Assembly: GCF_004214795.1 (NCBI RefSeq)
Contig: NZ_CP035928.1
Span: 2,170,001 to 2,234,000 of the forward strand
Source: Malaciobacter pacificus
GTDB lineage: Bacteria; Campylobacterota; Campylobacteria; Campylobacterales; Arcobacteraceae
Length of the DNA: 64,000 bases
Direction: 5' to 3'
Shown here: positions 1 through 64,000 of the stretch, in pieces
Layout of the letters: each line of letters begins with the position of its first letter
Numbering within the stretch: the stretch's first letter is position 1
Notes under the pieces: model-generated
What the model saw: the letters and a program-made list of their open reading frames with translations, nothing else
Told to the model about the DNA's origin: nothing
Databases searched by the model: none
Program-made: the position numbers and the translations under genes

Positions 1-115
1 ACCTTGTTTTTATTCACTAGCGGCTTATTCAAAAATAGTTGAAGGTGGTATGCTTGCAGATGCTGTTGTTACAATGGCTAGCATGAACTTTATTGCAGGG
101 GAGTTTGATAGATAA
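1..115 (+). CDS. nuoD: NADH-quinone oxidoreductase subunit D, C-terminal end (partial)
   Basis: Only the last 37 codons are present, in the frame starting at base 2. They read through ...VEGGMLADAVVTMASMNF and end in GEFDR followed by TAA at 113-115. This matches the usual NuoD C-terminus (pattern GHMLADVVxxxGxxDxxxGEVDR), which belongs to the 49-kDa subunit of the complex I peripheral arm near the quinone site. The stop codon overlaps the nuoE start as TAATG, so translation is probably coupled. The position directly before nuoE supports the call. Confidence 0.85.
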   Translation, partial: PCFYSLAAYSKIVEGGMLADAVVTMASMNFIAGEFDR

Positions 116-594
116 TGGCTGAATTTAAATATACACCTGAAAATGAAGTAAAATTTCAAGAATATGTATCAAGATATCCAAAAATTGATTCTTGTATGTT
201 ACCTGCACTTTGGTTAGCTCAAAAACAAGAGGGATGGGTTAGTCCTGAAGCTATGAGTTACATTGCTGATAAACTAGGGAAAACTCCAGTAGAAGTTTAT
301 GGTGTAGCAACGTTTTATACAATGTTTAATCTAAAACCAATTGGTAAATATCACATTGAATTATGTAAAACACTATCTTGTATGCTATGTGGAAGTAAAG
401 ATATAAAACAATACATTAAAGATAAAATAGGAATAGAACCTGGTCAAACTAGTGAAGATGGATTATTTCACTTAAGTGAAGTTGAGTGTATGGGTGCTTG
501 TGGTGGAGCTCCTATGATAGCTTTAAATGGTAAATATCATGAAAAATTAACAAAAGAAAAAGTTGATGAGCTTTTGAAGGAGTGTAAAAAATGA
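115..594 (+). CDS. nuoE: NADH-quinone oxidoreductase subunit E (24-kDa, [2Fe-2S])
   Basis: A 159-residue protein of normal NuoE length. It carries the thioredoxin-like [2Fe-2S] domain, with ligands visible as C-x4-C in LCKTLSCMLCG and C-x3-C in VECMGACGGAP (cluster N1a in complex I nomenclature). With NuoF it forms the NADH-oxidising module. It overlaps the nuoD stop at its 5' end and the nuoF start by 4 nt (ATGA) at its 3' end. A canonical NuoE/NuoF pair is notable because, as I recall, C. jejuni and Helicobacter lack these two subunits; its presence here indicates true NADH input. Confidence 0.95.
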   Translation: MAEFKYTPENEVKFQEYVSRYPKIDSCMLPALWLAQKQEGWVSPEAMSYIADKLGKTPVEVYGVATFYTMFNLKPIGKYHIELCKTLSCMLCGSKDIKQYIKDKIGIEPGQTSEDGLFHLSEVECMGACGGAPMIALNGKYHEKLTKEKVDELLKECKK

Positions 595-1838
595 TTACAA
601 AAATTGTTAGTAAAAATTTTGATATCCCTGATTCTCATAAACTTGAAGTTGCAAAAGCAAATGGAAGATACTCTTCAATTCAAAAACTTTTTTCTATGAG
701 TCCAGATGATGTAACTGCTGAAGTTGTTGCATCTGGACTCAGAGGAAAAGGTGGTGGTGGAGCACCTTGTGGTCCTAAATGGCAATTAATGCCTCCAGTT
801 GATGAAAGACCAAGATATCTAATTGTAAATGGTGATGAAAGTGAACCAGGTACATTTAAAGATAGACAAATTTTTCAATACGACCCACACCTTTTAATTG
901 AAGGCATAATTTGTTCTTGTTATGCAATTAGTGCAAATCATGCCTATATTTACATTAGAGGTGAATATGAATTCTTCTCTGATAGAGTACAAGATGCAAT
1001 TAATGAAGCATATGAAGCTGGAATTATTGGTGATAAAGTTATGGGATATGACTTTAAGCTTGATATTACAGTTCATAGAGGAGCTGGTGCTTATATTTGT
1101 GGTGAAAAATCAGCACTTATAGAATCACTTGAAGGTAAAAGAGGACACCCAAGGCTTAAGCCTCATGGCAAAGAGTGTGAGTGGTTCTTTGACAATCCTG
1201 CCACTGTCAACAATGTAGAAACTATTGCTTCTGTTCCGAACATTGTTGAAAATGGTGCGCAGGGTTATACAAAATACGGAACAGAAAAATCTCCCGGAAC
1301 TATGCTATTTGCAATTTCAGGACCTGTTAACAATCCAGGTGTATATGAAATGGCTTATGGTAATAAAATGATTGATTTCCTAAACATCCTTGGTGGAGGT
1401 ATGATAAAAGGGAAAAAATTAAAAGCCATTATCCCAGGTGGATCATCATGTCCAATCTTAACTGCTAATGAAGTAGAAAAGGCAGTTTTAGATTATGAAT
1501 CGATGTGGGATATTGGTTCAACTTTAGGTACGGGAGGAATGATTGTAATTGATGAAGATACATCAATGGTTGATGTAGCAAAAAACTTAATAGAATTTTA
1601 TCATCATGAATCGTGTGGTCAATGTACACCTTGTAGAGAAGGTTGTGGATGGATTGATACGATTTTAGAAAAAATTCTAAAAGGTTTAGGTTCAAGTGAA
1701 GATTTAAAAACAATACTAGATGTGACAAATACTATGAATGGTAAAACAATATGTGTATTTGCGCCAGCTGTTAAAGATATTATTGAAAGTATTGTAAAAA
1801 AATTTCCACATGAATTTGAATCATATTTTAAAAATTAA
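591..1838 (+). CDS. nuoF: NADH-quinone oxidoreductase subunit F (NADH/FMN-binding)
   Basis: A 415-residue flavoprotein that binds NADH, FMN and the N3 [4Fe-4S] cluster. The N3 motif is seen as ESCGQCTPCREG, and the distal ligand lies in the NGKTICVFAPA segment. The glycine-rich FMN/NADH region reads LRGKGGGGAPCGPKW; most family members have GxGGAGFPTGLKW, so three positions differ (F to A, T to C, L to P). Length is usual. It overlaps nuoE by 4 nt and is followed by gltA after 24 nt, with GGAG upstream of the gltA ATG. Confidence 0.95.
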   Translation: MITKIVSKNFDIPDSHKLEVAKANGRYSSIQKLFSMSPDDVTAEVVASGLRGKGGGGAPCGPKWQLMPPVDERPRYLIVNGDESEPGTFKDRQIFQYDPHLLIEGIICSCYAISANHAYIYIRGEYEFFSDRVQDAINEAYEAGIIGDKVMGYDFKLDITVHRGAGAYICGEKSALIESLEGKRGHPRLKPHGKECEWFFDNPATVNNVETIASVPNIVENGAQGYTKYGTEKSPGTMLFAISGPVNNPGVYEMAYGNKMIDFLNILGGGMIKGKKLKAIIPGGSSCPILTANEVEKAVLDYESMWDIGSTLGTGGMIVIDEDTSMVDVAKNLIEFYHHESCGQCTPCREGCGWIDTILEKILKGLGSSEDLKTILDVTNTMNGKTICVFAPAVKDIIESIVKKFPHEFESYFKN

Positions 1839-1862
1839 TTAAACTTATACAGGAGAAAATAT

Positions 1863-3149
1863 ATGGCAAAAAATACTATGACGTTTACTGATAACAGAAA
1901 TGGTAATACTTATGAATATAATATTGTAGATGGAACTAGAGGACCAAGTGTTGTTGATATTTCATCATTTTATAAAGACTCTGGAATGTTTACATATGAC
2001 CCAGGATATACATCAACTGCATCTTGTGAATCTAAGATTACATTTATTGATGGGGAAAACTCAGAGTTAAGATATAGAGGGTATGATATTTCAGAACTTG
2101 CTGGTAAATACTCTTTCTTAGATGTTTCTTACTTACTAATGAGAGGTAAATTACCAACACCAGAAGCTTCAAAAAACTTTGACTTAGAAATTAGACATAG
2201 ATCATTCTTAAATGAAGGAATTATCAGATTATTTGATGCATTACCAGATGGTGCACACCCAATGGCAACTATGGGTGCAGCTACTATGGCTTTAGCAGCA
2301 TTCTATAAAGATCACTTAAATTTAGAGAATGAAGATGAATTTAAAATGATGAGAAGAAGAATTTTAGCTAAGATGCCTACAATTGCAGCAATGGCATATA
2401 GAAATTCTATTGGTACTCCACTAATTTACCCAGATGTAAACAGATATTTTACAGAAAACTTCTTATATATGTTAAGAGCATATCCAGGTGGAAGAATGAA
2501 ATATTTAGGTGATGGATTAAATGATGAAATCAAACAAGTTGAAGTTGATGCATTAGACGCAATTTTATCACTACATGCAGATCATGAGCAAAATGCTTCT
2601 ACTACTACTGTTAGAAATGTTGGTTCAACAGAAGCTCACCCATATGTATCTATAGCATCAGGAATTTCAGCATTATGGGGATCAGCACATGGTGGAGCAA
2701 ATGAAAAAGTTATGGATCAACTACAAATGATTGGTGATGTTAAAAACGTACCAACATATATTGCTAAAGCTAAAGATAGAAATGACCCATTTAGATTAAT
2801 GGGATTCGGACATAGAGTTTACAAAAACAGAGACCCTAGAGCTGAAACTTTAAAAGGATTACAAGATAAACTAAGAGAAGAGTTAAATCTTGATTCTAAA
2901 TTATTAGATGTAGCAGCAGCAGTAGAAGAAGCAGCATTAAATGATGATTACTTCAAAGAAAGAGGTTTATATCCAAATATTGACTTCTATTCAGGAGTTA
3001 TTTTAACAGCACTTAAAATTCCTGTAGCAATGTTCACACCACTATTTGTAATTGGTAGAACTCCAGGTTGGTTAGCACAATGGTCTGAGTTAAAACAAGA
3101 TCCAAAACATAAAATTGCTAGACCTAGACAATTATATACAGGTAACTAA
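1863..3149 (+). CDS. gltA: citrate synthase, embedded in the nuo operon
   Basis: A 428-residue type II (hexameric-length) citrate synthase condensing oxaloacetate and acetyl-CoA in the TCA cycle. Active-site regions are recognisable: HADHEQNASTTTVRNVGS, WGSAHGGANEKV, the GFGHRVYKNRDPRAE histidine loop, and the C-terminal RTPGWLAQWSE arginine region. It lies in the same direction between nuoF and nuoG, with 24 nt and 30 nt gaps and GGAG/GGGG ribosome-binding sites, so it is probably co-transcribed with complex I. It is distinct from the shorter PrpC paralogue near the right end of the window. Confidence 0.95.
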   Translation: MAKNTMTFTDNRNGNTYEYNIVDGTRGPSVVDISSFYKDSGMFTYDPGYTSTASCESKITFIDGENSELRYRGYDISELAGKYSFLDVSYLLMRGKLPTPEASKNFDLEIRHRSFLNEGIIRLFDALPDGAHPMATMGAATMALAAFYKDHLNLENEDEFKMMRRRILAKMPTIAAMAYRNSIGTPLIYPDVNRYFTENFLYMLRAYPGGRMKYLGDGLNDEIKQVEVDALDAILSLHADHEQNASTTTVRNVGSTEAHPYVSIASGISALWGSAHGGANEKVMDQLQMIGDVKNVPTYIAKAKDRNDPFRLMGFGHRVYKNRDPRAETLKGLQDKLREELNLDSKLLDVAAAVEEAALNDDYFKERGLYPNIDFYSGVILTALKIPVAMFTPLFVIGRTPGWLAQWSELKQDPKHKIARPRQLYTGN

Positions 3150-3179
3150 TAAAAAACAAACCATATTTAAGGGGTTAAA

Positions 3180-4616
3180 ATGAGTGAAATGATTGAGTTC
3201 ACAGTAAACGGAATGCAAATGCAAGCTACCAAAGGTAGCTTGCTTATTGACAAACTTTTAGATGAAAATATTCATATTCCTCATTTTTGTTACCATCAAG
3301 CCTTAGGTAAAGATGGTAACTGCCGTATGTGTATGGTTGAAATAGAAGGTCAAAAAAGACCACAAATAGCCTGTGATACTCCAATAAAAGATGGGATGGT
3401 TGTAAGAACTAAAGGTGAAAATATCGAAAAAGTAAGAAGAGATATTTTAGAATTAGAGCTTATAAATCACCCTATTGACTGTCCAACTTGTGATCAAGCA
3501 GGTGAATGTAAATTGCAAGATTACTATATGGAATCAGGTTTTTATGAATCTAGAGTAAATACAGATGATAAGGTTACTCATAGAAAAAGAGTAGATATTG
3601 GATCTAATGTTATGTTAGACCAAGAAAGATGTGTACTTTGTACAAGATGTGTTAGATTTTGTAAAGATATTACAAAAACAGGTGAATTAGGTGTAATTAC
3701 TAGAAGTGATCACTCTTACATTGATATTTTTCCAGGGAAGCCACTTTCAAATCCATATGCCATGAATGTTGTTGATATTTGTCCTGTTGGGGCATTAACT
3801 TCTAAAGATTTTAGATTTAAACAAAGAGTTTGGTTTTTAGAAACATTTGATGCAATATGTAATGGTTGTTCAAAAGGGTGTAATATCCATGTTGACCATA
3901 GAAAAGAAAAATATAAAGATGATCAAATTTTTAGATTTAGACCAAAAGTAAATAGATCTGTAAATGGTTGGTTTATGTGTGATGAAGGAAGACTTTCTTA
4001 TACACAAGAAGAAGACAATAGATTTAAGACTGCCATTTTAAATAGTAGTGAAACAAATTTAAATAACGCAATAGCGACTCTATTTAAAGAACTATCAACT
4101 AATAAAAACATTTTATTTGTATTAAGTGCAAATCTTTCTTATGAAGAGATGCAAAATATTAAAAACTTAGCAAAAAGTTTAGATGCTTCTATTTCTGGAT
4201 ATTCTCCAAATACTTATGATGAAAATTTTGCTGATGATTATCTAAAAAAATCTGATAAAACAGCAAATAGAGCCTCTTTTAAAGAGTTACTGATTGATGA
4301 GTCAAAAGAGTATTTTGATTCATCTTTAAATACTTCAGACTTAGTTGTAATTATTGATAACTCTATTTTTGAAAATCAAAAAGAGTTATTGAAAAACAAA
4401 AAAGTAATATCAATGTTTTCACATAATTGCCTAACTATTTCATACTCAAATATTGCCATTCCAATAGCTTCATTTTATGAAAAATCGGGGACATACATCA
4501 ATTGTGATGGAATAAAACAAAAAGTAATATCAGGTATGAATAAAGACGAACCTATGGAAACTGTTACTACAATTATAGAGAACATTCAATCTATGATTGA
4601 AAAAGGAGCTCTATGA
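3180..4616 (+). CDS. nuoG: NADH-quinone oxidoreductase subunit G, short form
   Basis: 478 residues, much shorter than the roughly 700-900 residues of most NuoG proteins. The iron-sulfur half is complete. The N-terminal [2Fe-2S] domain has C-x10-C-x2-C, followed by the HPIDCPTCDQAGEC (H-x3-C-x2-C-x5-C) motif, then CVLCTRCVRFC and a distal CPVGAL. A further C-x2-C-x3-C (CNGCSKGC) plus a distal Cys in WFMCDEG corresponds to the N7-type cluster at the start of the molybdopterin-like domain. That domain is then only about 200 residues. The reading frame is intact and overlaps nuoH by 4 nt, so this is a short form and not an obvious frameshift. Confidence 0.9.
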   Translation: MSEMIEFTVNGMQMQATKGSLLIDKLLDENIHIPHFCYHQALGKDGNCRMCMVEIEGQKRPQIACDTPIKDGMVVRTKGENIEKVRRDILELELINHPIDCPTCDQAGECKLQDYYMESGFYESRVNTDDKVTHRKRVDIGSNVMLDQERCVLCTRCVRFCKDITKTGELGVITRSDHSYIDIFPGKPLSNPYAMNVVDICPVGALTSKDFRFKQRVWFLETFDAICNGCSKGCNIHVDHRKEKYKDDQIFRFRPKVNRSVNGWFMCDEGRLSYTQEEDNRFKTAILNSSETNLNNAIATLFKELSTNKNILFVLSANLSYEEMQNIKNLAKSLDASISGYSPNTYDENFADDYLKKSDKTANRASFKELLIDESKEYFDSSLNTSDLVVIIDNSIFENQKELLKNKKVISMFSHNCLTISYSNIAIPIASFYEKSGTYINCDGIKQKVISGMNKDEPMETVTTIIENIQSMIEKGAL

Positions 4617-5896
4617 GTACTTCAACTATTATAATAACAATTATAAATATTTCGATCGCTTCACTTTTAGCAGTTGGATTAACTCCACTTTTTGTTTGGT
4701 GGGAGAGAAGAGTTTCTGGATTTATGCAAGATAGAACTGGACCTAATAGATGTAATATAGGACCTTTAAGACTTGGAGGATTAATCCAAAGTTTTGCAGA
4801 CATGTTAAAACTTGTATTTAAAGAGGATTTTGTTCCTTCACATATCAAATATAGATTCTTTTTTACAATTGCACCAGTAATTGTATTCATTTGTTCATTT
4901 TTATCATTTGCTACTATTCCATTTGCTGATGTATTAGTAATTGATGGCAAAGAGCATATTATGCAAGCAATTCCCAGTCAATTGGGAATCATGTGGTTTT
5001 TAGCCTTTGCTGGACTTTCTGTATATGGAATAATTTTAGGTGGATATGCATCTGCTAATAAATATGGACTACTAGGTTCTATTAGAGCGAGTGCTCAAGT
5101 AATTTCATATGAAGCAGCCATGGGATTATCAATTATTTCAGTTATTATTTCTTACGGTTCAATTCACTTAACAGATATGGTAAATGCTCAAACAGGAACT
5201 TATCTTGGTGTTATTCCTATGTGGGGAATATTTATTCAACCCCTAGCAGCTATTATATTTATAATCTGTGCATTTGCAGAAACAAATAGAGCTCCATTTG
5301 ATATTGCTGAAGGTGAATCTGAAATTGTTGCAGGTTATCATACAGAATACTCAGCAATGAAATTTGGACTTTTCCAAGTTGGAGAATATGCAGCTATGAG
5401 TGCTTCAAGTGCAATTATTGTTACTTTGTTTTTTGGTGGTTATCATATTCCTTGGTTAGATACTCAAGCAATACAAAGTAATATGAACTATGTGATTATT
5501 GCAATTATGATTTTATTACCAATTAAAATTTTCATTTTTACAAAGTGGATGAAGAAAAACAATAAAACAAAGGGTAATGGAGATCAATTAAGAGAAAAAG
5601 AGACTAAAATCTTAACTATTGCTTTTTGGGGATTATGTTTAGCAATTGTAGGATTACTAGCTGTATTCTTAGTAACAGGACTTGGTTCAAATGGAGTTAA
5701 TATAGCAACTGCTGTAATTCAAGTAGGAACATTTTTAATCAAATTCTTTTTAATTGCATTTGTGTATATTTGGGTGAGATGGACAGTTTTAAGAGTTAGA
5801 TATGACCAATTACAAATGTTTGGATGGAAAGTGTTAATTCCTTTGGCACTTTTAAATATTGCAATCACTGCAATCGTAGTTGTATTAGGGAGCTAA
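4613..5896 (+). CDS. nuoH: NADH-quinone oxidoreductase subunit H
   Basis: 427 residues of multi-spanning membrane protein forming the quinone-chamber subunit. Family signatures are WERRVSGFMQDRTGPNR near the N-terminus, AETNRAPFDIAEGESEIVAG in the middle, and WTVLRVRYDQLQMFGWK at the end. It is about 100 residues longer than a typical NuoH (around 325). The extra length lies in the C-terminal third around a charged loop (KKNNKTKGNGDQLREKE) and an added hydrophobic segment. The start overlaps the nuoG stop (ATGA). Confidence 0.95.
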   Translation: MSTSTIIITIINISIASLLAVGLTPLFVWWERRVSGFMQDRTGPNRCNIGPLRLGGLIQSFADMLKLVFKEDFVPSHIKYRFFFTIAPVIVFICSFLSFATIPFADVLVIDGKEHIMQAIPSQLGIMWFLAFAGLSVYGIILGGYASANKYGLLGSIRASAQVISYEAAMGLSIISVIISYGSIHLTDMVNAQTGTYLGVIPMWGIFIQPLAAIIFIICAFAETNRAPFDIAEGESEIVAGYHTEYSAMKFGLFQVGEYAAMSASSAIIVTLFFGGYHIPWLDTQAIQSNMNYVIIAIMILLPIKIFIFTKWMKKNNKTKGNGDQLREKETKILTIAFWGLCLAIVGLLAVFLVTGLGSNGVNIATAVIQVGTFLIKFFLIAFVYIWVRWTVLRVRYDQLQMFGWKVLIPLALLNIAITAIVVVLGS

Positions 5897-5897
5897 C

Positions 5898-6404
5898 ATG
5901 GGAATTAAAGTAGTAAAAAGACATGGTTCTTCTTTTAAAGACAAACTTTACTTACCTGCAATTGCAGGTGGTATGAAAACAACTTTAAAACACTTTATAA
6001 AAAATTTAAAAGATGTTGATAATTTAAAAACTATGCAATATCCAGAAGTTCAACCTGATGATTTAAATGAAAGATATAGAGGTGTTCATAGACTTACAAA
6101 GTGGGAAGATGAAAGTGAAAAATGTGTTGCATGTTATATGTGTGCTACAGCATGTCCTGCAGAATGTATTTTTATCGAAGCTGAAGAGAGATTTGATGAA
6201 AAAGCTGAAAAAAGGCCAAAAGAGTTTAAAATTGATTTACTTGAGTGTGTATTTTGTGGATACTGTGTAGAAGCTTGTCCTTGTGATGCTATTAGAATGG
6301 ATACAGGAATTTTTTCTTTTACAGGTGATAAAAGAGAGGATTTTGTACTTGATAAAAAAGCACTTATGAAAAATGAAAGATCAAAGGATTTGGACAATGA
6401 TTGA
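5898..6404 (+). CDS. nuoI: NADH-quinone oxidoreductase subunit I (2 x [4Fe-4S])
   Basis: 168-residue ferredoxin-like subunit with two classical [4Fe-4S] motifs, CVACYMCATACPAECI and CVFCGYCVEACPCDAI, which pass electrons from NuoG to the N2 cluster near quinone. It begins one base after the nuoH stop with GGGAG just upstream. Its last codons overlap the preferred nuoJ start. Confidence 0.95.
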   Translation: MGIKVVKRHGSSFKDKLYLPAIAGGMKTTLKHFIKNLKDVDNLKTMQYPEVQPDDLNERYRGVHRLTKWEDESEKCVACYMCATACPAECIFIEAEERFDEKAEKRPKEFKIDLLECVFCGYCVEACPCDAIRMDTGIFSFTGDKREDFVLDKKALMKNERSKDLDND

Positions 6405-6930
6405 TTTAGTTTTTATAGCCCTTGCATTTTTAGCAATAAGTGGTGCCATAGCAATGATTGTTTATTCAAATCCTATGTATAGTGCCCTTGGAGTTTTAAT
6501 CTCTATGTTAGCCGTTGCAGGTATGTTTGCACTATTAAATGCAGTATTTTTATTTTTGGTACAACTTATAGTTTACGCTGGTGCAATAATGACGCTAATT
6601 TTATTTATTTTGATGTTTTTAAATATTAAAGAAGAAGATTTACCAAAAGAACCTAAGAAATTTAAACTAATTGCCCTTGGTGCAGTTATTATGATTCCAC
6701 TTAATGTTTTAGTTTTAAGTGCCGTATCAAAGTTACCATCAAAGGATATGAATATAATTGAGGGAACTTTTGGAGATATCAAACCAATAGGTAGTCAACT
6801 ATATAATGAGTGGATAATTGCATTTGAATTAATCTCTATTTTACTTTTAGTTGCATTAATTGGTTCAGTAGTTTTAGCTAAAAAAAGAGCTTCTAAAGTT
6901 AAATCACAAAATGCAGGAGAGCAATCATGA
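6397..6930 (+). CDS. nuoJ: NADH-quinone oxidoreductase subunit J
   Basis: A membrane subunit with five hydrophobic helices, beginning MIDLVFIALAFLAISG and containing the conserved helix LVQLIVYAGAIMTLILF. I chose the ATG at 6397 (177 residues) over the in-frame ATG at 6373. The former has AAAGGA eight bases upstream and an 8-nt overlap with nuoI like other junctions of this operon, while the upstream ATG has no clear ribosome-binding site. Confidence 0.9.
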   Translation: MIDLVFIALAFLAISGAIAMIVYSNPMYSALGVLISMLAVAGMFALLNAVFLFLVQLIVYAGAIMTLILFILMFLNIKEEDLPKEPKKFKLIALGAVIMIPLNVLVLSAVSKLPSKDMNIIEGTFGDIKPIGSQLYNEWIIAFELISILLLVALIGSVVLAKKRASKVKSQNAGEQS

Positions 6931-7241
6931 TATCACTTGAATCTTATGCATTTGTTTCTATGATGCTATTTTCTATTGGAGCTATTGGAGTAATTGCAAG
7001 AAGAAATGTTTTTGTAATTTATATGTCAATTGAGATGATGCTAAATGGAGTAAATCTGTTTTTAGTAACATTTGCTAGATATCATTTTAATATGGATCCT
7101 CAAATAGTAACTATTATGGTTATAGCAATTGCAGCAGCTGAAGCAGCAATATTCCTATCAGTAATTATACTTTTATATAGAAGTAGAAAATCTCTTGATA
7201 CTGATATATTCAATACTTTAACACAAGGAGAGAAATCATGA
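6927..7241 (+). CDS. nuoK: NADH-quinone oxidoreductase subunit K
   Basis: A 104-residue, three-helix antiporter-like subunit (Mrp MnhC-related) with the conserved segment MSIEMMLNGVNLFLVTFAR and the acidic AIAAAEAAIFLSVIILLYR helix. The membrane glutamates involved in proton translocation are present. It overlaps both neighbours by 4 nt (ATGA junctions), typical of this operon. Confidence 0.95.
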   Translation: MISLESYAFVSMMLFSIGAIGVIARRNVFVIYMSIEMMLNGVNLFLVTFARYHFNMDPQIVTIMVIAIAAAEAAIFLSVIILLYRSRKSLDTDIFNTLTQGEKS

Positions 7242-9127
7242 TAGATACTTCTTTGTTAGTTTGGATAATCTTAGCTCCACTAATGGGTGCTATTTTAAAT
7301 GGTGGTTTATACTTTTATCATATAAAGAAAAAACCCATTAGTGAATTAACTTTCGCTCTAATTGGTTGTATTACACCATTAATTGCATTTTTATTTACTC
7401 TTTTAGTTTTTCTAAATATAAATGAAACTGGAAATACTTATACTCAACACCTATTTACTTGGTTAAATATCGATAAATTAAATATTGAAATGACCCTACT
7501 TGGTGATAATTTATCAATCTTTATGTCTATGTTTGTGACATTTGTTGGTTGGTTAATTCATATTTACGCAATTGGATATATGAGAGGTGATGCAGGATTT
7601 GGTAAGTTTTTTGCATATTTTAATCTGTTCTTAGCTTCAATGTTAATCTTAGTATTAGCAGATAACCCAATTATCCTATTTATTGGTTGGGAAGGTGTTG
7701 GAGTTTGTTCATACCTTTTAATTAAATTCTATTATGGAAATGCAGATAATGTTATGGCTGCAAATAAAGCTTTCATTGCAAATAGAGTTGGAGATTTTGG
7801 TTTCTTACTTGGAGTTGTAACACTATTTTTTGCTTTAGGAGAAGTTGATTTATCATTTACTAGTTTAGAAGCAAATTTAGGAAATGCATCAAATTCTATA
7901 TTATTAGTTGCAGGATTTTTACTATTTATTGGAGCTATGGGAAAATCAGCTCAGATTCCACTTTATGTTTGGCTTCCTGATGCAATGGCAGGACCAACAC
8001 CAATTTCAGCCCTAATACACGCTGCAACAATGGTAACAGCAGGTGTTTATATGGTTGCAAGATTTCACTTTTTATATGTTGGAATTGAAGAAATTGGACT
8101 ATTTATAGCTTATATTGGTGCATTTTCTGCTCTTCTAGCTGCAATTATTGCAACTAGGCAAACAGATATTAAGAAAATTCTTGCTTATTCAACTATGAGT
8201 CAATTAGGATATATGTTCATAGCTGTTGGACTTGGTTTTTACTCTACTGGCCTTTTCCATGTATTTACACATGCATTTTTTAAAGCTATGTTATTTATGG
8301 GAGCTGGTGGAATTATAATTGCCCTTCACCATGAACAAAATATATTTAAAATAGGACAACATAGAGCAAATCTTCCAATTATTGGAACAACATTTTTAAT
8401 TGGAGTTATTGCAATTTCAGGTATTCCTCCATTTTCTGGCTTCTTCTCAAAAGATGCAATCTTAGCAGCAGCTTTCCAAGAGGGTCAATACTTACTTTAT
8501 GCAATAGCCTTATTTACTGCATTTTTAACAGCATTTTATATGTTTAGAATGTATTTTATTGTCTTTGTTGCACCAAATCATCATAAAAAAGAGTATGTTT
8601 ACACTTCAAAAACAATAACTATTCCTCTTTTAATATTAGCTATTGGTGCAGTATTTGCAGGATTTTTAAATCTTCCAACAATTTTTGGAGGACACCATTT
8701 AGTTGATACTTGGTTAGGACAACTTAATTCAAAACATATACATATGGATTACACAACAGAGTTTGTACTTATGGCTCTATCAGTTATAGTAGCTGCAACT
8801 GGAATTATGACTGCTTATTCAAAGTATGCAAAATTTGATTTATCAAAACCTGAAGAAGAGACAGGATTTATTGGTAGAAAATTCTATATTGATGAAATCT
8901 ATGATTCATTGTTTGTTCAACCAACAAAAGCCTTATCAACATTTATTGATAAAATTTTAGATGACAAAATCATTGATGCAATTATTATGAATTCATCAAA
9001 TGCATTTGTAAATATAGGTAAAAAAGTTGCAATGATACAAAATGCAAATGTGAGATTTTATGCAGCGACTATGTTAATTGGTATGACATGCATATTTATC
9101 TATTTATATATTAGTTTAGGATTGTAG
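7238..9127 (+). CDS. nuoL: NADH-quinone oxidoreductase subunit L (proton channel)
   Basis: A 629-residue antiporter-like subunit with the long lateral C-terminal helix. Conserved regions include FIGWEGVGVCSYLLIKFYY, the broken-helix TM7 region (LYVWLPDAMAGPTPISALIH), and the KKILAYSTMSQLGYM and HAFFKAMLFMGAG motifs. Lys and Glu residues of the proton path are visible. It overlaps nuoK by 4 nt and ends 1 nt before nuoM. Confidence 0.95.
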   Translation: MIDTSLLVWIILAPLMGAILNGGLYFYHIKKKPISELTFALIGCITPLIAFLFTLLVFLNINETGNTYTQHLFTWLNIDKLNIEMTLLGDNLSIFMSMFVTFVGWLIHIYAIGYMRGDAGFGKFFAYFNLFLASMLILVLADNPIILFIGWEGVGVCSYLLIKFYYGNADNVMAANKAFIANRVGDFGFLLGVVTLFFALGEVDLSFTSLEANLGNASNSILLVAGFLLFIGAMGKSAQIPLYVWLPDAMAGPTPISALIHAATMVTAGVYMVARFHFLYVGIEEIGLFIAYIGAFSALLAAIIATRQTDIKKILAYSTMSQLGYMFIAVGLGFYSTGLFHVFTHAFFKAMLFMGAGGIIIALHHEQNIFKIGQHRANLPIIGTTFLIGVIAISGIPPFSGFFSKDAILAAAFQEGQYLLYAIALFTAFLTAFYMFRMYFIVFVAPNHHKKEYVYTSKTITIPLLILAIGAVFAGFLNLPTIFGGHHLVDTWLGQLNSKHIHMDYTTEFVLMALSVIVAATGIMTAYSKYAKFDLSKPEEETGFIGRKFYIDEIYDSLFVQPTKALSTFIDKILDDKIIDAIIMNSSNAFVNIGKKVAMIQNANVRFYAATMLIGMTCIFIYLYISLGL

Positions 9128-9128
9128 T

Positions 9129-10616
9129 ATGAGTGCAGATATTCTTTCATTTATCATATTTTTACCAGCAGTTGTTGCATTTGGTTTAATGCTTACAACA
9201 AGGGATATTAACACAATTAGAAATATTGCATTTTTAACTACAACTGTTATTCTAGCTCTTGTATTAAAAATTTATATTGAATTTGAACCAAGTTCAGGTA
9301 TGCAATTTGTTACAAATGTAGCTTGGATTGAGACTTATGGGATTAATTATTATATTGGACTTGATGGTTTTTCTTTAACAATTTTAATGATGATTGCAAT
9401 ACTTATTCCAACTTCTTATTTACTTTTATGGGAAGGAAAAACTAAAGGTTATTGGATAAATATGCTTTTAGTTCAAAGTGGTGTTACTGGAACTTTACTT
9501 TCACTTGATGTAGTTTTATTCTACTTCTTTTGGGAAGTTATGCTTTTACCTGTATTTTTAATGATTGGTCAATATGGATTTGGAAATAAAGTATTTACTA
9601 CTATTAAAGTAACTGTTTACACAATGGTGGGTTCACTTCTTATGTTTGTAGCAATTTTATATCTTGGAGTTGCTTATCATAATGAATTTGGAGTTTGGTC
9701 ATTTGCTTATGATGAACTAACAAAAATTACTACTATTGGATATGATGTAAAAGTTTGGTTATTCTTAGCATTTTTAGCTGCATTTGCTATTAAAATACCA
9801 ATTTTCCCACTTCATACGTGGATTATGGAAACATATAAAAATGCTCCTACAGGTGCTGTTTTCTTATTGTCTTCAATTATGGCCAAACTAGGAGTTTATG
9901 CAATTGTTAGATTTATGATTCCAATTTTCCCAGATATTTATGTAGAGTTTTCAGCTTGGTTTGTAGCTATTGGATTATTTGGTTTAATTTACTTTGGAAT
10001 TGCTGCACTTATGCAAGATGATATTAAAAGAATGTTTGCATACTCTTCAGCTTCTCATCTTAGTTTTATAGCTGCTGGTATTTTTTCACTAAATGAATAT
10101 GGAATTAATGGTGCACTTTATTTAATCATTGCACACGCTATTGCAACTGGTGCGTTATTCTTATTAGTTGGTTTGATTCATGAGCAAACTGGATTTAAAA
10201 CAATCAAAGATTTAGGAGGGCTTGCAAAAAAAGCTCCTATTTTAACTTTTATATTTGCAATAATGCTTTTTGCAAATGTTGGATTACCAGGAACAAATGG
10301 ATTTGTATCAGAACTATTAATTATATTTGGTATTTATGAATTTAATCCAGCCCTTGGATACTTATCAGCTCTAACTGTAATAATTGGAGCTTCTTATATG
10401 TTATGGATGTTCCAACGAGCAATATTACAAGATAGACCTGAAGGTGCAAAAGAGCTTACAATGAGAGACTTAAAAATAAAAGAAATAATTGGTCTTACTC
10501 CTTGGGTAATTTTAGTATTCTTAATGGGCTTTTATCCAGAAATATTTATGAATAAGTTTGAGCCAACGGTAACTCACTATTTAAATGATATCTTACATAT
10601 TGGAGCAGCAAAATGA
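9129..10616 (+). CDS. nuoM: NADH-quinone oxidoreductase subunit M (proton channel)
   Basis: A 495-residue antiporter-like subunit. The start of the core is recognisable as [15 protein letters not shown]. Conserved proton-path segments are [39 protein letters not shown] and [20 protein letters not shown]. It overlaps nuoN by 4 nt and belongs to the membrane-arm part of the operon. Confidence 0.95.
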
Positions 10617-12133
10617 GTCAATTTTTATATTTAGTTCCAACAATAACTGTTTTAATTGGTGCTTTAACCTTGATGTTTATGAGTATGTATGATAGATTTA
10701 GTGTTAAAAATTTTATTACAGTTTCTTGTATATTTTTATTTATCGCACTTGGGTTTTCTTTAGTTGAAGTTACAAATTTATACTCTACACTACCTTATGA
10801 AAGCTTTTTAAACAATGTACTGATTTTTGACACATTTGCAAACTTTTTTGATGTGCTTTTAATTGGTGGTACAATTCTTACTTTACTAATTGGTGAGCAC
10901 TATTTCCAACACAGAAGTTATTTCAAAGGTGAGTTCTTTTCGATTCTTTTATTTGCCCTATTTGGAATGATGGTAATTGCGCATGCAAATGAATTGGTTG
11001 TAGCATATATTGCCCTTGAGATTGCATCATTTTCTGTATATATTATGGTTGGATATAATTCAAATGACCCAAAAAGAGTTGAAGCAATTTTTAAGTATTT
11101 AGTTTTAGGTTCATTTATTGGTGCATTTTATTTATTAGGTGTAGTTTTAGTTTATGGTGCAACTGCTACAACAAATTTAACGCAACTAGCAACATTTATC
11201 TCAAGTCATAGTAGTGAAGATTTAATTTTAGTTTATATTGGTTTAACTCTAATTTTATTTACATTTTTATTCAAAGTTGCAGCATTTCCATTCCAATCAT
11301 GGGTACTTGATGTGTACAGAGGTGCACCAATGGTTATCACTGCATTTATGGCATCAACATTTAAAATCGCAATTTTCTCATTTTTCTTAAGAACTATTCT
11401 TGACACAATTGCTCCAATTATTGATTTTTGGGATACAATCATTTCAGTTATAATCGTACTTACTTTAGTATTTGGTACTTGGTTAGCTATCACACAACAA
11501 ATTATTAAAAGAATGCTAGCTGCATCTTCAATAGTACATACAGGTTATTTATTACTAGCTTTTATTGCACTTAGCTATAAAGATGGAGAGGTTTTAAATA
11601 TTGATTCAGCATATGCAATCATGTTTTATTTAATTGCATATTTATTATCTGCACTTGGTTCATTTGGACTTGCTTCACATATTATTTCTGAAACAAATGT
11701 AAGAGTTACATATGATGATTTTAAAGGCTTAGCAAAAGAGAGACCTTTTTTAGCAGCTATGATGACAATCTTTCTATTTTCACTAGCTGGAATCCCATCA
11801 ACTATAGGATTTATTGGTAAATTTTACGTATTTACTGAAGCTATAAATGCTGGATATACAAGTTTAACTATTTTAGCAATTTTTGCAACAATTGTATCAG
11901 TTTATTACTATTTTAAACTAATTGCTATGATGTATTTTTATCCAACAAAGCAAGAGTGTGTATCAGAAGAGTTCAATGATAAAAGAGTTTCAACTTATGC
12001 AATTGCATTTGTTGCGATTCTTACAGTTCTAGGTGGAATTGGTTCAGCTATTGTATTCTTTATACCTGGTCTTACAATTGATACTTTAATCAATTTATCA
12101 CAAACAGCAGTGCAGTCTTTATTTTTAAAATAA
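10613..12133 (+). CDS. nuoN: NADH-quinone oxidoreductase subunit N (proton channel)
   Basis: A 506-residue antiporter-like subunit and the last gene of the nuo operon. Typical segments are [54 protein letters not shown] and [16 protein letters not shown]. After its TAA there is a 211-nt gap without a clear hairpin terminator before frdC. Confidence 0.95.
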
Positions 12134-12344
12134 GACTGTGTTGTTTTGTAACATAACTTATATAATTAATATATATAATTAATCTAACATTTATTTATAT
12201 ACTATCCCCATAAAATCGAACTTTATTTAAATTATTTTATATAAACTCGTTAATGCATCATTAACTATCTAAACAATTATCAAGACTCAATTAGCTATTA
12301 TAATGCTATTATTCAAAATCTAAAATCGTAGGAAAGGATAGACA
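12134..12344 (+). promoter_or_regulatory. nuoN-frdC intergenic region with candidate frd promoter
   Basis: A very AT-rich gap. A TATAAT hexamer at 12299-12304 lies about 40 nt before the frdC start and would give a leader of about 34 nt containing the purine-rich ribosome-binding site AGGAAAGGATAG. No -35 is evident, which is usual for sigma70 promoters in Campylobacterota. No strong nuo terminator is visible, so read-through is possible. Confidence 0.5.
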
Positions 12345-13145
12345 ATGAGTGACCTAATAGAAGGTTATTTAGGTAAAACTGTTGAGGGGAAAAAGAGCAG
12401 GTTACCTGCAAAACTTGATTATATTCAAAGTTTTACTGGAGGTTTTTTAGCTTTATTTATGTGGGCGCATATGTTATTAGTATCATCAATTCTTATTTCA
12501 GAAGAGTTTATGTACACTGTAACAAAGTTATTAGAGGGAAGTTTCATCTTTGAAGGTGGAAATCCATTATTAGTTACAATAGCTGCAGCATTTATTTTTG
12601 TTGTGTTTATTGTTCACGCTGCAATGGGTATGAGAAAGTTACCAGGCAACTTTAAACAATACCAAGTAATGAGAGCTCATGCTAAAAACATGGGACATGA
12701 TGATACAAAATTATGGTTTACTCAAGCATTTACTGGATTTGCAATGTTCTTCTTAGGTTCTGTTCACTTATATATCATCATGACTAATTCAGCTGATATT
12801 GGTCCTTATGCTTCATCTGACAGAGTTTGGTCTGAGTGGATGTGGCCTTTATATATTCTTTTATTATTAGCTGTTGAATTCCATGGAACAATTGGTCTTT
12901 ATAGATTATGTGTTAAATGGGGATGGTTTGATGGTGATAATCCAAGAGAGACTAGAAAAGCTCTTAAAAAAGTTAAATGGGGATTAACAGTATTCTTCTT
13001 AGTGTTAGGATTTGCTTCATTAGCAGCTTACATGAAAATTGGTATGGAACAAGTTGAGAGAAACAATGTAGGTAACAAATTCCAACCTCAAGCAAAAGTA
13101 ATGGAATACAAAATGATAAATAAAAATGTTGGAGGAATTGCATAA
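12345..13145 (+). CDS. frdC: fumarate reductase diheme cytochrome b subunit
   Basis: 266 residues, close to the Wolinella/Campylobacter FrdC length. It anchors FrdAB to the inner membrane and exchanges electrons with menaquinone. Candidate heme-ligating histidines sit in membrane helices: [32 protein letters not shown] and [13 protein letters not shown]. The gene order C-A-B with 1-nt overlaps is that of epsilonproteobacterial quinol:fumarate reductases, which can also serve as succinate dehydrogenase in TCA-cycle users such as this organism. Confidence 0.92.
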
Positions 13146-15130
13146 TGAAAATTAATTACTGTGATGCATTAGTTATTGGTGGAGGTTTAGCTGGTCTTAG
13201 AGCTGCAGTTGCTGCTCAAAAGAAAGGTCTTAACTCTATCGTTTTATCATTAGTTCCTGTTAAAAGATCTCACTCTGCAGCTGCTCAAGGTGGTATGCAA
13301 GCTTCTTTAGGTAACTCAAAAATGTCTGATGGAGATAATGAAGATTTACACTTTGCAGATACTGTAAAAGGAAGCGATTGGGGATGTGATCAAGAAGTTG
13401 CAAGAATGTTCGTACATACTGCACCAAAAGCAATTAGAGAATTAGCATCTTGGGGTGTGCCTTGGTCTAGAGTTAAAGCTGGTACTAGAGAAGCAGTTAT
13501 CAATGCTAAGAAAACGACTATTACTGAAGATGAAGATAGACATGGATTAATTACATCAAGAGACTTCGGTGGTACTAAAAAATGGAGAACTTGTTATACA
13601 GCTGATGCAACTGGACATACAATGTTATTTGGTGTTGCGAATGAAGCTTTAAAACACAATGTTGATATTAGAGATAGAAAAGAAGCATTATCATTAATCC
13701 ACGAAAATGGAAGATGTTATGGTGCAATCGTTAGAGATTTAATCACTGGAGAATTAGAAGCTTATGTTGCAATTGGTACATGTATTGCAACTGGTGGATA
13801 TGGAAGAGTATTTAAACAAACTACAAATGCTGTAATTTGTGAAGGTACAGGTGCTGCTATTGCACTTGAAACTGGTGTTGCAACACTTTCAAATATGGAA
13901 GCTGTACAATTCCACCCAACTCCAATCGTACCATCAGGTATTTTATTAACTGAAGGTTGTAGAGGGGATGGAGGAATCTTAAGAGACGTTGATGGTCACA
14001 GATTCATGCCAGATTACGAGCCAGAGAAAAAAGAACTTGCTTCAAGAGACGTTGTTTCAAGAAGAATGATTGAGCACATTAGAAATGGTAAAGGTGTACC
14101 TTCACCTTACGGATACCACGTATGGTTAGATATTTCTATTTTAGGTAGAGAGCATATTGAAAGAAACTTAAGAGATGTTCAAGAAATTTGTCAAATCTTT
14201 AATGGTATTGACCCAGCTGATGAAGGTAAAAAAGGATGGGCTCCTGTATTACCAATGCAACACTACTCAATGGGTGGTATTAGAACTAAACCAACAGGTG
14301 AATCAACTAGATTAGCTGGATTATTTGCTTGTGGTGAAGCAGCTTGTTGGGATATGCATGGATTTAATAGACTTGGAGGAAACTCTGTATCTGAAACTGT
14401 TGTTGCTGGTATGATTATTGGTAACTACTTCGCAGATTACTGTTTAGCAAATGATGTAACAATTCCTACTTCAACTGTTCAAAAATTCTTAGATGAGCAA
14501 GATGCATACTTAAATGAAATCTTAGCTTACAATGGTAGTGAAGATATCTTCAAAATCAAAAACAGAATGAAAGAATTAATGGATGAAAAAGTTGGTATCT
14601 TTAGAGATGGTCCAAACTTAGAAGCAGCTGTTGAAGAGTTAAAAGAGTTATTAGTTAAAACTAAGCAAATCAACGTTAAATCAAAAGAAAGAGCTGGTAA
14701 CCCAGAGCTTGAAGAAGCTTATAGAGTTCCAAGAATGTTAAAAGTTGCATTATGTGTTGCTAAAGGTGCTAGAGATAGAACTGAGTCAAGAGGGGCACAC
14801 TATAGAGAAGATTATTTAAAAAGAGATGATGCTAACTGGTTAAACAGAACATTATGTACTTGGCCAAATAAAGATGATTTAGAACCTACAATTGAATATG
14901 CACCATTAGACATTATGAAAATGGAAATGCCGCCAGCATTTAGAGGTTATGGAGCTAAAGGTATGATTATTGAACATCCAGAATCAGAGGTTAGACAAGC
15001 ACAAGTTGACGAAATTACTGAAAAAATGCAAGCAGAAGGTAAAGATAGACATGAGATTCAAGATGCTTTAATGCCATTTAATTTGCCTATGAATTATAAA
15101 GAAAGAAATGAAAGAGCAGGAGATAAATAA
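13145..15130 (+). CDS. frdA: fumarate reductase flavoprotein subunit
   Basis: A 661-residue FAD subunit carrying the dicarboxylate active site. Visible features are the N-terminal Rossmann motif ([17 protein letters not shown]), the flavin-attachment segment [12 protein letters not shown], the substrate-loop region [21 protein letters not shown], and the [14 protein letters not shown] region near the end of the FAD domain. Codon use and a very regular reading frame suggest high expression. It overlaps frdC and frdB by 1 nt each (TAATG junctions). Confidence 0.95.
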
Positions 15131-15867
15131 TGAGTATTGAAAAAGGTAGAGATATTACAATATCAGTTTTAAAATTCAATCCAAGAAGTAAGGTTTCTAA
15201 ACCTCACTTTGTAGATTATCATTTAGAAGAGACTCCAGGTATGACTCTTTTCATTGCCTTAACAAAAATTAGAGAAGAGATGGATCCAGATTTATCATTT
15301 GACTTCGTATGTAGAGCTGGGATTTGTGGTTCTTGTGGTATGGTAGTAAATGGTAAGCCTGCACTTGCTTGTAGAACATTAATTGCTAACTACCCAACTG
15401 GGAAAATCCAATTAATGCCTATGCCAGCATTTGAGTTAATCAAAGATTTATCGGTTAATACTGGTAAATGGATGGATGCTATGTCAAAAAGAGTTCAGTC
15501 TTGGATTGTTGATAATGGTGGAGAAGAAGTTAACATTGCTAAAATGGAACAAAGAGTTGATCCAGAAGTTGCAAATGAAACTTTTGAGTTAGATAGATGT
15601 ATCGAATGTGGTATTTGTGTTGCTTCTTGTGGTACAAAATTAATGAGACCTGACTTTGTTGGACCTGTTGGATTAAACAGAGTTGCTAGATTTGAAGTAG
15701 ACCCTCATGATAAAAGAACTGCTGAAGACTTCTATGAGTTAATTGGTGATGATGATGGAATTTTTGGTTGTATGTCATTAATGGCTTGTGAAGACCATTG
15801 TCCAAAACACTTACCATTACAAAATAAAATTGCTTACTTAAGAAGAAAATTAGTAGCACTAAGATAA
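15130..15867 (+). CDS. frdB: fumarate reductase iron-sulfur subunit
   Basis: A 245-residue subunit wiring FrdA to the FrdC hemes. The [2Fe-2S] ligands are in [11 protein letters not shown] plus a distal CRT. The second domain has [12 protein letters not shown] and [12 protein letters not shown] for the [4Fe-4S] and [3Fe-4S] clusters. It is followed by two hairpins that terminate or attenuate transcription into the dynamin-like genes. Confidence 0.95.
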
Positions 15868-15869
15868 TT

Positions 15870-15893
15870 AATACGAAGGGTTTCCTTCGTATT
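15870..15893 (+). terminator. hairpin after frdB
   Basis: A perfect 10-bp stem, AATACGAAGG / CCTTCGTATT, with a GTTT loop starts 3 nt after the frdB stop. It lacks a long T run, so it could be an mRNA 3' stabiliser or a partial terminator. Confidence 0.65.
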
Positions 15894-15908
15894 ATAAAGC
15901 TCAAGTAT

Positions 15909-15944
15909 AAAAAGTTAAGTACCATTATTGGTATTTAACTTTTT
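15909..15944 (+). terminator. rho-independent terminator or attenuator before the dynamin-like genes
   Basis: AAAAAGTTAA pairs with TTAACTTTTT. An internal TACC/GGTA stem and one mismatch give about 14 bp around an ATTATT loop. The 3' arm ends in five T residues, and the A/T arms make it usable in both directions. It lies 20 nt before the start of the first dynamin-like gene, so that gene either has its own promoter or relies on read-through. Confidence 0.75.
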
Positions 15945-15963
15945 ATATTTTAGGGAGAGAGTT

Positions 15964-18321
15964 ATGAGCTTAGCAAACGACTATTTTTTACTATACCATG
16001 GTATTACATTTGAACAAAATTTAGATGTTGAGCCTATAGATTTAGATATTGACCATGATGCATATACTACCTATGCATTAGTTCTTGCAATCACTAGAAA
16101 AAGCTGTGATAGGATTGTTCCATTGACATCTTTTAAAACATTATGTCAAAAACTAAATGTAAAAGCACCTTCAAATATAGAAGAGTTAAATCACCTACAA
16201 CATAATATTATTGAAAATATTCATCAAACAAAAACTAAAGAGTTTATTGATACTTTACATGAAGCATTTGAATATCTAAAAAAAGAGAAAATGCTTAAAC
16301 TTGAAGGATTAAGCAAACTTATTTCACTGTTTGACCCTGAAGAATTAGATTTAAATACTCACTTAAATAGTATGGATAATCATGAAAATATTAAAGAAGA
16401 GAATAAATCTACATTTAAAGAATTAAAATCAATTTTAGAAAAAGTTATTGATGAAGTTAAAGAAGAAGTTTCAACAAATGAAAATTTCAAAGTAGAACTT
16501 GAAGAGACAAAAAGCTACTTAAACAATCAAAAATTCTCTATAGGAATTACTGGTGTTATGAATGCTGGTAAATCTACAATGTTAAATGCCCTTATGGGAA
16601 GAGAAATTTTAGGAAGTGCCGTTGTTCCTGAAACTGCAAACTTAACAATTGTAAAACACAATAAAACTGAAAAAGCAAAAGTTTACTACTGGAATAAAAA
16701 TGAGTGGAGTAGAATTGAGAACTCTGCAAAAGAGCTTGAATCTATGAGAGATTATGTTGCTGAAACTCAAAAGATTTTTGGAGATGAATTAAACTCATAT
16801 ATAAAAGAAGAATCAAGATATGATGAAGTTGAAATAAAAGATTTATCACTTTATACTTCAGCAGAAGCTAGTGGAAAAAAATGTAACTTAGTTAAATATG
16901 TTGAATTAGGTAGTGATTTAAACTTCTTAAAAGATGGAATTGAAATAGTTGATACTCCAGGATTAGATGACCCTGTTATTCAAAGGGAAGAAATCACTAA
17001 AGAGTATTTAGCTCAATGTGATATGATGCTTCATTTAATGAATGTATCTCAAAGTGCTACTTTAAAAGATGTTGAATTTATTATTGATGCCCTACTTTAC
17101 CAAAATATTTCAAAACTTTTAGTTGTAATTACAAGAGCTGATACTGTTTCTAAAGAAGAACTTGAAGAAGTTATTAACTACACAAAAACTTCAATTGAAA
17201 AACAACTAAAAGCTCAAAATAAAGATTCTCAGCTAGATTATATTTTAAAAACTATCAAATTTATTCCTATTTCTGGGAAAATGGCACTGTTACATAGAAC
17301 AGGAAGAGAACAAGAAGCCTTAGATGCTGGATTCAAACTTGAAGATACAGGAATTTTAGATATTGAGAACTATTTAAATGAAACTCTATTTGGTTCAAAC
17401 TCTCAAAAAGGTGAGATTGTAATTCAAAGTGCAAAATCACAAATAATAAAAACAATTGAAAAAGAGAATTTATCATTAAATTATGAGTTAAAACTTTTAT
17501 CTAAATCAAAAGATGAACTAGAAAAAGAGTTAAAAGAGTTCTCAAAAAGAAAAGAAGTAAATAAAAGAATCTTTGATGCAATGAATGAAGATATAAACTT
17601 TTATAAAACAGATTCTAAGAATTATATTGAATCACTTGAAACATTTTTACAAAGTGAATTAATTGAACTTCAAAATGTAATAAAACAAAGAGTTATAAGT
17701 GATGTTAGATACTCTTTTGAAAAAACTAAAAAAAGACCTGAAAACTCAAGAATAAAAGTTATTGTTCAAACAGCTATTAAAGATGGGATGATTGATATTA
17801 TTAGAGATTATAGATATAAATTTATTAAAAAATCTCAAAGTATTGGTGAGCAATGTGAACAAAAATATCAAGACTTTGGTTTTGTTGTTGGACATAAAAA
17901 TGATAACTTTGATGCAAGAGGTTTCTTCCAAGATGATTTTAAATCAGGTTTCTTAACTTCTAATAATGAAGTATTAGTAAGTCAAATTACAGGTGCTGTT
18001 TCAAAATCAAAAGCTAGTAAAATTAGTGAATTAGATAGAGAAATTGAAGGATACATAAAAGGTCAATTTATAGATATTGAAAATGATTTAAAATCAAAGA
18101 TTTCAAAAGTTTCTAATCACTTAGTTGAAACATTCTTTGAAACTTTAAATGCACCACTAATTAGAGTAAGACAAAAACTTGAAGATGAAGAGAAAATTTT
18201 ACAAAATCAAATAGAATCATTTGAACAAAATGATGAAAATAGATCAAATTTATCAATAGATATTCACAAGAAAATTAAAAAGTTAGATACTATTTCTAAT
18301 GAAATTAAAGGACTTATATAA
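15964..18321 (+). CDS. dynamin-like GTPase, first of a pair (Cj0411/DLP1-like)
   Basis: 785 residues from the ATG at 15964, which has AGGGAGAGA upstream; an in-frame ATG at 15928 lies inside the terminator and is unlikely. The GTPase domain begins near residue 195: G1 GVMNAGKST, G2 region ETANLTIVKH, G3 DTPGLDDP, G4 TRAD. A roughly 190-residue N-terminal extension and long C-terminal helices suit a bacterial dynamin membrane-remodelling protein. In C. jejuni, as I recall, frdCAB is likewise followed by the DLP1/DLP2 genes, whose products assemble as a hetero-oligomer. The exact cellular role is not known from sequence. Confidence 0.85.
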   Translation: MSLANDYFLLYHGITFEQNLDVEPIDLDIDHDAYTTYALVLAITRKSCDRIVPLTSFKTLCQKLNVKAPSNIEELNHLQHNIIENIHQTKTKEFIDTLHEAFEYLKKEKMLKLEGLSKLISLFDPEELDLNTHLNSMDNHENIKEENKSTFKELKSILEKVIDEVKEEVSTNENFKVELEETKSYLNNQKFSIGITGVMNAGKSTMLNALMGREILGSAVVPETANLTIVKHNKTEKAKVYYWNKNEWSRIENSAKELESMRDYVAETQKIFGDELNSYIKEESRYDEVEIKDLSLYTSAEASGKKCNLVKYVELGSDLNFLKDGIEIVDTPGLDDPVIQREEITKEYLAQCDMMLHLMNVSQSATLKDVEFIIDALLYQNISKLLVVITRADTVSKEELEEVINYTKTSIEKQLKAQNKDSQLDYILKTIKFIPISGKMALLHRTGREQEALDAGFKLEDTGILDIENYLNETLFGSNSQKGEIVIQSAKSQIIKTIEKENLSLNYELKLLSKSKDELEKELKEFSKRKEVNKRIFDAMNEDINFYKTDSKNYIESLETFLQSELIELQNVIKQRVISDVRYSFEKTKKRPENSRIKVIVQTAIKDGMIDIIRDYRYKFIKKSQSIGEQCEQKYQDFGFVVGHKNDNFDARGFFQDDFKSGFLTSNNEVLVSQITGAVSKSKASKISELDREIEGYIKGQFIDIENDLKSKISKVSNHLVETFFETLNAPLIRVRQKLEDEEKILQNQIESFEQNDENRSNLSIDIHKKIKKLDTISNEIKGLI

Positions 18322-20354
18322 TGAGTGCAAATTTAAAAATATTAGATAGTTTCATAAATGAATATAAACAAACTTATGTAAAACAAGAGATTACTTATGA
18401 TGAAGGGTTAGTAGGAGATATCAAAAGAGTAAAAGATAAATTACTTGATGAAAAATTCTTACCTTCAAGACAATTAGAAAGAATCTTAGATAAACAAATT
18501 AGAAAAGCTAGATATCCTATGGAAGTTGCAATTACTGGGCAATTTTCAGCTGGTAAATCAACTTTCTTAAATGCACTTTTATCAAAAAATATTTTACCAA
18601 CTGGTATTACTCCTGTGACATCTAAAGTTAATTTTATAAATTATGGTGAAGAGTATAAACTAAAAATTACATACTACTCAGGTGCACAAGAGTATGCTCC
18701 TATAGAAACAATTGCAGAGTTTACAGACCAAAGAAAAGATGAAATGAATGATATTAAATATCTTACTTTATATGCTCCAATGGATATATTAAAAGAAATT
18801 TCATTTGTTGATACACCTGGTCTTAACTCACAATCTCAAAGTGATACAGACACTACAAGAAGAGTTTTAAGAGATGTTGGTGGTATTATTTGGTTAACAT
18901 TAATTGATAATGCAGGTAAACAATCAGAAGTTAAAATACTTGAAGAGTATATGGAGCACTTTTCAGATAAAACACTTTGTGTACTAAACCAAAAAGATAA
19001 ATTTACACAAGAACAAATTGAAACTACTACTAAATATGTAAGTGAAAAGTTCTCAAAGTACTTTTCTCAAGTAACTCCAATATCAGCTAAAATGGCACTT
19101 GATTCAAGAGCTCATCAAAAAGATGTACTAATTGATAATAATGTTGATGCTATTTTAAAAGATTTTAAAAATGATTTAAAACAAAATATTGATACAGGGA
19201 ATTTAGATTTCTTTGGAGAAAAATATAAAGACTTTCAACATAAAATTAGAGAAATCAAATATAGTGATATTACAGAGAACTTAAAACTTTTAAATGACTC
19301 AAATATCCAAGAAGTTCTAGATTTTATTGATAATGAAATGAGACCAAAAGCTGCACAAGCAAAAGAGCACTCAATTAAAAATGACTTAAAAGGTATTTGT
19401 GATATTTTAATAAAAGAGTACCAAACTATAATTGGGGTTTATGATGCTTTAGTTTCAGTTTTAACAGACATTGAAGAGAGTATTTTAAACGAGTTTGAAG
19501 AGATTCATAAAAAATACAATAAACAACTTTTTACTATTTATAATTCACTTGAAGCGATTATGGAAAAAATTGCCCAAGAGACTTATAAAAATATTGAAAG
19601 AAGAAAAGCTATTAGATTTGAAGAATCTAAAGGTGGGTTTTTAAAAGGCGATAAAATTGAAAAAGTTGAATATGAAACTTATTGGATAAATGCTGATAAC
19701 ATCTATAAAAACCTATTTTATGATGATCAAACAATTGATAAAATGTTTAAAAGGTCAATTAAATTACTTAAAAATGTTGAGCTAGAAACTGATGAAGCAT
19801 TTAGAGAAGTTTATAGACACCTAAGAAAAGAGGTTAAAAAATGGCAAGAACCATATGAACTACTTAGAAAACACAGAGAAATTGCTTCTGATTTAGAGTT
19901 CTCAAACACAAGGCACTTTGCAGCTAAAGTATATGAAAATGTTTTAAGTAGTTATCACAGAGCCATTTTAGAAAATATTTCTGCTCTTAGAAAAAAGTTT
20001 GCATATTTTAATGGAGCCTTATCATACTCATATATTCAAACAACACAAGCAACAGTTGCACACTTTGAACAACAAATTCATGAATCAGAAGAGTTATACA
20101 AAAAAGAGCCAACAAGATTTTCTATTCAACACCCAAGACAAGAAGATATTATTGGTAAATTAAAAGCTAACTTTGGATTTGAGAAAATTGAAGACTTCTT
20201 AACTTCAAGAAGAAACTATTTATTTAAAATTGTTAATTACTCAAAAGAGCAATTTTTAGAAATAAATGAAGATAGAATAAAATTCATCAAATCTAAAGAA
20301 GCACAATATATTGAAAAAATTGCAGATTTAGAAAAAATCAAAGAGGAAATTTAA
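18321..20354 (+). CDS. dynamin-like GTPase, second of a pair (Cj0412/DLP2-like)
   Basis: 677 residues. GTPase motifs: G1 GQFSAGKSTFLNAL near residue 70, G2 region TPVTSKVN, G3 DTPGLNSQ, G4 NQKDK. The remainder is predicted helical stalk. The start overlaps the previous stop by 1 nt (TAATG), so the two proteins are probably made in a fixed ratio, as expected for partners. The N-terminal extension is shorter than in the first protein, matching the asymmetric C. jejuni pair. Confidence 0.85.
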   Translation: MSANLKILDSFINEYKQTYVKQEITYDEGLVGDIKRVKDKLLDEKFLPSRQLERILDKQIRKARYPMEVAITGQFSAGKSTFLNALLSKNILPTGITPVTSKVNFINYGEEYKLKITYYSGAQEYAPIETIAEFTDQRKDEMNDIKYLTLYAPMDILKEISFVDTPGLNSQSQSDTDTTRRVLRDVGGIIWLTLIDNAGKQSEVKILEEYMEHFSDKTLCVLNQKDKFTQEQIETTTKYVSEKFSKYFSQVTPISAKMALDSRAHQKDVLIDNNVDAILKDFKNDLKQNIDTGNLDFFGEKYKDFQHKIREIKYSDITENLKLLNDSNIQEVLDFIDNEMRPKAAQAKEHSIKNDLKGICDILIKEYQTIIGVYDALVSVLTDIEESILNEFEEIHKKYNKQLFTIYNSLEAIMEKIAQETYKNIERRKAIRFEESKGGFLKGDKIEKVEYETYWINADNIYKNLFYDDQTIDKMFKRSIKLLKNVELETDEAFREVYRHLRKEVKKWQEPYELLRKHREIASDLEFSNTRHFAAKVYENVLSSYHRAILENISALRKKFAYFNGALSYSYIQTTQATVAHFEQQIHESEELYKKEPTRFSIQHPRQEDIIGKLKANFGFEKIEDFLTSRRNYLFKIVNYSKEQFLEINEDRIKFIKSKEAQYIEKIADLEKIKEEI

Positions 20355-20360
20355 ACCTCT

Positions 20361-20852
20361 TTGAAACAAATCGCGCACTATCCAAAAAATATTCAAGAAC
20401 AAGTCAAATCTTTAATTGACAACAATAAACTAACTAACTATATAAAATCAAAATATCCAACTAAACATAATTACTCAAATGATAAAGCATTATATAATTA
20501 TGTAATGGATATCAAAAATAGATACTTTAAAAAATACCAAATTTCTAAAGCTATTTATGATGGAAAAATAAATGTTATTGACAATGCTTTAGGAATGCAT
20601 ACTTTTGTTTCAAGAGTTCAAGGTGGAAAACTAAAAGCAAAAAATGAAATCAGAGTTGCTAGCATGTTTAAAAATATGCCTGAAGATTTTTTAGAGATGA
20701 TAGTTGTTCATGAATTATCTCACTTCAAAGAAAAAGAGCATAACAAAGCTTTTTATGATATGTGTACTTATGTTATGCCTAACTATCATCAAATTGAACT
20801 TGATTTAAGAATTTATCTTATTCATTTAGATAGATTTGGGAAGCTATATTAA
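20361..20852 (+). CDS. YgjP-like zinc metalloprotease domain protein
   Basis: 163 residues with the HELSHFKEKEHNKAFYDM motif: the zinc-binding HExxH plus a downstream His six residues later, characteristic of the YgjP/DUF45 family. No signal peptide. The proposed start is TTG at 20361, 6 nt after the previous stop. The GAGGAA that could serve as ribosome-binding site lies inside a 7-bp inverted repeat spanning 20340-20362, so the start is uncertain. It is probably in the frd/dynamin transcript. Substrate unknown. Confidence 0.75.
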   Translation: MKQIAHYPKNIQEQVKSLIDNNKLTNYIKSKYPTKHNYSNDKALYNYVMDIKNRYFKKYQISKAIYDGKINVIDNALGMHTFVSRVQGGKLKAKNEIRVASMFKNMPEDFLEMIVVHELSHFKEKEHNKAFYDMCTYVMPNYHQIELDLRIYLIHLDRFGKLY

Positions 20853-21721
20853 ACAAAACTAATTGGAACATAATAATCTAAAATAAACTCTCCATCATTT
20901 GATAAAAAGTGGTTTTTGTGATAAATTGTATATGAAGGATTTGTGGAAGTTTCATATCCACTATTTATAAGCCATTTATGATAAACCCATTGAATTAGTT
21001 TTAAAACATCTCCATATACTCCACTTACACTAAATTTTGCATAAACTCCTTTTGGGATAGTTAATGTTGGTAATGATGAGTTTTTAACTACCTGTTCAGT
21101 TTTCATACAAGCAACATATTGACACTCTTTTAGATTTGTAATAATTGGATTATCATGGTGAAGCCCTATTTGAGTAAACTCAGAAATTTCATTTGAGTAA
21201 ATCCAAGTTTGAAGTTTTTGCCAGCTGCTACTTATTGATTTATCGTAACCTTGATGTCTTATATAATAGGCTTTCATTTCGCTCATTTTTACAATTTCAA
21301 CTTTTAAATCTTCAAAATTTGCCTTTGAATTTATTGCACTTGAGGAATCTTTTAAAATATCATTAGAGTAAGTTTTATAGCCATCTTTTTTCCACTGTTT
21401 TGGTGTCATATTAAATCGCTGTTTAAAAGCTCTTAAAAATGAAGTCTGAGAACTATATCCTGTCATTTTTGATATTTCTGTAATTGTTGAATTTTTATTT
21501 GATATTAATAGATTTGATGCTTTTAATAATCTTATATCTTTAATAGTTTCATAAATATTTTTTCCAAATTCATCTTTGAATATTCTGTGAAGATGAAATT
21601 TACTTACTTTTAAATCATGTGATAGTTCATCAATATTTATGTCTGTATCAATATATTTATAAATATAATTCATTAAATCGTTGGCTATTTTAGCTCTTTT
21701 TTGCATTGTATCTTTTTTCAT
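20849..21721 (-). CDS. AraC-family regulator with GyrI-like effector domain
   Basis: 290 residues. The first about 115 residues are a double helix-turn-helix AraC/XylS domain (KVSKFHLHRIFKDEFGKNIYE and TGYSSQTSFLRAFKQRFNMTP). The C-terminal about 150 residues resemble the GyrI/SoxR-effector small-molecule-binding fold (EIVKMSEMKAYYIRHQGY...). This architecture is that of Rob/BltR-type drug- or metabolite-responsive activators. It is divergent from the aminotransferase gene across 120 nt, so that gene is a plausible target. Its stop overlaps the convergent metalloprotease gene. Confidence 0.85.
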   Translation of the reverse strand: MKKDTMQKRAKIANDLMNYIYKYIDTDINIDELSHDLKVSKFHLHRIFKDEFGKNIYETIKDIRLLKASNLLISNKNSTITEISKMTGYSSQTSFLRAFKQRFNMTPKQWKKDGYKTYSNDILKDSSSAINSKANFEDLKVEIVKMSEMKAYYIRHQGYDKSISSSWQKLQTWIYSNEISEFTQIGLHHDNPIITNLKECQYVACMKTEQVVKNSSLPTLTIPKGVYAKFSVSGVYGDVLKLIQWVYHKWLINSGYETSTNPSYTIYHKNHFLSNDGEFILDYYVPISFV

Positions 21722-21841
21722 AATCTTATTATATCAATAAAAGTAAATATTATTAGCAAAAATAGATAGTTTATTAAACATTTATTGTAAAGATTTAACT
21801 TTACTCTTTTTGTAAACTTCAAATAAAAAAAGGAGTTGCAA

Positions 21842-22948
21842 ATGAAAAGATCATTTGTAAGAGAAATATTAGAATCAATTGATAATGAAACCATTTCATT
21901 TGCGGGTGGTTTACCAAATGAAAAACTCTTTCCATCAAAAGAGTTAAAAAAATGTGCATCAAAAGTTCTAAAAAATAAAGAGATTTACCAATATGGCCTA
22001 AGTAATGGAATAAAAGAATTAAGACAAAAAATTGCAAAGATGTATTGTAATAGTGGATTTAAAACAAATGAAGAGAATATTTTAATTACAACAGGAAGTC
22101 AACAAGCTATGTTTATTATTTCAAAATATTTTGAAAATAAGAGTATAACTTTAGAAAAACCTTCTTATTTAGGTGCTATAAATATCTTTAAATTAAATCA
22201 TATAAAAATGAAAGAAGTTGATTTAAAAAAAGATGGAATAGATATAAAAAAGTTTGAAAAATCATTTGCTAAAACTAAACTTGCGTATTTAATTCCTGAT
22301 TTTCAAAATCCAACTTCTACAACATATAGTAAAACAAAAAGAGATGAAGTTGCAAAAATCATTAAAAAATATGATGGAATTTTAATAGAAGATAGTCCCT
22401 ATAGTGAGCTTTATTTTGAGAAAAAAGAGACTTTAATTAGTTCTCAAATTCCAAATAATAGTTTTCACTTAGGAAGCTTTTCAAAAACACTAAGTCCAAG
22501 TTTAAGAATAGGATGGATTAGAGCGTCAAAAGAATTAATAGATTCATTAATTATTATTAAAGAATCTATTGACTTACATTCAAGTGGAATATCTCAATAC
22601 ATCTTAAATGAATATTTAAAAGATGATGCAAACTTTGAAAAACATACTCAAAAGATAAGAGATGATTATCAAGATAAAATGGAGTATTTCTGTAAATGTT
22701 TAGATAAATATCTTCCCACTTTTAAATATACAAAACCAAAGGGAGGAATGTTTATTTATGGAAGTTTCAAAAAAATTGATACATTTGAATTGGTAAAAAA
22801 AGCGATGAAAGAGAAAGTATTATTTGTACCTGGAAATCAATTTTATACAAACAAAGAGAAAATAAATAATGAAATTCGATTTAATTATACGAACTCAAGT
22901 AAAAAAGATATAAAAAAAGGAATTAAAACTATCTCTAAATTAATTTAG
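21842..22948 (+). CDS. PLP-dependent aminotransferase (class I/II)
   Basis: 368 residues from the ATG at 21842, which has AGGAG six bases upstream. Fold-type I signatures: FAGGLPNEKLFP near the N-terminus, PDFQNPTST, the aspartate region LIEDSPYSELYF, and the PLP lysine in LGSFSKTLSPSLRIGW. Sequence style is that of the LysN/2-aminoadipate and MocR-aminotransferase group acting on aromatic or branched amino acids, but the substrate cannot be fixed. Divergent to the AraC-type regulator, which may control it. Confidence 0.85.
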   Translation: MKRSFVREILESIDNETISFAGGLPNEKLFPSKELKKCASKVLKNKEIYQYGLSNGIKELRQKIAKMYCNSGFKTNEENILITTGSQQAMFIISKYFENKSITLEKPSYLGAINIFKLNHIKMKEVDLKKDGIDIKKFEKSFAKTKLAYLIPDFQNPTSTTYSKTKRDEVAKIIKKYDGILIEDSPYSELYFEKKETLISSQIPNNSFHLGSFSKTLSPSLRIGWIRASKELIDSLIIIKESIDLHSSGISQYILNEYLKDDANFEKHTQKIRDDYQDKMEYFCKCLDKYLPTFKYTKPKGGMFIYGSFKKIDTFELVKKAMKEKVLFVPGNQFYTNKEKINNEIRFNYTNSSKKDIKKGIKTISKLI

Positions 22949-22957
22949 AGATAGTTT
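22926..22957. terminator. bidirectional terminator between aminotransferase and NirA-like gene
   Basis: Perfect 15-bp arms, AAACTATCTCTAAAT / ATTTAGAGATAGTTT, separated by TA. The aminotransferase stop lies inside it and the convergent gene ends 9 nt further on. A/T flanks suit termination from both sides. Confidence 0.8.
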
Positions 22958-22965
22958 ATAAAACT

Positions 22966-24537
22966 TTATTTTGAAAGTTCAACTGTGTTAAGATAATCTT
23001 TAAAACTATTTTGACCTAAATTATCAATATTATATTCAGTAATTAAATCTGTTACAAAATCAACTAATTTAGTAGCTTGTACTTTTACACCAGTTTTTTT
23101 TGCAATTCTACTTAGTTTTTCACCTTGTAAATGACCACCAAGAAGTACATCATACCCCTCTACTCTATTACCCTCTTCATCTCTAACTTTAGTTCCTACA
23201 AAACCAATATCGGCAATTTGTGGTTGAGAACATCCATTTCCACACCCTGAAATTGCAATCATTAATGGTTCATTAAATTCTGGATTTTTTTGTTCTAACT
23301 CTACAACTACTTTTTTAGCAAACTCTTTAGTTTCAGTTATACCAAATTTACAAAACTCAATCCCTGTACATGATTGTAATCTTGCTCTAAATGGAGTTGG
23401 TTTATATGGATATCCAAGTGCATCAAACTCATCAGCTAAAGCTTGAGCTACCTCATCTTTAACACCATATACAATAAAGTTTTGAGTTGAAGTAAGAGCT
23501 ATTCCACCTGCATTATATTTTTTACAAATATCACTCATTGCTTTAAAGTCAACACCAGCAACTCTTCCTGAGTTTGTAGCAAATCCTATAAATGATTCAC
23601 CCTCTTGTTTTGCCTTGTGAATACCAAAATGGTCTCTTTCATTAAATGGAGTAATTGCAGGCTCTACAGTTCCCTCTTGTAGTTTATATCCAAGTTTTTC
23701 TTCAATAGCATCAACAAACTTTTCTAATCCCCACTCATTAACTAAGTGTCTAACTCTTGCTTTGTTTCTATTATGTCTATTACCATTGTCTCTAAAGATT
23801 TCAGCACAAACAACAGCTACATCTAAAACTTGTTCTGGTTTTACATATCTATTTGCTCTATATGCAATTTGTTTTGATTTTGATAATCCACCTGCAAGTG
23901 TTAAATCAAATAATACTTCACCATTTTCATCTTTAAATGCTGTAAATGCAACATCTTGAATCTCATGGGCAACAGCGTGTTTTGAACATCCTGAAATACC
24001 TATTTTATATTTTCTTGGGAAATTACAGAATCTATCTTCATTTTCATCAAAGTATGTATCTACTTGTTTAGCAATCACACTTGCATCAATAATCTCTTCA
24101 GGGTCAATTCCACCAACTGGTGAAGTCATAATTGGTCTTGGTCCATCACCTGATGCCATTCTTGAAGTTAAACCAACACTCTCTAATAATTCAAAAATTG
24201 CAGGTATATCTTTCATTTCAATATAGTGAAACTGAACATTTTGTCTATCTGTGAAGTCTACTAATCCTTGAGCATAATCTAAACCAATCTTAGCCATTAC
24301 TTCTAATTGCTCTAAATTCATTTTTGTATCAGTAAGTTTAATTCTTTTCATGAAGTATTTTTTATCTTCTCTTCCATCATGGTTAATATGTGGATACATT
24401 CCATACCATTTTAAAAGACCAATATACTCATCTTTTAAAGGAATCCCTTCATTTGCTTCTTTAAACATATCATCAACAACTCTTAAAGGATTTCTTGAAG
24501 CCTTTAATTTCTCTAAATCAGATAACTCTTTTTCCAT
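22966..24537 (-). CDS. nitrite/sulfite reductase-family siroheme protein (NirA-like)
   Basis: 523 residues with the duplicated nitrite/sulfite reductase half-domains. The siroheme-[4Fe-4S] ligands are seen as C-x5-C in SCTGIEFCKFGITETK and C-x3-C in SGCGNGCSQPQIADIG. Length and the CTGxxFC signature are closest to ferredoxin-dependent NirA-type enzymes performing six-electron reduction of nitrite or sulfite to ammonia or sulfide. The second Cys motif reads CGNGCSQ where many members have CPNSCAQ, so the preferred substrate is left open. The ATG has AGGAGTAAAGC upstream. It is transcribed alone. Confidence 0.85.
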   Translation of the reverse strand: MEKELSDLEKLKASRNPLRVVDDMFKEANEGIPLKDEYIGLLKWYGMYPHINHDGREDKKYFMKRIKLTDTKMNLEQLEVMAKIGLDYAQGLVDFTDRQNVQFHYIEMKDIPAIFELLESVGLTSRMASGDGPRPIMTSPVGGIDPEEIIDASVIAKQVDTYFDENEDRFCNFPRKYKIGISGCSKHAVAHEIQDVAFTAFKDENGEVLFDLTLAGGLSKSKQIAYRANRYVKPEQVLDVAVVCAEIFRDNGNRHNRNKARVRHLVNEWGLEKFVDAIEEKLGYKLQEGTVEPAITPFNERDHFGIHKAKQEGESFIGFATNSGRVAGVDFKAMSDICKKYNAGGIALTSTQNFIVYGVKDEVAQALADEFDALGYPYKPTPFRARLQSCTGIEFCKFGITETKEFAKKVVVELEQKNPEFNEPLMIAISGCGNGCSQPQIADIGFVGTKVRDEEGNRVEGYDVLLGGHLQGEKLSRIAKKTGVKVQATKLVDFVTDLITEYNIDNLGQNSFKDYLNTVELSK

Positions 24538-24883
24538 GCTTTACTCCTAGTTTTTAAACTGTTAAAACTAATTTTCTTGAATTATATCATAATTTTTTAA
24601 TAAATAGATTATTTTAATCTTGATTAATTTAGTTAGCTTTTAAAAACTCAAACTTATAGGACTTTATTGAAGTATTTTAGAAATAAAATCATACTAAACT
24701 AATATAGTTTATATTATACCTTTTTTTTAAATTAAAAAAAAAATCAAAATAAAACTCCATGTATTAAAAAATTTTTATCTTTATTAAAAAAAATTTTTAT
24801 CTTTTAAGTGCCTAAAAATAAGCTTTTTTGTATAAGCAATATTACTTTAAGTTTATTTTCAGTTTATTTCTAATTTTATGAAT
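24538..24883. other. gene-free AT-rich stretch
   Basis: No credible ORF was found. It should contain the promoter of the NirA-like gene (- strand). It also holds a near-perfect tandem duplication at 24762-24803, two copies of TATTAAAAAA(AA)TTTTTATCTT. Long A and T tracts suggest curved DNA. Nothing else recognised. Confidence 0.6.
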
Positions 24884-24889
24884 TATAAT
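24884..24889 (+). promoter_or_regulatory. candidate -10 box for the structured leader and Cys-rich protein gene
   Basis: A perfect TATAAT; transcription would start near 24896, giving a leader of about 150 nt before the ATG at 25046. Upstream DNA is T-rich, as usual for Campylobacterota promoters. Confidence 0.55.
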
Positions 24890-24904
24890 TCCGATATAGA
24901 ATAA

Positions 24905-25023
24905 GAAGACCGTACTTGGGATTCTAGAAATTTATAAACATTTGGTGATGGAAAATTTCTAGAATATGTTGACTCTTATATTAAGAGTTCTTCATACTAA
25001 CTAAAAAATCTTAGTTTTTAGTT
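24905..25023 (+). ncRNA. structured 5' leader, possible cis-regulatory RNA (class unknown)
   Basis: Three stem-loops follow one another. (a) 24921-24965: perfect 13-bp arms ATTCTAGAAATTT / AAATTTCTAGAAT, loop of 19 nt. (b) 24972-24988: ACTCTTA / TAAGAGT, 3-nt loop. (c) 24999-25023: AACTAAAAA / TTTTTAGTT, 7-nt loop. A 5-bp closing helix GAAGA/TCTTC (24905-24909 with 24989-24993) would join (a) and (b) in a three-way junction with unpaired CCGTACTTGGG and ATGTTG. I recognise no known riboswitch class. Confidence 0.45.
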
Positions 25024-25045
25024 AAATGTTTGGAGTAAACTAACG

Positions 25046-25276
25046 ATGTTAAAATTTTTAATGATTACACTTGTAATCTTTTCAGTATCACTATTTGCAA
25101 ACCAAGATATGGATCAAGTAGAACAAATAAATAAATGTGACAAAATTTATGATGACTGTGCTTTAAAATGTGAAAAAAATGAAGCAACAGACAATGAACA
25201 ATGTTATGCTAAATGTGAAGCACTTTTTGACAAATGTCAAAATGAATCAGAAGAGTTAGAAGAAAAACAAGACTAA
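25046..25276 (+). CDS. small Cys-rich exported protein, unknown function
   Basis: 76 residues. The N-terminal 18 residues form a Sec-type signal peptide (MLKFLMITLVIFSVSLFA, cleavage likely before NQD). The mature part is acidic and helical with six Cys arranged C-x6-C-x3-C and, after a spacer, C-x3-C-x6-C. This mirror-symmetric pattern suggests a disulfide-stapled helical hairpin in the periplasm. GGAG lies 10 nt before the start. Preceded by the structured leader, which may control it. No family recognised. Confidence 0.7.
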   Translation: MLKFLMITLVIFSVSLFANQDMDQVEQINKCDKIYDDCALKCEKNEATDNEQCYAKCEALFDKCQNESEELEEKQD

Positions 25277-25334
25277 TTCTTTCTTTACTTCTTATTCTAT
25301 GTAGATTTAAAAAGATTTTATTTGGAGAAAAAAA

Positions 25335-26435
25335 TTGGCTAATTCATTTCAAAATGAACCAATTAAAAATTTTGTACCGTTTTTTGATTTGTTAAAACAA
25401 CTTATTAGAGTTCCTTCTGTTACAGGAGCGGAACACTCATTTTTATTATATTTAAAAAGAGAATTAGAAGAGATTGGTATTAGTACACAATATTATGATG
25501 GTCTACTTGTTGCAAGTGGTAATAATCCTAAAAATGGAATGCTAAGTGCACATATAGATAGACATGGCGTTATTTGTACGGGACCGGATGAATTCCAATT
25601 TGCAGCATTTCTAGCAAAAAATCAGTCTGATTTAAAAGGGAACTCACTTTCAGAACAAACATATCAACTAATAGCTTCTAGATATATAAACCAACAAGTT
25701 CAAGCATATGAACCTTATAGTGGATTATATTTAGGTATTGGAAAAATTGTTGATGTTTATATTGATAAAAGAGTTGATAACCTATTTTTTAAAATAGATG
25801 GATTATCTCACCTTTTACCTGGAACTCCTGTTGCTTTTAGTGATAAACTAAAAAAGCAAGATGATTTAATAAGTGCTCAACTTGATAATGTTATTAGTGC
25901 AGCTATTATTATCTATTTATATCAAAATGGATATCAAGGTACTGCATTTTTTACAGCACAAGAAGAGGCCGGTAAATCTTGGAGATATGTATATGAATGG
26001 TTTAAGAAAAATGAACTAAATACAGATGAACTGTTAGTTTTAGATACAAGTCCATTTGATACAAGAGCAGAAGCTGATGCAATGCAAATAGTTTTAAGAA
26101 ATCAAGATGCAAATGCTAAATTTAAATCTGTTATTTTAAAACAATTAAAACAGTATTGTAGAAAAAACAAAATTGATTTTATTTGTAAAGACAAATTTAT
26201 TCAAGAAAAAAATAAAATTAGAAAAGAAAAAGGACAAGAGCCTTTAACTTTAGGAAGTACAGAACTTGGTAGAATTGTCAAAGAATCAAAGGGATTGATT
26301 CAAGGAACAACCTTACAAATACCAACAACAGGTTATCATACAGTAGAAGAAACAGCATCAATTAAGTCTGTAAAAACTGTGATAAACATATTAAGTGATT
26401 TTTATATTAACAACAAAATAGAGAAAAAGGTTTAA
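25335..26435 (+). CDS. M42-family aminopeptidase-like metallopeptidase
   Basis: 366 residues, TTG start with GGAGAA eight bases upstream. Metal-site motifs of the M42 (co-catalytic zinc) family are visible: AHIDRHG, AQLDNVISA, TAQEEAG (general-base Glu), LDTSPFD and the C-terminal TTGYHTVEET. A PDZ-like insert lies between residues about 90 and 180. These enzymes are cytosolic oligomeric aminopeptidases. It is followed 3 nt later by a small gene, suggesting an operon with the next three genes. Confidence 0.82.
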   Translation: MANSFQNEPIKNFVPFFDLLKQLIRVPSVTGAEHSFLLYLKRELEEIGISTQYYDGLLVASGNNPKNGMLSAHIDRHGVICTGPDEFQFAAFLAKNQSDLKGNSLSEQTYQLIASRYINQQVQAYEPYSGLYLGIGKIVDVYIDKRVDNLFFKIDGLSHLLPGTPVAFSDKLKKQDDLISAQLDNVISAAIIIYLYQNGYQGTAFFTAQEEAGKSWRYVYEWFKKNELNTDELLVLDTSPFDTRAEADAMQIVLRNQDANAKFKSVILKQLKQYCRKNKIDFICKDKFIQEKNKIRKEKGQEPLTLGSTELGRIVKESKGLIQGTTLQIPTTGYHTVEETASIKSVKTVINILSDFYINNKIEKKV

Positions 26436-26438
26436 AAA

Positions 26439-26672
26439 ATGAGCTTATCAATTATATATGAATTAAGAGCAAACGATATACCAGAAGAGCATATTGATTT
26501 AATAATGGATAAAGTTAAAAATAGACTAACTGAAGAGAATATTGATAAAGAATTAGTTGCTTTAGGATACCAAAAAATATTTACTGTTGATTATGATGAT
26601 TATGACTATGACTATGATGATTTAGATTATAGTCCACATAGAAAGGGACACTATGAAGAAGATGACGAATAA
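26439..26672 (+). CDS. small acidic protein with Asp-Tyr repeats, unknown
   Basis: 77 residues; no family recognised. The first about 50 residues look helical (RANDIPEEHIDLIMDKVKNRL). Then comes a low-complexity run of alternating Asp and Tyr (VDYDDYDYDYDDLDYS) and a charged His/Glu/Asp tail. It has no signal peptide. It sits 3 nt after the peptidase gene and overlaps the next gene by 20 nt, so it is part of the same transcript. The Asp-rich part could bind metal ions, but that is only a guess. Confidence 0.55.
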   Translation: MSLSIIYELRANDIPEEHIDLIMDKVKNRLTEENIDKELVALGYQKIFTVDYDDYDYDYDDLDYSPHRKGHYEEDDE

Positions 26673-27057
26673 AGAGATTGTAAAACTTTATTATGATGAA
26701 CTATGGAATAAACAAAAAAAAGAGTACATAGATATTTTATTTGATGATAATATTACATTTCATGGTTCTTTAAATATCAATACAAAAGGTAAAAAAGAGT
26801 TTGAAAACTATATGGAAACTATTTTAACAGGTATTCCAAATCTTTTTCACTCAATTGTAAGTTTAGTTGATGAAAATGACCAAATAGCAGTTAGAGCTTT
26901 ATACAATGGAAGACATACGGGAAAACTATTTGATTATGAAGCTAGTAATAATAAAATCCAATACAATGGTGCATCATTTTTTAAATTTAGAGATGGAAAA
27001 ATTGTAGATATTTGGGTACTTGGTGATTTAAATACTTTAACGAAACAGCTTTCATGA
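26653..27057 (+). CDS. SnoaL-like (NTF2-fold) protein
   Basis: 134 residues with the pattern of SnoaL-like/ester-cyclase NTF2-fold proteins: VKLYYDELWNKQKKEYIDIL at the start, a central FHGSLNINTKGKKEFENYM, and the C-terminal strand pair NGASFFKFRDGKIVDIWVLGD. These are small cup-shaped domains of varied, mostly unknown function. ATG at 26653 has AAGGGA upstream. It overlaps the next gene by 4 nt. Confidence 0.7.
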   Translation: MKKMTNKEIVKLYYDELWNKQKKEYIDILFDDNITFHGSLNINTKGKKEFENYMETILTGIPNLFHSIVSLVDENDQIAVRALYNGRHTGKLFDYEASNNKIQYNGASFFKFRDGKIVDIWVLGDLNTLTKQLS

Positions 27058-27764
27058 CGCAAATAAGTAATGAAGTTTTTTGTGAAGATTTTCTATTAGA
27101 TTTTGATATTCAAACAAAACTATTACCAAACCCATATTATGATTTACCATTTTTAATAATTGAAGATTTTTTCACACAAAAAGAGTGTGAATTAATCAAT
27201 GAGATAATAAAAGATGATGATGATTTTGAAAAAGCACAAGTCTTAATTCAAGAAGCAGTTGTTACTAGTAAAACTAATGAAAAAATTAGAAAAACAAATA
27301 TCTATAAACTAGATAATATTTTATTAAATTTATATAATGAAAGATTTAATTCATATCAAAAACAAATAGAAGACTATTTTAAATTAGCTATTAGTTCATC
27401 AACTAATGTACAAGTACTAGAATATAAAAAAGACTCATTTTATATGATGCATAGTGATGATTCTAGTATGCTTTTCAAAGATGAAAAGTTAGTTGGATTT
27501 GTTCCTGTTACAAATGAGAGAAAAGTATCTACTGTTTTATTTACAACTTCATGTGAAGATGAAATAGATAAAAACTCTTTTCAAGGAGGAGAGCTTTTGT
27601 TTAACTTTTTATATGACATAAATGGAAATCAAATAAAAGTTAAACCAAAAGCTGGGAATATGGTAGTATTCTTAAGTAATCCCTACTTCACTCATGAAGT
27701 ATTAAAAGTAAAACAAGGTAGACGAATTTCCCTTGTTCAATGGCACAATGCCATAGTTAACTAA
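27054..27764 (+). CDS. 2-oxoglutarate/Fe(II)-dependent oxygenase (prolyl hydroxylase-like)
   Basis: 236 residues. The double-stranded beta-helix metal motif is visible as H-x-D in MMHSDDSS, the distal His in FTHEVLKV and the 2-oxoglutarate Arg in GRRISLVQWH; FQGGELLF and AGNMVVFLS are typical of prolyl-4-hydroxylase-like members. Target unknown. It ends inside the convergent terminator that follows and is translationally coupled to the previous gene. Confidence 0.8.
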   Translation: MTQISNEVFCEDFLLDFDIQTKLLPNPYYDLPFLIIEDFFTQKECELINEIIKDDDDFEKAQVLIQEAVVTSKTNEKIRKTNIYKLDNILLNLYNERFNSYQKQIEDYFKLAISSSTNVQVLEYKKDSFYMMHSDDSSMLFKDEKLVGFVPVTNERKVSTVLFTTSCEDEIDKNSFQGGELLFNFLYDINGNQIKVKPKAGNMVVFLSNPYFTHEVLKVKQGRRISLVQWHNAIVN

Positions 27765-27785
27765 AGTAAGAACTCTTACTTTAGT
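27760..27785. terminator. bidirectional terminator
   Basis: Perfect 11-bp arms, ACTAAAGTAAG / CTTACTTTAGT, with an AACT loop. It lies between two convergent genes whose stop codons (27762-27764 and 27781-27783) are both within the hairpin. Confidence 0.8.
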
Positions 27786-28209
27786 AACTTAAATTTTGGA
27801 AATCTTTATTTAATAAAGAAGCTGCAACCTCATTTGGTTTTGCAACACTAATTCCATCCATTAATACAGAAGTATCTTTCCCTGCATTTGGTAAATATAA
27901 AGGACAAACTTTAACTGATGCACCATTTTTAATTAAACCATTTAATAGCATTTTTGGTGATTTATCTTTTGGCTTTAAAGTAGCACTTTTCATATTTTTA
28001 TCAGCTAAATCCCCTGCACTTGAACATAAAGTAATATTTACTTCTTTTCCTGCTTTTTTAGCCATTGTAGCTAATACCATTGCCATCATTTGAGTTTGAT
28101 TATCTGCTGATGTAACAATTACATTTAATCCCTTTGCACTATTTTCATTTGCATATAAATTAGCAGATAAAAAAAGAGCACTTACAAATACTAAAAACTT
28201 TTTAATCAT
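27781..28209 (-). CDS. periplasmic DsrE/DsrF-like protein
   Basis: 142 residues with a clear Sec signal peptide (MIKKFLVFVSALFLSANLYA). The mature part follows the DsrE-like alpha/beta pattern (NVIVTSADNQTQMMAMVLATMA ... GASVKVCPLYLPNAGK ... LMDGISVAKP). Two Cys are retained (TLCSSAGD and VKVCPLY). DsrE-like folds often act in sulfur relay or binding, but exported members are poorly characterised. ATG with GGAAAAATT upstream; monocistronic. Confidence 0.7.
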   Translation of the reverse strand: MIKKFLVFVSALFLSANLYANENSAKGLNVIVTSADNQTQMMAMVLATMAKKAGKEVNITLCSSAGDLADKNMKSATLKPKDKSPKMLLNGLIKNGASVKVCPLYLPNAGKDTSVLMDGISVAKPNEVAASLLNKDFQNLSY

Positions 28210-28380
28210 AATTTTTCCTTATAAATAATTAATTAGTTTTACTAATAAAACTACAAGGATTATAGAGCTAAAAAACTTAGAAAGTTATTAAAGAAAACTA
28301 TTTTTATCATTAATTAATTTTATCACTTAAATAGGATTATTTGTATATAATCACAAATAAATTATTCATAAAGAGTATTG

Positions 28381-29115
28381 ATGATATTAACACCTCAACA
28401 ACTAAAAGAGTTTGAAGAGAATGGCTTTTTAGTTATTAAAAACTTTGCACCACAACAATTATGTGAAGATATACTAAATAAAGCCAAAGAACACTTACAA
28501 GCAAAAATAGCACCCATAGAGTCTGAACAAGAGTATTTAAACCTTGATGAGAAAAAAATTACAGTAAGAAGATTACGACAAGTTTATCAAAGAGAAGAGA
28601 TTTTTAGAAATTGGATGACATATAGAGAAATAAGACCTATTTTAAAACAGGTTTTAAATGACACACCTATATTAACACTTGCACACCATAATTCAATAAT
28701 GACAAAACTTCCAAAAGAGAGTACTAGAACTTATTGGCATCAAGATAGAAGATATTGGCATTTTGAAAATGACAATTTAGTTTCAGTTTGGCTTGCCCTT
28801 GGTGATGAGTTTTTAGATAATGGTTTATTGGAGTTTATTCCAAAAAGTCATAAAATGAATTTCACACCTGATAGATTTGATGAGGACTCAAATTTCTTAG
28901 ATGAGAATAAACAAAATATAGAATTAATTAAACAAAAAACATCAACTCCACTAGAAAAAGGAGATATTGTTTTATTTCATTGTAAGACTTTACACCATGC
29001 AAGTAAAAATAGTACAGATACTCCAAAAATATCATTTGTTTATACAGTAAGAGCAAAGAGTAATAAGCCTATTTCAAATACTAGAAGTGATTTTGAGGAA
29101 GTAGAACTTGACTAA
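28381..29115 (+). CDS. phytanoyl-CoA dioxygenase (PhyH) family protein
   Basis: 244 residues from ATG at 28381; the TTG just before is less likely. Iron ligands fit H-x-D in TYWHQDRRYWHF and a distal His in HCKTLHHASKNS, with the Ser/Arg region FVYTVRAKSNKP. PhyH-type enzymes hydroxylate diverse small molecules using 2-oxoglutarate. It overlaps the tex start by 8 nt. This is the second non-heme iron oxygenase within 2 kb. Confidence 0.8.
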   Translation: MILTPQQLKEFEENGFLVIKNFAPQQLCEDILNKAKEHLQAKIAPIESEQEYLNLDEKKITVRRLRQVYQREEIFRNWMTYREIRPILKQVLNDTPILTLAHHNSIMTKLPKESTRTYWHQDRRYWHFENDNLVSVWLALGDEFLDNGLLEFIPKSHKMNFTPDRFDEDSNFLDENKQNIELIKQKTSTPLEKGDIVLFHCKTLHHASKNSTDTPKISFVYTVRAKSNKPISNTRSDFEEVELD

Positions 29116-31213
29116 TAACTTAATAGTTTTACTTGAAGAAAAGACAAACTTATCTACAAAATCAATCACCAACATAATAAATCTTATAAATGAAGGTTGT
29201 ACAATACCTTTTATTGCAAGATATAGAAAAGATTATACAGGTGGAGCTAGTGATGAAGAGCTTAGAGTTTTTGAAGAAACATATAACTATTTTCAAAAAT
29301 TCTTAAAAAGAAAAGAGGAGATAGAAAATCTTTTAAAAGAGAAAAACTTTTTAAGTGAAAAGATTCAAAAAAACCTAAATGATGCAAAAACAATTCAAGC
29401 ATTAGAAGATATTTATACACCATTTAAAGATAAAAAATCTTCACGAACAAGTAGTGCTATAGAAAATGGACTTGAACCACTTGCAAATATAATCCAATCT
29501 ATGAAATACTCCCTAGAAGATATAAACTACAAGGCAAAACAGTTTGTAAATAAAGAGATAAAAACTATTGATGATGCTATAAATGGTGCAAAAGATATAA
29601 TAGCCCAAAGATATGCCGATGATTTTAAATCAAAAGAGATTATTAGAAATTTAATCTCAAATTGGGGAATCTTAGAGACAAAAGAGGCGAAAGAGTTTGA
29701 TAAAAATGGTGTATATTCAAACTTTACAAATATTAGTGAAAAAATTAAATATATAAAATCTCATAGAGTCTTAGCCATTTTGCGAGCAGTAAATGAAAAA
29801 CAATTATCAATAAAAGTTGATATTGACGAAAAGCATATTTTAGAAAATATAAAAAAATATAAAATTCCATCACATGCTAATAGTTCAAAGGAATTAGTAT
29901 ATGATGCGTATAAAGATGGATTAAAAAGATTATTACTTCCAAGCCTAAAAAGAGAAGCTATAAATACACTAAAAGAGAAAGCAAGTTTAGAAGCCATAGA
30001 ACTTTTTGGTAAAAACTTAAAAGAGTTACTTCTAACAGCACCTTTAGTTAATCAAGTTATTTTAGGAATTGACCCTGGATATAAAACTGGTTGTAAACTT
30101 GCAGTTATAGATGAAAATGGAAACTACTTAGATAGTGATGTTATTTATCCAACTAAACCAAAAGAGGATATAAAAACTTCATCAAAAAAAGTGCTTGAAT
30201 TAATCAAAAAATATAAAATATCATCTATAGCTATTGGAAATGGAACAGCTTCTAGGGAAACTGCAAATTTTGTTGATGAACTTATCAAAAAAGAGAATTT
30301 AGATGTAAATTATGCAATTGTTAGTGAAATAGGTGCTAGTGTGTATTCAGCTTCAAAAATAGCTGCACAAGAGTATCCAAATCTTGATGTAACTATTAGA
30401 GGTGCTATATCTATTGCTGGAAGATTAAGAGATCCTATGGCAGCACTTGTTAAAATTGACCCAAAATCCCTTGGAATTGGTCAATACCAACATGATGTAA
30501 ATCAAAAAGAGTTAGCACAAAAGCTGGAAAATATTACCATTGACCTTGTAAATAAAGTAGGTGTAGATATAAACTCTGCTTCATATAAACTGCTATCTTT
30601 TATCTCAGGAATTAGTGAAAATTTAGCAAAAAATATTATAGAACATAGAGCTAAAATCAAAAAATTCACTTCAAAAGAACAACTTTTAGATGTAAAAGGA
30701 ATTGGAGCAAAAGCTTATGAACAAAGTGTTGGATTCCTAAGAATTAAAGATGGTAAATCTATTTTAGATAATACAGGGATTCACCCAGAAGATTATAAAT
30801 TAACAAATATTTTACAAAAAAACTATGAATTAGAAAAAATTGTTGATTTTGAAAAAGCTGCAAGTGAGCTAAATACCACACCTTTAAAACTAAAAGATAT
30901 AGTCTCTGAGCTTTTAAAACCAGGATATGATGTAAGAAATGAATTCAATCAAGTGAAGTTTTCAAGTGATATTTTAAATATCGAAGATTTAAAAGAGGGT
31001 TACACTCTAAGTGGAATAGTAAGAAATATCACTGATTTTGGAGCATTTGTAGATATTGGACTTAAAAATGATGCTTTATTGCATATTTCTCAAATATCTC
31101 AAAAAAGAATAAATCACCCAAGTGAAGTTCTAAGTATCAATCAAAATTTAGAGAATATAAAAGTATTAAGTGTAGATTTAGAAAAACAAAGAGTCGGATT
31201 GACTCTTAAATAA
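29108..31213 (+). CDS. tex: Tex, S1-domain RNA-binding transcription accessory protein
   Basis: 701 residues, TTG start with GAGGAAG eight bases upstream and overlapping the previous gene. Domain order follows Tex: N-terminal helical region with CTIPFIARYRKDYTGG, a YqgF/RNase H-like domain (ILGIDPGYKTGCKLAVID) near residue 320, helix-hairpin-helix region (GISENLAKNIIEHRA), and a C-terminal S1 domain (GYTLSGIVRNITDFGAFVDI). Tex proteins associate with transcription and RNA metabolism in the cytoplasm. Confidence 0.93.
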   Translation: MTNNLIVLLEEKTNLSTKSITNIINLINEGCTIPFIARYRKDYTGGASDEELRVFEETYNYFQKFLKRKEEIENLLKEKNFLSEKIQKNLNDAKTIQALEDIYTPFKDKKSSRTSSAIENGLEPLANIIQSMKYSLEDINYKAKQFVNKEIKTIDDAINGAKDIIAQRYADDFKSKEIIRNLISNWGILETKEAKEFDKNGVYSNFTNISEKIKYIKSHRVLAILRAVNEKQLSIKVDIDEKHILENIKKYKIPSHANSSKELVYDAYKDGLKRLLLPSLKREAINTLKEKASLEAIELFGKNLKELLLTAPLVNQVILGIDPGYKTGCKLAVIDENGNYLDSDVIYPTKPKEDIKTSSKKVLELIKKYKISSIAIGNGTASRETANFVDELIKKENLDVNYAIVSEIGASVYSASKIAAQEYPNLDVTIRGAISIAGRLRDPMAALVKIDPKSLGIGQYQHDVNQKELAQKLENITIDLVNKVGVDINSASYKLLSFISGISENLAKNIIEHRAKIKKFTSKEQLLDVKGIGAKAYEQSVGFLRIKDGKSILDNTGIHPEDYKLTNILQKNYELEKIVDFEKAASELNTTPLKLKDIVSELLKPGYDVRNEFNQVKFSSDILNIEDLKEGYTLSGIVRNITDFGAFVDIGLKNDALLHISQISQKRINHPSEVLSINQNLENIKVLSVDLEKQRVGLTLK

Positions 31214-31233
31214 TTTAGAAAAAAAGGAAATAA

Positions 31234-31500
31234 ATGGAAAATATAAAAGAAAAATTAAAAACAATGATTGATGAAACTATAATTCCAGAAACTATGGATT
31301 ATATCGAAGAATTAAAAGTTAAAAAAAATAATAACACAGCAACACAAGATGACCTAAATGGTATTGAAGAGATGCAGTTTTTTTTAGAGGAATTAGAGCA
31401 TATTGTAAAAGGTCTTGAAGAGGATAAAATTTCAGAAGAAGATGCTAAAACAATTTATGAAAAAATACAAACTATGATTGAAGAGCATAGTGAGCATTGA
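31234..31500 (+). CDS. small acidic helical protein, unknown
   Basis: 88 residues, strongly acidic, predicted almost entirely helical (coiled-coil-like: MDYIEELKVKKNNNTA then GIEEMQFFLEELEHIVKGLE). AAAGGAAAT precedes the ATG. It lies 20 nt after tex and before a terminator hairpin, so it is the last gene of the tex transcript. No family recognised. Confidence 0.65.
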   Translation: MENIKEKLKTMIDETIIPETMDYIEELKVKKNNNTATQDDLNGIEEMQFFLEELEHIVKGLEEDKISEEDAKTIYEKIQTMIEEHSEH

Positions 31501-31512
31501 ATTAAAGAATCC

Positions 31513-31537
31513 ATCAGAAAATAGTTTATTTTCTGAT
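31513..31537 (+). terminator. terminator of the tex transcript, at the IS insertion point
   Basis: Perfect 11-bp arms, ATCAGAAAATA / TATTTTCTGAT, with a GTT loop, 12 nt after the 88-residue gene. The 8-bp IS target duplication begins at the next base (31538). Confidence 0.75.
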
Positions 31538-31545
31538 TCAGATTG
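31538..31545. repeat. target-site duplication, left copy
   Basis: TCAGATTG, identical to 32883-32890 and directly flanking the IS termini. The 8-bp length is normal for IS256-family elements. Confidence 0.85.
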
Positions 31546-32882
31546 GAGACCATTAAATATTCCGTGTCAACATAATTCTGATAGGATAAAATCCTATCAC
31601 ACCCAAACTTAAATTTTAAGTTCACTATCCAATCTACCCTCGAAAAATATAGCTAATTGTGAGAGGGTTAGATTCCAATTCCACATAGGCATATTCCATT
31701 TTTTAGTAGCATTTTTTATACCCATATATAACAATTTTAGTAAGCTATTTTCATTAGGAAAAGCTCCTTTTGTTTTAGTAAGTTTTCTAAACTGACGATG
31801 TACAGATTCAATGATATTTGTGGTATATATCACTTTTCTTATCTCTGGTGGATATTTAAAATACACCGATAGGTTTTCCCATTTATTTTGCCAAGATTGA
31901 AGTACGATAGGATATTTATTACCCCATTTTTCATCAAGCAATATTAGTGCATCTTCTGCAGCTTCTTTGGATACTGCTTGATATACAGGCTTTAAATCAG
32001 CCATAAACTCTTTATGGTTTTTAGAAGCTACATATCGTATTGAATTTCTAATCTGATGAATAATACATAGTTGTACCTCAGTTTTTGGAAATATGGTTTT
32101 TATAGCTTCAGGAAAGCCTTTTAATCCATCAACAGATGCAATAAGTATATCTTGGATACCTCTATTGTTTAAATCAGTAAGAACTGAAAGCCAGAAGTTT
32201 GCTCCTTCTGATTCTGATAGATATAGTCCAAGTATATCTTTTTTACCATCCATACCGACACCTAAAATAGTATAAACAGCTTTAGATACATATTTACCAC
32301 CATCTTTAACTTTATAATGTATAGCATCAAGCCATACAAAGGGATATATAGTATCAAGTGGACGAGACTGCCACTCTTTTACCTTTGTAATTATTTTATC
32401 TGTAATTGTACTTATTGTTGCAGTTGAAATAGATACTTGATATATCTCTTCAATATGAGAGGCTATATCTGTATAACTCATCCCTAAGCCATACATTGAG
32501 AGTATTTTATCTTCTATTTCATTGGAGATTGTAGTTTGATGTTTCTTTACAAGTTGTGGTTCAAATGTGCCATTTCTATCTCTTGGTGTTTCAAGTTCAA
32601 ATGATCCATCAGATAAACCCTTGATAGTTTTTTTATTTACACCGTTCTTTCGGTTCTTTGTACCATTTAAAACATCATTAGCAATATGCGATTCTACTTC
32701 TGCTTCAAGTGCAGCTTCTGTAAGTTGTTTAATAAGTGGAGCTAAAAGTCCATCTTTACCTGTAAGATTTTTTCCACTTTTAAATTGTTCTAAAACTTCA
32801 TTGAAGTCAAACTCTATTTTCTGTTCCATTGTTAATCCTTGATATTATTTTATCAGATTGACACGGAATTTCTAACACTCCC
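31546..32882 (-). mobile_element. IS256-family insertion sequence, apparently complete
   Basis: A 1337-bp element bounded by imperfect 25-bp terminal inverted repeats (left starts GAGACCATTAAATATTCCGT; right, read inward, GGGAGTGTTAGAAATTCCGT; 19 of 25 positions agree, the inner 12 perfectly). It contains one intact IS256-type transposase gene and is flanked by an 8-bp duplication. An internal hairpin GATAGGAT/ATCCTATC at 31580-31598 lies just past the transposase stop. The intact frame, matching duplication and clean ends indicate a recent insertion. Confidence 0.9.
31609..32829 (-). CDS. IS256-family transposase (mutator type, DDE)
   Basis: 406 residues, normal for the family. Mutator-type transposase signatures: first Asp in FVWLDAIHYKVKDGGK, second Asp in IASVDGLKGFPEAIKT, the CIIHQIRNSIRYV region, and the Glu in TTNIIESVHRQFRK. 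N-terminal MEQKIEFDFNEVLEQF and the LLAPLIKQLTEAALEAE segment are typical. The frame is intact, so the element may be active. It points away from the CRISPR array. Confidence 0.95.
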   Translation of the reverse strand: MEQKIEFDFNEVLEQFKSGKNLTGKDGLLAPLIKQLTEAALEAEVESHIANDVLNGTKNRKNGVNKKTIKGLSDGSFELETPRDRNGTFEPQLVKKHQTTISNEIEDKILSMYGLGMSYTDIASHIEEIYQVSISTATISTITDKIITKVKEWQSRPLDTIYPFVWLDAIHYKVKDGGKYVSKAVYTILGVGMDGKKDILGLYLSESEGANFWLSVLTDLNNRGIQDILIASVDGLKGFPEAIKTIFPKTEVQLCIIHQIRNSIRYVASKNHKEFMADLKPVYQAVSKEAAEDALILLDEKWGNKYPIVLQSWQNKWENLSVYFKYPPEIRKVIYTTNIIESVHRQFRKLTKTKGAFPNENSLLKLLYMGIKNATKKWNMPMWNWNLTLSQLAIFFEGRLDSELKI

Positions 32883-32890
32883 TCAGATTG
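32883..32890. repeat. target-site duplication, right copy
   Basis: TCAGATTG, matching 31538-31545. Only 27 nt separate it from the first CRISPR repeat. Confidence 0.85.
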
Positions 32891-32917
32891 TAAATTATAC
32901 GATTATAAATGATGCTG

Positions 32918-34600
32918 GTTTTAATCTACTCTCAAATCCCCATTTGATATAATCAATAACATTAACACACCCAAGTTTTAACAGTTTTAATCTACTCTCA
33001 AATCCCCATTTGATATAATTGAACTCTTCTAAGAAATACGCTTTTAACTGTTTTAATCTACTCTCAAATCCCCATTTGATATAATTGCAAAGACTTAAGC
33101 CAGTAAGAGCATCGCGTTTTAATCTACTCTCAAATCCCCATTTGATATAATATCTTTATCTAGTATATTTGTAAAACCTGCGTTTTAATCTACTCTCAAA
33201 TCCCCATTTGATATAATTGATTTCGCTAACAGCAGGACAACATACCCGTTTTAATCTACTCTCAAATCCCCATTTGATATAATTAGTTCTAAGTCATTTA
33301 GTGCATTATCTCTGTTTTAATCTACTCTCAAATCCCCATTTGATATAATGCAATTTATATAATCAACTTGAAGCTAATTGTTTTAATCTACTCTCAAATC
33401 CCCATTTGATATAATAATTTGAACAATGGTTCGAATGCTGGTCTTGTTTTAATCTACTCTCAAATCCCCATTTGATATAATTCTTTCAAGTTCATTTGTT
33501 TTTTGAGTATGTTTTAATCTACTCTCAAATCCCCATTTGATATAATCTCCTTTGTTTTGGTTTGGATATTCAAGCCGTTTTAATCTACTCTCAAATCCCC
33601 ATTTGATATAATTAAGATATATTTTTTAATTGCTTTAGTCATGTTTTAATCTACTCTCAAATCCCCATTTGATATAATCCTTATTGGATTAACTTTAGAG
33701 CAGGCAAGTTTTAATCTACTCTCAAATCCCCATTTGATATAATTTAGATGTAATAATTGCAATAAAACAATATGTTTTAATCTACTCTCAAATCCCCATT
33801 TGATATAATCCTATTGTCCCTTTTCCTAAGAAAGTGTTAGTTTTAATCTACTCTCAAATCCCCATTTGATATAATTGTTGATACGTTTGAGACTAAATTT
33901 AATCAGTTTTAATCTACTCTCAAATCCCCATTTGATATAATTATAGAGGTGTTTCTTATGAAACTGTTGTTGTTTTAATCTACTCTCAAATCCCCATTTG
34001 ATATAATACATCATAGCGGTTTTAGCTGTCTCAAGGTGTTTTAATCTACTCTCAAATCCCCATTTGATATAATTTGCATCATTGTAACTATTCAACGCCT
34101 GGTGTTTTAATCTACTCTCAAATCCCCATTTGATATAATCAACACTGAAATATTATAGAAAACTATTGAGTTTTAATCTACTCTCAAATCCCCATTTGAT
34201 ATAATGATATGAAGCAGGAATAGTAAAAAAGTTAAGTTTTAATCTACTCTCAAATCCCCATTTGATATAATAATTTGAGCCACTAAGAGATAAATTCTAT
34301 GGTTTTAATCTACTCTCAAATCCCCATTTGATATAATAAACTCAGATGAGATAGCAACATATATAAGTTTTAATCTACTCTCAAATCCCCATTTGATATA
34401 ATAATGCTGTAAATGCTTTGGTTAGTGGATTAGTTTTAATCTACTCTCAAATCCCCATTTGATATAATCTAAATTTCCAAGAACAACAAAAGATCAAGGT
34501 TTTAATCTACTCTCAAATCCCCATTTGATATAATAAATCATCCATTGTGATGTGTCCTTTGTGTGTTTTAATCTACTCTCAAATCCCCATTTGATATAAT
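32918..34600 (+). CRISPR. type II-C CRISPR array, 26 repeats and 25 spacers
   Basis: The 36-bp repeat begins GTTTTAATCTACTCTCAAAT and ends CCCCATTTGATATAAT. All 26 copies read identically, with starts from 32918 to 34565 spaced 65 or 66 bp, so spacers are 29-30 nt and all differ. The repeat holds a TCAAAT-CCCC-ATTTGA palindrome, and its last nine bases TGATATAAT are a perfect extended -10 element, so each repeat can start transcription on the + strand in the next spacer, as described for Neisseria II-C arrays. The mature guide would be spacer followed by the 5' part of the repeat. The array runs convergent to the cas genes. No degenerate end repeat is present. Confidence 0.97.
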
Positions 34601-34648
34601 AGAGTAGCTTTAAGCTTCGATTTTGTAGCCTTCCTAAGGCTTAAAACA
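34601..34648 (+). ncRNA. array-terminal transcript region, possible small RNA
   Basis: The -10 in the last repeat (ends 34600) would drive a transcript through this 48-nt flank into the following terminator. It contains TTTAAGC (34610-34616) complementary to GCTTAAA (34639-34645), and an alternative hairpin AGCCTT-CCT-AAGGCT (34627-34641). The sequence AGAGTAG right after the repeat is also part of the anti-repeat sequence. No function is established. Confidence 0.3.
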
Positions 34649-34999
34649 CTAAAAAACAAGTACAGTTTGTACTTGTTTTACTACTTTTTCCTCAGGTTTT
34701 TCTCTATAGTTTTCTATTACTAACATATTTTTATATTGAGCTTCTGTAATTTTTATTACTCGAATTGAACCATTTAAAGGTGATGCTAACTCAATTTTTT
34801 TCTCATATTTTTGTGCAATTGCTAAACTTTTACAAAATCTTATATAAATAGAATATTGAAACATTATAAAACCCATTTCTAAGAGTTTATTTCGAAACTT
34901 TGTATATTTTTTTATATCTTTTTTTGTATTTGTTGGCATATCAAACATTGCGAATAAAACCATTTTTCTATACCTGCTTTCTTTTGATATATTTTTCAT
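34649..34999 (-). CDS. cas2: CRISPR-associated endoribonuclease/integration factor Cas2
   Basis: 116 residues with the ferredoxin-like Cas2 start (RYRKMVLFAMFDMPTNTKKD; conserved Asp in the first strand). Cas2 dimerises and bridges two Cas1 dimers for spacer integration. It is coupled to cas1 by a 4-nt overlap. The C-terminus VQTVLVF is encoded within the operon terminator. Confidence 0.93.
   Translation of the reverse strand: MKNISKESRYRKMVLFAMFDMPTNTKKDIKKYTKFRNKLLEMGFIMFQYSIYIRFCKSLAIAQKYEKKIELASPLNGSIRVIKITEAQYKNMLVIENYREKPEEKVVKQVQTVLVF
34653..34679. terminator. bidirectional terminator between array and cas2
   Basis: Perfect 11-bp arms AAAACAAGTAC / GTACTTGTTTT with a 5-nt loop. On the - strand it runs into TTTTTT, ending the cas operon; on the + strand it faces array transcription. 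The last codons of cas2 are encoded inside it, and the stop (34649-34651) sits at its edge. Confidence 0.85.
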
Positions 35000-35868
35000 A
35001 ATTCAAATAAAATTAGTTCTTCAGTTTTTGATAAACAAATTGATTGATAATTTGCAACTATCAATTTCATACAATTTGAAACAGTCATATTTCTATCATC
35101 ATAAATAACAGTTTCATCTAGTAATTTTAATAAAGCTATTTTAATAGAAGAGTTTAAGTCCATATCTTCTTTTATAAATCTTGCAACATAGTTATCTACT
35201 ATTGGTCTAAATGGTTCTATTAAATCATCAGCTAGATTAAAAGAGTTTAATTCACTACTATGATGAATCCCAAACGCTGGATTTAAACCATAGGCTATTA
35301 AATACCTACAAATAGAACTTCTAAATATCGCATAACCAAAATTTAGTACTGCATTGTTTATATTTTCAGGATTGTTTCGTGAAAAATCTTTTCCAAATAA
35401 CTCTTTGAAATAATAAGCTGCAACTATTGCTTCAATATTTTCTTTATCATTTGATTTTATTCTAGAAATCAATAAATCAATATATTCATAGTTTTTATTT
35501 AATTTCTTTAATATCTTTGATTGATTTTTAACTTTTGAGGTAACTATATCTTTCCATATTTGATTTAGTTTTGGTTTTGAAACTATTATTTGAGACTTTT
35601 GTATTTTAGTCGTTCGGCTGTTTTTATTTATTCCTAATAAAATTGAACTTGGCATAAATTTTTTATCACAAAAAATTACATTTATATTTGATTTTGTAAG
35701 TTGAGATAAGAGTGCTGAAGTTATAGTAGTTTGCTGATTTTCAATAACTATTGTATCTATATCATCAAAACAAACTGTTGTTTCAAAATTATCAATTTTT
35801 ACAGATATTAGATTATTTTTGTAGCTTAGATATGATTTGTTTTTTATATATAGTTTTTGAAGAGACAT
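34996..35868 (-). CDS. cas1: CRISPR integrase Cas1
   Basis: 290 residues, normal for type II Cas1. The metal-binding catalytic triad regions are recognisable: Glu in ENIEAIVAAYYFKELFG, His in FGIHHSSELNSFNLADDL and Asp in the same helix followed by IEPFRPIVD. The ATG at 35868 has GAGGAG seven bases upstream; that site is the 3' arm of a 9-bp hairpin. It lies downstream of the tracrRNA. No csn2 or cas4 follows, which defines subtype II-C. Confidence 0.95.
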   Translation of the reverse strand: MSLQKLYIKNKSYLSYKNNLISVKIDNFETTVCFDDIDTIVIENQQTTITSALLSQLTKSNINVIFCDKKFMPSSILLGINKNSRTTKIQKSQIIVSKPKLNQIWKDIVTSKVKNQSKILKKLNKNYEYIDLLISRIKSNDKENIEAIVAAYYFKELFGKDFSRNNPENINNAVLNFGYAIFRSSICRYLIAYGLNPAFGIHHSSELNSFNLADDLIEPFRPIVDNYVARFIKEDMDLNSSIKIALLKLLDETVIYDDRNMTVSNCMKLIVANYQSICLSKTEELILFEL

Positions 35869-35872
35869 TTAT

Positions 35873-35895
35873 AAACTCCTCAAAAAGAAGAGCTT
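35873..35895 (-). promoter_or_regulatory. hairpin occluding the cas1 ribosome-binding site
   Basis: Read on the - strand, AAGCTCTTC pairs with GAGGAGTTT (9 bp including two G-U pairs) around a TTTTT loop. The GAGGAG ribosome-binding site of cas1 is inside the 3' arm. It follows the putative tracrRNA end directly. Confidence 0.5.
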
Positions 35896-35897
35896 AT

Positions 35898-35968
35898 AAA
35901 AAAACTTTTGCGGGACTAAATCGTCCCTTGTTTTAACCAGACTATCAAATCCCCATTTGATATGAGAG
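35898..35968 (-). ncRNA. tracrRNA of the type II-C system
   Basis: Located on the - strand between cas9 and cas1. GGGGATTTGA, AGT and TTAAAAC match, in order, the complement of the first 24-25 bases of the CRISPR repeat, with two short mismatched segments between them that would form the usual bulge in the repeat:anti-repeat duplex. Next comes AAGGGACGATTTAGTCCCGC, a 5-bp nexus-like hairpin (35912-35927), then seven T residues (35898-35904). TATAAT lies at 35975-35980, right after the cas9 stop, giving a start near 35968 and an RNA of about 70 nt. Confidence 0.8.
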
Positions 35969-35974
35969 TATTTT

Positions 35975-35980
35975 ATTATA
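35975..35980 (-). promoter_or_regulatory. -10 box of the tracrRNA promoter
   Basis: On the - strand this is TATAAT, immediately after the TAA stop of cas9. Its distance of about 7 nt to the predicted start places the anti-repeat at the 5' end of the RNA. Confidence 0.65.
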
Positions 35981-38900
35981 TTATTTCTTAAACTCTTCAT
36001 AGGAAATATCTCCTTGATAATTTATAAATACTTTTCTTGCAATTGTATCTTTATTTAAAGTCATAAAAATTCTTTTTACTTCTTTTCTATTTAAGGACTT
36101 TAACTCTAACTTATTATTGCTACCAGCAATATTACCACCACCATTAAAAATAAAATACTCTTTTGTAGACTCTTTTAGATTTTCAATTTCTAAGATATCA
36201 CCTTTTTGAATAGTAATTTTGTCTTCGTAATCTTTTATAAGGGCTATTTTCTTTTCATTTATTTTTGGTGGGATATTATTTCTTATAGAAGAAAAATAAT
36301 TTAATCCTATAACTTGACCTTTTGAAGTATTAAATAAATCCACATTTAATGTAGTGTCATTTAGTTTTGCAACAAATGGAATATCTTTTTCTTTTAATTC
36401 TTTGTAAACATCAAGTGATAATCTTTTTAATCTATCTTTTTGAGTTTTATCAGTAATTATTAAACTATCTGCTTTCGAGGCACTTGAAGTTTTTACTTTT
36501 ATATTTCTAACTATTTGTTTTAAACCTTTTTTTGTAATAAAAAAACAAGGTTCATTTTGTAATAACTCATTATCTTTTTTTAGTTCATCTAGTCTAAATA
36601 ATTTATCTTTTATAGCTATTGTTTGCTCTGTATCTTCATAGTTTTTTTTGTTTGGTAGTGCACCTTTTAGTTCAATTATCTCTTTTTTAATATTTGAGAT
36701 ATTTTCTCTAGTAATCAATAATTTATTTTTGTACTCTAATAAAGCATTTTTAATATTTTCTTGTTTTGGTAAATCCAAATGAGAGATTAAATCTTCAACT
36801 TTTTTATTTACCTCTTTATCACTTATATCTTTTCCGTAGTTATCAAATAAAAGATTTTTATCGATAGCTTTTTTATCGATTTGATAAAACTCTTCTTTCT
36901 CTTTATCTAAGTATAGTTTTACATTTCCATCTTTAAATCCTACTACATTATCTCTTTTTTTAATTACTGGGCAAATATATATCTCGTTGTTTTCATATCT
37001 CTTAACTTTTTCTTTTATAAATTCTACTATATTAACTCCATCACTTGTGATTGGAAATCTAGTTTTGATTTTTTCTAATATCTCTTTAGTTTTAAATCCA
37101 TTTTCATTTTGTTTAAAAAAGTCATTTAAAGCTTTTTTAGCAGATTCATTTAAAAGAGAAATTATTATTGCATCAATAGTGTGATGATAATTAGTTTGTC
37201 TATCTTTTTTATCATCTTCATTTTTAGGTTGAACTTTATCAACACCCCAAAGTCTTTTAAGTTCACTTATAGCTTTTCCAGTAACTCTTATTACATTTTG
37301 ATTTGTTTCACCTTTCCCAAATTCATTTTGTTTTGGGAACAAGTAATGTTCTAAATAATTAGAGATAATCTTTGTAGCACTTCTAGTATCATTTAAAAAC
37401 CTATCTTCAAGGTTTTCTTTTTCCCAGTTTTTATTTATATTTTCTTCATTAGTTAGCCAAAAAATCTTACTAGTGTTTGTTAATTCTTTTTTTACTCTTG
37501 AAGTAAATTCTTCCCAACTATTTTTTGACTTTAAGTATGCTATTGGATGCGTATTCGATTTATCCTGATTATGTTTTTTTAAAACTAATATTTTATTTTT
37601 ATAAGAGTTTATCCATATCTTACTTCTTGGGATAAAATGTTCAACTTCTGTTTTTTGTTCATCAAGTGCATCTTCTAAAGTTAAAGGTTCTCCACTGTAA
37701 AGACACTTTGATTTTTGTTCAATTAATAATCTTGCTCTTTCGATATTTTTTTTACTTAATTCACAGTTATCTGATAGAAGTAGTTTTTCAGCAGCTTTTA
37801 TTTCTTTTCTACTATTTGCTTGAGCTTCTTTTATTTGTTCTTCTTCAGTTTTTGAGTTTAATTCTCTTGCTGTTTCAATAATAATCTTATCTATTTTTCC
37901 ATATTGTGATATTAAGTCATTTATTAATCTTCTTAAAATAGAAATTACTCTTTTTACATTTGGAGAGACTAAAGGCTGATAAAAAATATGTTCTCTTTTG
38001 AAGTTTTCAATATTTTTCTCAAGCCAAATTAAATCTTTTTCAGAAGGATTTAGTGGAAGTAAATAAGAGTAAGGTTCCATATTTAAATATTTTCTGAAAT
38101 ATCCTAAATCAGCTAAACTATCATGATAATTTTTACCTGATTTCATTTTTTCTAAAATTTCTTCAATAAAGCATAATGAAAATGATGCATATGTATCTTT
38201 AATCCCTTTTGAAACTTTCGATAGTTCTTTAATTGTTTCATCATTTAAAAGATTCTCTTCATCAATTTTTTTAATCTCTTTTAAAATTTGCTCTTTATTT
38301 ACAAAATAAAATATTTTCTTTAAAATTTTAGAATATAAATCTTTATGAGTTTTAAAAATGTCTAAATCAGTCTTTTTAAATATTTCCAATAACTGTACAT
38401 GAATACCAATATCAAGTACGGTTTCATCTTGTTTATTTAAAGTTTCAATTTTAATATTTTTTAATCCCGTTTTATCAAAAATATTTTTAGTATTTATAGT
38501 TTTTGTAGGTGGTCTTTTTAACCATAATTCAATTGTGTTATCAATTTGTTCTTTTGTTGGAGTAAATATTTCTCCAGTTTTATCATTAAAAATCAAATTA
38601 CCTGAAATAGAATTTTCAATTCTTTGTCTAATAGTTAATTCTATACTCGAAATATGTGATTTAAGTACTCTTTTTTGTGGATTTCTATGAAACTTATTAT
38701 AAAAACTACAGTAACCGACCATATCTTCCATACTCTTTAATGATCTTTGTTCAAAGACTCCTTTTGAATTTTCATTTACACCATTTATAAGCTTATTTTT
38801 AAGACTATCATATATTTCAATAGTTTCAAAAAGCTCTTTATTTTCTTTTTGTGATTCTAATAATATTTCTAATTCTTCTTTCCATAAGTTTCTATCTAAA

Positions 38901-39487
38901 GAGTTATTGTAATTATCTTTTTTATTTCTAATGGCAATATTTGTAAAACCATTTTTTTCTAAATTAAATTTCTTATTTAATAAAACTTGTGAAGGTATAG
39001 ATAATTCATTTTTTAAATAAAGCTCTTTATTTTGAGAAATAGCTTCATTAATAACTCCTTCATCATTTGAATCTTCAGTTTTAAATTGATTAGAATAGCC
39101 TCTTCTTGTTATGATTGAGTAAAGAGAAAATGTAAAATCATCTTTAGATAAATTTTTGCCATTTACAGCTTCTTGTCTTAAGATATATGGATCTTTATCT
39201 TTTGATAATTTATTAAAATATTTAATAGGTTTTGTAACAATACTTTTTTTAGCTAAGTTAAAATCACTTAATAGTTTTCTAACAATGCCATTTCGTCTAC
39301 TTTTTCTTTCATTTCTTCTTCTACTACTTCTAAAAGCTCTTCTATCTTCAGCTTTTATATATTCACTGAAAATTATACTATTTGAAGTAAGCTCTTTAAA
39401 TATAGTCTGACCATTTTCTATACTTATTTCATTTAGTGAAAACCCTATACTATTTGTACCAATATCTAATCCTAAAACTTTTTTCAT
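35981..39487 (-). CDS. cas9: Cas9, type II-C RNA-guided endonuclease
   Basis: 1168 residues, in the compact II-C size range. RuvC-I: KVLGLDIGTNSIGFSL with catalytic Asp8. The arginine-rich bridge helix follows (DRRAFRSSRRRNERKSRR). RuvC-II: IDKIIIETARELN with Glu538. HNH: EVEHFIPRSKIW with His617, and KKHNQDKSNTHP containing the catalytic Asn. RuvC-III: YHHTIDAII with His768/His769 and Asp772. All catalytic residues are present, so the enzyme should be active. The HNH segment is similar in style to C. jejuni Cas9. It is first gene of the locus, preceded by GAGGAATAGGGT and the shared direct-repeat promoter. The PAM cannot be deduced here. Confidence 0.96.
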   Translation of the reverse strand: MKKVLGLDIGTNSIGFSLNEISIENGQTIFKELTSNSIIFSEYIKAEDRRAFRSSRRRNERKSRRNGIVRKLLSDFNLAKKSIVTKPIKYFNKLSKDKDPYILRQEAVNGKNLSKDDFTFSLYSIITRRGYSNQFKTEDSNDEGVINEAISQNKELYLKNELSIPSQVLLNKKFNLEKNGFTNIAIRNKKDNYNNSLDRNLWKEELEILLESQKENKELFETIEIYDSLKNKLINGVNENSKGVFEQRSLKSMEDMVGYCSFYNKFHRNPQKRVLKSHISSIELTIRQRIENSISGNLIFNDKTGEIFTPTKEQIDNTIELWLKRPPTKTINTKNIFDKTGLKNIKIETLNKQDETVLDIGIHVQLLEIFKKTDLDIFKTHKDLYSKILKKIFYFVNKEQILKEIKKIDEENLLNDETIKELSKVSKGIKDTYASFSLCFIEEILEKMKSGKNYHDSLADLGYFRKYLNMEPYSYLLPLNPSEKDLIWLEKNIENFKREHIFYQPLVSPNVKRVISILRRLINDLISQYGKIDKIIIETARELNSKTEEEQIKEAQANSRKEIKAAEKLLLSDNCELSKKNIERARLLIEQKSKCLYSGEPLTLEDALDEQKTEVEHFIPRSKIWINSYKNKILVLKKHNQDKSNTHPIAYLKSKNSWEEFTSRVKKELTNTSKIFWLTNEENINKNWEKENLEDRFLNDTRSATKIISNYLEHYLFPKQNEFGKGETNQNVIRVTGKAISELKRLWGVDKVQPKNEDDKKDRQTNYHHTIDAIIISLLNESAKKALNDFFKQNENGFKTKEILEKIKTRFPITSDGVNIVEFIKEKVKRYENNEIYICPVIKKRDNVVGFKDGNVKLYLDKEKEEFYQIDKKAIDKNLLFDNYGKDISDKEVNKKVEDLISHLDLPKQENIKNALLEYKNKLLITRENISNIKKEIIELKGALPNKKNYEDTEQTIAIKDKLFRLDELKKDNELLQNEPCFFITKKGLKQIVRNIKVKTSSASKADSLIITDKTQKDRLKRLSLDVYKELKEKDIPFVAKLNDTTLNVDLFNTSKGQVIGLNYFSSIRNNIPPKINEKKIALIKDYEDKITIQKGDILEIENLKESTKEYFIFNGGGNIAGSNNKLELKSLNRKEVKRIFMTLNKDTIARKVFINYQGDISYEEFKK

Positions 39488-39520
39488 ACCCTATTCCTCA
39501 ATAATCATATTAATTACTAA

Positions 39521-39553
39521 ATAATAACATATAATTGTCTCAGAAATGACTCA
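39521..39553 (-). promoter_or_regulatory. cas9 promoter with direct-repeat operator
   Basis: Read on the - strand: TGAGTCA (39547-39553), TTTC, TGAGACA (39536-39542), nine bases, then a -10 box TATTAT (39521-39526). Transcription would start about 26 nt before the cas9 ATG. The same layout is found upstream of two other genes at 40071 and 45979. Confidence 0.6.
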
Positions 39554-39593
39554 ATATAATAAATTCAAAGGGAAATATAACAAAAAAAGAAGA

Positions 39594-39620
39594 AAAAACT
39601 AGAGAAAAACTCTAGTTTTT
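39594..39620 (-). terminator. terminator of ridA
   Basis: Perfect 11-bp arms AAAAACTAGAG / CTCTAGTTTTT with an AAAAA loop. The ridA stop codon is inside it. A/T tails allow use in both directions. Confidence 0.8.
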
Positions 39621-39998
39621 AAATGCAATTACATCAACTTCAACTAAAACATTTTTAGGTAAAGTTTTCACTGCTACAGTTGCTCTTGCAGGTGCAGTTT
39701 GGGCTTGAAAATATTGTGCATATACTTCATTAAATGCTACAAAATTATCCATATCAGATAAGTAACAAGTAGTTTTAAGTACATTTTCAAAAGAAGAGTT
39801 TGCCTCTTGTAATACTGCTTTTAAATTTTCCATTACTTGTTTTGTTTGAGCTTGAATATCATCACCACCTACTAATTCCATTGTTTCAGGGTCTAATGGA
39901 ATTTGTCCCGATAAAAATACTAACTTTTCAAAAGATGTACCTTGATTATATGGTCCAATTGCAGATGGAGCTTTATTAGTTGAAATTATTTCTTTCAT
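39612..39998 (-). CDS. ridA: RidA/YjgF-family enamine/imine deaminase
   Basis: 128 residues, the standard RidA length. Typical segments are PSAIGPYNQGTSFEKLVFLSGQ, QVMENLKAVLQEANSSFENV, TTCYLSDMDNFVAFNEVY and PARATVAVKTLPKNVLVEVD; the Arg in PARATV is the conserved active-site residue. RidA hydrolyses reactive 2-aminoacrylate/enamine intermediates released by PLP enzymes. Monocistronic, with a perfect TATAAT on its strand upstream and AGGAATAAA before the ATG. Confidence 0.93.
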   Translation of the reverse strand: MKEIISTNKAPSAIGPYNQGTSFEKLVFLSGQIPLDPETMELVGGDDIQAQTKQVMENLKAVLQEANSSFENVLKTTCYLSDMDNFVAFNEVYAQYFQAQTAPARATVAVKTLPKNVLVEVDVIAFKN

Positions 39999-40070
39999 TT
40001 TATTCCTTTATAATATTTAAAAAAGAAATTATACTATTTAGTTACTTTTATTTGTAAAATAATTCAAAAA

Positions 40071-40116
40071 TGAGTCATTTGTGAGACATTCTTTAGATAG
40101 AATAATTTAGTATAAT
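40071..40116 (+). promoter_or_regulatory. promoter with direct-repeat operator for the VWA/OmpA lipoprotein gene
   Basis: TGAGTCA (40071-40077), TTTG, TGAGACA (40082-40088), nine bases, then TAGAAT (40098-40103) as candidate -10 at the same distance as in the cas9 promoter. A stronger TATAAT at 40111-40116 is an alternative -10, with the boxes then just upstream of -35. Confidence 0.55.
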
Positions 40117-40135
40117 TTATCGACAAAGGAAACAA

Positions 40136-41608
40136 ATGAAAAAAATTAGCTTTTTATTGTCTATTTTGGCAATTTTTGTATTTACAGGATGTGTTAATGT
40201 AAACATGAATGAACTACAAAAATTAAACCCATTTAAAGACTTTAACAAGAAATATACTTCTGATAAAGATGTATTTTTAATGATTCTTGATGGATCAGGA
40301 AGTATGAACGGAAAAGATGACTATGGTTTGGTTAAAATTGAAGCAGCCAAAGATATCATCAAAGATATTTCATTAAAACTTGACCCTACAAAAACTAACG
40401 CTGGTTTAGTTAACTTTTCAAATGGTTGTTATAGTACAAAATTACTTGTAGAACCAAGTAATAATAACTTCAACAATATTATCACTGCTGCGAATAATAT
40501 TATTCCAAATGGAAATACTCCTCTTGCTGCGTCTATTAGAAAAACAGGTCAGATGATGAGTAATATTGATAAAAATATCAATATAGTAATTATTAGTGAT
40601 GGAGAAGAGACTTGTGGTGGAAATCCAGTTTATGAAGCACAAAGATTAAAACAAATCTTTGGAGATAGAATTAATATTTTTGTAATTGGTTATTCTGTTG
40701 ATTCAAAAATTGAGTATCAATTAAAACAGTTAGTTTTGGGGAAAGGTGTATATTTCAAAGCTGAAGATGGTAGTAAACTAAATGAAGTTCTTGATAAAAT
40801 TACAGATGAACTAAATATTAAAGATTCTAGTTGGACATCAGGTGTTTATAATTTTAAAATCAACTTTGATTCAGGTTCAAGTAAAGTTAAATCTCAGTAT
40901 CAAGAGCCAATTAAAAAATTAGCTAACTACTTAAAAAACAATAACTATGGAGTTGAAATACAAGGGCATACAGACTCAGAAGGTAAAGAGAAATATAATA
41001 AAAATCTATCTGAAAAAAGAGCTCAATCAGTTAGAAAAGAGTTACTAAAACATGGTGTAAATGAAAATAGAATTTATGCTATTGGTTATGGAGAACTTGC
41101 TCCAATTGCATCAAATTCTACAAGAAATGGTAAATTCCAAAATAGAAGAGTTGAAGCACATATTATTAAAAGTGGTGGATTAAATGTAGATTTAATCAAC
41201 AATGCTAACTTCTCAAAACCAGTAAATGTTAAATATGCAGATAAAAACTCTTTTGTTGGTTATTATAAAATGACTGATAATAAAAGAACATACGACCAAT
41301 ATCACTTATATATAAAATTATATGCAAATAATACAGCTTATGCAGCTGAGTTCTTTGGAAGTGGAAAAGTAGATAGAGATGAGAAAATTGTGTGGAAATA
41401 TAATAATTCAACACAAAAAATCTTTATGGACTGGAAAAATGGTGGAGAAATAGATGCATATATTAAAGGTAATACGAATAACTTTAATGCAACTACAACA
41501 TGGTCAAATGGTAAACAATCTATTACAAACTTCTCAAGAATCTCAAAAGAAGAGATGAATTGTATGGATAGAAAAGGAAAATACGTAAATAACCAGTGTA
41601 TTTACTAA
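40136..41608 (+). CDS. lipoprotein with von Willebrand A and OmpA-like domains
   Basis: 490 residues. The lipoprotein signal MKKISFLLSILAIFVFTGC gives lipidation at Cys19. A VWA domain (about residues 45-225) has an intact MIDAS start DGSGSMNG and later ISDGEE. An OmpA-like peptidoglycan-binding domain (about 230-345) has IQGHTDSEGKEKYNKNLSEK and FQNRRVEAH. A C-terminal domain of about 130 residues with two late Cys is unassigned. It likely anchors in a membrane and binds peptidoglycan while the VWA part contacts a protein partner. It carries a direct-repeat promoter shared with cas9. Confidence 0.85.
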   Translation: MKKISFLLSILAIFVFTGCVNVNMNELQKLNPFKDFNKKYTSDKDVFLMILDGSGSMNGKDDYGLVKIEAAKDIIKDISLKLDPTKTNAGLVNFSNGCYSTKLLVEPSNNNFNNIITAANNIIPNGNTPLAASIRKTGQMMSNIDKNINIVIISDGEETCGGNPVYEAQRLKQIFGDRINIFVIGYSVDSKIEYQLKQLVLGKGVYFKAEDGSKLNEVLDKITDELNIKDSSWTSGVYNFKINFDSGSSKVKSQYQEPIKKLANYLKNNNYGVEIQGHTDSEGKEKYNKNLSEKRAQSVRKELLKHGVNENRIYAIGYGELAPIASNSTRNGKFQNRRVEAHIIKSGGLNVDLINNANFSKPVNVKYADKNSFVGYYKMTDNKRTYDQYHLYIKLYANNTAYAAEFFGSGKVDRDEKIVWKYNNSTQKIFMDWKNGGEIDAYIKGNTNNFNATTTWSNGKQSITNFSRISKEEMNCMDRKGKYVNNQCIY

Positions 41609-41634
41609 AAAACTAGAGATTTTCTCTAGTTTTT
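41608..41634. terminator. bidirectional terminator
   Basis: Perfect 12-bp arms AAAAACTAGAGA / TCTCTAGTTTTT with a TTT loop, between the convergent lipoprotein and Nudix genes; both end within it. The stem sequence is the same as that of the ridA terminator 2 kb to the left. Confidence 0.85.
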
Positions 41635-42399
41635 CTTAGGGAAAAAGAGTTCAAAATCTCTATTTATATGACTTAAGACTTTTTCATTTTCTCTAATAAA
41701 ACTTTTATTTGAAATAGCAGCTTTTACTATAGCTTTAGAATAATCAAGAACATTTTCATCAACTAAATATTCATCTACATCAACCCACTTTGCATCTTCT
41801 ATTTCATCACTATCTTGAATATTTATCTCATGACTAATGGGTTTTGCTTTACAAAGTATATACAAATTTGATTTATGAAATTGATGTGGATAAAAATGTC
41901 CTAAAGATATTATAGACTCAAACTCAACTTCTATTCCTGTCTCTTCTAAAACTTCTCTAGTAGCAGCAGTTGATATCATCTCCCCATCATCAATATGACC
42001 ACCAGGCAATTTATAGCCTACAGTTGAGATTCTTTCTTTTATAACTAATAATTGATTATTTTCATTTATAACAACAACCCCCACGCCTAAAGTATGATTT
42101 GCAGCTGTTGGAATTATTGCATTTTGTTTTAATCTCTTTACAACTAAAATATAATTTTCTGCACACGAGTGAAAAAAGAATCCTTTGTTAGTAGCTATTT
42201 TTATAAAATCTGACTTTTCAATTGGTATATAAATCCAAATTAAAAACCTTTTATTGATAGTTTCATTTATTAAATAATCAAGGTTTATCTCAAATTCTTC
42301 TATCTGTTTTGGTAAATCTTTAGAGTCGATTGTTATACCATTATATGGGTCTAAAATAGTTTTAAAACACCCAATGTTTTCTACACTTGTATTTTTCAT
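41626..42399 (-). CDS. Nudix hydrolase with N-terminal accessory domain
   Basis: 257 residues. The Nudix box is complete: GGHIDDGEMISTAATREVLEETGIEV (pattern Gx5Ex7REUxEExGU) near residues 150-175. The about 100-residue N-terminal part (KNTSVENIGCFKTILDPYNG ... FFFHSCAENYILVVKRL) resembles the pre-Nudix domain of NUDT6-like proteins, with acetyltransferase-like character. Substrate unknown (typically a nucleoside diphosphate derivative). Ends in a convergent terminator. Confidence 0.85.
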   Translation of the reverse strand: MKNTSVENIGCFKTILDPYNGITIDSKDLPKQIEEFEINLDYLINETINKRFLIWIYIPIEKSDFIKIATNKGFFFHSCAENYILVVKRLKQNAIIPTAANHTLGVGVVVINENNQLLVIKERISTVGYKLPGGHIDDGEMISTAATREVLEETGIEVEFESIISLGHFYPHQFHKSNLYILCKAKPISHEINIQDSDEIEDAKWVDVDEYLVDENVLDYSKAIVKAAISNKSFIRENEKVLSHINRDFELFFPKKN

Positions 42400-42490
42400 A
42401 AATCCATGATAACTAGAATATAATTAATTAATGCTTTTTTCGTGCAACTATCTAGTGTTAAAATCTTTAGGAAAAATTAAAGGAGTTAAA

Positions 42491-43603
42491 GTGAGTAAAT
42501 TTTTATATATAACAGACCAAAATGAATTTACAGATCATAGTTTTATAGGCCCTTTATTTCAAAAATATTTAACAAAACATTTTGATATACAAACTACATT
42601 TTTTTCTGATTATAAATTTGATATTGAAGTTCATGATAATGGAACAATAATTATTCCTGAGAAATTCAAAGGTAATTTAATCAAAGAATTAGAAAATGCA
42701 GATATAGATTTATCTACTTTTGATTTTGTAGTTGTAAGAAATAGTACTGATTTATTAAAAGAAGTATTAAAAAAGAAAAATGAATATAACTTTAAAGTTG
42801 GATTTAGATTATCCTTTCCAAAAAGAATTGCAAAACTTCAAACAGATGAAGCTAATAATAAAAAATCTTTACTTGATGTTATTTCAAATAAAGTTAAGAC
42901 TTATTCTGAAATAAATCTAATCAATGAATGTGACATCTTTTTACCAACATCTTTTAAGATGAAAGATGATTATTTTAAAGATGTAAAAACAAGAAGCTTT
43001 GTAATTCCTTCTGCTATTGACCCTGATAATTTAACACAGAATATTCAACATACTGGTAGTGAAAAAAGATTTTTTTATGCAGGTACATTAGATAAGTTAA
43101 GAGAATTTGAAACTATTTTAGAGGCTTTTTCAAACATAAATAGTTCTAACTATAAACTTATGATTTCCACAAAAGACCCAGAATATTTACAAAAATTACT
43201 TGATGAATACTCTTTATTAAAAGATAATATAGAGATTTTTGAAACAAAAACAAGAAAAGAGTTACTTGATGTGATTGCAAAAGCTGATATAGGATTAGCT
43301 GCTTTACCTGATATTGAACTCTTCAATAGTTCAACACCTATGAAAGTTTTAGATTATTACTCTAGTGCTATTCCTTGTATTATGAGTAATAATGAAAATA
43401 ATAACTCTATATTTGAAGATAATATTAGTGCTTGGTTTGTAAATTTTGATGAAGACTCAATAAGAGAAAAATTAGAATATATTATTTCTCTTTCAAAAGA
43501 GGATGTAACACAAGTTGGTATAAATGGTCAAAATAGGCTATTATCAGTTAGAAACTATGAAAGAATTGCAGCAGATTTAGCACATCAGTTAAATATACTA
43601 TAG
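42491..43603 (+). CDS. glycosyltransferase (GT4-like)
   Basis: 370 residues from a GTG at 42491, chosen because AAAGGAG lies just upstream; the in-frame ATG at 42431 has no ribosome-binding site and would overlap the divergent promoter region. The C-terminal half has the GT-B donor-domain pattern (KRFFYAGTLDKLREFETIL, KADIGLAALPDIELFNSSTPMKVLDYYSSAIPCI). Likely transfers a sugar to a surface glycan or protein. It lies 9 nt before a chemotaxis receptor gene, not in a polysaccharide cluster, so its acceptor is unclear. Confidence 0.75.
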   Translation: MSKFLYITDQNEFTDHSFIGPLFQKYLTKHFDIQTTFFSDYKFDIEVHDNGTIIIPEKFKGNLIKELENADIDLSTFDFVVVRNSTDLLKEVLKKKNEYNFKVGFRLSFPKRIAKLQTDEANNKKSLLDVISNKVKTYSEINLINECDIFLPTSFKMKDDYFKDVKTRSFVIPSAIDPDNLTQNIQHTGSEKRFFYAGTLDKLREFETILEAFSNINSSNYKLMISTKDPEYLQKLLDEYSLLKDNIEIFETKTRKELLDVIAKADIGLAALPDIELFNSSTPMKVLDYYSSAIPCIMSNNENNNSIFEDNISAWFVNFDEDSIREKLEYIISLSKEDVTQVGINGQNRLLSVRNYERIAADLAHQLNIL

Positions 43604-43612
43604 GAAAAATAA

Positions 43613-44878
43613 ATGAACAAAAACTTATTAATTTTATCACTAATTGCTATTATATCTACAATAATAGTTTTAATTAATTCAAATCAAGATACATTATCTA
43701 TTTTATTTGGAGTAATTGCTGTTATTTCTATGATCTCTATAAACTTCATAAATAATAAAAAAGAAGAAAAAGAGACTTTTATTGAAGAAAAGGGAATTGA
43801 TAATTATGATGAAGAGATATTAGATGAGATACTTGAAGTATCTTATCAGTCAAGCATAGGAGAGTATGATTTAAGAGTTAAAGGTACTTCTTCAAATGAA
43901 AAACTTCAAAAAATTGCAACAAATATCAATACAACTCTAAATCAATTTAGAGAAACAATTGATTCAATAAAAAATTTCATGGAAAAATATAATAGCAATG
44001 ATTTTACAATCCAAATAGAAAATAAATACAATAATGACTTAAAAGAGTTAATTGATGAAATTAATCAAGTAAATATCAAAATATCAAAAATGCTTCTTAG
44101 TAGTTTAAAAAATAACACTAAATTAAATGCAAACTCTGATTCACTAAAAGCAAATATGGATTCTTTAGGAAATAGTGTAATCCAACAATCTGCTACATTA
44201 GAAGAAACAGCTGCTGCAATTGAAGAGATTACAAGTACAGTTATTAACAATAATAAAAATGTACATGATATGTTAACTTACTCAGATGAATTAAGTAGTT
44301 CTATTGAAAAAGGTTTTTCAAATGCAAAAGAGAATGCTTCATTAATGGATAAAATTAATGAAAAAACTAATGCAATTGAAGAAGCAATTGTTGTTATAGA
44401 CCAAATTGCATTCCAAACTAATATTCTTTCATTAAATGCAGCCGTTGAAGCTGCAACTGCTGGTGAAGCTGGAAAAGGTTTTGCAGTTGTTGCTCAAGAA
44501 GTTAGAAATCTAGCTAGTAGAAGTGCAGAAGCTGCAAGTGAAATCAAAAAATTAGTTAATGATGCTAGTGAAGTTACAAAACAAGGTAAAACAGCTTCAA
44601 ATGATATGATTAATGAATATACAAGTATCAATGATAATATCGATAAAACAAAAGTAATTATAAATGAAGTTTCAAATTCATTAAAAGAGCAAGAAAGAGG
44701 AATTGAGCAAATTAATAGTGCAGTTGCTCAACTTGACAAATCAACTCAAGAAAATGCTACAAGAGCTCAAAATACTTTAGAAGTTGCAAATATCAATCAT
44801 GAAATGGCTAAAAGAATGGTTGTTGATACAAATAAAACAAACTTCTTTGGAAGAGATGAATTTAACTCAAAAAGTTAA
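43613..44878 (+). CDS. methyl-accepting chemotaxis protein without a periplasmic sensor domain
   Basis: 421 residues. Two closely spaced hydrophobic segments (about 4-21 and 27-46) with almost no periplasmic loop are followed by a short linker region and the cytoplasmic signalling domain. The conserved hairpin tip reads [20 protein letters not shown] and then [19 protein letters not shown]. With no external sensor domain it may sense redox, membrane or cytoplasmic cues. 9 nt after the glycosyltransferase gene and likely co-transcribed. Confidence 0.88.
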
Positions 44879-44901
44879 ATTCATTCTATCTTTTTTAGTA
44901 T

Positions 44902-45951
44902 CTATCTTAAAGAGATATTTAAAATTTTGTCATAGTAACCTTGCTGATTATAATAAGTAGAATCAACTGGATTTACATACTCTTTTTTACCATTAATAAT
45001 ATTACTTCTAACATGAACAACTAATTTATCTAAATTACTTATATCAACTACTAGTTTAATAATTTTTTCTTCATTAGCTCTCCATTTATTTGTCCATCCT
45101 TCACTTAAAAGATAAGAAGACCTAACGGTTTTTCTAATTTCTCTATTCCAAATCTTTGTACCTTTTTTATAAAGGTTAACATTATCAAAACCTATTTTTT
45201 CACTTTTGATTATTCTTTTTGTAGTTTGAAATTGAGGGAAAGAGATAGAAATTCCTCCTTTTCCATTATCAACTAAATTTTTTGATTTTACAGTTAAAAT
45301 AAGCTTATTACCAACAATTTCATGTGATGTTTTTAAATCAATACTATCATTTGATGAAACTAAGTCTCTTTTTTTGTTTTCATTTTTTACAAATCTATCT
45401 GCATCTTTATAGTGATTAAATTTTTTTAATGGAACAATAAACGTCTCTCCATCTTTATCAAACTCTCCATATACATACATAAAAGCTCTATTTCCTGAAC
45501 CACCATATTTATTCATAACTACTACATAAGCAGCTTTTTTACAAGTTGCATCAAGATTAGGTGCTAATTTTTTACAAGTATCTTTTGACAACCATTCTCT
45601 AACTTGATAATCTTCTAAAAAGTCTTGTTTTTTTGATAAACACTCTTTTAAATTTACTGCAGCTAATCCATATCCGTAACTTTCAATATCTATACCATAA
45701 GCTTGCTTTTTATACCAGTTAATATTTCCTTCAAAATATTTTCCTGGATTAGATGTAAAATCATCCTCATAGGCTTTATTCAATCTAAACTGTGTTTGGT
45801 AATAATCTGGATAAGATTCCACAAAATCATCTTGAAAAGTAAAACAACCAAAAGACAAAGAGTTCCCTTTGTATAGCCAAGTTTCATTCTCTTTTGCGTT
45901 TAAAGAAACTGCTAAAAAAGCAAACAAAATAGAAAAAAAGATTTTCGTCAT
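44902..45951 (-). CDS. exported protein of unknown function
   Basis: 349 residues with a Sec signal peptide (MTKIFFSILFAFLAVSLNA, cleavage before KEN). The mature part has Cys in SFGCFTF, LKECLSKK, KDTCKKL and DATCKKA, suggesting two disulfides. The second half looks beta-rich (NKLILTVKSKNLVDNGKGG, KIIKLVVDISNLDKLVVHVRS). No family recognised. Its promoter carries the direct-repeat operator shared with cas9 and the VWA/OmpA lipoprotein gene, so an envelope role is a reasonable inference. GGGGAAT precedes the ATG. Confidence 0.65.
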   Translation of the reverse strand: MTKIFFSILFAFLAVSLNAKENETWLYKGNSLSFGCFTFQDDFVESYPDYYQTQFRLNKAYEDDFTSNPGKYFEGNINWYKKQAYGIDIESYGYGLAAVNLKECLSKKQDFLEDYQVREWLSKDTCKKLAPNLDATCKKAAYVVVMNKYGGSGNRAFMYVYGEFDKDGETFIVPLKKFNHYKDADRFVKNENKKRDLVSSNDSIDLKTSHEIVGNKLILTVKSKNLVDNGKGGISISFPQFQTTKRIIKSEKIGFDNVNLYKKGTKIWNREIRKTVRSSYLLSEGWTNKWRANEEKIIKLVVDISNLDKLVVHVRSNIINGKKEYVNPVDSTYYNQQGYYDKILNISLR

Positions 45952-45978
45952 TATATTCCCCTGTTTATAAAATAAAAC

Positions 45979-46011
45979 ATTGTAACAAAGAAATGACTCA
46001 CAAATGACTCA
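45979..46011 (-). promoter_or_regulatory. promoter with direct-repeat operator for the unknown exported protein
   Basis: Read on the - strand: TGAGTCA (46005-46011), TTTG, TGAGTCA (45994-46000), nine bases, then TACAAT (45979-45984). The spacing is identical to that in the cas9 and 40136 promoters. Confidence 0.6.
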
Positions 46012-46014
46012 TTT

Positions 46015-46824
46015 TTAATATTTAATACATTTTTCCCAAGAAATTACTGCCCAATATACAAAATCAGCCTCATTTTTCTTATCTATATCTAAACCCTCAT
46101 AATATTCTGATAGTCTACTAACCTCATCATCACTTAGCCCATCAATACTCCAAGAAACTGATTGAATAAACTTCTCTTTTGAAGTATATATTGTATTTCG
46201 CCCTTCACTTCGCACAAAATTTACACTTGCATTTATTCCCATAGAGTATAAAATATTTAGCACATAAATATAGTCAGGCTTTTTGATAATTTCTCTTTTT
46301 AAAACATCTAATATCTCTTGTGATACAAAAGAACCACCAACTTTATATGAAATTGCAACTCTTTTATTTGCTTTATCATTTAGTTTAGTAAGTGCTTCTT
46401 TCATATCTTTTACTTCCATTGACCTAGAAGCTATTACTAAATCAGCATTTGGAATATTTTCCCATGAGTCATACCAAGAGCTATTTATCGTTTTGATATT
46501 TGTAATATTTTGTTCAGTAGCATTTTTTCTTAATACTTCAAGCATACCTTTTGAGTAATCTAAACTATATACTTGACTTAACTTTGGTGCGAGTTTTAAA
46601 GATAAATTTCCAACTCCACATCCAACATCTAATAGTGTTTCTATTCCATCTAGATTTAAGATATTTAGGAACTCTTCATTATAAATTGATTTATGAACTC
46701 TTTGATTCATTGAATCTGCTTTCTTATCCCAATCATCACTATTTTTGGCTTTAAATGATGTTTTTTCTTTTTGTTTTACATAAAGCTCATTAAAATCTAT
46801 ATCTTCAAATTTTTCATATATCAT
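46015..46824 (-). CDS. class I SAM-dependent methyltransferase
   Basis: 269 residues. The SAM-binding motif I is clear (ETLLDVGCGVGNLSLKLAP), followed by VYSLDYSKGMLEVLRKNA (motif II acidic residue) and NADLVIASRSMEVKD. Small-molecule or protein methyltransferase; substrate unknown. The ATG overlaps the recQ stop (TAATG), so it is made from the same transcript. Confidence 0.82.
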   Translation of the reverse strand: MIYEKFEDIDFNELYVKQKEKTSFKAKNSDDWDKKADSMNQRVHKSIYNEEFLNILNLDGIETLLDVGCGVGNLSLKLAPKLSQVYSLDYSKGMLEVLRKNATEQNITNIKTINSSWYDSWENIPNADLVIASRSMEVKDMKEALTKLNDKANKRVAISYKVGGSFVSQEILDVLKREIIKKPDYIYVLNILYSMGINASVNFVRSEGRNTIYTSKEKFIQSVSWSIDGLSDDEVSRLSEYYEGLDIDKKNEADFVYWAVISWEKCIKY

Positions 46825-48929
46825 TATAATTCCTTTGATAAATACTCGTATAAATATAAGTGTTGTCTTAACTGTTTTAAACTATCAAGTTTTATTCCTT
46901 CTTCTATCCAGTTTTTTATCTCACTTGGTATTTGAAGCGGTTGTAATAACTCTTGCTTTTTCTCATCTGGTATTTTTTCATGTTCATTTAAAAGTGAGAT
47001 ATGAGATAAAATAGAAGTAATTCCTAAGTCTCTTTTTTGAGCTATTTCTTCTACACTATTACCTTCTAAAATCAATTCATAAGTATCAAGATAAGTTTTT
47101 GTTAGTTTTTTTAGTGGTGCTTTTTCTTTTAGTTTTTCACTAAACTCTTCTTTTATTTCACTACAAAGTCTTATAAATGGCTCTCCATACTTTTCATACT
47201 TTACTAAACCAACTCCATTTATATCTAACATCTCTCCTTTAGTAACTGGAAGTTTTGAAGCAAACTCTTTTAAACTCTTATCCCCAAATATCACATAAGC
47301 TGGCACTTCATGCTCTTGGGCTATTTCACGTCTAAGTGTTCTAAATCTTTCATATAATTGCTCATCAAAACTAAGTACTTCTTCGCTTTGTTCAACCTTT
47401 TGAGCGATTCCTAACTTATCACTATCTATTAGCAGTTTTTCTTTTCCTTTTAATATTTGCATACCTAAAGCTGTGATTTTCAGTGCTCTAAACTCACCTA
47501 AATCCAAAGCTTGCATATCTATTAGTTTATCAACTATTGCTATCCATTCATTTTTACTTTTATCAACTCCAAGTCCATAAACACTAAGCTTATCATGTCC
47601 AAATTCTAATATCTTTTGATTTTTTGAAGCCCTTAAAATATCTATGATATGGTTTGTCCCAAATCTTTGTTCACTTCTATATACTGCACTTAAAAACTTT
47701 TGAGCCTCAACACTTACATCAACTTGCTCAACTTCACCTTTTGTACAATTATCACATAAAATTTCACAATCTTCTATCTCATCTTCAAAATACTTTGCTA
47801 TTAGTTTATGACGACAATTATTTGATACACAGTATCTATACATGGCTTCTAGTTTTTCAAGTCCAGTTTGGGTATAACTATCATCTATTGCTTCTTGAAT
47901 TTGTATCTTTCTTTTTACCTCATCACTTTTAGAATAAAGTAAATACACATAAGACATCTCTCCATCTCTTCCAGCTCGCCCTATTTCTTGATAATAGTTT
48001 TCTAGTGTTTTTGGTAAGCTTGTATGTATAACAAATCTAATATTTGATTTATCAATTCCCATTCCAAAAGCAATAGTTGCAACAACTATATCAATCTTTT
48101 CGTATACAAAATCCTCATATACTTCGTCTTTAATCTGTGGACTTAAACCTGCGTGATAAGCTTTTGCGCTATATCCACTTTCACTTAGAAACTGCGCAGT
48201 TGATTCAGCCTCTTTTCTAGTAAAGGTATAGATGATTCCACATAAGCCTTTATGCTCTTTTAGGAAGTTTAGTATTTGAGTTTTACCATTTACTATTCGT
48301 GGTTCAACTTTTATATCTAAATTATCTCTTACCGTTTTTGCTCTAAAAAGTCTTGGATTTACTAAGTTTAGTGAGGCACAAATATCATCTTGTACTTTTT
48401 TTGTAGCAGTTGCAGTAAATGCTGCAATTGGTGTATTTGGGAAAAACTGTTTTAATCTATCAAGATTTCTATACTCAGCTCTAAACTCATGACCCCAAGC
48501 AGATACACAGTGAGCTTCATCTATTACAAAATAGTTTATATCTACTCTTTGTAGAACTCCTACAAACTCATTTGAAGTAAATCTCTCAGGAGCTACATAG
48601 ATAAACTTTAAATCCCTATTTAAAAGCTTTTGCATTGTAAAACTATTTTCATCATTTGATTGTGATGAACTTATCATTTCTGCACTAATATCTAAATCAT
48701 TTAAAGCTTTTACTTGATCTTGCATAAGTGCAATAAGTGGGGAGATTACAACAGTAACTCCACTCATAAGTAATGTTGGAAGTTGATAGCAAAGTGATTT
48801 TCCACCACCAGTAGGTAAGATTGTCAATACATCTTGTTTGTTTAAAATAGTATCGACAACCTCTTCTTGAAAACTTCTAAACCCATCATGTCCAAAAGTC
48901 TCTTTTAGTATTTTGTATTTGTTATTCAT
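46824..48929 (-). CDS. recQ: RecQ-family ATP-dependent DNA helicase
   Basis: 701 residues. Helicase motifs: I ILPTGGGKSLCYQLP, II VIDEAHCVSAWGHEFR, III AFTATATKKV, VI YYQEIGRAGRDGEMS. The zinc-binding region (YCVSNNCRHKLI ... CEILCDNC) and a C-terminal HRDC-like domain (FRTLRREIAQEHEVPAYVIFGD) followed by a helical tail are present. 3'-5' helicase acting in replication-fork repair and recombination. It is 91 nt downstream of the last Wadjet gene, with TGATAATAT close to the ATG as a possible promoter and no obvious Shine-Dalgarno. Confidence 0.93.
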   Translation of the reverse strand: MNNKYKILKETFGHDGFRSFQEEVVDTILNKQDVLTILPTGGGKSLCYQLPTLLMSGVTVVISPLIALMQDQVKALNDLDISAEMISSSQSNDENSFTMQKLLNRDLKFIYVAPERFTSNEFVGVLQRVDINYFVIDEAHCVSAWGHEFRAEYRNLDRLKQFFPNTPIAAFTATATKKVQDDICASLNLVNPRLFRAKTVRDNLDIKVEPRIVNGKTQILNFLKEHKGLCGIIYTFTRKEAESTAQFLSESGYSAKAYHAGLSPQIKDEVYEDFVYEKIDIVVATIAFGMGIDKSNIRFVIHTSLPKTLENYYQEIGRAGRDGEMSYVYLLYSKSDEVKRKIQIQEAIDDSYTQTGLEKLEAMYRYCVSNNCRHKLIAKYFEDEIEDCEILCDNCTKGEVEQVDVSVEAQKFLSAVYRSEQRFGTNHIIDILRASKNQKILEFGHDKLSVYGLGVDKSKNEWIAIVDKLIDMQALDLGEFRALKITALGMQILKGKEKLLIDSDKLGIAQKVEQSEEVLSFDEQLYERFRTLRREIAQEHEVPAYVIFGDKSLKEFASKLPVTKGEMLDINGVGLVKYEKYGEPFIRLCSEIKEEFSEKLKEKAPLKKLTKTYLDTYELILEGNSVEEIAQKRDLGITSILSHISLLNEHEKIPDEKKQELLQPLQIPSEIKNWIEEGIKLDSLKQLRQHLYLYEYLSKEL

Positions 48930-49020
48930 GCACTGATATTATCAAAATTTCAGTTAAGGGGTAATTGATTTAATTACAAATAATAAAAAATAAAATTAAA
49001 CCAAAGTATTTTATTACATC

Positions 49021-49863
49021 TTAATTTAATATCAATACTTCTTGTTCTACGGTTGTTTTATATTTATTAATTAATGCAATTAAGTTTTCTAAATATTTTT
49101 CATCACTTTTAAGATTTTTATACTTATCATACTGGTTAAAATACAAGATTGAATTTGCACTTTCGAGTAACTCTTCTAAATTTTGTGGAATAAAAAAAGA
49201 TGAATGATTTAAAATTTTGGATTTAATTTCATTTAAATATATTGAAATACCAGCTAAATCTATATCTCCAAAATATATTATTTCATTCTCAAAATATTTT
49301 AAGTATTCGTAAATAGCTGAATTTCTAAAAATAAATAGTATTTTTTTATTATAGATTTCAAATAGATATTTTTGTTTTTTTATTTGTAATAGGTTTTCAA
49401 AATTTTCTACTATTACTATCAGAATATCTTTATTTACTTCTATCTTTGATAGGTGATTTATAAAAATTGAGCCATTTAGTATCGAATTTACTTGTATTTT
49501 TTCATTATCTACTATAATTTCAATATTTTCTAAACTATTTAGATAAATACCCTTTTGTACATTAGTTTTTTTTGATTTTGTATTACTTGTAATTTTAGAT
49601 AGTTCTGATCTTGATATCTCTTTTTTATTTATCGTATTTATATACTCATTTAGATTTTTTATTTTGTATTTATTTTCTAAAAATAAATTTAATCTATCTT
49701 TATATAAAAGTATTATCTTCGCTTTTCTTGTACTTAATCTTTTTAGATGGATTATTTGCTCTTGTATTAATTCTTCTAAAAGTTTTTTATCTTTTAATTC
49801 ACTTGCATTTAACTCATTCTCTAAGATTAATTTTTTTATTATTTTTGCACTTGATATTTTCAT
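49021..49863 (-). CDS. jetD: Wadjet nuclease subunit JetD-like (TOPRIM)
   Basis: 280 residues. The C-terminal half has TOPRIM-type features of the DUF2220/JetD family: acidic start ILIVIVENFENLL, the DxD motif in IIYFGDIDLAGISIYL, and a terminal EQEV. N-terminal residues look helical and would bind the SMC complex or DNA. In characterised Wadjet systems JetD cleaves circular DNA extruded by JetABC. It begins 1 nt after jetC. Shorter than the JetD of type I systems, so subtype is left open. Confidence 0.75.
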   Translation of the reverse strand: MKISSAKIIKKLILENELNASELKDKKLLEELIQEQIIHLKRLSTRKAKIILLYKDRLNLFLENKYKIKNLNEYINTINKKEISRSELSKITSNTKSKKTNVQKGIYLNSLENIEIIVDNEKIQVNSILNGSIFINHLSKIEVNKDILIVIVENFENLLQIKKQKYLFEIYNKKILFIFRNSAIYEYLKYFENEIIYFGDIDLAGISIYLNEIKSKILNHSSFFIPQNLEELLESANSILYFNQYDKYKNLKSDEKYLENLIALINKYKTTVEQEVLILN

Positions 49864-49864
49864 T

Positions 49865-52800
49865 TTATATCTTTGAAATTATTTCATTTACTAAAGTTTT
49901 ATGATTTTTTGTTGTATTTAACAAATATACTCTTTTGTATGTTGTTACAATTTTTTCATCAGGAGCTCCATTCAAAAATTCTATTTTTTGTGAGTTTGCA
50001 AAGCTTATCAATTCTTTTAAATATTTAGGAGACAATATTCCTATTTCATCTAAAATACAGTGTAAATAAATCTCTTCATTTTTATCTTTTTGAGCACTTT
50101 TTCTTGAAAGATTTAACATAGCAATATAAACCATAACCTTTACCATCACATCTGTTCCATTTGAACCAATATCATCTAAAACTCTTACAAATCCTGTATC
50201 ATGTCCATTTTCAATTGCACGAAATTCTAAAATAAAACTATCTTCTAAGTCTAAAATTTCTTTTTTATTATATTTGAAAAGATATTCATTAAGTTTTCTA
50301 AAAAGCTTTAAGATACGATTATTAAAGCTGCTATCAGCCCCAAGTGGGTTGAATAAATTCACTTCATTTACAAAGCTGTTATTATTGTATTCATCTTTTA
50401 ATTCTTCTAAAATCTGTACAATTTTATCATCACTTTTTTCATGTTTTAATTCAACTTTTTCTATAACATTTATATTTTGCAAATCTTTTAGGTTTTGATT
50501 TATTTTTGATATTGTTGCTTTTATTTTTCCACTTGCATCAAGTAAATCAGAGATTTGTTTTGTATATGAACTTAAACTCATAGAATAAGTACTTGAAAGT
50601 GTATCTTTAAAGTATTTTATTTTATTTTGTTCATAAAACTCTTTTAGTAATTTTGTATTTTGAAGCAATTCTTCTTTTTCTAAACTATTTGGGGCATTAA
50701 GATTTAGCACATTTTGCGATTTAAACTTTGAAAATATTTTATTTAGATTTGATTTTAGTTCTTTTATAGCCTTATTGCACTCATCTTCTATACTATATAA
50801 AATAGCCTGCATATTTGAAATATCTATAAAAGCATCTATTTTATACTCATCATCAAAATATATTTTGATATTTTCGTAAAAATTTCCACTTTTAATTTTT
50901 TCATATTCTTCAATATTTGCTTTATATTCGTCTAGTTGTTTATTTAATTTTTCTATTTTTAAAGTAATTTTTGATATATCATCATTTAGAATTTTTAGTT
51001 CTTTTTCATATCTTAATTGAAATTCGTTTATATTACTTTCACACTCTTTTTTATTTTGTTTAATCTGTTTTTCTTTATCAAAGTACTCTTCTTTATCTTT
51101 TTTATATCCAAAAACCATTTCACGGTTTTGTTCAATATCTTTAAGTTTTAAACTAAATTTTTCTAACTCTTTCTCTTTTTGATTTAAAGTTTTTGTATCA
51201 ACTCTACTTTTATTTAAAGCTTTTTGTTTTAAAACTTTTAACTCATTTATGCTTTTCTCTAAATCATTTTTTAAGATATTCTCTTTTGATTTTAAATTTT
51301 CTAGATTTTCATTTTTTTGAGAAATCAGAAGATTTATCTCCTTTGTATAGTTTGTTTTTATAGATTGACTCTTATTTTGATACTCTTTTTTTAAATTTTC
51401 ATATACTTCTTTGTTCTTTTTTAAATCGGATTCTAAATTTTCTTTCTTTATTTTAAATTCTGCTAGTTTTTCATTTTTTAATTCACTTGCTTTTTTTATT
51501 AAAATATCAAGTTTATTTTTTTCTTTTAAAAGCTTTGTTTCATAATTATTTAACTCTTTTGAGTTCTTATCCATCTCTTTATTTATTTCACTTTTTTCTT
51601 TATAAATCTTAGAAATAGATTTTTCCAAATCTTGATTTATTTTTGTTTTTTCTTTTTCTAATTTTAATAATTCATTTTCTAAATATATATTTTTTTCTCC
51701 TATACTTCTTTTAATAAACTCTTCATCATAAGAGTTATCAAGTTTTATATCTATATCAAAACCATATAAAGTTGAATTATTATCTATTTTTTTTGGATTT
51801 AAATCTTTTGAAAAAAGAATCTCATCTTTTAAAAGAGTTGTTATTTTTGTTAAATTTGGAGTTTTTTCATCATTTAAAAACTTTAAAAATGAATCCTCAT
51901 CTATATCTAATCTTTTTCTTAAAATCTCTATCTCTTTTGTTTTCTCTTTTTTTATTTCATTAAAAGAAAATGCAAATTTATCAATAGTTTTATCTGCTTG
52001 ATTTTGCTCTTTTTGGATTTGAAAATCGAGTTTTTCAAGACTATTTCTTGATTTTTGAATTTCTAAATTAAGTGTTGATATTTTATCTTTATAATTTTCA
52101 AGATTTTTTTTGATAATATTTTTTTCATCTTTTAAAAATTCTTTTAAAGAAATTGTATTTATTTCTAGATTTATCTCATTTAGTTTTTTTTCTAAGCTTT
52201 CTTTTTTAGCTTCAAACTCATTAAAAATAGGATTGTATTTTTCTTCCTCTTTTTTTATTTTTTGTTCTTTATTTTTTTGATACTTCTCTTTTAAATTCAA
52301 AAACTCATTTTCTAAAATATTTTTATCTCTTTCTATGTTGTTTATTAAAGCTTTTGTCTCGTTTGACTTTACTTCTATTAGATTATCAAAACTTTTGGCT
52401 TGTTCTTCTCCTTTTTTGCTTAGGCTTAAAATCTCCTCATTTAGTGAGTTTTGTTTTTGTTTATAAATAGTTTCATTTGATTGCTCTTGTAAAAGATTCT
52501 CTATATTTTTATCTTTGTAAAAATTTTGTCTTTTAGTTGACTCTTTAATAGTATTATCTAGAATTATTAGTTCATTTTTCTGTTTTTGAATTTTTTTATC
52601 ATTTACTATTTTTAGATTTTTCTTTTTATTATTTAAACTTTCAATCTCGTTTTCTAAGTTTTGAATATCTAAACTTAGAATATCTTGCCTTTCTAAAGAG
52701 TAGTTAAATCCTGCATATAATTTTTTTGATTCATCTTTTAAGAATTGCTCTTTTTCAAAATATTGTTTATAATTTTTTATTGCAGATTTTATGTTCTCTT

Positions 52801-53500
52801 CATTTTTCTCATACTCATCTATAACTTCAATATCATCTAAAAATCTACTCAAATTTGAAGAAATATTCTGTAAATCAATTGGTATAAAATCATCAATATC
52901 ACTTACTAAGCTTTTTTTTATAACATCCGAATCAAGTTTTGAATTTATAAAAATATTTGAGATTGTTTTGTGTATTTGATTAAAACTTTGATTTGCTTTT
53001 AATAGTGCAAACTCTTTATACTCTCTTGTTTGTCCATATAAAATATCTCTATACTCTTTTGCACTTGCTATTACATTTGAAATATTTATTTTTTCTTCTC
53101 TTATTTTTGCAATAACTTTTTCAATATTTAAAGCAATACTATCTTCAATAAATAACTTTTGTAAATCTATCTCTTTGTAAGAACTAAAAAATCTAAATTT
53201 TATAGGTGAGAAGTGTGAAGTTTTATAAAGTAACACATAATTTATACCATGAATATTTTTATATCTATAAATCAAATATGAGTTTAAACTTTCAAAATAA
53301 TACTCATGAAAACTCTTTTTCTTTGATTGATTTATACCAAGTCTTTTACTATTTGCACTATAAAAGAATAATAAGGCTCTTAATATAGTAGTTTTACCAA
53401 CTCCATTTGCTCCACAAAAAAGTGTATTTCCTTCTATTTGTACTTTTGCAAAATCAAAAGAGGCACTATTTATAAAAACTACTTGATTTAATTTAATCAT
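49865..53500 (-). CDS. jetC: Wadjet SMC-like ATPase JetC
   Basis: 1211 residues. Walker A near residue 35: GANGVGKTTILRALLFFY. Walker B near the C-terminus: IYLHCILDEIGILSPKYL. In between lies about 900 residues of Lys/Glu-rich coiled coil with a central hinge-like interruption (DNSTLYGFDIDIKLDNSYDE, roughly 560-585). This is the SMC/MukB/MksB layout. Wadjet JetC extrudes DNA loops and senses small closed circles. It overlaps jetB by 8 nt. Confidence 0.85.
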   Translation of the reverse strand: MIKLNQVVFINSASFDFAKVQIEGNTLFCGANGVGKTTILRALLFFYSANSKRLGINQSKKKSFHEYYFESLNSYLIYRYKNIHGINYVLLYKTSHFSPIKFRFFSSYKEIDLQKLFIEDSIALNIEKVIAKIREEKINISNVIASAKEYRDILYGQTREYKEFALLKANQSFNQIHKTISNIFINSKLDSDVIKKSLVSDIDDFIPIDLQNISSNLSRFLDDIEVIDEYEKNEENIKSAIKNYKQYFEKEQFLKDESKKLYAGFNYSLERQDILSLDIQNLENEIESLNNKKKNLKIVNDKKIQKQKNELIILDNTIKESTKRQNFYKDKNIENLLQEQSNETIYKQKQNSLNEEILSLSKKGEEQAKSFDNLIEVKSNETKALINNIERDKNILENEFLNLKEKYQKNKEQKIKKEEEKYNPIFNEFEAKKESLEKKLNEINLEINTISLKEFLKDEKNIIKKNLENYKDKISTLNLEIQKSRNSLEKLDFQIQKEQNQADKTIDKFAFSFNEIKKEKTKEIEILRKRLDIDEDSFLKFLNDEKTPNLTKITTLLKDEILFSKDLNPKKIDNNSTLYGFDIDIKLDNSYDEEFIKRSIGEKNIYLENELLKLEKEKTKINQDLEKSISKIYKEKSEINKEMDKNSKELNNYETKLLKEKNKLDILIKKASELKNEKLAEFKIKKENLESDLKKNKEVYENLKKEYQNKSQSIKTNYTKEINLLISQKNENLENLKSKENILKNDLEKSINELKVLKQKALNKSRVDTKTLNQKEKELEKFSLKLKDIEQNREMVFGYKKDKEEYFDKEKQIKQNKKECESNINEFQLRYEKELKILNDDISKITLKIEKLNKQLDEYKANIEEYEKIKSGNFYENIKIYFDDEYKIDAFIDISNMQAILYSIEDECNKAIKELKSNLNKIFSKFKSQNVLNLNAPNSLEKEELLQNTKLLKEFYEQNKIKYFKDTLSSTYSMSLSSYTKQISDLLDASGKIKATISKINQNLKDLQNINVIEKVELKHEKSDDKIVQILEELKDEYNNNSFVNEVNLFNPLGADSSFNNRILKLFRKLNEYLFKYNKKEILDLEDSFILEFRAIENGHDTGFVRVLDDIGSNGTDVMVKVMVYIAMLNLSRKSAQKDKNEEIYLHCILDEIGILSPKYLKELISFANSQKIEFLNGAPDEKIVTTYKRVYLLNTTKNHKTLVNEIISKI

Positions 53501-54035
53501 TAGTTACCTCTTTTATTGATTCACAAAACTTTTGAATATAATTAAATGAGCTTAGAGTTAAATATATCTCTTCTTCCTCATTCTCAATTGCCATAACTCC
53601 TTTACTTACAAAATCATCAAGAATTTTTTTACATTTTTGATAAAGTGTTACATCTCTTTTATCTAGTTTTGAAAGTTTATTTTTTAATATAGTATTCTCA
53701 TTTATTGATGCTAATAATTGTGAAGGAGATACTTTATATCCAACTGAAAAATCATTTTGATACTCTAGGATAAAATCAAGTAAATCAATAAATTTTATAA
53801 TATTATTTAACTTGTTTTCAATTTGAAATTTATTTTCCTCTTTAGAAAAATAAAAGTAATCTTGCTCTTTATTTAAAATATATCCAATATATGAAAAATA
53901 CTCATAAAGTGAGTCATAATTATCATAAACAATTGAATAAAGTTTTCTATGAGTAGGTTCAGGATAATTTTCACATAAAAATTTACCTGATTTTAAAATA
54001 TCAAAAATCTCATCTGTTCTATTTGGAACTAACAT
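53493..54035 (-). CDS. jetB: Wadjet subunit JetB-like (MukE/MksE-type)
   Basis: 180 residues, winged-helix-like and largely helical (KLDKRDVTLYQKCKKILDDFVSKGVMAIENEEEEIYLTLSS resembles the MksE/DUF4194 wing with an acidic beta-hairpin). Identification rests on size, position between a kleisin-like gene and an SMC-like ATPase gene, and 8-nt overlap with jetC. By family knowledge it binds the kleisin JetA. Confidence 0.7.
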   Translation of the reverse strand: MLVPNRTDEIFDILKSGKFLCENYPEPTHRKLYSIVYDNYDSLYEYFSYIGYILNKEQDYFYFSKEENKFQIENKLNNIIKFIDLLDFILEYQNDFSVGYKVSPSQLLASINENTILKNKLSKLDKRDVTLYQKCKKILDDFVSKGVMAIENEEEEIYLTLSSFNYIQKFCESIKEVTND

Positions 54036-54049
54036 GTTAACACCTTTTT

Positions 54050-55228
54050 TTATTTTGCATAAACCATAATATATTTAAAACCATTATAAACTTGATATGA
54101 GTTTTGCAAAACATAACTCTCTTCATACAAAAGTAACATCTTACAAAATAGCTCTATTTTTTGCTCATCATCTAAATTTTCATTGAACTTTTTATATAAA
54201 ATAAACTCAAAAAGATTATAGTTTGTAGCTAAAAATTCACTATTTAATCTATCTGTATCTATAATATATTTTTGTTCAAATTGAGAATTTAAAAACTCTT
54301 CATCAATTTTAGAAGCATATTTCTGTTCAACTTTTTTAAGTTTTTTATTTTTTAGGAGTTTTTTGACTATATCTTGATAGTTTGAGTCATAAATCAAATC
54401 ATGATTTAGGTTTGTTTTAAAATTTGTGCTTAAATTTGAGAACTTCAAAGGCATATTTTGTTCACATAAAACTAAAATATCTGTTTTCTCTTTTAATTCA
54501 AAATTATCTCTTAACTCTTTTAGCCTTATAACTTTTTGCCAAAAAGATACTTTTTTTATACTTCTATTAATATACTCTATAACCTCTTTTTGTAAAGCAA
54601 TCAAAGATAAAGATAAATCATGCATTTTTATTTTTAAATCTCTTTGAAGTTGTAGTATCTCATTGTCATAAGAATTTACAAAAAAAATCTCTTCTAAAAG
54701 TAAAATCTTTTGTACTTTTTGCTTTATAATTATCAATTTTTCAACTCTTGTTTTATGAAACTCTAAAGCGTTTATTTTAGATTTAAAATCCTCTTGGGTT
54801 TTATATACTAAACCTATATGATGAGATAGTTGTATTATATTTTTTAGTATTAAAAGAGGTATTTGTTTTAAATATCTTCTAATTTTTTTAATATCATTTT
54901 TTGTTTTTTCATAATCTTTTATCTCTTTTACATTTGATATATGAAAAACAAGATGTTCTAAAATATCATCTATAGCACCAATTTTTATATCTCTTGAGGT
55001 ATCAAGAAACTCTTCAAAGAACTCTATTAATCTATCATCTAGTTCTATTAAATCATCGCTTAAAGACACTAGTTCTACTTCATTAAAATACTGTATTTTT
55101 TCATAATCTATTTTTTCATTTATTAATTCAGATATTTTGACAATTTGATTTCTTTTTTCGAAAAGAGTTTCAAAAAATAGTCTATTATTGTAAAGAGTTC
55201 TAAGAAGAGTTTCTATATTTGTTAACAT
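54050..55228 (-). CDS. jetA: Wadjet kleisin-like subunit JetA (MukF/MksF-type)
   Basis: 392 residues, almost entirely helical with an N-terminal winged-helix-like portion (NIETLLRTLYNNRLFFETLF) and long middle helices (EFHKTRVEKLIIIKQKVQKIL). The C-terminal 100 residues would contact the ATPase head. It is the first gene of the four-gene set, and 31 nt separates it from the upstream dehydrogenase gene, so it may be read from the thyA-folA transcript. Called mainly from gene order A-B-C-D. Confidence 0.68.
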   Translation of the reverse strand: MLTNIETLLRTLYNNRLFFETLFEKRNQIVKISELINEKIDYEKIQYFNEVELVSLSDDLIELDDRLIEFFEEFLDTSRDIKIGAIDDILEHLVFHISNVKEIKDYEKTKNDIKKIRRYLKQIPLLILKNIIQLSHHIGLVYKTQEDFKSKINALEFHKTRVEKLIIIKQKVQKILLLEEIFFVNSYDNEILQLQRDLKIKMHDLSLSLIALQKEVIEYINRSIKKVSFWQKVIRLKELRDNFELKEKTDILVLCEQNMPLKFSNLSTNFKTNLNHDLIYDSNYQDIVKKLLKNKKLKKVEQKYASKIDEEFLNSQFEQKYIIDTDRLNSEFLATNYNLFEFILYKKFNENLDDEQKIELFCKMLLLYEESYVLQNSYQVYNGFKYIMVYAK

Positions 55229-55259
55229 AAAAAATTATATATTTTTCTTTCTTATATTA

Positions 55260-56186
55260 TTATTTTATAAACTCTTCAATATTTTTAGCAACTAATTCTA
55301 TAAGTCTAGCTCTAGCTTCTATACTTGCCCACCCTATATGTGGAGTAAGCAATAGTTGCTCTTTATTTTTCACTTTTAATAGTGGATTTGATTCTTCTAT
55401 TGGTTCAACTGATACTACATCAATACCACAATAAATCTCTTTTTCATCTATGATTTTTGCTAAATCTGGTTCATTTATAATTCCACCTCGACCTAGGTTT
55501 AGAAGTATTGCACCATCTTTGATATTTTTCATATTTTCATAGTTTAATAAATCTTTTGTATCTTCATTTAAAGGGCAATGAATTGAGATAATATCACTAG
55601 TGCTTAGTAGTTCATCTAGTTCTACTCTTTTATATTCACTATTTGAGTTTTTACCACTTGTAGAGTAATACACAACTTCACAATCAAAAGCCTTAGCTTT
55701 TTTTGCAAAGTTTCTTCCAATATCACCAAGTCCAATAACCCCTACTCTTTTACCATCAAGTTCATGAAATAGTGCATCTATATGAGTGAAGATTTCACTT
55801 TTTTGCCAATTACCTTCATCTACATATTTTTTATAATAATCAAGTTTAGATACAAAATGAAAAATCATAGAAAAAGCAACTTGAGCAACAGACGAGCTAG
55901 AATACCCAGCTACATTTTTTACCTCAATTCCTTTTTTCTTTGAATGAACTAAATCTACATTATTAGTTCCAGTTGCACTTATACAAATAAGTTTTAGATT
56001 TGAATTATCCATAATGTGTGAATCAATCACAACTTTATTTGTGATAACTATATCAGCATCTTTTACACGCTCTAAAGTTTCGTCTTCTTTTGTAATATCA
56101 TAGCTTATAAGCTCACCAAATTTATCAAAAACACTTAGGTCTACATCAGAACCTAAAGTTTCTCTATCAAGTAGTACTATTTTCAT
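55260..56186 (-). CDS. D-isomer-specific 2-hydroxyacid dehydrogenase (glycerate dehydrogenase-like)
   Basis: 308 residues. NAD-binding Rossmann motif GKRVGVIGLGDIGRNFA; catalytic Arg region AILLNLGRGGIINE, Glu in VVSVEPIEESNPLL and His in LLLTPHIGWASIEAR. Sequence style is that of HprA-like hydroxypyruvate/glycerate reductases, but D-lactate or other 2-hydroxyacids are possible. It lies 2 nt after folA on the same transcript. Confidence 0.85.
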   Translation of the reverse strand: MKIVLLDRETLGSDVDLSVFDKFGELISYDITKEDETLERVKDADIVITNKVVIDSHIMDNSNLKLICISATGTNNVDLVHSKKKGIEVKNVAGYSSSSVAQVAFSMIFHFVSKLDYYKKYVDEGNWQKSEIFTHIDALFHELDGKRVGVIGLGDIGRNFAKKAKAFDCEVVYYSTSGKNSNSEYKRVELDELLSTSDIISIHCPLNEDTKDLLNYENMKNIKDGAILLNLGRGGIINEPDLAKIIDEKEIYCGIDVVSVEPIEESNPLLKVKNKEQLLLTPHIGWASIEARARLIELVAKNIEEFIK

Positions 56187-56188
56187 GA

Positions 56189-56692
56189 TTAGTCTTTTTT
56201 AACCCAAACTTTGAATTTCCAAGCAGGTGATTTAACTTTTCCATGCTCAATAATTTCATCATAAGATCTCTCTTCTTCTAAATCCCAAGTAGAAAAATCA
56301 ATTGGTTTTAAAAATGCATCAGCAACACCTTCAAAATCAATTTCTGATAAATACATTTTATCAACGTATGGAAATAATGATTCATAAATATTAGCACCAC
56401 CAATTATAAATAGTTCTTCTTCAGCATTTTTTCTAGCAAAATTAAATGCCTCTTGAACATCACTAAAAGTATGAACACCTGAATGTTCAAACCCACTATT
56501 TGATAATACTAATGAAGTTCTATTTGGAAGAGGTTTTCCTATAGATTCAAATGTTTTTCTTCCCATTAAGATATGGTGTCCTGAAGTAATAGCTTTAAAG
56601 TTTTTAAAATCTTCGCTTATATGCCATAACATTTCATTATTTAGACCTATTTCCCAGTTTTTTCCATATGCAACTATCATTGAAATTTTCAT
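56189..56692 (-). CDS. folA: dihydrofolate reductase
   Basis: 167 residues. Conserved segments: MIVAYGKNWEIGLNNEMLWH (Met20-loop region), HHILMGRKTFESIGKPLPNRT, and ELFIIGGANIYESLFPYVDKMYLSEI. It regenerates tetrahydrofolate consumed by thymidylate synthase, whose gene is directly upstream (9 nt). Confidence 0.95.
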   Translation of the reverse strand: MKISMIVAYGKNWEIGLNNEMLWHISEDFKNFKAITSGHHILMGRKTFESIGKPLPNRTSLVLSNSGFEHSGVHTFSDVQEAFNFARKNAEEELFIIGGANIYESLFPYVDKMYLSEIDFEGVADAFLKPIDFSTWDLEEERSYDEIIEHGKVKSPAWKFKVWVKKD

Positions 56693-56701
56693 TTTTTATC
56701 C

Positions 56702-57565
56702 TTATACAGCCATCACAGCTTTAATTGGTTCATCACAAGTATATCCAACAAGTTCAAAATCACTCATTTTAAAATCATTAATATCTTTAATATCTGGATT
56801 GATATTCATTGTTGGTAATGCATGTGGAGTTCTACTAAGCTGTAAGTTTACTTGTTCCATATGATTTGAATATATATGAGCATCACCAAACGTATGAACA
56901 AAATCTCCAACTTCTAAATCACAAACTTGTGCAATCATCATAGTTAAAAGTGCATAAGAAGCTATATTAAAAGGAACCCCTAAAAATACATCTGCACTTC
57001 TTTGATAAAGTTGACAAGATAGTTTTCCATCTGCTACGTAAAATTGGAAAAATGTATGACATGGAGGTAGTGCCATATTTTCAATCTCTGCTACATTCCA
57101 TGCATTTAAGATAATTCTTCTAGAATCTGGATTTGTTTTTATTTGATTGATAACATCAGCAAGTTGGTCATAAGCTTTATCATTTGCACCTTTCCAACTT
57201 CTCCATTGAGCTCCATAAACAGGACCAAGCTCTTTTATAGTATCAGTGTTTGTATATCCTAAAGCTTTACCTTGTGCATCAGCATTTGCAGTCCAAACTG
57301 TATTTTTACCTACTAAATTTTCCGCTTTATCACCATAGTGAATTTCAGCAAGTCTTCTCTCATCAGTACTACCTTCAATAAACCATAAAAGCTCGCTAAT
57401 AATACCTTTTAAGAAAGTTTTTTTTGTAGTAACTAAAGGAAAACCTTGACTTAAGTCAAATCTCATTTGATAACCAAAAACTGAAGTTGTACCCGTTCCT
57501 GTTCTATCCTCTTTTGTTATACCATTATCTAATATATGTTGTAATAAATCTAAATATTGTTTCAA
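56702..57565 (-). CDS. thyA: thymidylate synthase
   Basis: 287 residues. The catalytic Cys is in [14 protein letters not shown]; folate and dUMP contacts in [19 protein letters not shown] and HIYSNHMEQ. The N-terminal [19 protein letters not shown] is typical. It makes dTMP from dUMP, generating dihydrofolate for the adjacent FolA. Presence of ThyA means no need for ThyX. Confidence 0.96.
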
Positions 57566-57583
57566 AATTTTTCCTTATTAATT

Positions 57584-58945
57584 TTATAAATTATAATTCA
57601 ATTTCTGAATTTTATCATAATCATATCTATCTTTATAGAACGAAACTTTCCCATCATTATTTATATAGCTAGTAATATATGTTAGATGAATTGGTAATTT
57701 TTTGCTTAAACTTATACCAGATGTTTTAAAACTATCATATAAACCTTTTGTATAGCTATAATTATGTTTTGTGTAATTTGTAGTAATATATTGCATTAAT
57801 CCTAAAGGATGTTCCAACCTAATACAACCATGACTTGCAAATCTTAAGTTTTGATTTTTATGTTTAAATCTCCATGAACCAATTGTATCATGCATATAAA
57901 CTGCATACTTATTTTTAAATAAAAACTTTAATCTTCCCATTCCATTTCTAGTTGAAGGTAATTGAATAAATTTATATGGAATATATTTTACATCTTTTTT
58001 TAAATACTTTTTCCAATTAACATCACTAAATTTAATTTTTTGAGAATCTAAATTATAGTTTTTTCTAATTACAATATTTTTGCTTTTTAAGTAGTTTTTA
58101 TCCTTTAAAGCTTTAGGAATAATACTTTTTTTAGCAATAGAATCAGGAATATTCCATGTTGGGTTTATAACAAAATAGTTAAAGTTACTTGATAAAACTG
58201 GTGTTTGACTCTCTTTTTCTCCAACAACAGTTCTAAAATTTTTTATAACTTTTCCATCTTCATAAAAAGTAAAATCAGTTGAAGGAACATTTAATTGAAT
58301 AAAATTATCGCTACCTTGATACTTTAATAATTTAAATCTTTCTATATTTAATTTCAACTTTTTATATTCATTAGTAGTTAAACTATTTTTATCTAAAGCC
58401 TCAATAAATTTAAAAAAGTTTGGGTGTTTTGGTGCGTATAAATCTAAAATCTCTTTTACACTAATTTCATTACTATTAAATTTATTTAAAATTTCCTCTT
58501 TTTTAATATCTGTTAAATATACTTCATAGTCTTGATTCATTTCATCATATTTTTTAGCTGATAATTTTTTTTGGAAATCTTTTACATCAATACAAGAATT
58601 AGCTAAGTTTTCAACATAAGTTACAAAAAGCTCACTTATAAGATTAGTCTTTTCTTCACTATTTTCTAAAGCTTTAATCTCTTTATATTTATTCTTACTT
58701 CCACAAAGAGAAGAATAAGAATCATCTTCTAAAATATCTAAAAAATCTTTCTCATTTTGGCTAACTTTATACTCTTTTTTTACAACTAAAGGCTTAGTAA
58801 CTTCTACTGTTTGTTTAACTTCTTTTTTTAATTCAGAACTAGCTTGAACTTTTTTATTATCATATTTAATAACTTCTTCTTTTACAGTACAACCTACAAA
58901 AAAAGTAGCAACTGCAATACTTAATATAAATCTACTTTTAAACAT
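57584..58945 (-). CDS. L,D-transpeptidase (YkuD/YcbB-like) lipoprotein
   Basis: 453 residues from ATG at 58945, with GAGGA upstream. The N-terminal lipoprotein signal ends FFVGC. The C-terminal YkuD domain has the active-site motif SHGCIRLEHPLGL (catalytic Cys) and YAVYMHDTIGSW, with WNIPDSIAKKSIIPK typical of the YcbB subgroup. The about 200-residue N-terminal part is helical. Forms 3-3 crosslinks or attaches proteins to peptidoglycan; in Campylobacterota such enzymes can also shape the cell. Confidence 0.85.
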   Translation of the reverse strand: MFKSRFILSIAVATFFVGCTVKEEVIKYDNKKVQASSELKKEVKQTVEVTKPLVVKKEYKVSQNEKDFLDILEDDSYSSLCGSKNKYKEIKALENSEEKTNLISELFVTYVENLANSCIDVKDFQKKLSAKKYDEMNQDYEVYLTDIKKEEILNKFNSNEISVKEILDLYAPKHPNFFKFIEALDKNSLTTNEYKKLKLNIERFKLLKYQGSDNFIQLNVPSTDFTFYEDGKVIKNFRTVVGEKESQTPVLSSNFNYFVINPTWNIPDSIAKKSIIPKALKDKNYLKSKNIVIRKNYNLDSQKIKFSDVNWKKYLKKDVKYIPYKFIQLPSTRNGMGRLKFLFKNKYAVYMHDTIGSWRFKHKNQNLRFASHGCIRLEHPLGLMQYITTNYTKHNYSYTKGLYDSFKTSGISLSKKLPIHLTYITSYINNDGKVSFYKDRYDYDKIQKLNYNL

Positions 58946-58959
58946 CAATCCTCTTTATT

Positions 58960-59937
58960 TTAATTTCTTTTTTGACCAGTTTTAGGTTCACTAACTTCTT
59001 TTTGTAAATCAAAACTTAGGTTATTATAGAACAATTCACCATAATCAGTTTGTCTATTTATCATCTCATAAGCTTGTTTTATATCATTGTTATATCTTAA
59101 TGCATCTTGTAAAATCTTTATAATTTTAACAGATTCTAAAAAATTAACATGAGAGGGAGCTTCAATTGGAGAAGAGTAATATTTATGCATTCTCTCAACT
59201 AAGTTTTTATTTCTAATTTCAATAAATACAGATTCAATTGGTGATTTAAAAAATAGAATTTTTTGTTTTACATTTATTGATATATATGTTGTTTCCATTC
59301 CATATATCTTTCTAGAAAAAGAATCAAATAAAAAAAGTTTCTTATTATAGTTGTTATTAAATAGTTCATACATCAAATCTAAAATTTTAATTTTTTCATC
59401 TTTTGTATAAAAGTTTCCAATACTTGCAAAACAAAATGATAATACAGATTTAATTGAATACCACTCTGTTGTATCATAATCATATCTAAGCATTTGATTA
59501 ATTCTTTCTTGCTTTAAATCTTCTATATCTTTACTTGTTGTAGTTCTGTACACTTTTTGTACAGCAGAATCCCTATACATAGGTCCTGGAAATTGAGCTT
59601 GAATAACAAACCTTCTATTTTTTTCCATATCCATAATGTATTTTAAACGTCCATAATAGTCCTCATCAAGAATTCTTACCTCTTTTTGTGGTATTTGAGT
59701 AATTGATTTAATAAACTCTTCGCCATTACATCCCTCTTCCCATATATAATCAGGATATCTAAAAACTTGACAAATCTTGTTCTTAACATCCTCATTAGGT
59801 TCAATATTAGAAACATTATCAATCCACGATGTTACGGTTCTTCTATCCTTACTTATAAGTGATGCAAACTTTGAAATACTCAAGTTTGAACGTTGAAAAA
59901 TTTCAATAAATTTCTCAATTGCATTTTTATAAGTCAT
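58960..59937 (-). CDS. HTH transcriptional regulator, divergent to the prp operon
   Basis: 325 residues. An N-terminal XRE/Cro-like helix-turn-helix is visible (SNLSISKFASLISKDRRTVTSWI). The rest (about 230 residues) belongs to no family I can name and may sense a metabolite. No sigma54-interaction domain is present, so it is not a PrpR-type activator. It is divergent from prpB, which makes control of propionate catabolism the best inference. RBS AGGAAG before the ATG. Confidence 0.7.
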   Translation of the reverse strand: MTYKNAIEKFIEIFQRSNLSISKFASLISKDRRTVTSWIDNVSNIEPNEDVKNKICQVFRYPDYIWEEGCNGEEFIKSITQIPQKEVRILDEDYYGRLKYIMDMEKNRRFVIQAQFPGPMYRDSAVQKVYRTTTSKDIEDLKQERINQMLRYDYDTTEWYSIKSVLSFCFASIGNFYTKDEKIKILDLMYELFNNNYNKKLFLFDSFSRKIYGMETTYISINVKQKILFFKSPIESVFIEIRNKNLVERMHKYYSSPIEAPSHVNFLESVKIIKILQDALRYNNDIKQAYEMINRQTDYGELFYNNLSFDLQKEVSEPKTGQKRN

Positions 59938-59965
59938 AAGCTTCCTTTTAGTTTCAAGTTAAATA

Positions 59966-59993
59966 ATTGTACCATTTTCTCCCATAAAAACAA
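59966..59993 (-). promoter_or_regulatory. promoter of the HTH regulator gene
   Basis: Read on the - strand: TTGTTT, 16 bases, then TGGTACAAT (extended -10 with TACAAT at 59966-59971). A second ATGTACAAT is found about 30 bp upstream; the paired TACAAT sites could also reflect operator repeats. Confidence 0.5.
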
Positions 59994-60050
59994 ATATTGT
60001 ACATTATTGTTTTTTTATAAAAAAAATTGTGTTTTATCTTTCAAAAATCA

Positions 60051-60082
60051 TACACTAATTAAGTGTACGAATTATGTATAAT
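60051..60082 (+). promoter_or_regulatory. prpB promoter with palindromic operator
   Basis: TACACT-AATTA-AGTGTA (60051-60067) is a perfect 6-bp inverted repeat around a 5-nt centre. It sits where the -35 region would be relative to the TATAAT at 60077-60082, as expected for a repressor site. Transcription would start near 60089, about 23 nt before the prpB ATG. Confidence 0.55.
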
Positions 60083-60111
60083 GAAAGTCAACTTTTATTT
60101 AAAGGATGTGT

Positions 60112-60996
60112 ATGAGCGCAGGAAAAAAATTTAGACAAGCACTAAAGGAAGAAACTCCTTTACAAATCGTAGGAACTATTAATGCATACCAAGCATTACA
60201 AGCTACAAGAGTAGGATACAAAGCTATCTACTTATCAGGTGGAGGTATTGCAAATGCATCATATGGTTTACCAGATTTAGGTATGACTATGATTGAAGAT
60301 GTATGTATTGACATTAGAAGAATTACTTCTATTTGTGATACACCAGTTATCGTTGATGCTGATACTGGATGGGGACATGCATTTAACGTTGCTAGAACAG
60401 TAAAAGAATTCATCAGAGCTGGAGCTGCGGGGCTTCACATTGAGGATCAAGTTGCTGCAAAAAGATGTGGACACAGACCAAATAAAGAATTAGTTACAAC
60501 TGAAGAAATGTGTGACAGAATCAGAGCTGCAGTTGATGCTAAAATGCAATTAGACCCAGAGTTCTACATTATTGCTAGAACTGATGCACACGCATCTGAA
60601 GGTCAAGAAGCTGCAGTTGCAAGAGCAAAAGCTTACGTTGAAGCTGGAGCAGATGCAATCTTCGCTGAAGCTGTACATACATTAAAAGAGTACAAAGAAT
60701 TCTGTGACCAAATGACTGTTCCAGTATTAGCAAACATTACTGAGTTCGGTGCAACTCCAATGTTTACTACTGAAGAGTTAGGTTCAGTTGGTATTGAAAT
60801 GGTACTTTACCCATTATCAGCATTTAGAGCAATGAACAAAGCTGCATTAAATGTATACCAAGAATTAAGAGACAAAGGTACTCAAGAAGGTGTGTTAGAC
60901 ACTATGCAAACAAGAATGGAACTTTACGATATGTTAGGTTACCATGATTATGAGCAAAAAATGGACGAATTATTTTCAAAAGGTAAAGCTAAATAA
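60112..60996 (+). CDS. prpB: 2-methylisocitrate lyase
   Basis: 294 residues from the ATG at 60112, with AAAGGA five bases before it; an ATG at 60106 overlaps that ribosome-binding site and is less likely. ICL/PEPM-family signatures: [17 protein letters not shown], the active-site loop [14 protein letters not shown] (KKCGH-type motif, here KRCGH), and [14 protein letters not shown]. Splits 2-methylisocitrate to pyruvate and succinate, the last step of the 2-methylcitrate cycle. Followed after 57 nt by prpC. Confidence 0.95.
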
Positions 60997-61053
60997 TTAG
61001 CTTTACTTTAAAACTAAAATTTAATAAGAACTAAAATAAATAAGGAGAAACAT

Positions 61054-62163
61054 ATGAGTGGTTTAGCAGGTGTTACAGCTGGTCAATCAGCAATTTGTAC
61101 TTGTGGTTTAGGAAATGGATTAAACTATAGAGGATATGATATCGCAGATTTAGCTTTAAAAGCAGATTTCGAAGAGGTAGCATATTTATTATTAGTTGGT
61201 GAATTACCAAACAAACACGAATTAAAAATGTTCCAAAGAAAAATTATTCAAGGTAGAGAATTACCAATCTCTGTTAAGAATGTATTAAAATCAATTCCAG
61301 CATCTTCTCACCCAATGGACGTTATGAAGACTGCTACTTCTGCACTTGGTTGTGTTGAACCTGAAGCAGAAGACTTTTCTGACCAAATGGAAAAAATTAC
61401 TAGATTATTAGGAGCATTCCCATCGTTCTTAGTATACTGGCACCACTGGCACAAAAATGGAAAAGAAATTGATTTAGCATCTGAAGAAACTACAATTGCA
61501 GGTTACATCGTAGAAAGATTAAAAGAGAAGAAACCATTAGATGTAGAAGTTAAAGCTATGAATGCTATGTTAACTTTATACGCTGAGCATGAATTTAATG
61601 CTTCTACTTTTGCAAACAGAATTACTGCTTCAACTTTATCAGACATCTACTCTTGTATGACTACTGGTATTGGTACTTTAAAAGGTCACTTACATGGTGG
61701 AGCTAATGAAGTAGCTATTAAATTCGTTCTTGAGTTTGATGATGTTGATCATGCATTAAAATCAGTTGATGAATTATTTGCTAGAAAAGAAAAAATCATG
61801 GGATTCGGACACAGAGTATATAGAGAAATCGACCCAAGATCTCCAGTTGGATTTGAATTAGCAAACGAATTAAAAGAGTTAGAAACTTCTGACCCTAAAT
61901 TATTTGATATTGCAAAAGCAATTAGAGACAAAGTAAAAGCTGAAAAAGGTTTACCAGATAATATCGACTTCTTCGGTGGATTAATTTACCACTACATGGA
62001 AATCGAAAGATTATACTACACTCCATTATTCATTATGTCAAGAGCTGCTGGATGGGCTGCTCACGCATTTGAACAAAGAGCAAACAACAGAATTATCAGA
62101 CCAAGTTCTGAGTACATTGGTGTAGAGCCAAGAGAATTTGTTGCTTTAGAAGATAGAAAGTAA
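61054..62163 (+). CDS. prpC: 2-methylcitrate synthase
   Basis: 369 residues, shorter than the GltA of this window and typical for PrpC. Active-site segments: LYAEHEFNASTFANRITAST, GHLHGGANEVAIKF, IMGFGHRVYREIDPRSP and SRAAGWAAHAFEQRANNRII. Condenses propionyl-CoA with oxaloacetate. Identified as PrpC by its length and by being between prpB and acnD. AAGGAG lies upstream of the ATG. Confidence 0.93.
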   Translation: MSGLAGVTAGQSAICTCGLGNGLNYRGYDIADLALKADFEEVAYLLLVGELPNKHELKMFQRKIIQGRELPISVKNVLKSIPASSHPMDVMKTATSALGCVEPEAEDFSDQMEKITRLLGAFPSFLVYWHHWHKNGKEIDLASEETTIAGYIVERLKEKKPLDVEVKAMNAMLTLYAEHEFNASTFANRITASTLSDIYSCMTTGIGTLKGHLHGGANEVAIKFVLEFDDVDHALKSVDELFARKEKIMGFGHRVYREIDPRSPVGFELANELKELETSDPKLFDIAKAIRDKVKAEKGLPDNIDFFGGLIYHYMEIERLYYTPLFIMSRAAGWAAHAFEQRANNRIIRPSSEYIGVEPREFVALEDRK

Positions 62164-62190
62164 TCTAAACTTATTAAAAAAGAATCTTAA

Positions 62191-62210
62191 ATAGTCTCTT
62201 TTGAGACTGT
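62191..62210 (+). terminator. weak hairpin in the prpC-acnD gap
   Basis: ATAGTCTC pairs with GAGACTGT (8 bp, one G-U) around TTTT, without a T tract. It may reduce read-through or protect the prpBC message; the 156-nt gap to acnD holds no gene. Confidence 0.4.
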
Positions 62211-62319
62211 TTGAGAATATATTAGCGCCACATTACAGTGGATAAATTCCAAACAAATTTTTTCACTGTTGGTAAACAAAATTAGGAAGCAACCTTAAAA
62301 TTAAAAAACGGATATAAAT

Positions 62320-64000
62320 ATGACAAACGAAAAATATCTTAAAGACCTTGATGGTGTAGATGGTGTTAAGTATTATGATGTAAAATCAGCTGTAGAAGAT
62401 ATTACTCCTGGTTCATTTGAAAAACTAAACTACACTTCAAGAGTTTTAGCAGAAAACTTAATTAGAAAATGTCCTAGTGAAGATTTAGAAGATTCATTAG
62501 TTCAATTAATTGAAAAAAGAACAGACAAAGATTTCCCTTGGTTCCCATCAAGAGTTATTTGTCACGATATCTTAGGATTAACTGCATTTGTTGACCTTGC
62601 AGGACTTAGAGAAGCAGTAGCTTCAAAAGGTGGAAACCCAGATAAAGTTAACCCAGTTGTTCCAACTCAATTAATCGTTGACCACTCATTAGCAGTAGAG
62701 TGTGGTGGATTTGATCCAGATGCATTCCAAAAGAATAGAGATATCGAAGATAGAAGAAATGCAGATAGATTCCACTTTATTAACTGGACAAAAGAAGCAT
62801 TTAATAACGTAGATGTTATTCCTCCAGGTAATGGTATTATGCACCAAATCAACTTAGAGAAAATGTCTCCAGTTGTTCACTTAAATGATGGTATCGCTTC
62901 ACCAGATACTTTAGTAGGTACAGATTCACATACTCCTCACGTAGATGCACTTGGTGTAATCGCTGTTGGTGTTGGTGGATTAGAAGCTGAAAACGTAATG
63001 TTAGGAAATCCTTCATATATGAGAGTTCCTGAAATTATTGGTGTTGAAATTGTAGGTGAAAGAAAACCAGGAATTACTGCAACTGATATCGCACTTTCAA
63101 TGACTTCATTCTTAAGAGAAAACAATGTTATCTCTGCATACTTAGAGTTCTTTGGTGAAGGTATTAAGTACCTTAACTTAGGTGATAGAGCTACAATTGC
63201 AAATATGACTCCTGAATATGGAGCATCTGCAGGTATGTTCGCTATTGATGAACAAACTATTTCTTACTTAAGAGTAACAGGTAGAGAAGAGAAACAATGT
63301 CAATTAGTAGAAGCTTACGCAAAAGCTAATGGTTTATGGGCAGATCAATTTGAAAATGCAACTTATGCTAGAACAATTCAATTTGACTTATCTAAAGTAA
63401 CTAGATCTTTAGCAGGACCATCTAAACCTCACAAATTAGTTCCAACTTCTACTTTAAAAGAAGAAGGTATTGTAAAAGAGTGGACTCAAGAAGGTGATTT
63501 AATTCCAGATGGTGGTATCTTAATTGCTGCAATTACATCATGTACAAATACTTCAAACCCAAGAAACGTTATTGCTGCAGGACTTTTAGCTAAAAAAGCA
63601 AACGAGCTTGGATTAACTAGAAAACCATGGGTTAAGTCTTCATTAGCACCAGGTTCAAAAGTTATTGAAGTTTACTTAAAAGAAGCAGGATTATTACCTG
63701 AAATGGAAAAATTAGGATTCGGTGTAGTTGGTTTTGCATGTACTACTTGTAATGGTATGTCAGGTGCTTTAGATCCAAAAATCCAACAAGAAGTTATTGA
63801 TAGAGATATCTATTCTACTGCTGTATTATCAGGTAATAGAAACTTTGATGGTAGAATTCACCCATACGTAAAAGAAGCATTCTTAGCATCTCCTGCATTA
63901 GTTGTTGCTTATGCATTAGCTGGTACTGTTAGATTTGATATTGAAAATGACTCTTTAGGTAAAGATAAAGATGGTAATGACATTAAATTAGCTGATTTAT
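62320..64000 (+). CDS. acnD: 2-methylisocitrate dehydratase, Fe/S-dependent (partial, runs off the window)
   Basis: The first 560 codons of an aconitase-family enzyme beginning MTNEKYLKDLDGVDGVKYYD. The frame is open to the last base. [4Fe-4S] ligands: Cys in AAITSCTNTSNPRNV and the pair in FACTTCNGMSGALDP; the latter is characteristic of AcnD and differs from AcnA/AcnB. VGTDSHTPHVDALGVIAVGVGG is the substrate region. Dehydrates 2-methylcitrate in the 2-methylcitrate cycle; a prpF gene is often next. GGATA precedes the ATG. Confidence 0.92.
   Translation, partial: MTNEKYLKDLDGVDGVKYYDVKSAVEDITPGSFEKLNYTSRVLAENLIRKCPSEDLEDSLVQLIEKRTDKDFPWFPSRVICHDILGLTAFVDLAGLREAVASKGGNPDKVNPVVPTQLIVDHSLAVECGGFDPDAFQKNRDIEDRRNADRFHFINWTKEAFNNVDVIPPGNGIMHQINLEKMSPVVHLNDGIASPDTLVGTDSHTPHVDALGVIAVGVGGLEAENVMLGNPSYMRVPEIIGVEIVGERKPGITATDIALSMTSFLRENNVISAYLEFFGEGIKYLNLGDRATIANMTPEYGASAGMFAIDEQTISYLRVTGREEKQCQLVEAYAKANGLWADQFENATYARTIQFDLSKVTRSLAGPSKPHKLVPTSTLKEEGIVKEWTQEGDLIPDGGILIAAITSCTNTSNPRNVIAAGLLAKKANELGLTRKPWVKSSLAPGSKVIEVYLKEAGLLPEMEKLGFGVVGFACTTCNGMSGALDPKIQQEVIDRDIYSTAVLSGNRNFDGRIHPYVKEAFLASPALVVAYALAGTVRFDIENDSLGKDKDGNDIKLADL

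Follow-up and report, generated by a model that had tools for sequence, protein, structure and literature searches.

In Malaciobacter pacificus, cas9 shares an 18-nt operator of the form TGAGTCA-TTTN-TGAGWCA with genes of the cell envelope, and this operator is present at about 20 promoters of the genome, more than the three at which it was first noticed. It is read here as probably the activator site of an OmpR/PhoB-family regulator governing these promoters, most likely the response regulator RR2 together with its adjoining kinase. What the sequence itself establishes is the operator, its geometry and targets, the co-variation of its spelling by clade, and its association with RR2. Two-component regulation of CRISPR-Cas has so far been described in few species, where it mostly concerns a single kind of defence. 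The sequence evidence here links Cas9 in this species, and in other species Cas6 together with several restriction systems, to a common operator that envelope genes of several genera also carry, and to a single candidate sensor pair. This offers a testable answer to the question of when a little-characterised bacterial group turns on immunity, newly captured defence genes being wired into a pre-existing circuit.

The operator in the window

The window is the whole stretch of DNA that was analysed, 64,000 nucleotides in length (C1:2170001-2234000). The features that matter are the following:

33000-34640, minus strand: CRISPR array, 36-nt repeats every 66 nt, continuing below 33000
34649-34999, minus strand: cas2, an ORF overlapping the end of cas1, named from its position alone
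34996-35868, minus strand: cas1, an ORF whose strand and order agree with the cas9 loci of relatives, named from position and sequence
35981-39487, minus strand: cas9 (type II), with 33 nt from the -10 box to its start codon; PADLOC, and NCBIfam TIGR01865 at 388 bits against a cut-off of 100
39521-39526, minus strand: cas9 -10 box TATTAT, 9 nt past the operator, a spacing shared by 16 of 17 exact genome sites
39536-39553, minus strand: cas9 operator TGAGTCA TTTC TGAGACA, by motif match
40071-40088, plus strand: VWA/OmpA lipoprotein operator TGAGTCA TTTG TGAGACA, by motif match
40098-40103, plus strand: VWA/OmpA lipoprotein -10 box TAGAAT
40136-41608, plus strand: gene for a lipoprotein with VWA and OmpA domains (Pfam OmpA 6.6e-24, VWA 9.5e-12; lipobox FTGC)
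44902-45951, minus strand: gene for an exported protein with a signal-like N-terminus
45979-45984, minus strand: exported-protein -10 box TACAAT
45994-46011, minus strand: exported-protein operator TGAGTCA TTTG TGAGTCA, by motif match

Each of the three genes carries a TGAGTCA-TTTN-TGAGWCA site upstream, and the three -10 hexamers all begin exactly 9 nt past it, on the strands and at the positions reported in the first-pass annotation. The exported protein matches no Pfam or NCBIfam family. With up to three mismatches allowed, the window holds four operator matches against 0.28 expected, a number reached in none of 100 shuffles; single TGAGTCA, at 12 copies against 8.3 expected, is not enriched. 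The other TGAGTCA copies noticed at first had been placed singly inside genes; the eight remaining ones do overlap ORFs, save that the one among them at 10614 merely abuts an ORF start.

The operator in the whole genome

The first-pass annotation had counted three promoters for this operator; these are real, but the number is too low. A genome scan of the kind it proposed, run over 2,657,991 bases with the 4-nt linker left free, yields 17 exact copies of TGAGTCA-N4-TGAGWCA. The linker is TTTN in all 17, and the -10 box, which lay outside the search pattern, is found as TANNAT at exactly +9 in 16 of them, the last having TATAAT at +8. When operator and -10 are searched together with up to three mismatches, 21 sites are recovered, and none by the reversed-pattern control. 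Frequent copies within coding regions had been named as grounds for doubt, and 17 of the 18 genome sites checked overlap no ORF, the exception touching only a doubtful 5'-extended reading frame.

An A-rich stretch upstream is common to the genome sites, whose flanks are otherwise unrelated except in one duplicated pair (L003 and L006, in HlyD-like sequence). That pair is the one point in favour of repeats spread by a mobile element or alike by chance; given the unrelated flanks of the remaining sites, the empty reversed-pattern controls, and the fact that almost all sites are intergenic and oriented toward a gene, such an origin has practically nothing to recommend it.

Targets in this genome

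The envelope targets comprise many lipoproteins and exported proteins, including the VWA/OmpA protein and cadherin- and Ig-domain lipoproteins, a small lipoprotein gene ahead of CdsA-like/DXR-like genes, an exopolysaccharide operon whose first gene encodes a UDP-GlcNAc 2-epimerase, a type II secretion operon headed by GspG, and two genes resembling HlyD. Among defence and nuclease genes, the operator stands before cas9 (with cas1 and cas2 behind it), before a type I restriction-modification operon encoding HsdM, a specificity subunit and HsdR, and, with one mismatch, before SbcCD. Hemerythrin (two mismatches) and several genes of unassigned family complete the set. The claim that cas9 shares its operator with envelope genes is therefore borne out. 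A phosphate regulon, another suggestion, finds no such backing: no phosphate gene was recognised among the targets, the repeat, as already remarked at first reading, is not the CTGTCAT of the Pho box, and RR2 scores 67.3 bits on the PhoB equivalog TIGR02154 against a cut-off of 296.2. Phage stress, suggested as well, is a hypothetical inducing signal.

In an operon downstream of site L008 lies a gene (L038:5530-6201) with an OmpR-type DNA-binding domain, in which a receiver was not detected; it may be a second regulator under the control of the regulon.

The operator in related genomes

A search of 60 relatives for the exact motif came back nearly empty because the spelling of the operator differs by clade. 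With a degenerate 33-nt pattern the operator is recovered from 29 of 104 Arcobacteraceae genomes (reversed-pattern control 0), and from a single one of 355 same-order genomes outside the family (reversed control zero). Its spelling is (A/T)GAGTCA-TTTG-(T/A)GAGTCA in genus g11, TGAGACA-NTTN-TGAGACA in g19 and TGATACA-NTTG-TGAGACA in genome G016. Position 5 of the half-site changes in both halves together, being T/T in g11 (45/45 and 43/45) and A/A in g19 (29/35 and 34/35), as is expected if one DNA-binding domain reads both.

The targets in g11 and g19 again include envelope genes (lipoproteins, Wzz/EPS operons). One target keeps its position in several genera: it is a lipoprotein gene that follows the same 442-aa gene and, in g1 and g11, precedes a CdsA-like gene. 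The g11 defence targets belong to about ten unrelated families: an orphan cas6, two kinds of HsdR, Mre11/SbcC-like pairs, a WYL regulator with a PD-(D/E)XK nuclease, and Mrr-type, HNH type IV-like, NERD-helicase, ResIII-PLD type IV-like and AAA_15 ATPase genes. The orphan cas6 occupies one fixed locus in five g11 genomes (L132:6417-7160, L213, L221, L223, L229), next to the same ~1159-aa gene in all five, and neither a CRISPR array nor a further cas gene was detected in the fetched region. These five cases are one vertically inherited locus, and the WYL cases probably another, so independent events are fewer than sites. PADLOC was run on 38 g11 target genes and, for comparison, on 51 genes of the same regions lying 3.5 kb or more from a site. 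About 13 of the targets were matched by models for Cas6, WYL or restriction, and five of the 38 are the single inherited orphan cas6; the comparison genes are defence-rich as well (Cas10, Cas7, Septu, RT-SLATT). The g11 sites thus sit in defence islands, and no enrichment of defence genes among the 38 targets over the 51 neighbours is demonstrated.

Geometry and mode of action

The operator is a head-to-tail direct repeat of 7+4+7 nt with an 11-nt period, and its 9-nt distance to the -10 box is fixed in nearly all sites across several genera. So constant a gap is more readily explained by an activator in contact with RNA polymerase than by a repressor. The absence of a -35 element is not diagnostic of activation: sigma70 promoters of Campylobacterota are not known to have a conserved -35, so that a missing one proves nothing. 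In the opposite mode, the bound dimer would exclude RNA polymerase, and cas9 and the other targets would be on when the kinase is silent. CovR, likewise of a two-component system, acts in this way, directly repressing a distal cas9 promoter of Streptococcus agalactiae (PMC12216829). A repressor, however, has no need of a fixed 9-nt spacing over several genera, which a polymerase-touching activator does need, and repression is judged improbable here.

The constant distance would also suit a recognition element of an alternative sigma factor. Against this, the block is an 18-nt tandem repeat of 11-nt period with coupled half-site changes and an ordinary TANAAT -10 box, and sigma-factor elements are not known to take this form; this explanation is very hard to credit.

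The candidate regulator and its sensor kinase

RR2 is the best candidate for the regulator. The RR2 gene is intact in this genome (G000; C1:1557676-1558401, outside the window). Its receiver domain scores 80.7 bits on Response_reg against a cut-off of 30.2, the acidic, Asp and Lys residues of the receiver (E26, D27, D70, K120) being invariant in the RR2 alignment, and its C-terminal winged helix is barely above the cut-off for Trans_reg_C (26.9 against 26.2 bits). The RR2 profile matches the full-length OmpR-family structures 1kgs (E 3e-27) and 1ys6. Within g11, RR2 is present in 9 of 11 operator-bearing genomes and 1 of 21 others (p = 1.8e-5). Family-wide, the figures are 25 of 29 and 2 of 75 (p = 1e-17, a value uncorrected for phylogeny and inflated by shared ancestry), RR2 orthologues thus occurring in 27 genomes, 25 of them with operators. 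Four genomes have the operator without an RR2 orthologue at the threshold used (G074, G080, G102, G119), and two have RR2 without a match to the degenerate operator pattern (G077, which is 76% complete, and G110). RR1 was the only control regulator whose distribution was compared.

RR2 adjoins several g19 operators and is followed by the gene of a 935-948-aa sensor kinase. The operator lies in the gap between the two genes in G032, G107, G098 and G109; in G107 it comes directly after RR2, and the contig ends ahead of the kinase. Even in the distant g6 genome G034, whose RR2 homologue is 36% identical to that of G000, the gap contains the variant TGAGTTATTTATGAGTTA-N9-TATTAT. When contigs were scanned for RR2 relatives, a single strong record came up, and its operators occupy the same places as in G105. 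Presence and absence across genomes, together with operators between the RR2 and kinase genes, point to RR2 as the candidate.

Could another OmpR-family regulator bind the operator instead? RR1, the receiver-less protein of L038:5530-6201 and a g19 RHH-like/winged-helix protein come into question. RR1 (C1:1303832-1304500) adjoins site L008 and diverges from it, but nearly every g11 genome has it, whether or not there are sites, and in G032 the operator was not found upstream in its neighbourhood. Since its near-universal distribution does not track the operator, RR1 was rejected. At the position of L038:5530, G032 has an unrelated gene. The g19 protein came under suspicion because the most recurrent g19 site precedes its gene: most g19 genomes have a conserved operator directly in front of it, and in G087 a short homologue is encoded 1.7 kb from two sites. 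Close full-length homologues were nevertheless seen in g19 only, the best G000 matches being C-terminal halves of ordinary response regulators, and this candidate was dropped for want of a close homologue in G000. Taken together, a regulator other than RR2 is unlikely, if the least unlikely of the alternatives. In most g19 genomes (operator L076:1516-1533, gene 1594-2007; also L029, L083 and L091), the operator upstream of this gene is in opposite orientation and without the usual -10. The encoded ~138-aa protein has a weak Trans_reg_C match, no receiver, and an N-terminal part that by eye resembles RHH; possibly the protein modifies the regulon and is itself autoregulated. G016 encodes a 151-aa homologue (L128:6198-6653), adjoined on the opposite strand by a second SBP-type sensor-like gene (L128:6759-9629).

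Returning to RR2, its kinase has in G032 two SBP_bac_3 stretches, PAS_9, HisKA and HATPase_c; neither a receiver nor an HPt domain was found in the G032 chain, and in several genomes a separate receiver protein gene adjoins the kinase gene. The tandem SBP domains suggest a small periplasmic ligand as the signal. In G000 an IS-like element, which has terminal inverted repeats and a transposase-like ORF, interrupts the kinase gene (C1:1558404-1562791 = L175:10404-14791) around codon 265. The two parts of the gene can still be aligned to the intact g11 kinase. No operator was found upstream of the G000 RR2 gene itself. With the kinase split and RR2 lacking an operator of its own, the pathway may be altered in this genome, where the regulon might be off, fixed, or under another kinase.

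A coherent mechanism can be proposed. The kinase, with its two periplasmic SBP (Venus-flytrap) domains and its PAS domain, would phosphorylate RR2, encoded by the adjacent gene. RR2 would then bind as a head-to-tail dimer, each subunit reading one TGAGWCA half-site, and the bound dimer, held at a fixed helical position directly upstream of the -10, would aid initiation by sigma70 RNA polymerase. Its regulon of about 20 promoters would span lipoproteins, exopolysaccharide, secretion, cas9-cas1-cas2, type I restriction-modification and SbcCD. Binding by RR2, activation over repression, and the inducing signal are all three what we infer from sequence relations. More tentatively, though still quite possibly, the Arcobacteraceae would possess a two-component regulon of defence and envelope genes which horizontally moving immune systems (cas9, cas6, type I/IV restriction, Mrr, SbcCD, WYL/nuclease) repeatedly join through one operator, a periplasmic sensor raising defence together with surface remodelling.

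The cas9 locus

The evidence connecting cas9 with the regulon is at species level and comes from one genome. The operator was not found upstream of cas9 in any of the eight family orthologues checked, two of which, 71-73% identical, are in g19 genomes with RR2; the link is therefore not conserved. The conservation in Arcobacteraceae that the first-pass annotation proposed to check thus holds for the operator but not for the cas9 site. The genes flanking cas9 differ from case to case among relatives, which means that the CRISPR locus moved and acquired its operator in the lineage of the window; the capture appears recent. Three of the ~20 genome operators lie within 6.5 kb (window 39536-46011), two of them 0.5 kb apart, a clustering that suggests local recruitment of the cas9 promoter beside an older regulon member.

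In this locus, cas1 and cas2 are probably in one transcript with cas9. Each 36-nt CRISPR repeat (GTTTTAATCTACTCTCAAATCCCCATTTGATATAAT) in the array at 33000-34640 has a TATAAT end and may carry a -10 box of its own, a feature of some type II-C arrays. Between cas9 and cas1, at about 35941-35989, a partial repeat may mark the tracrRNA.

Comparison with known systems

Kinases of the EvgS/BvgS type have tandem periplasmic SBP domains followed by PAS, HisKA and HATPase. The RR2 kinase has the same series, but without a receiver or HPt in its own chain, a separate receiver protein gene lying alongside in several genomes. For the operator, the closest model is the PHO box, originally defined as two 7-nt direct repeats with a 4-nt linker, which PhoB binds head-to-tail (PMC4415409). 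The likeness to PhoB/OmpR-family sites pointed out in the first-pass annotation holds good, repeat geometry and OmpR-family winged helix being the same; the sequence is another, the targets are without phosphate genes, and RR2 falls far under the PhoB equivalog cut-off.

Surface and immunity are also linked by the Rcs stress response of Serratia (Smith 2021, pmid 33398095, as cited in PMC12216829), likewise an envelope-linked phosphorelay over surface and CRISPR-Cas immunity. Going by its title, control there is inverse, whereas here operator orientation and spacing are equal at both classes of target; regulator family and operator also differ from those described here. In Marinomonas mediterranea, the histidine kinase PpoS and response regulator PpoR control two CRISPR-Cas systems and phage resistance (PMC8523701). 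This too is a kinase/regulator pair over CRISPR-Cas, but one resembling BarA/UvrY with a CsrA cascade, and the abstract describes no shared direct operator (PMC8523701). CovRS likewise has a two-component regulator at a cas9 promoter, tying immunity to surface and virulence genes, although binding is here predicted. CovR represses a distal promoter, whereas the present geometry suggests activation; RR2 is of another lineage, and further defence systems share the operator here.

No prior description of this operator or regulon was found in the literature searched. Two-component control of cas9 (CovR) and of CRISPR-Cas (PpoS/PpoR) and the Rcs link between surface and immunity are already known; what is new is the operator, the candidate system with its spread through the family, and the gathering of several unrelated defence systems and envelope genes under one operator.
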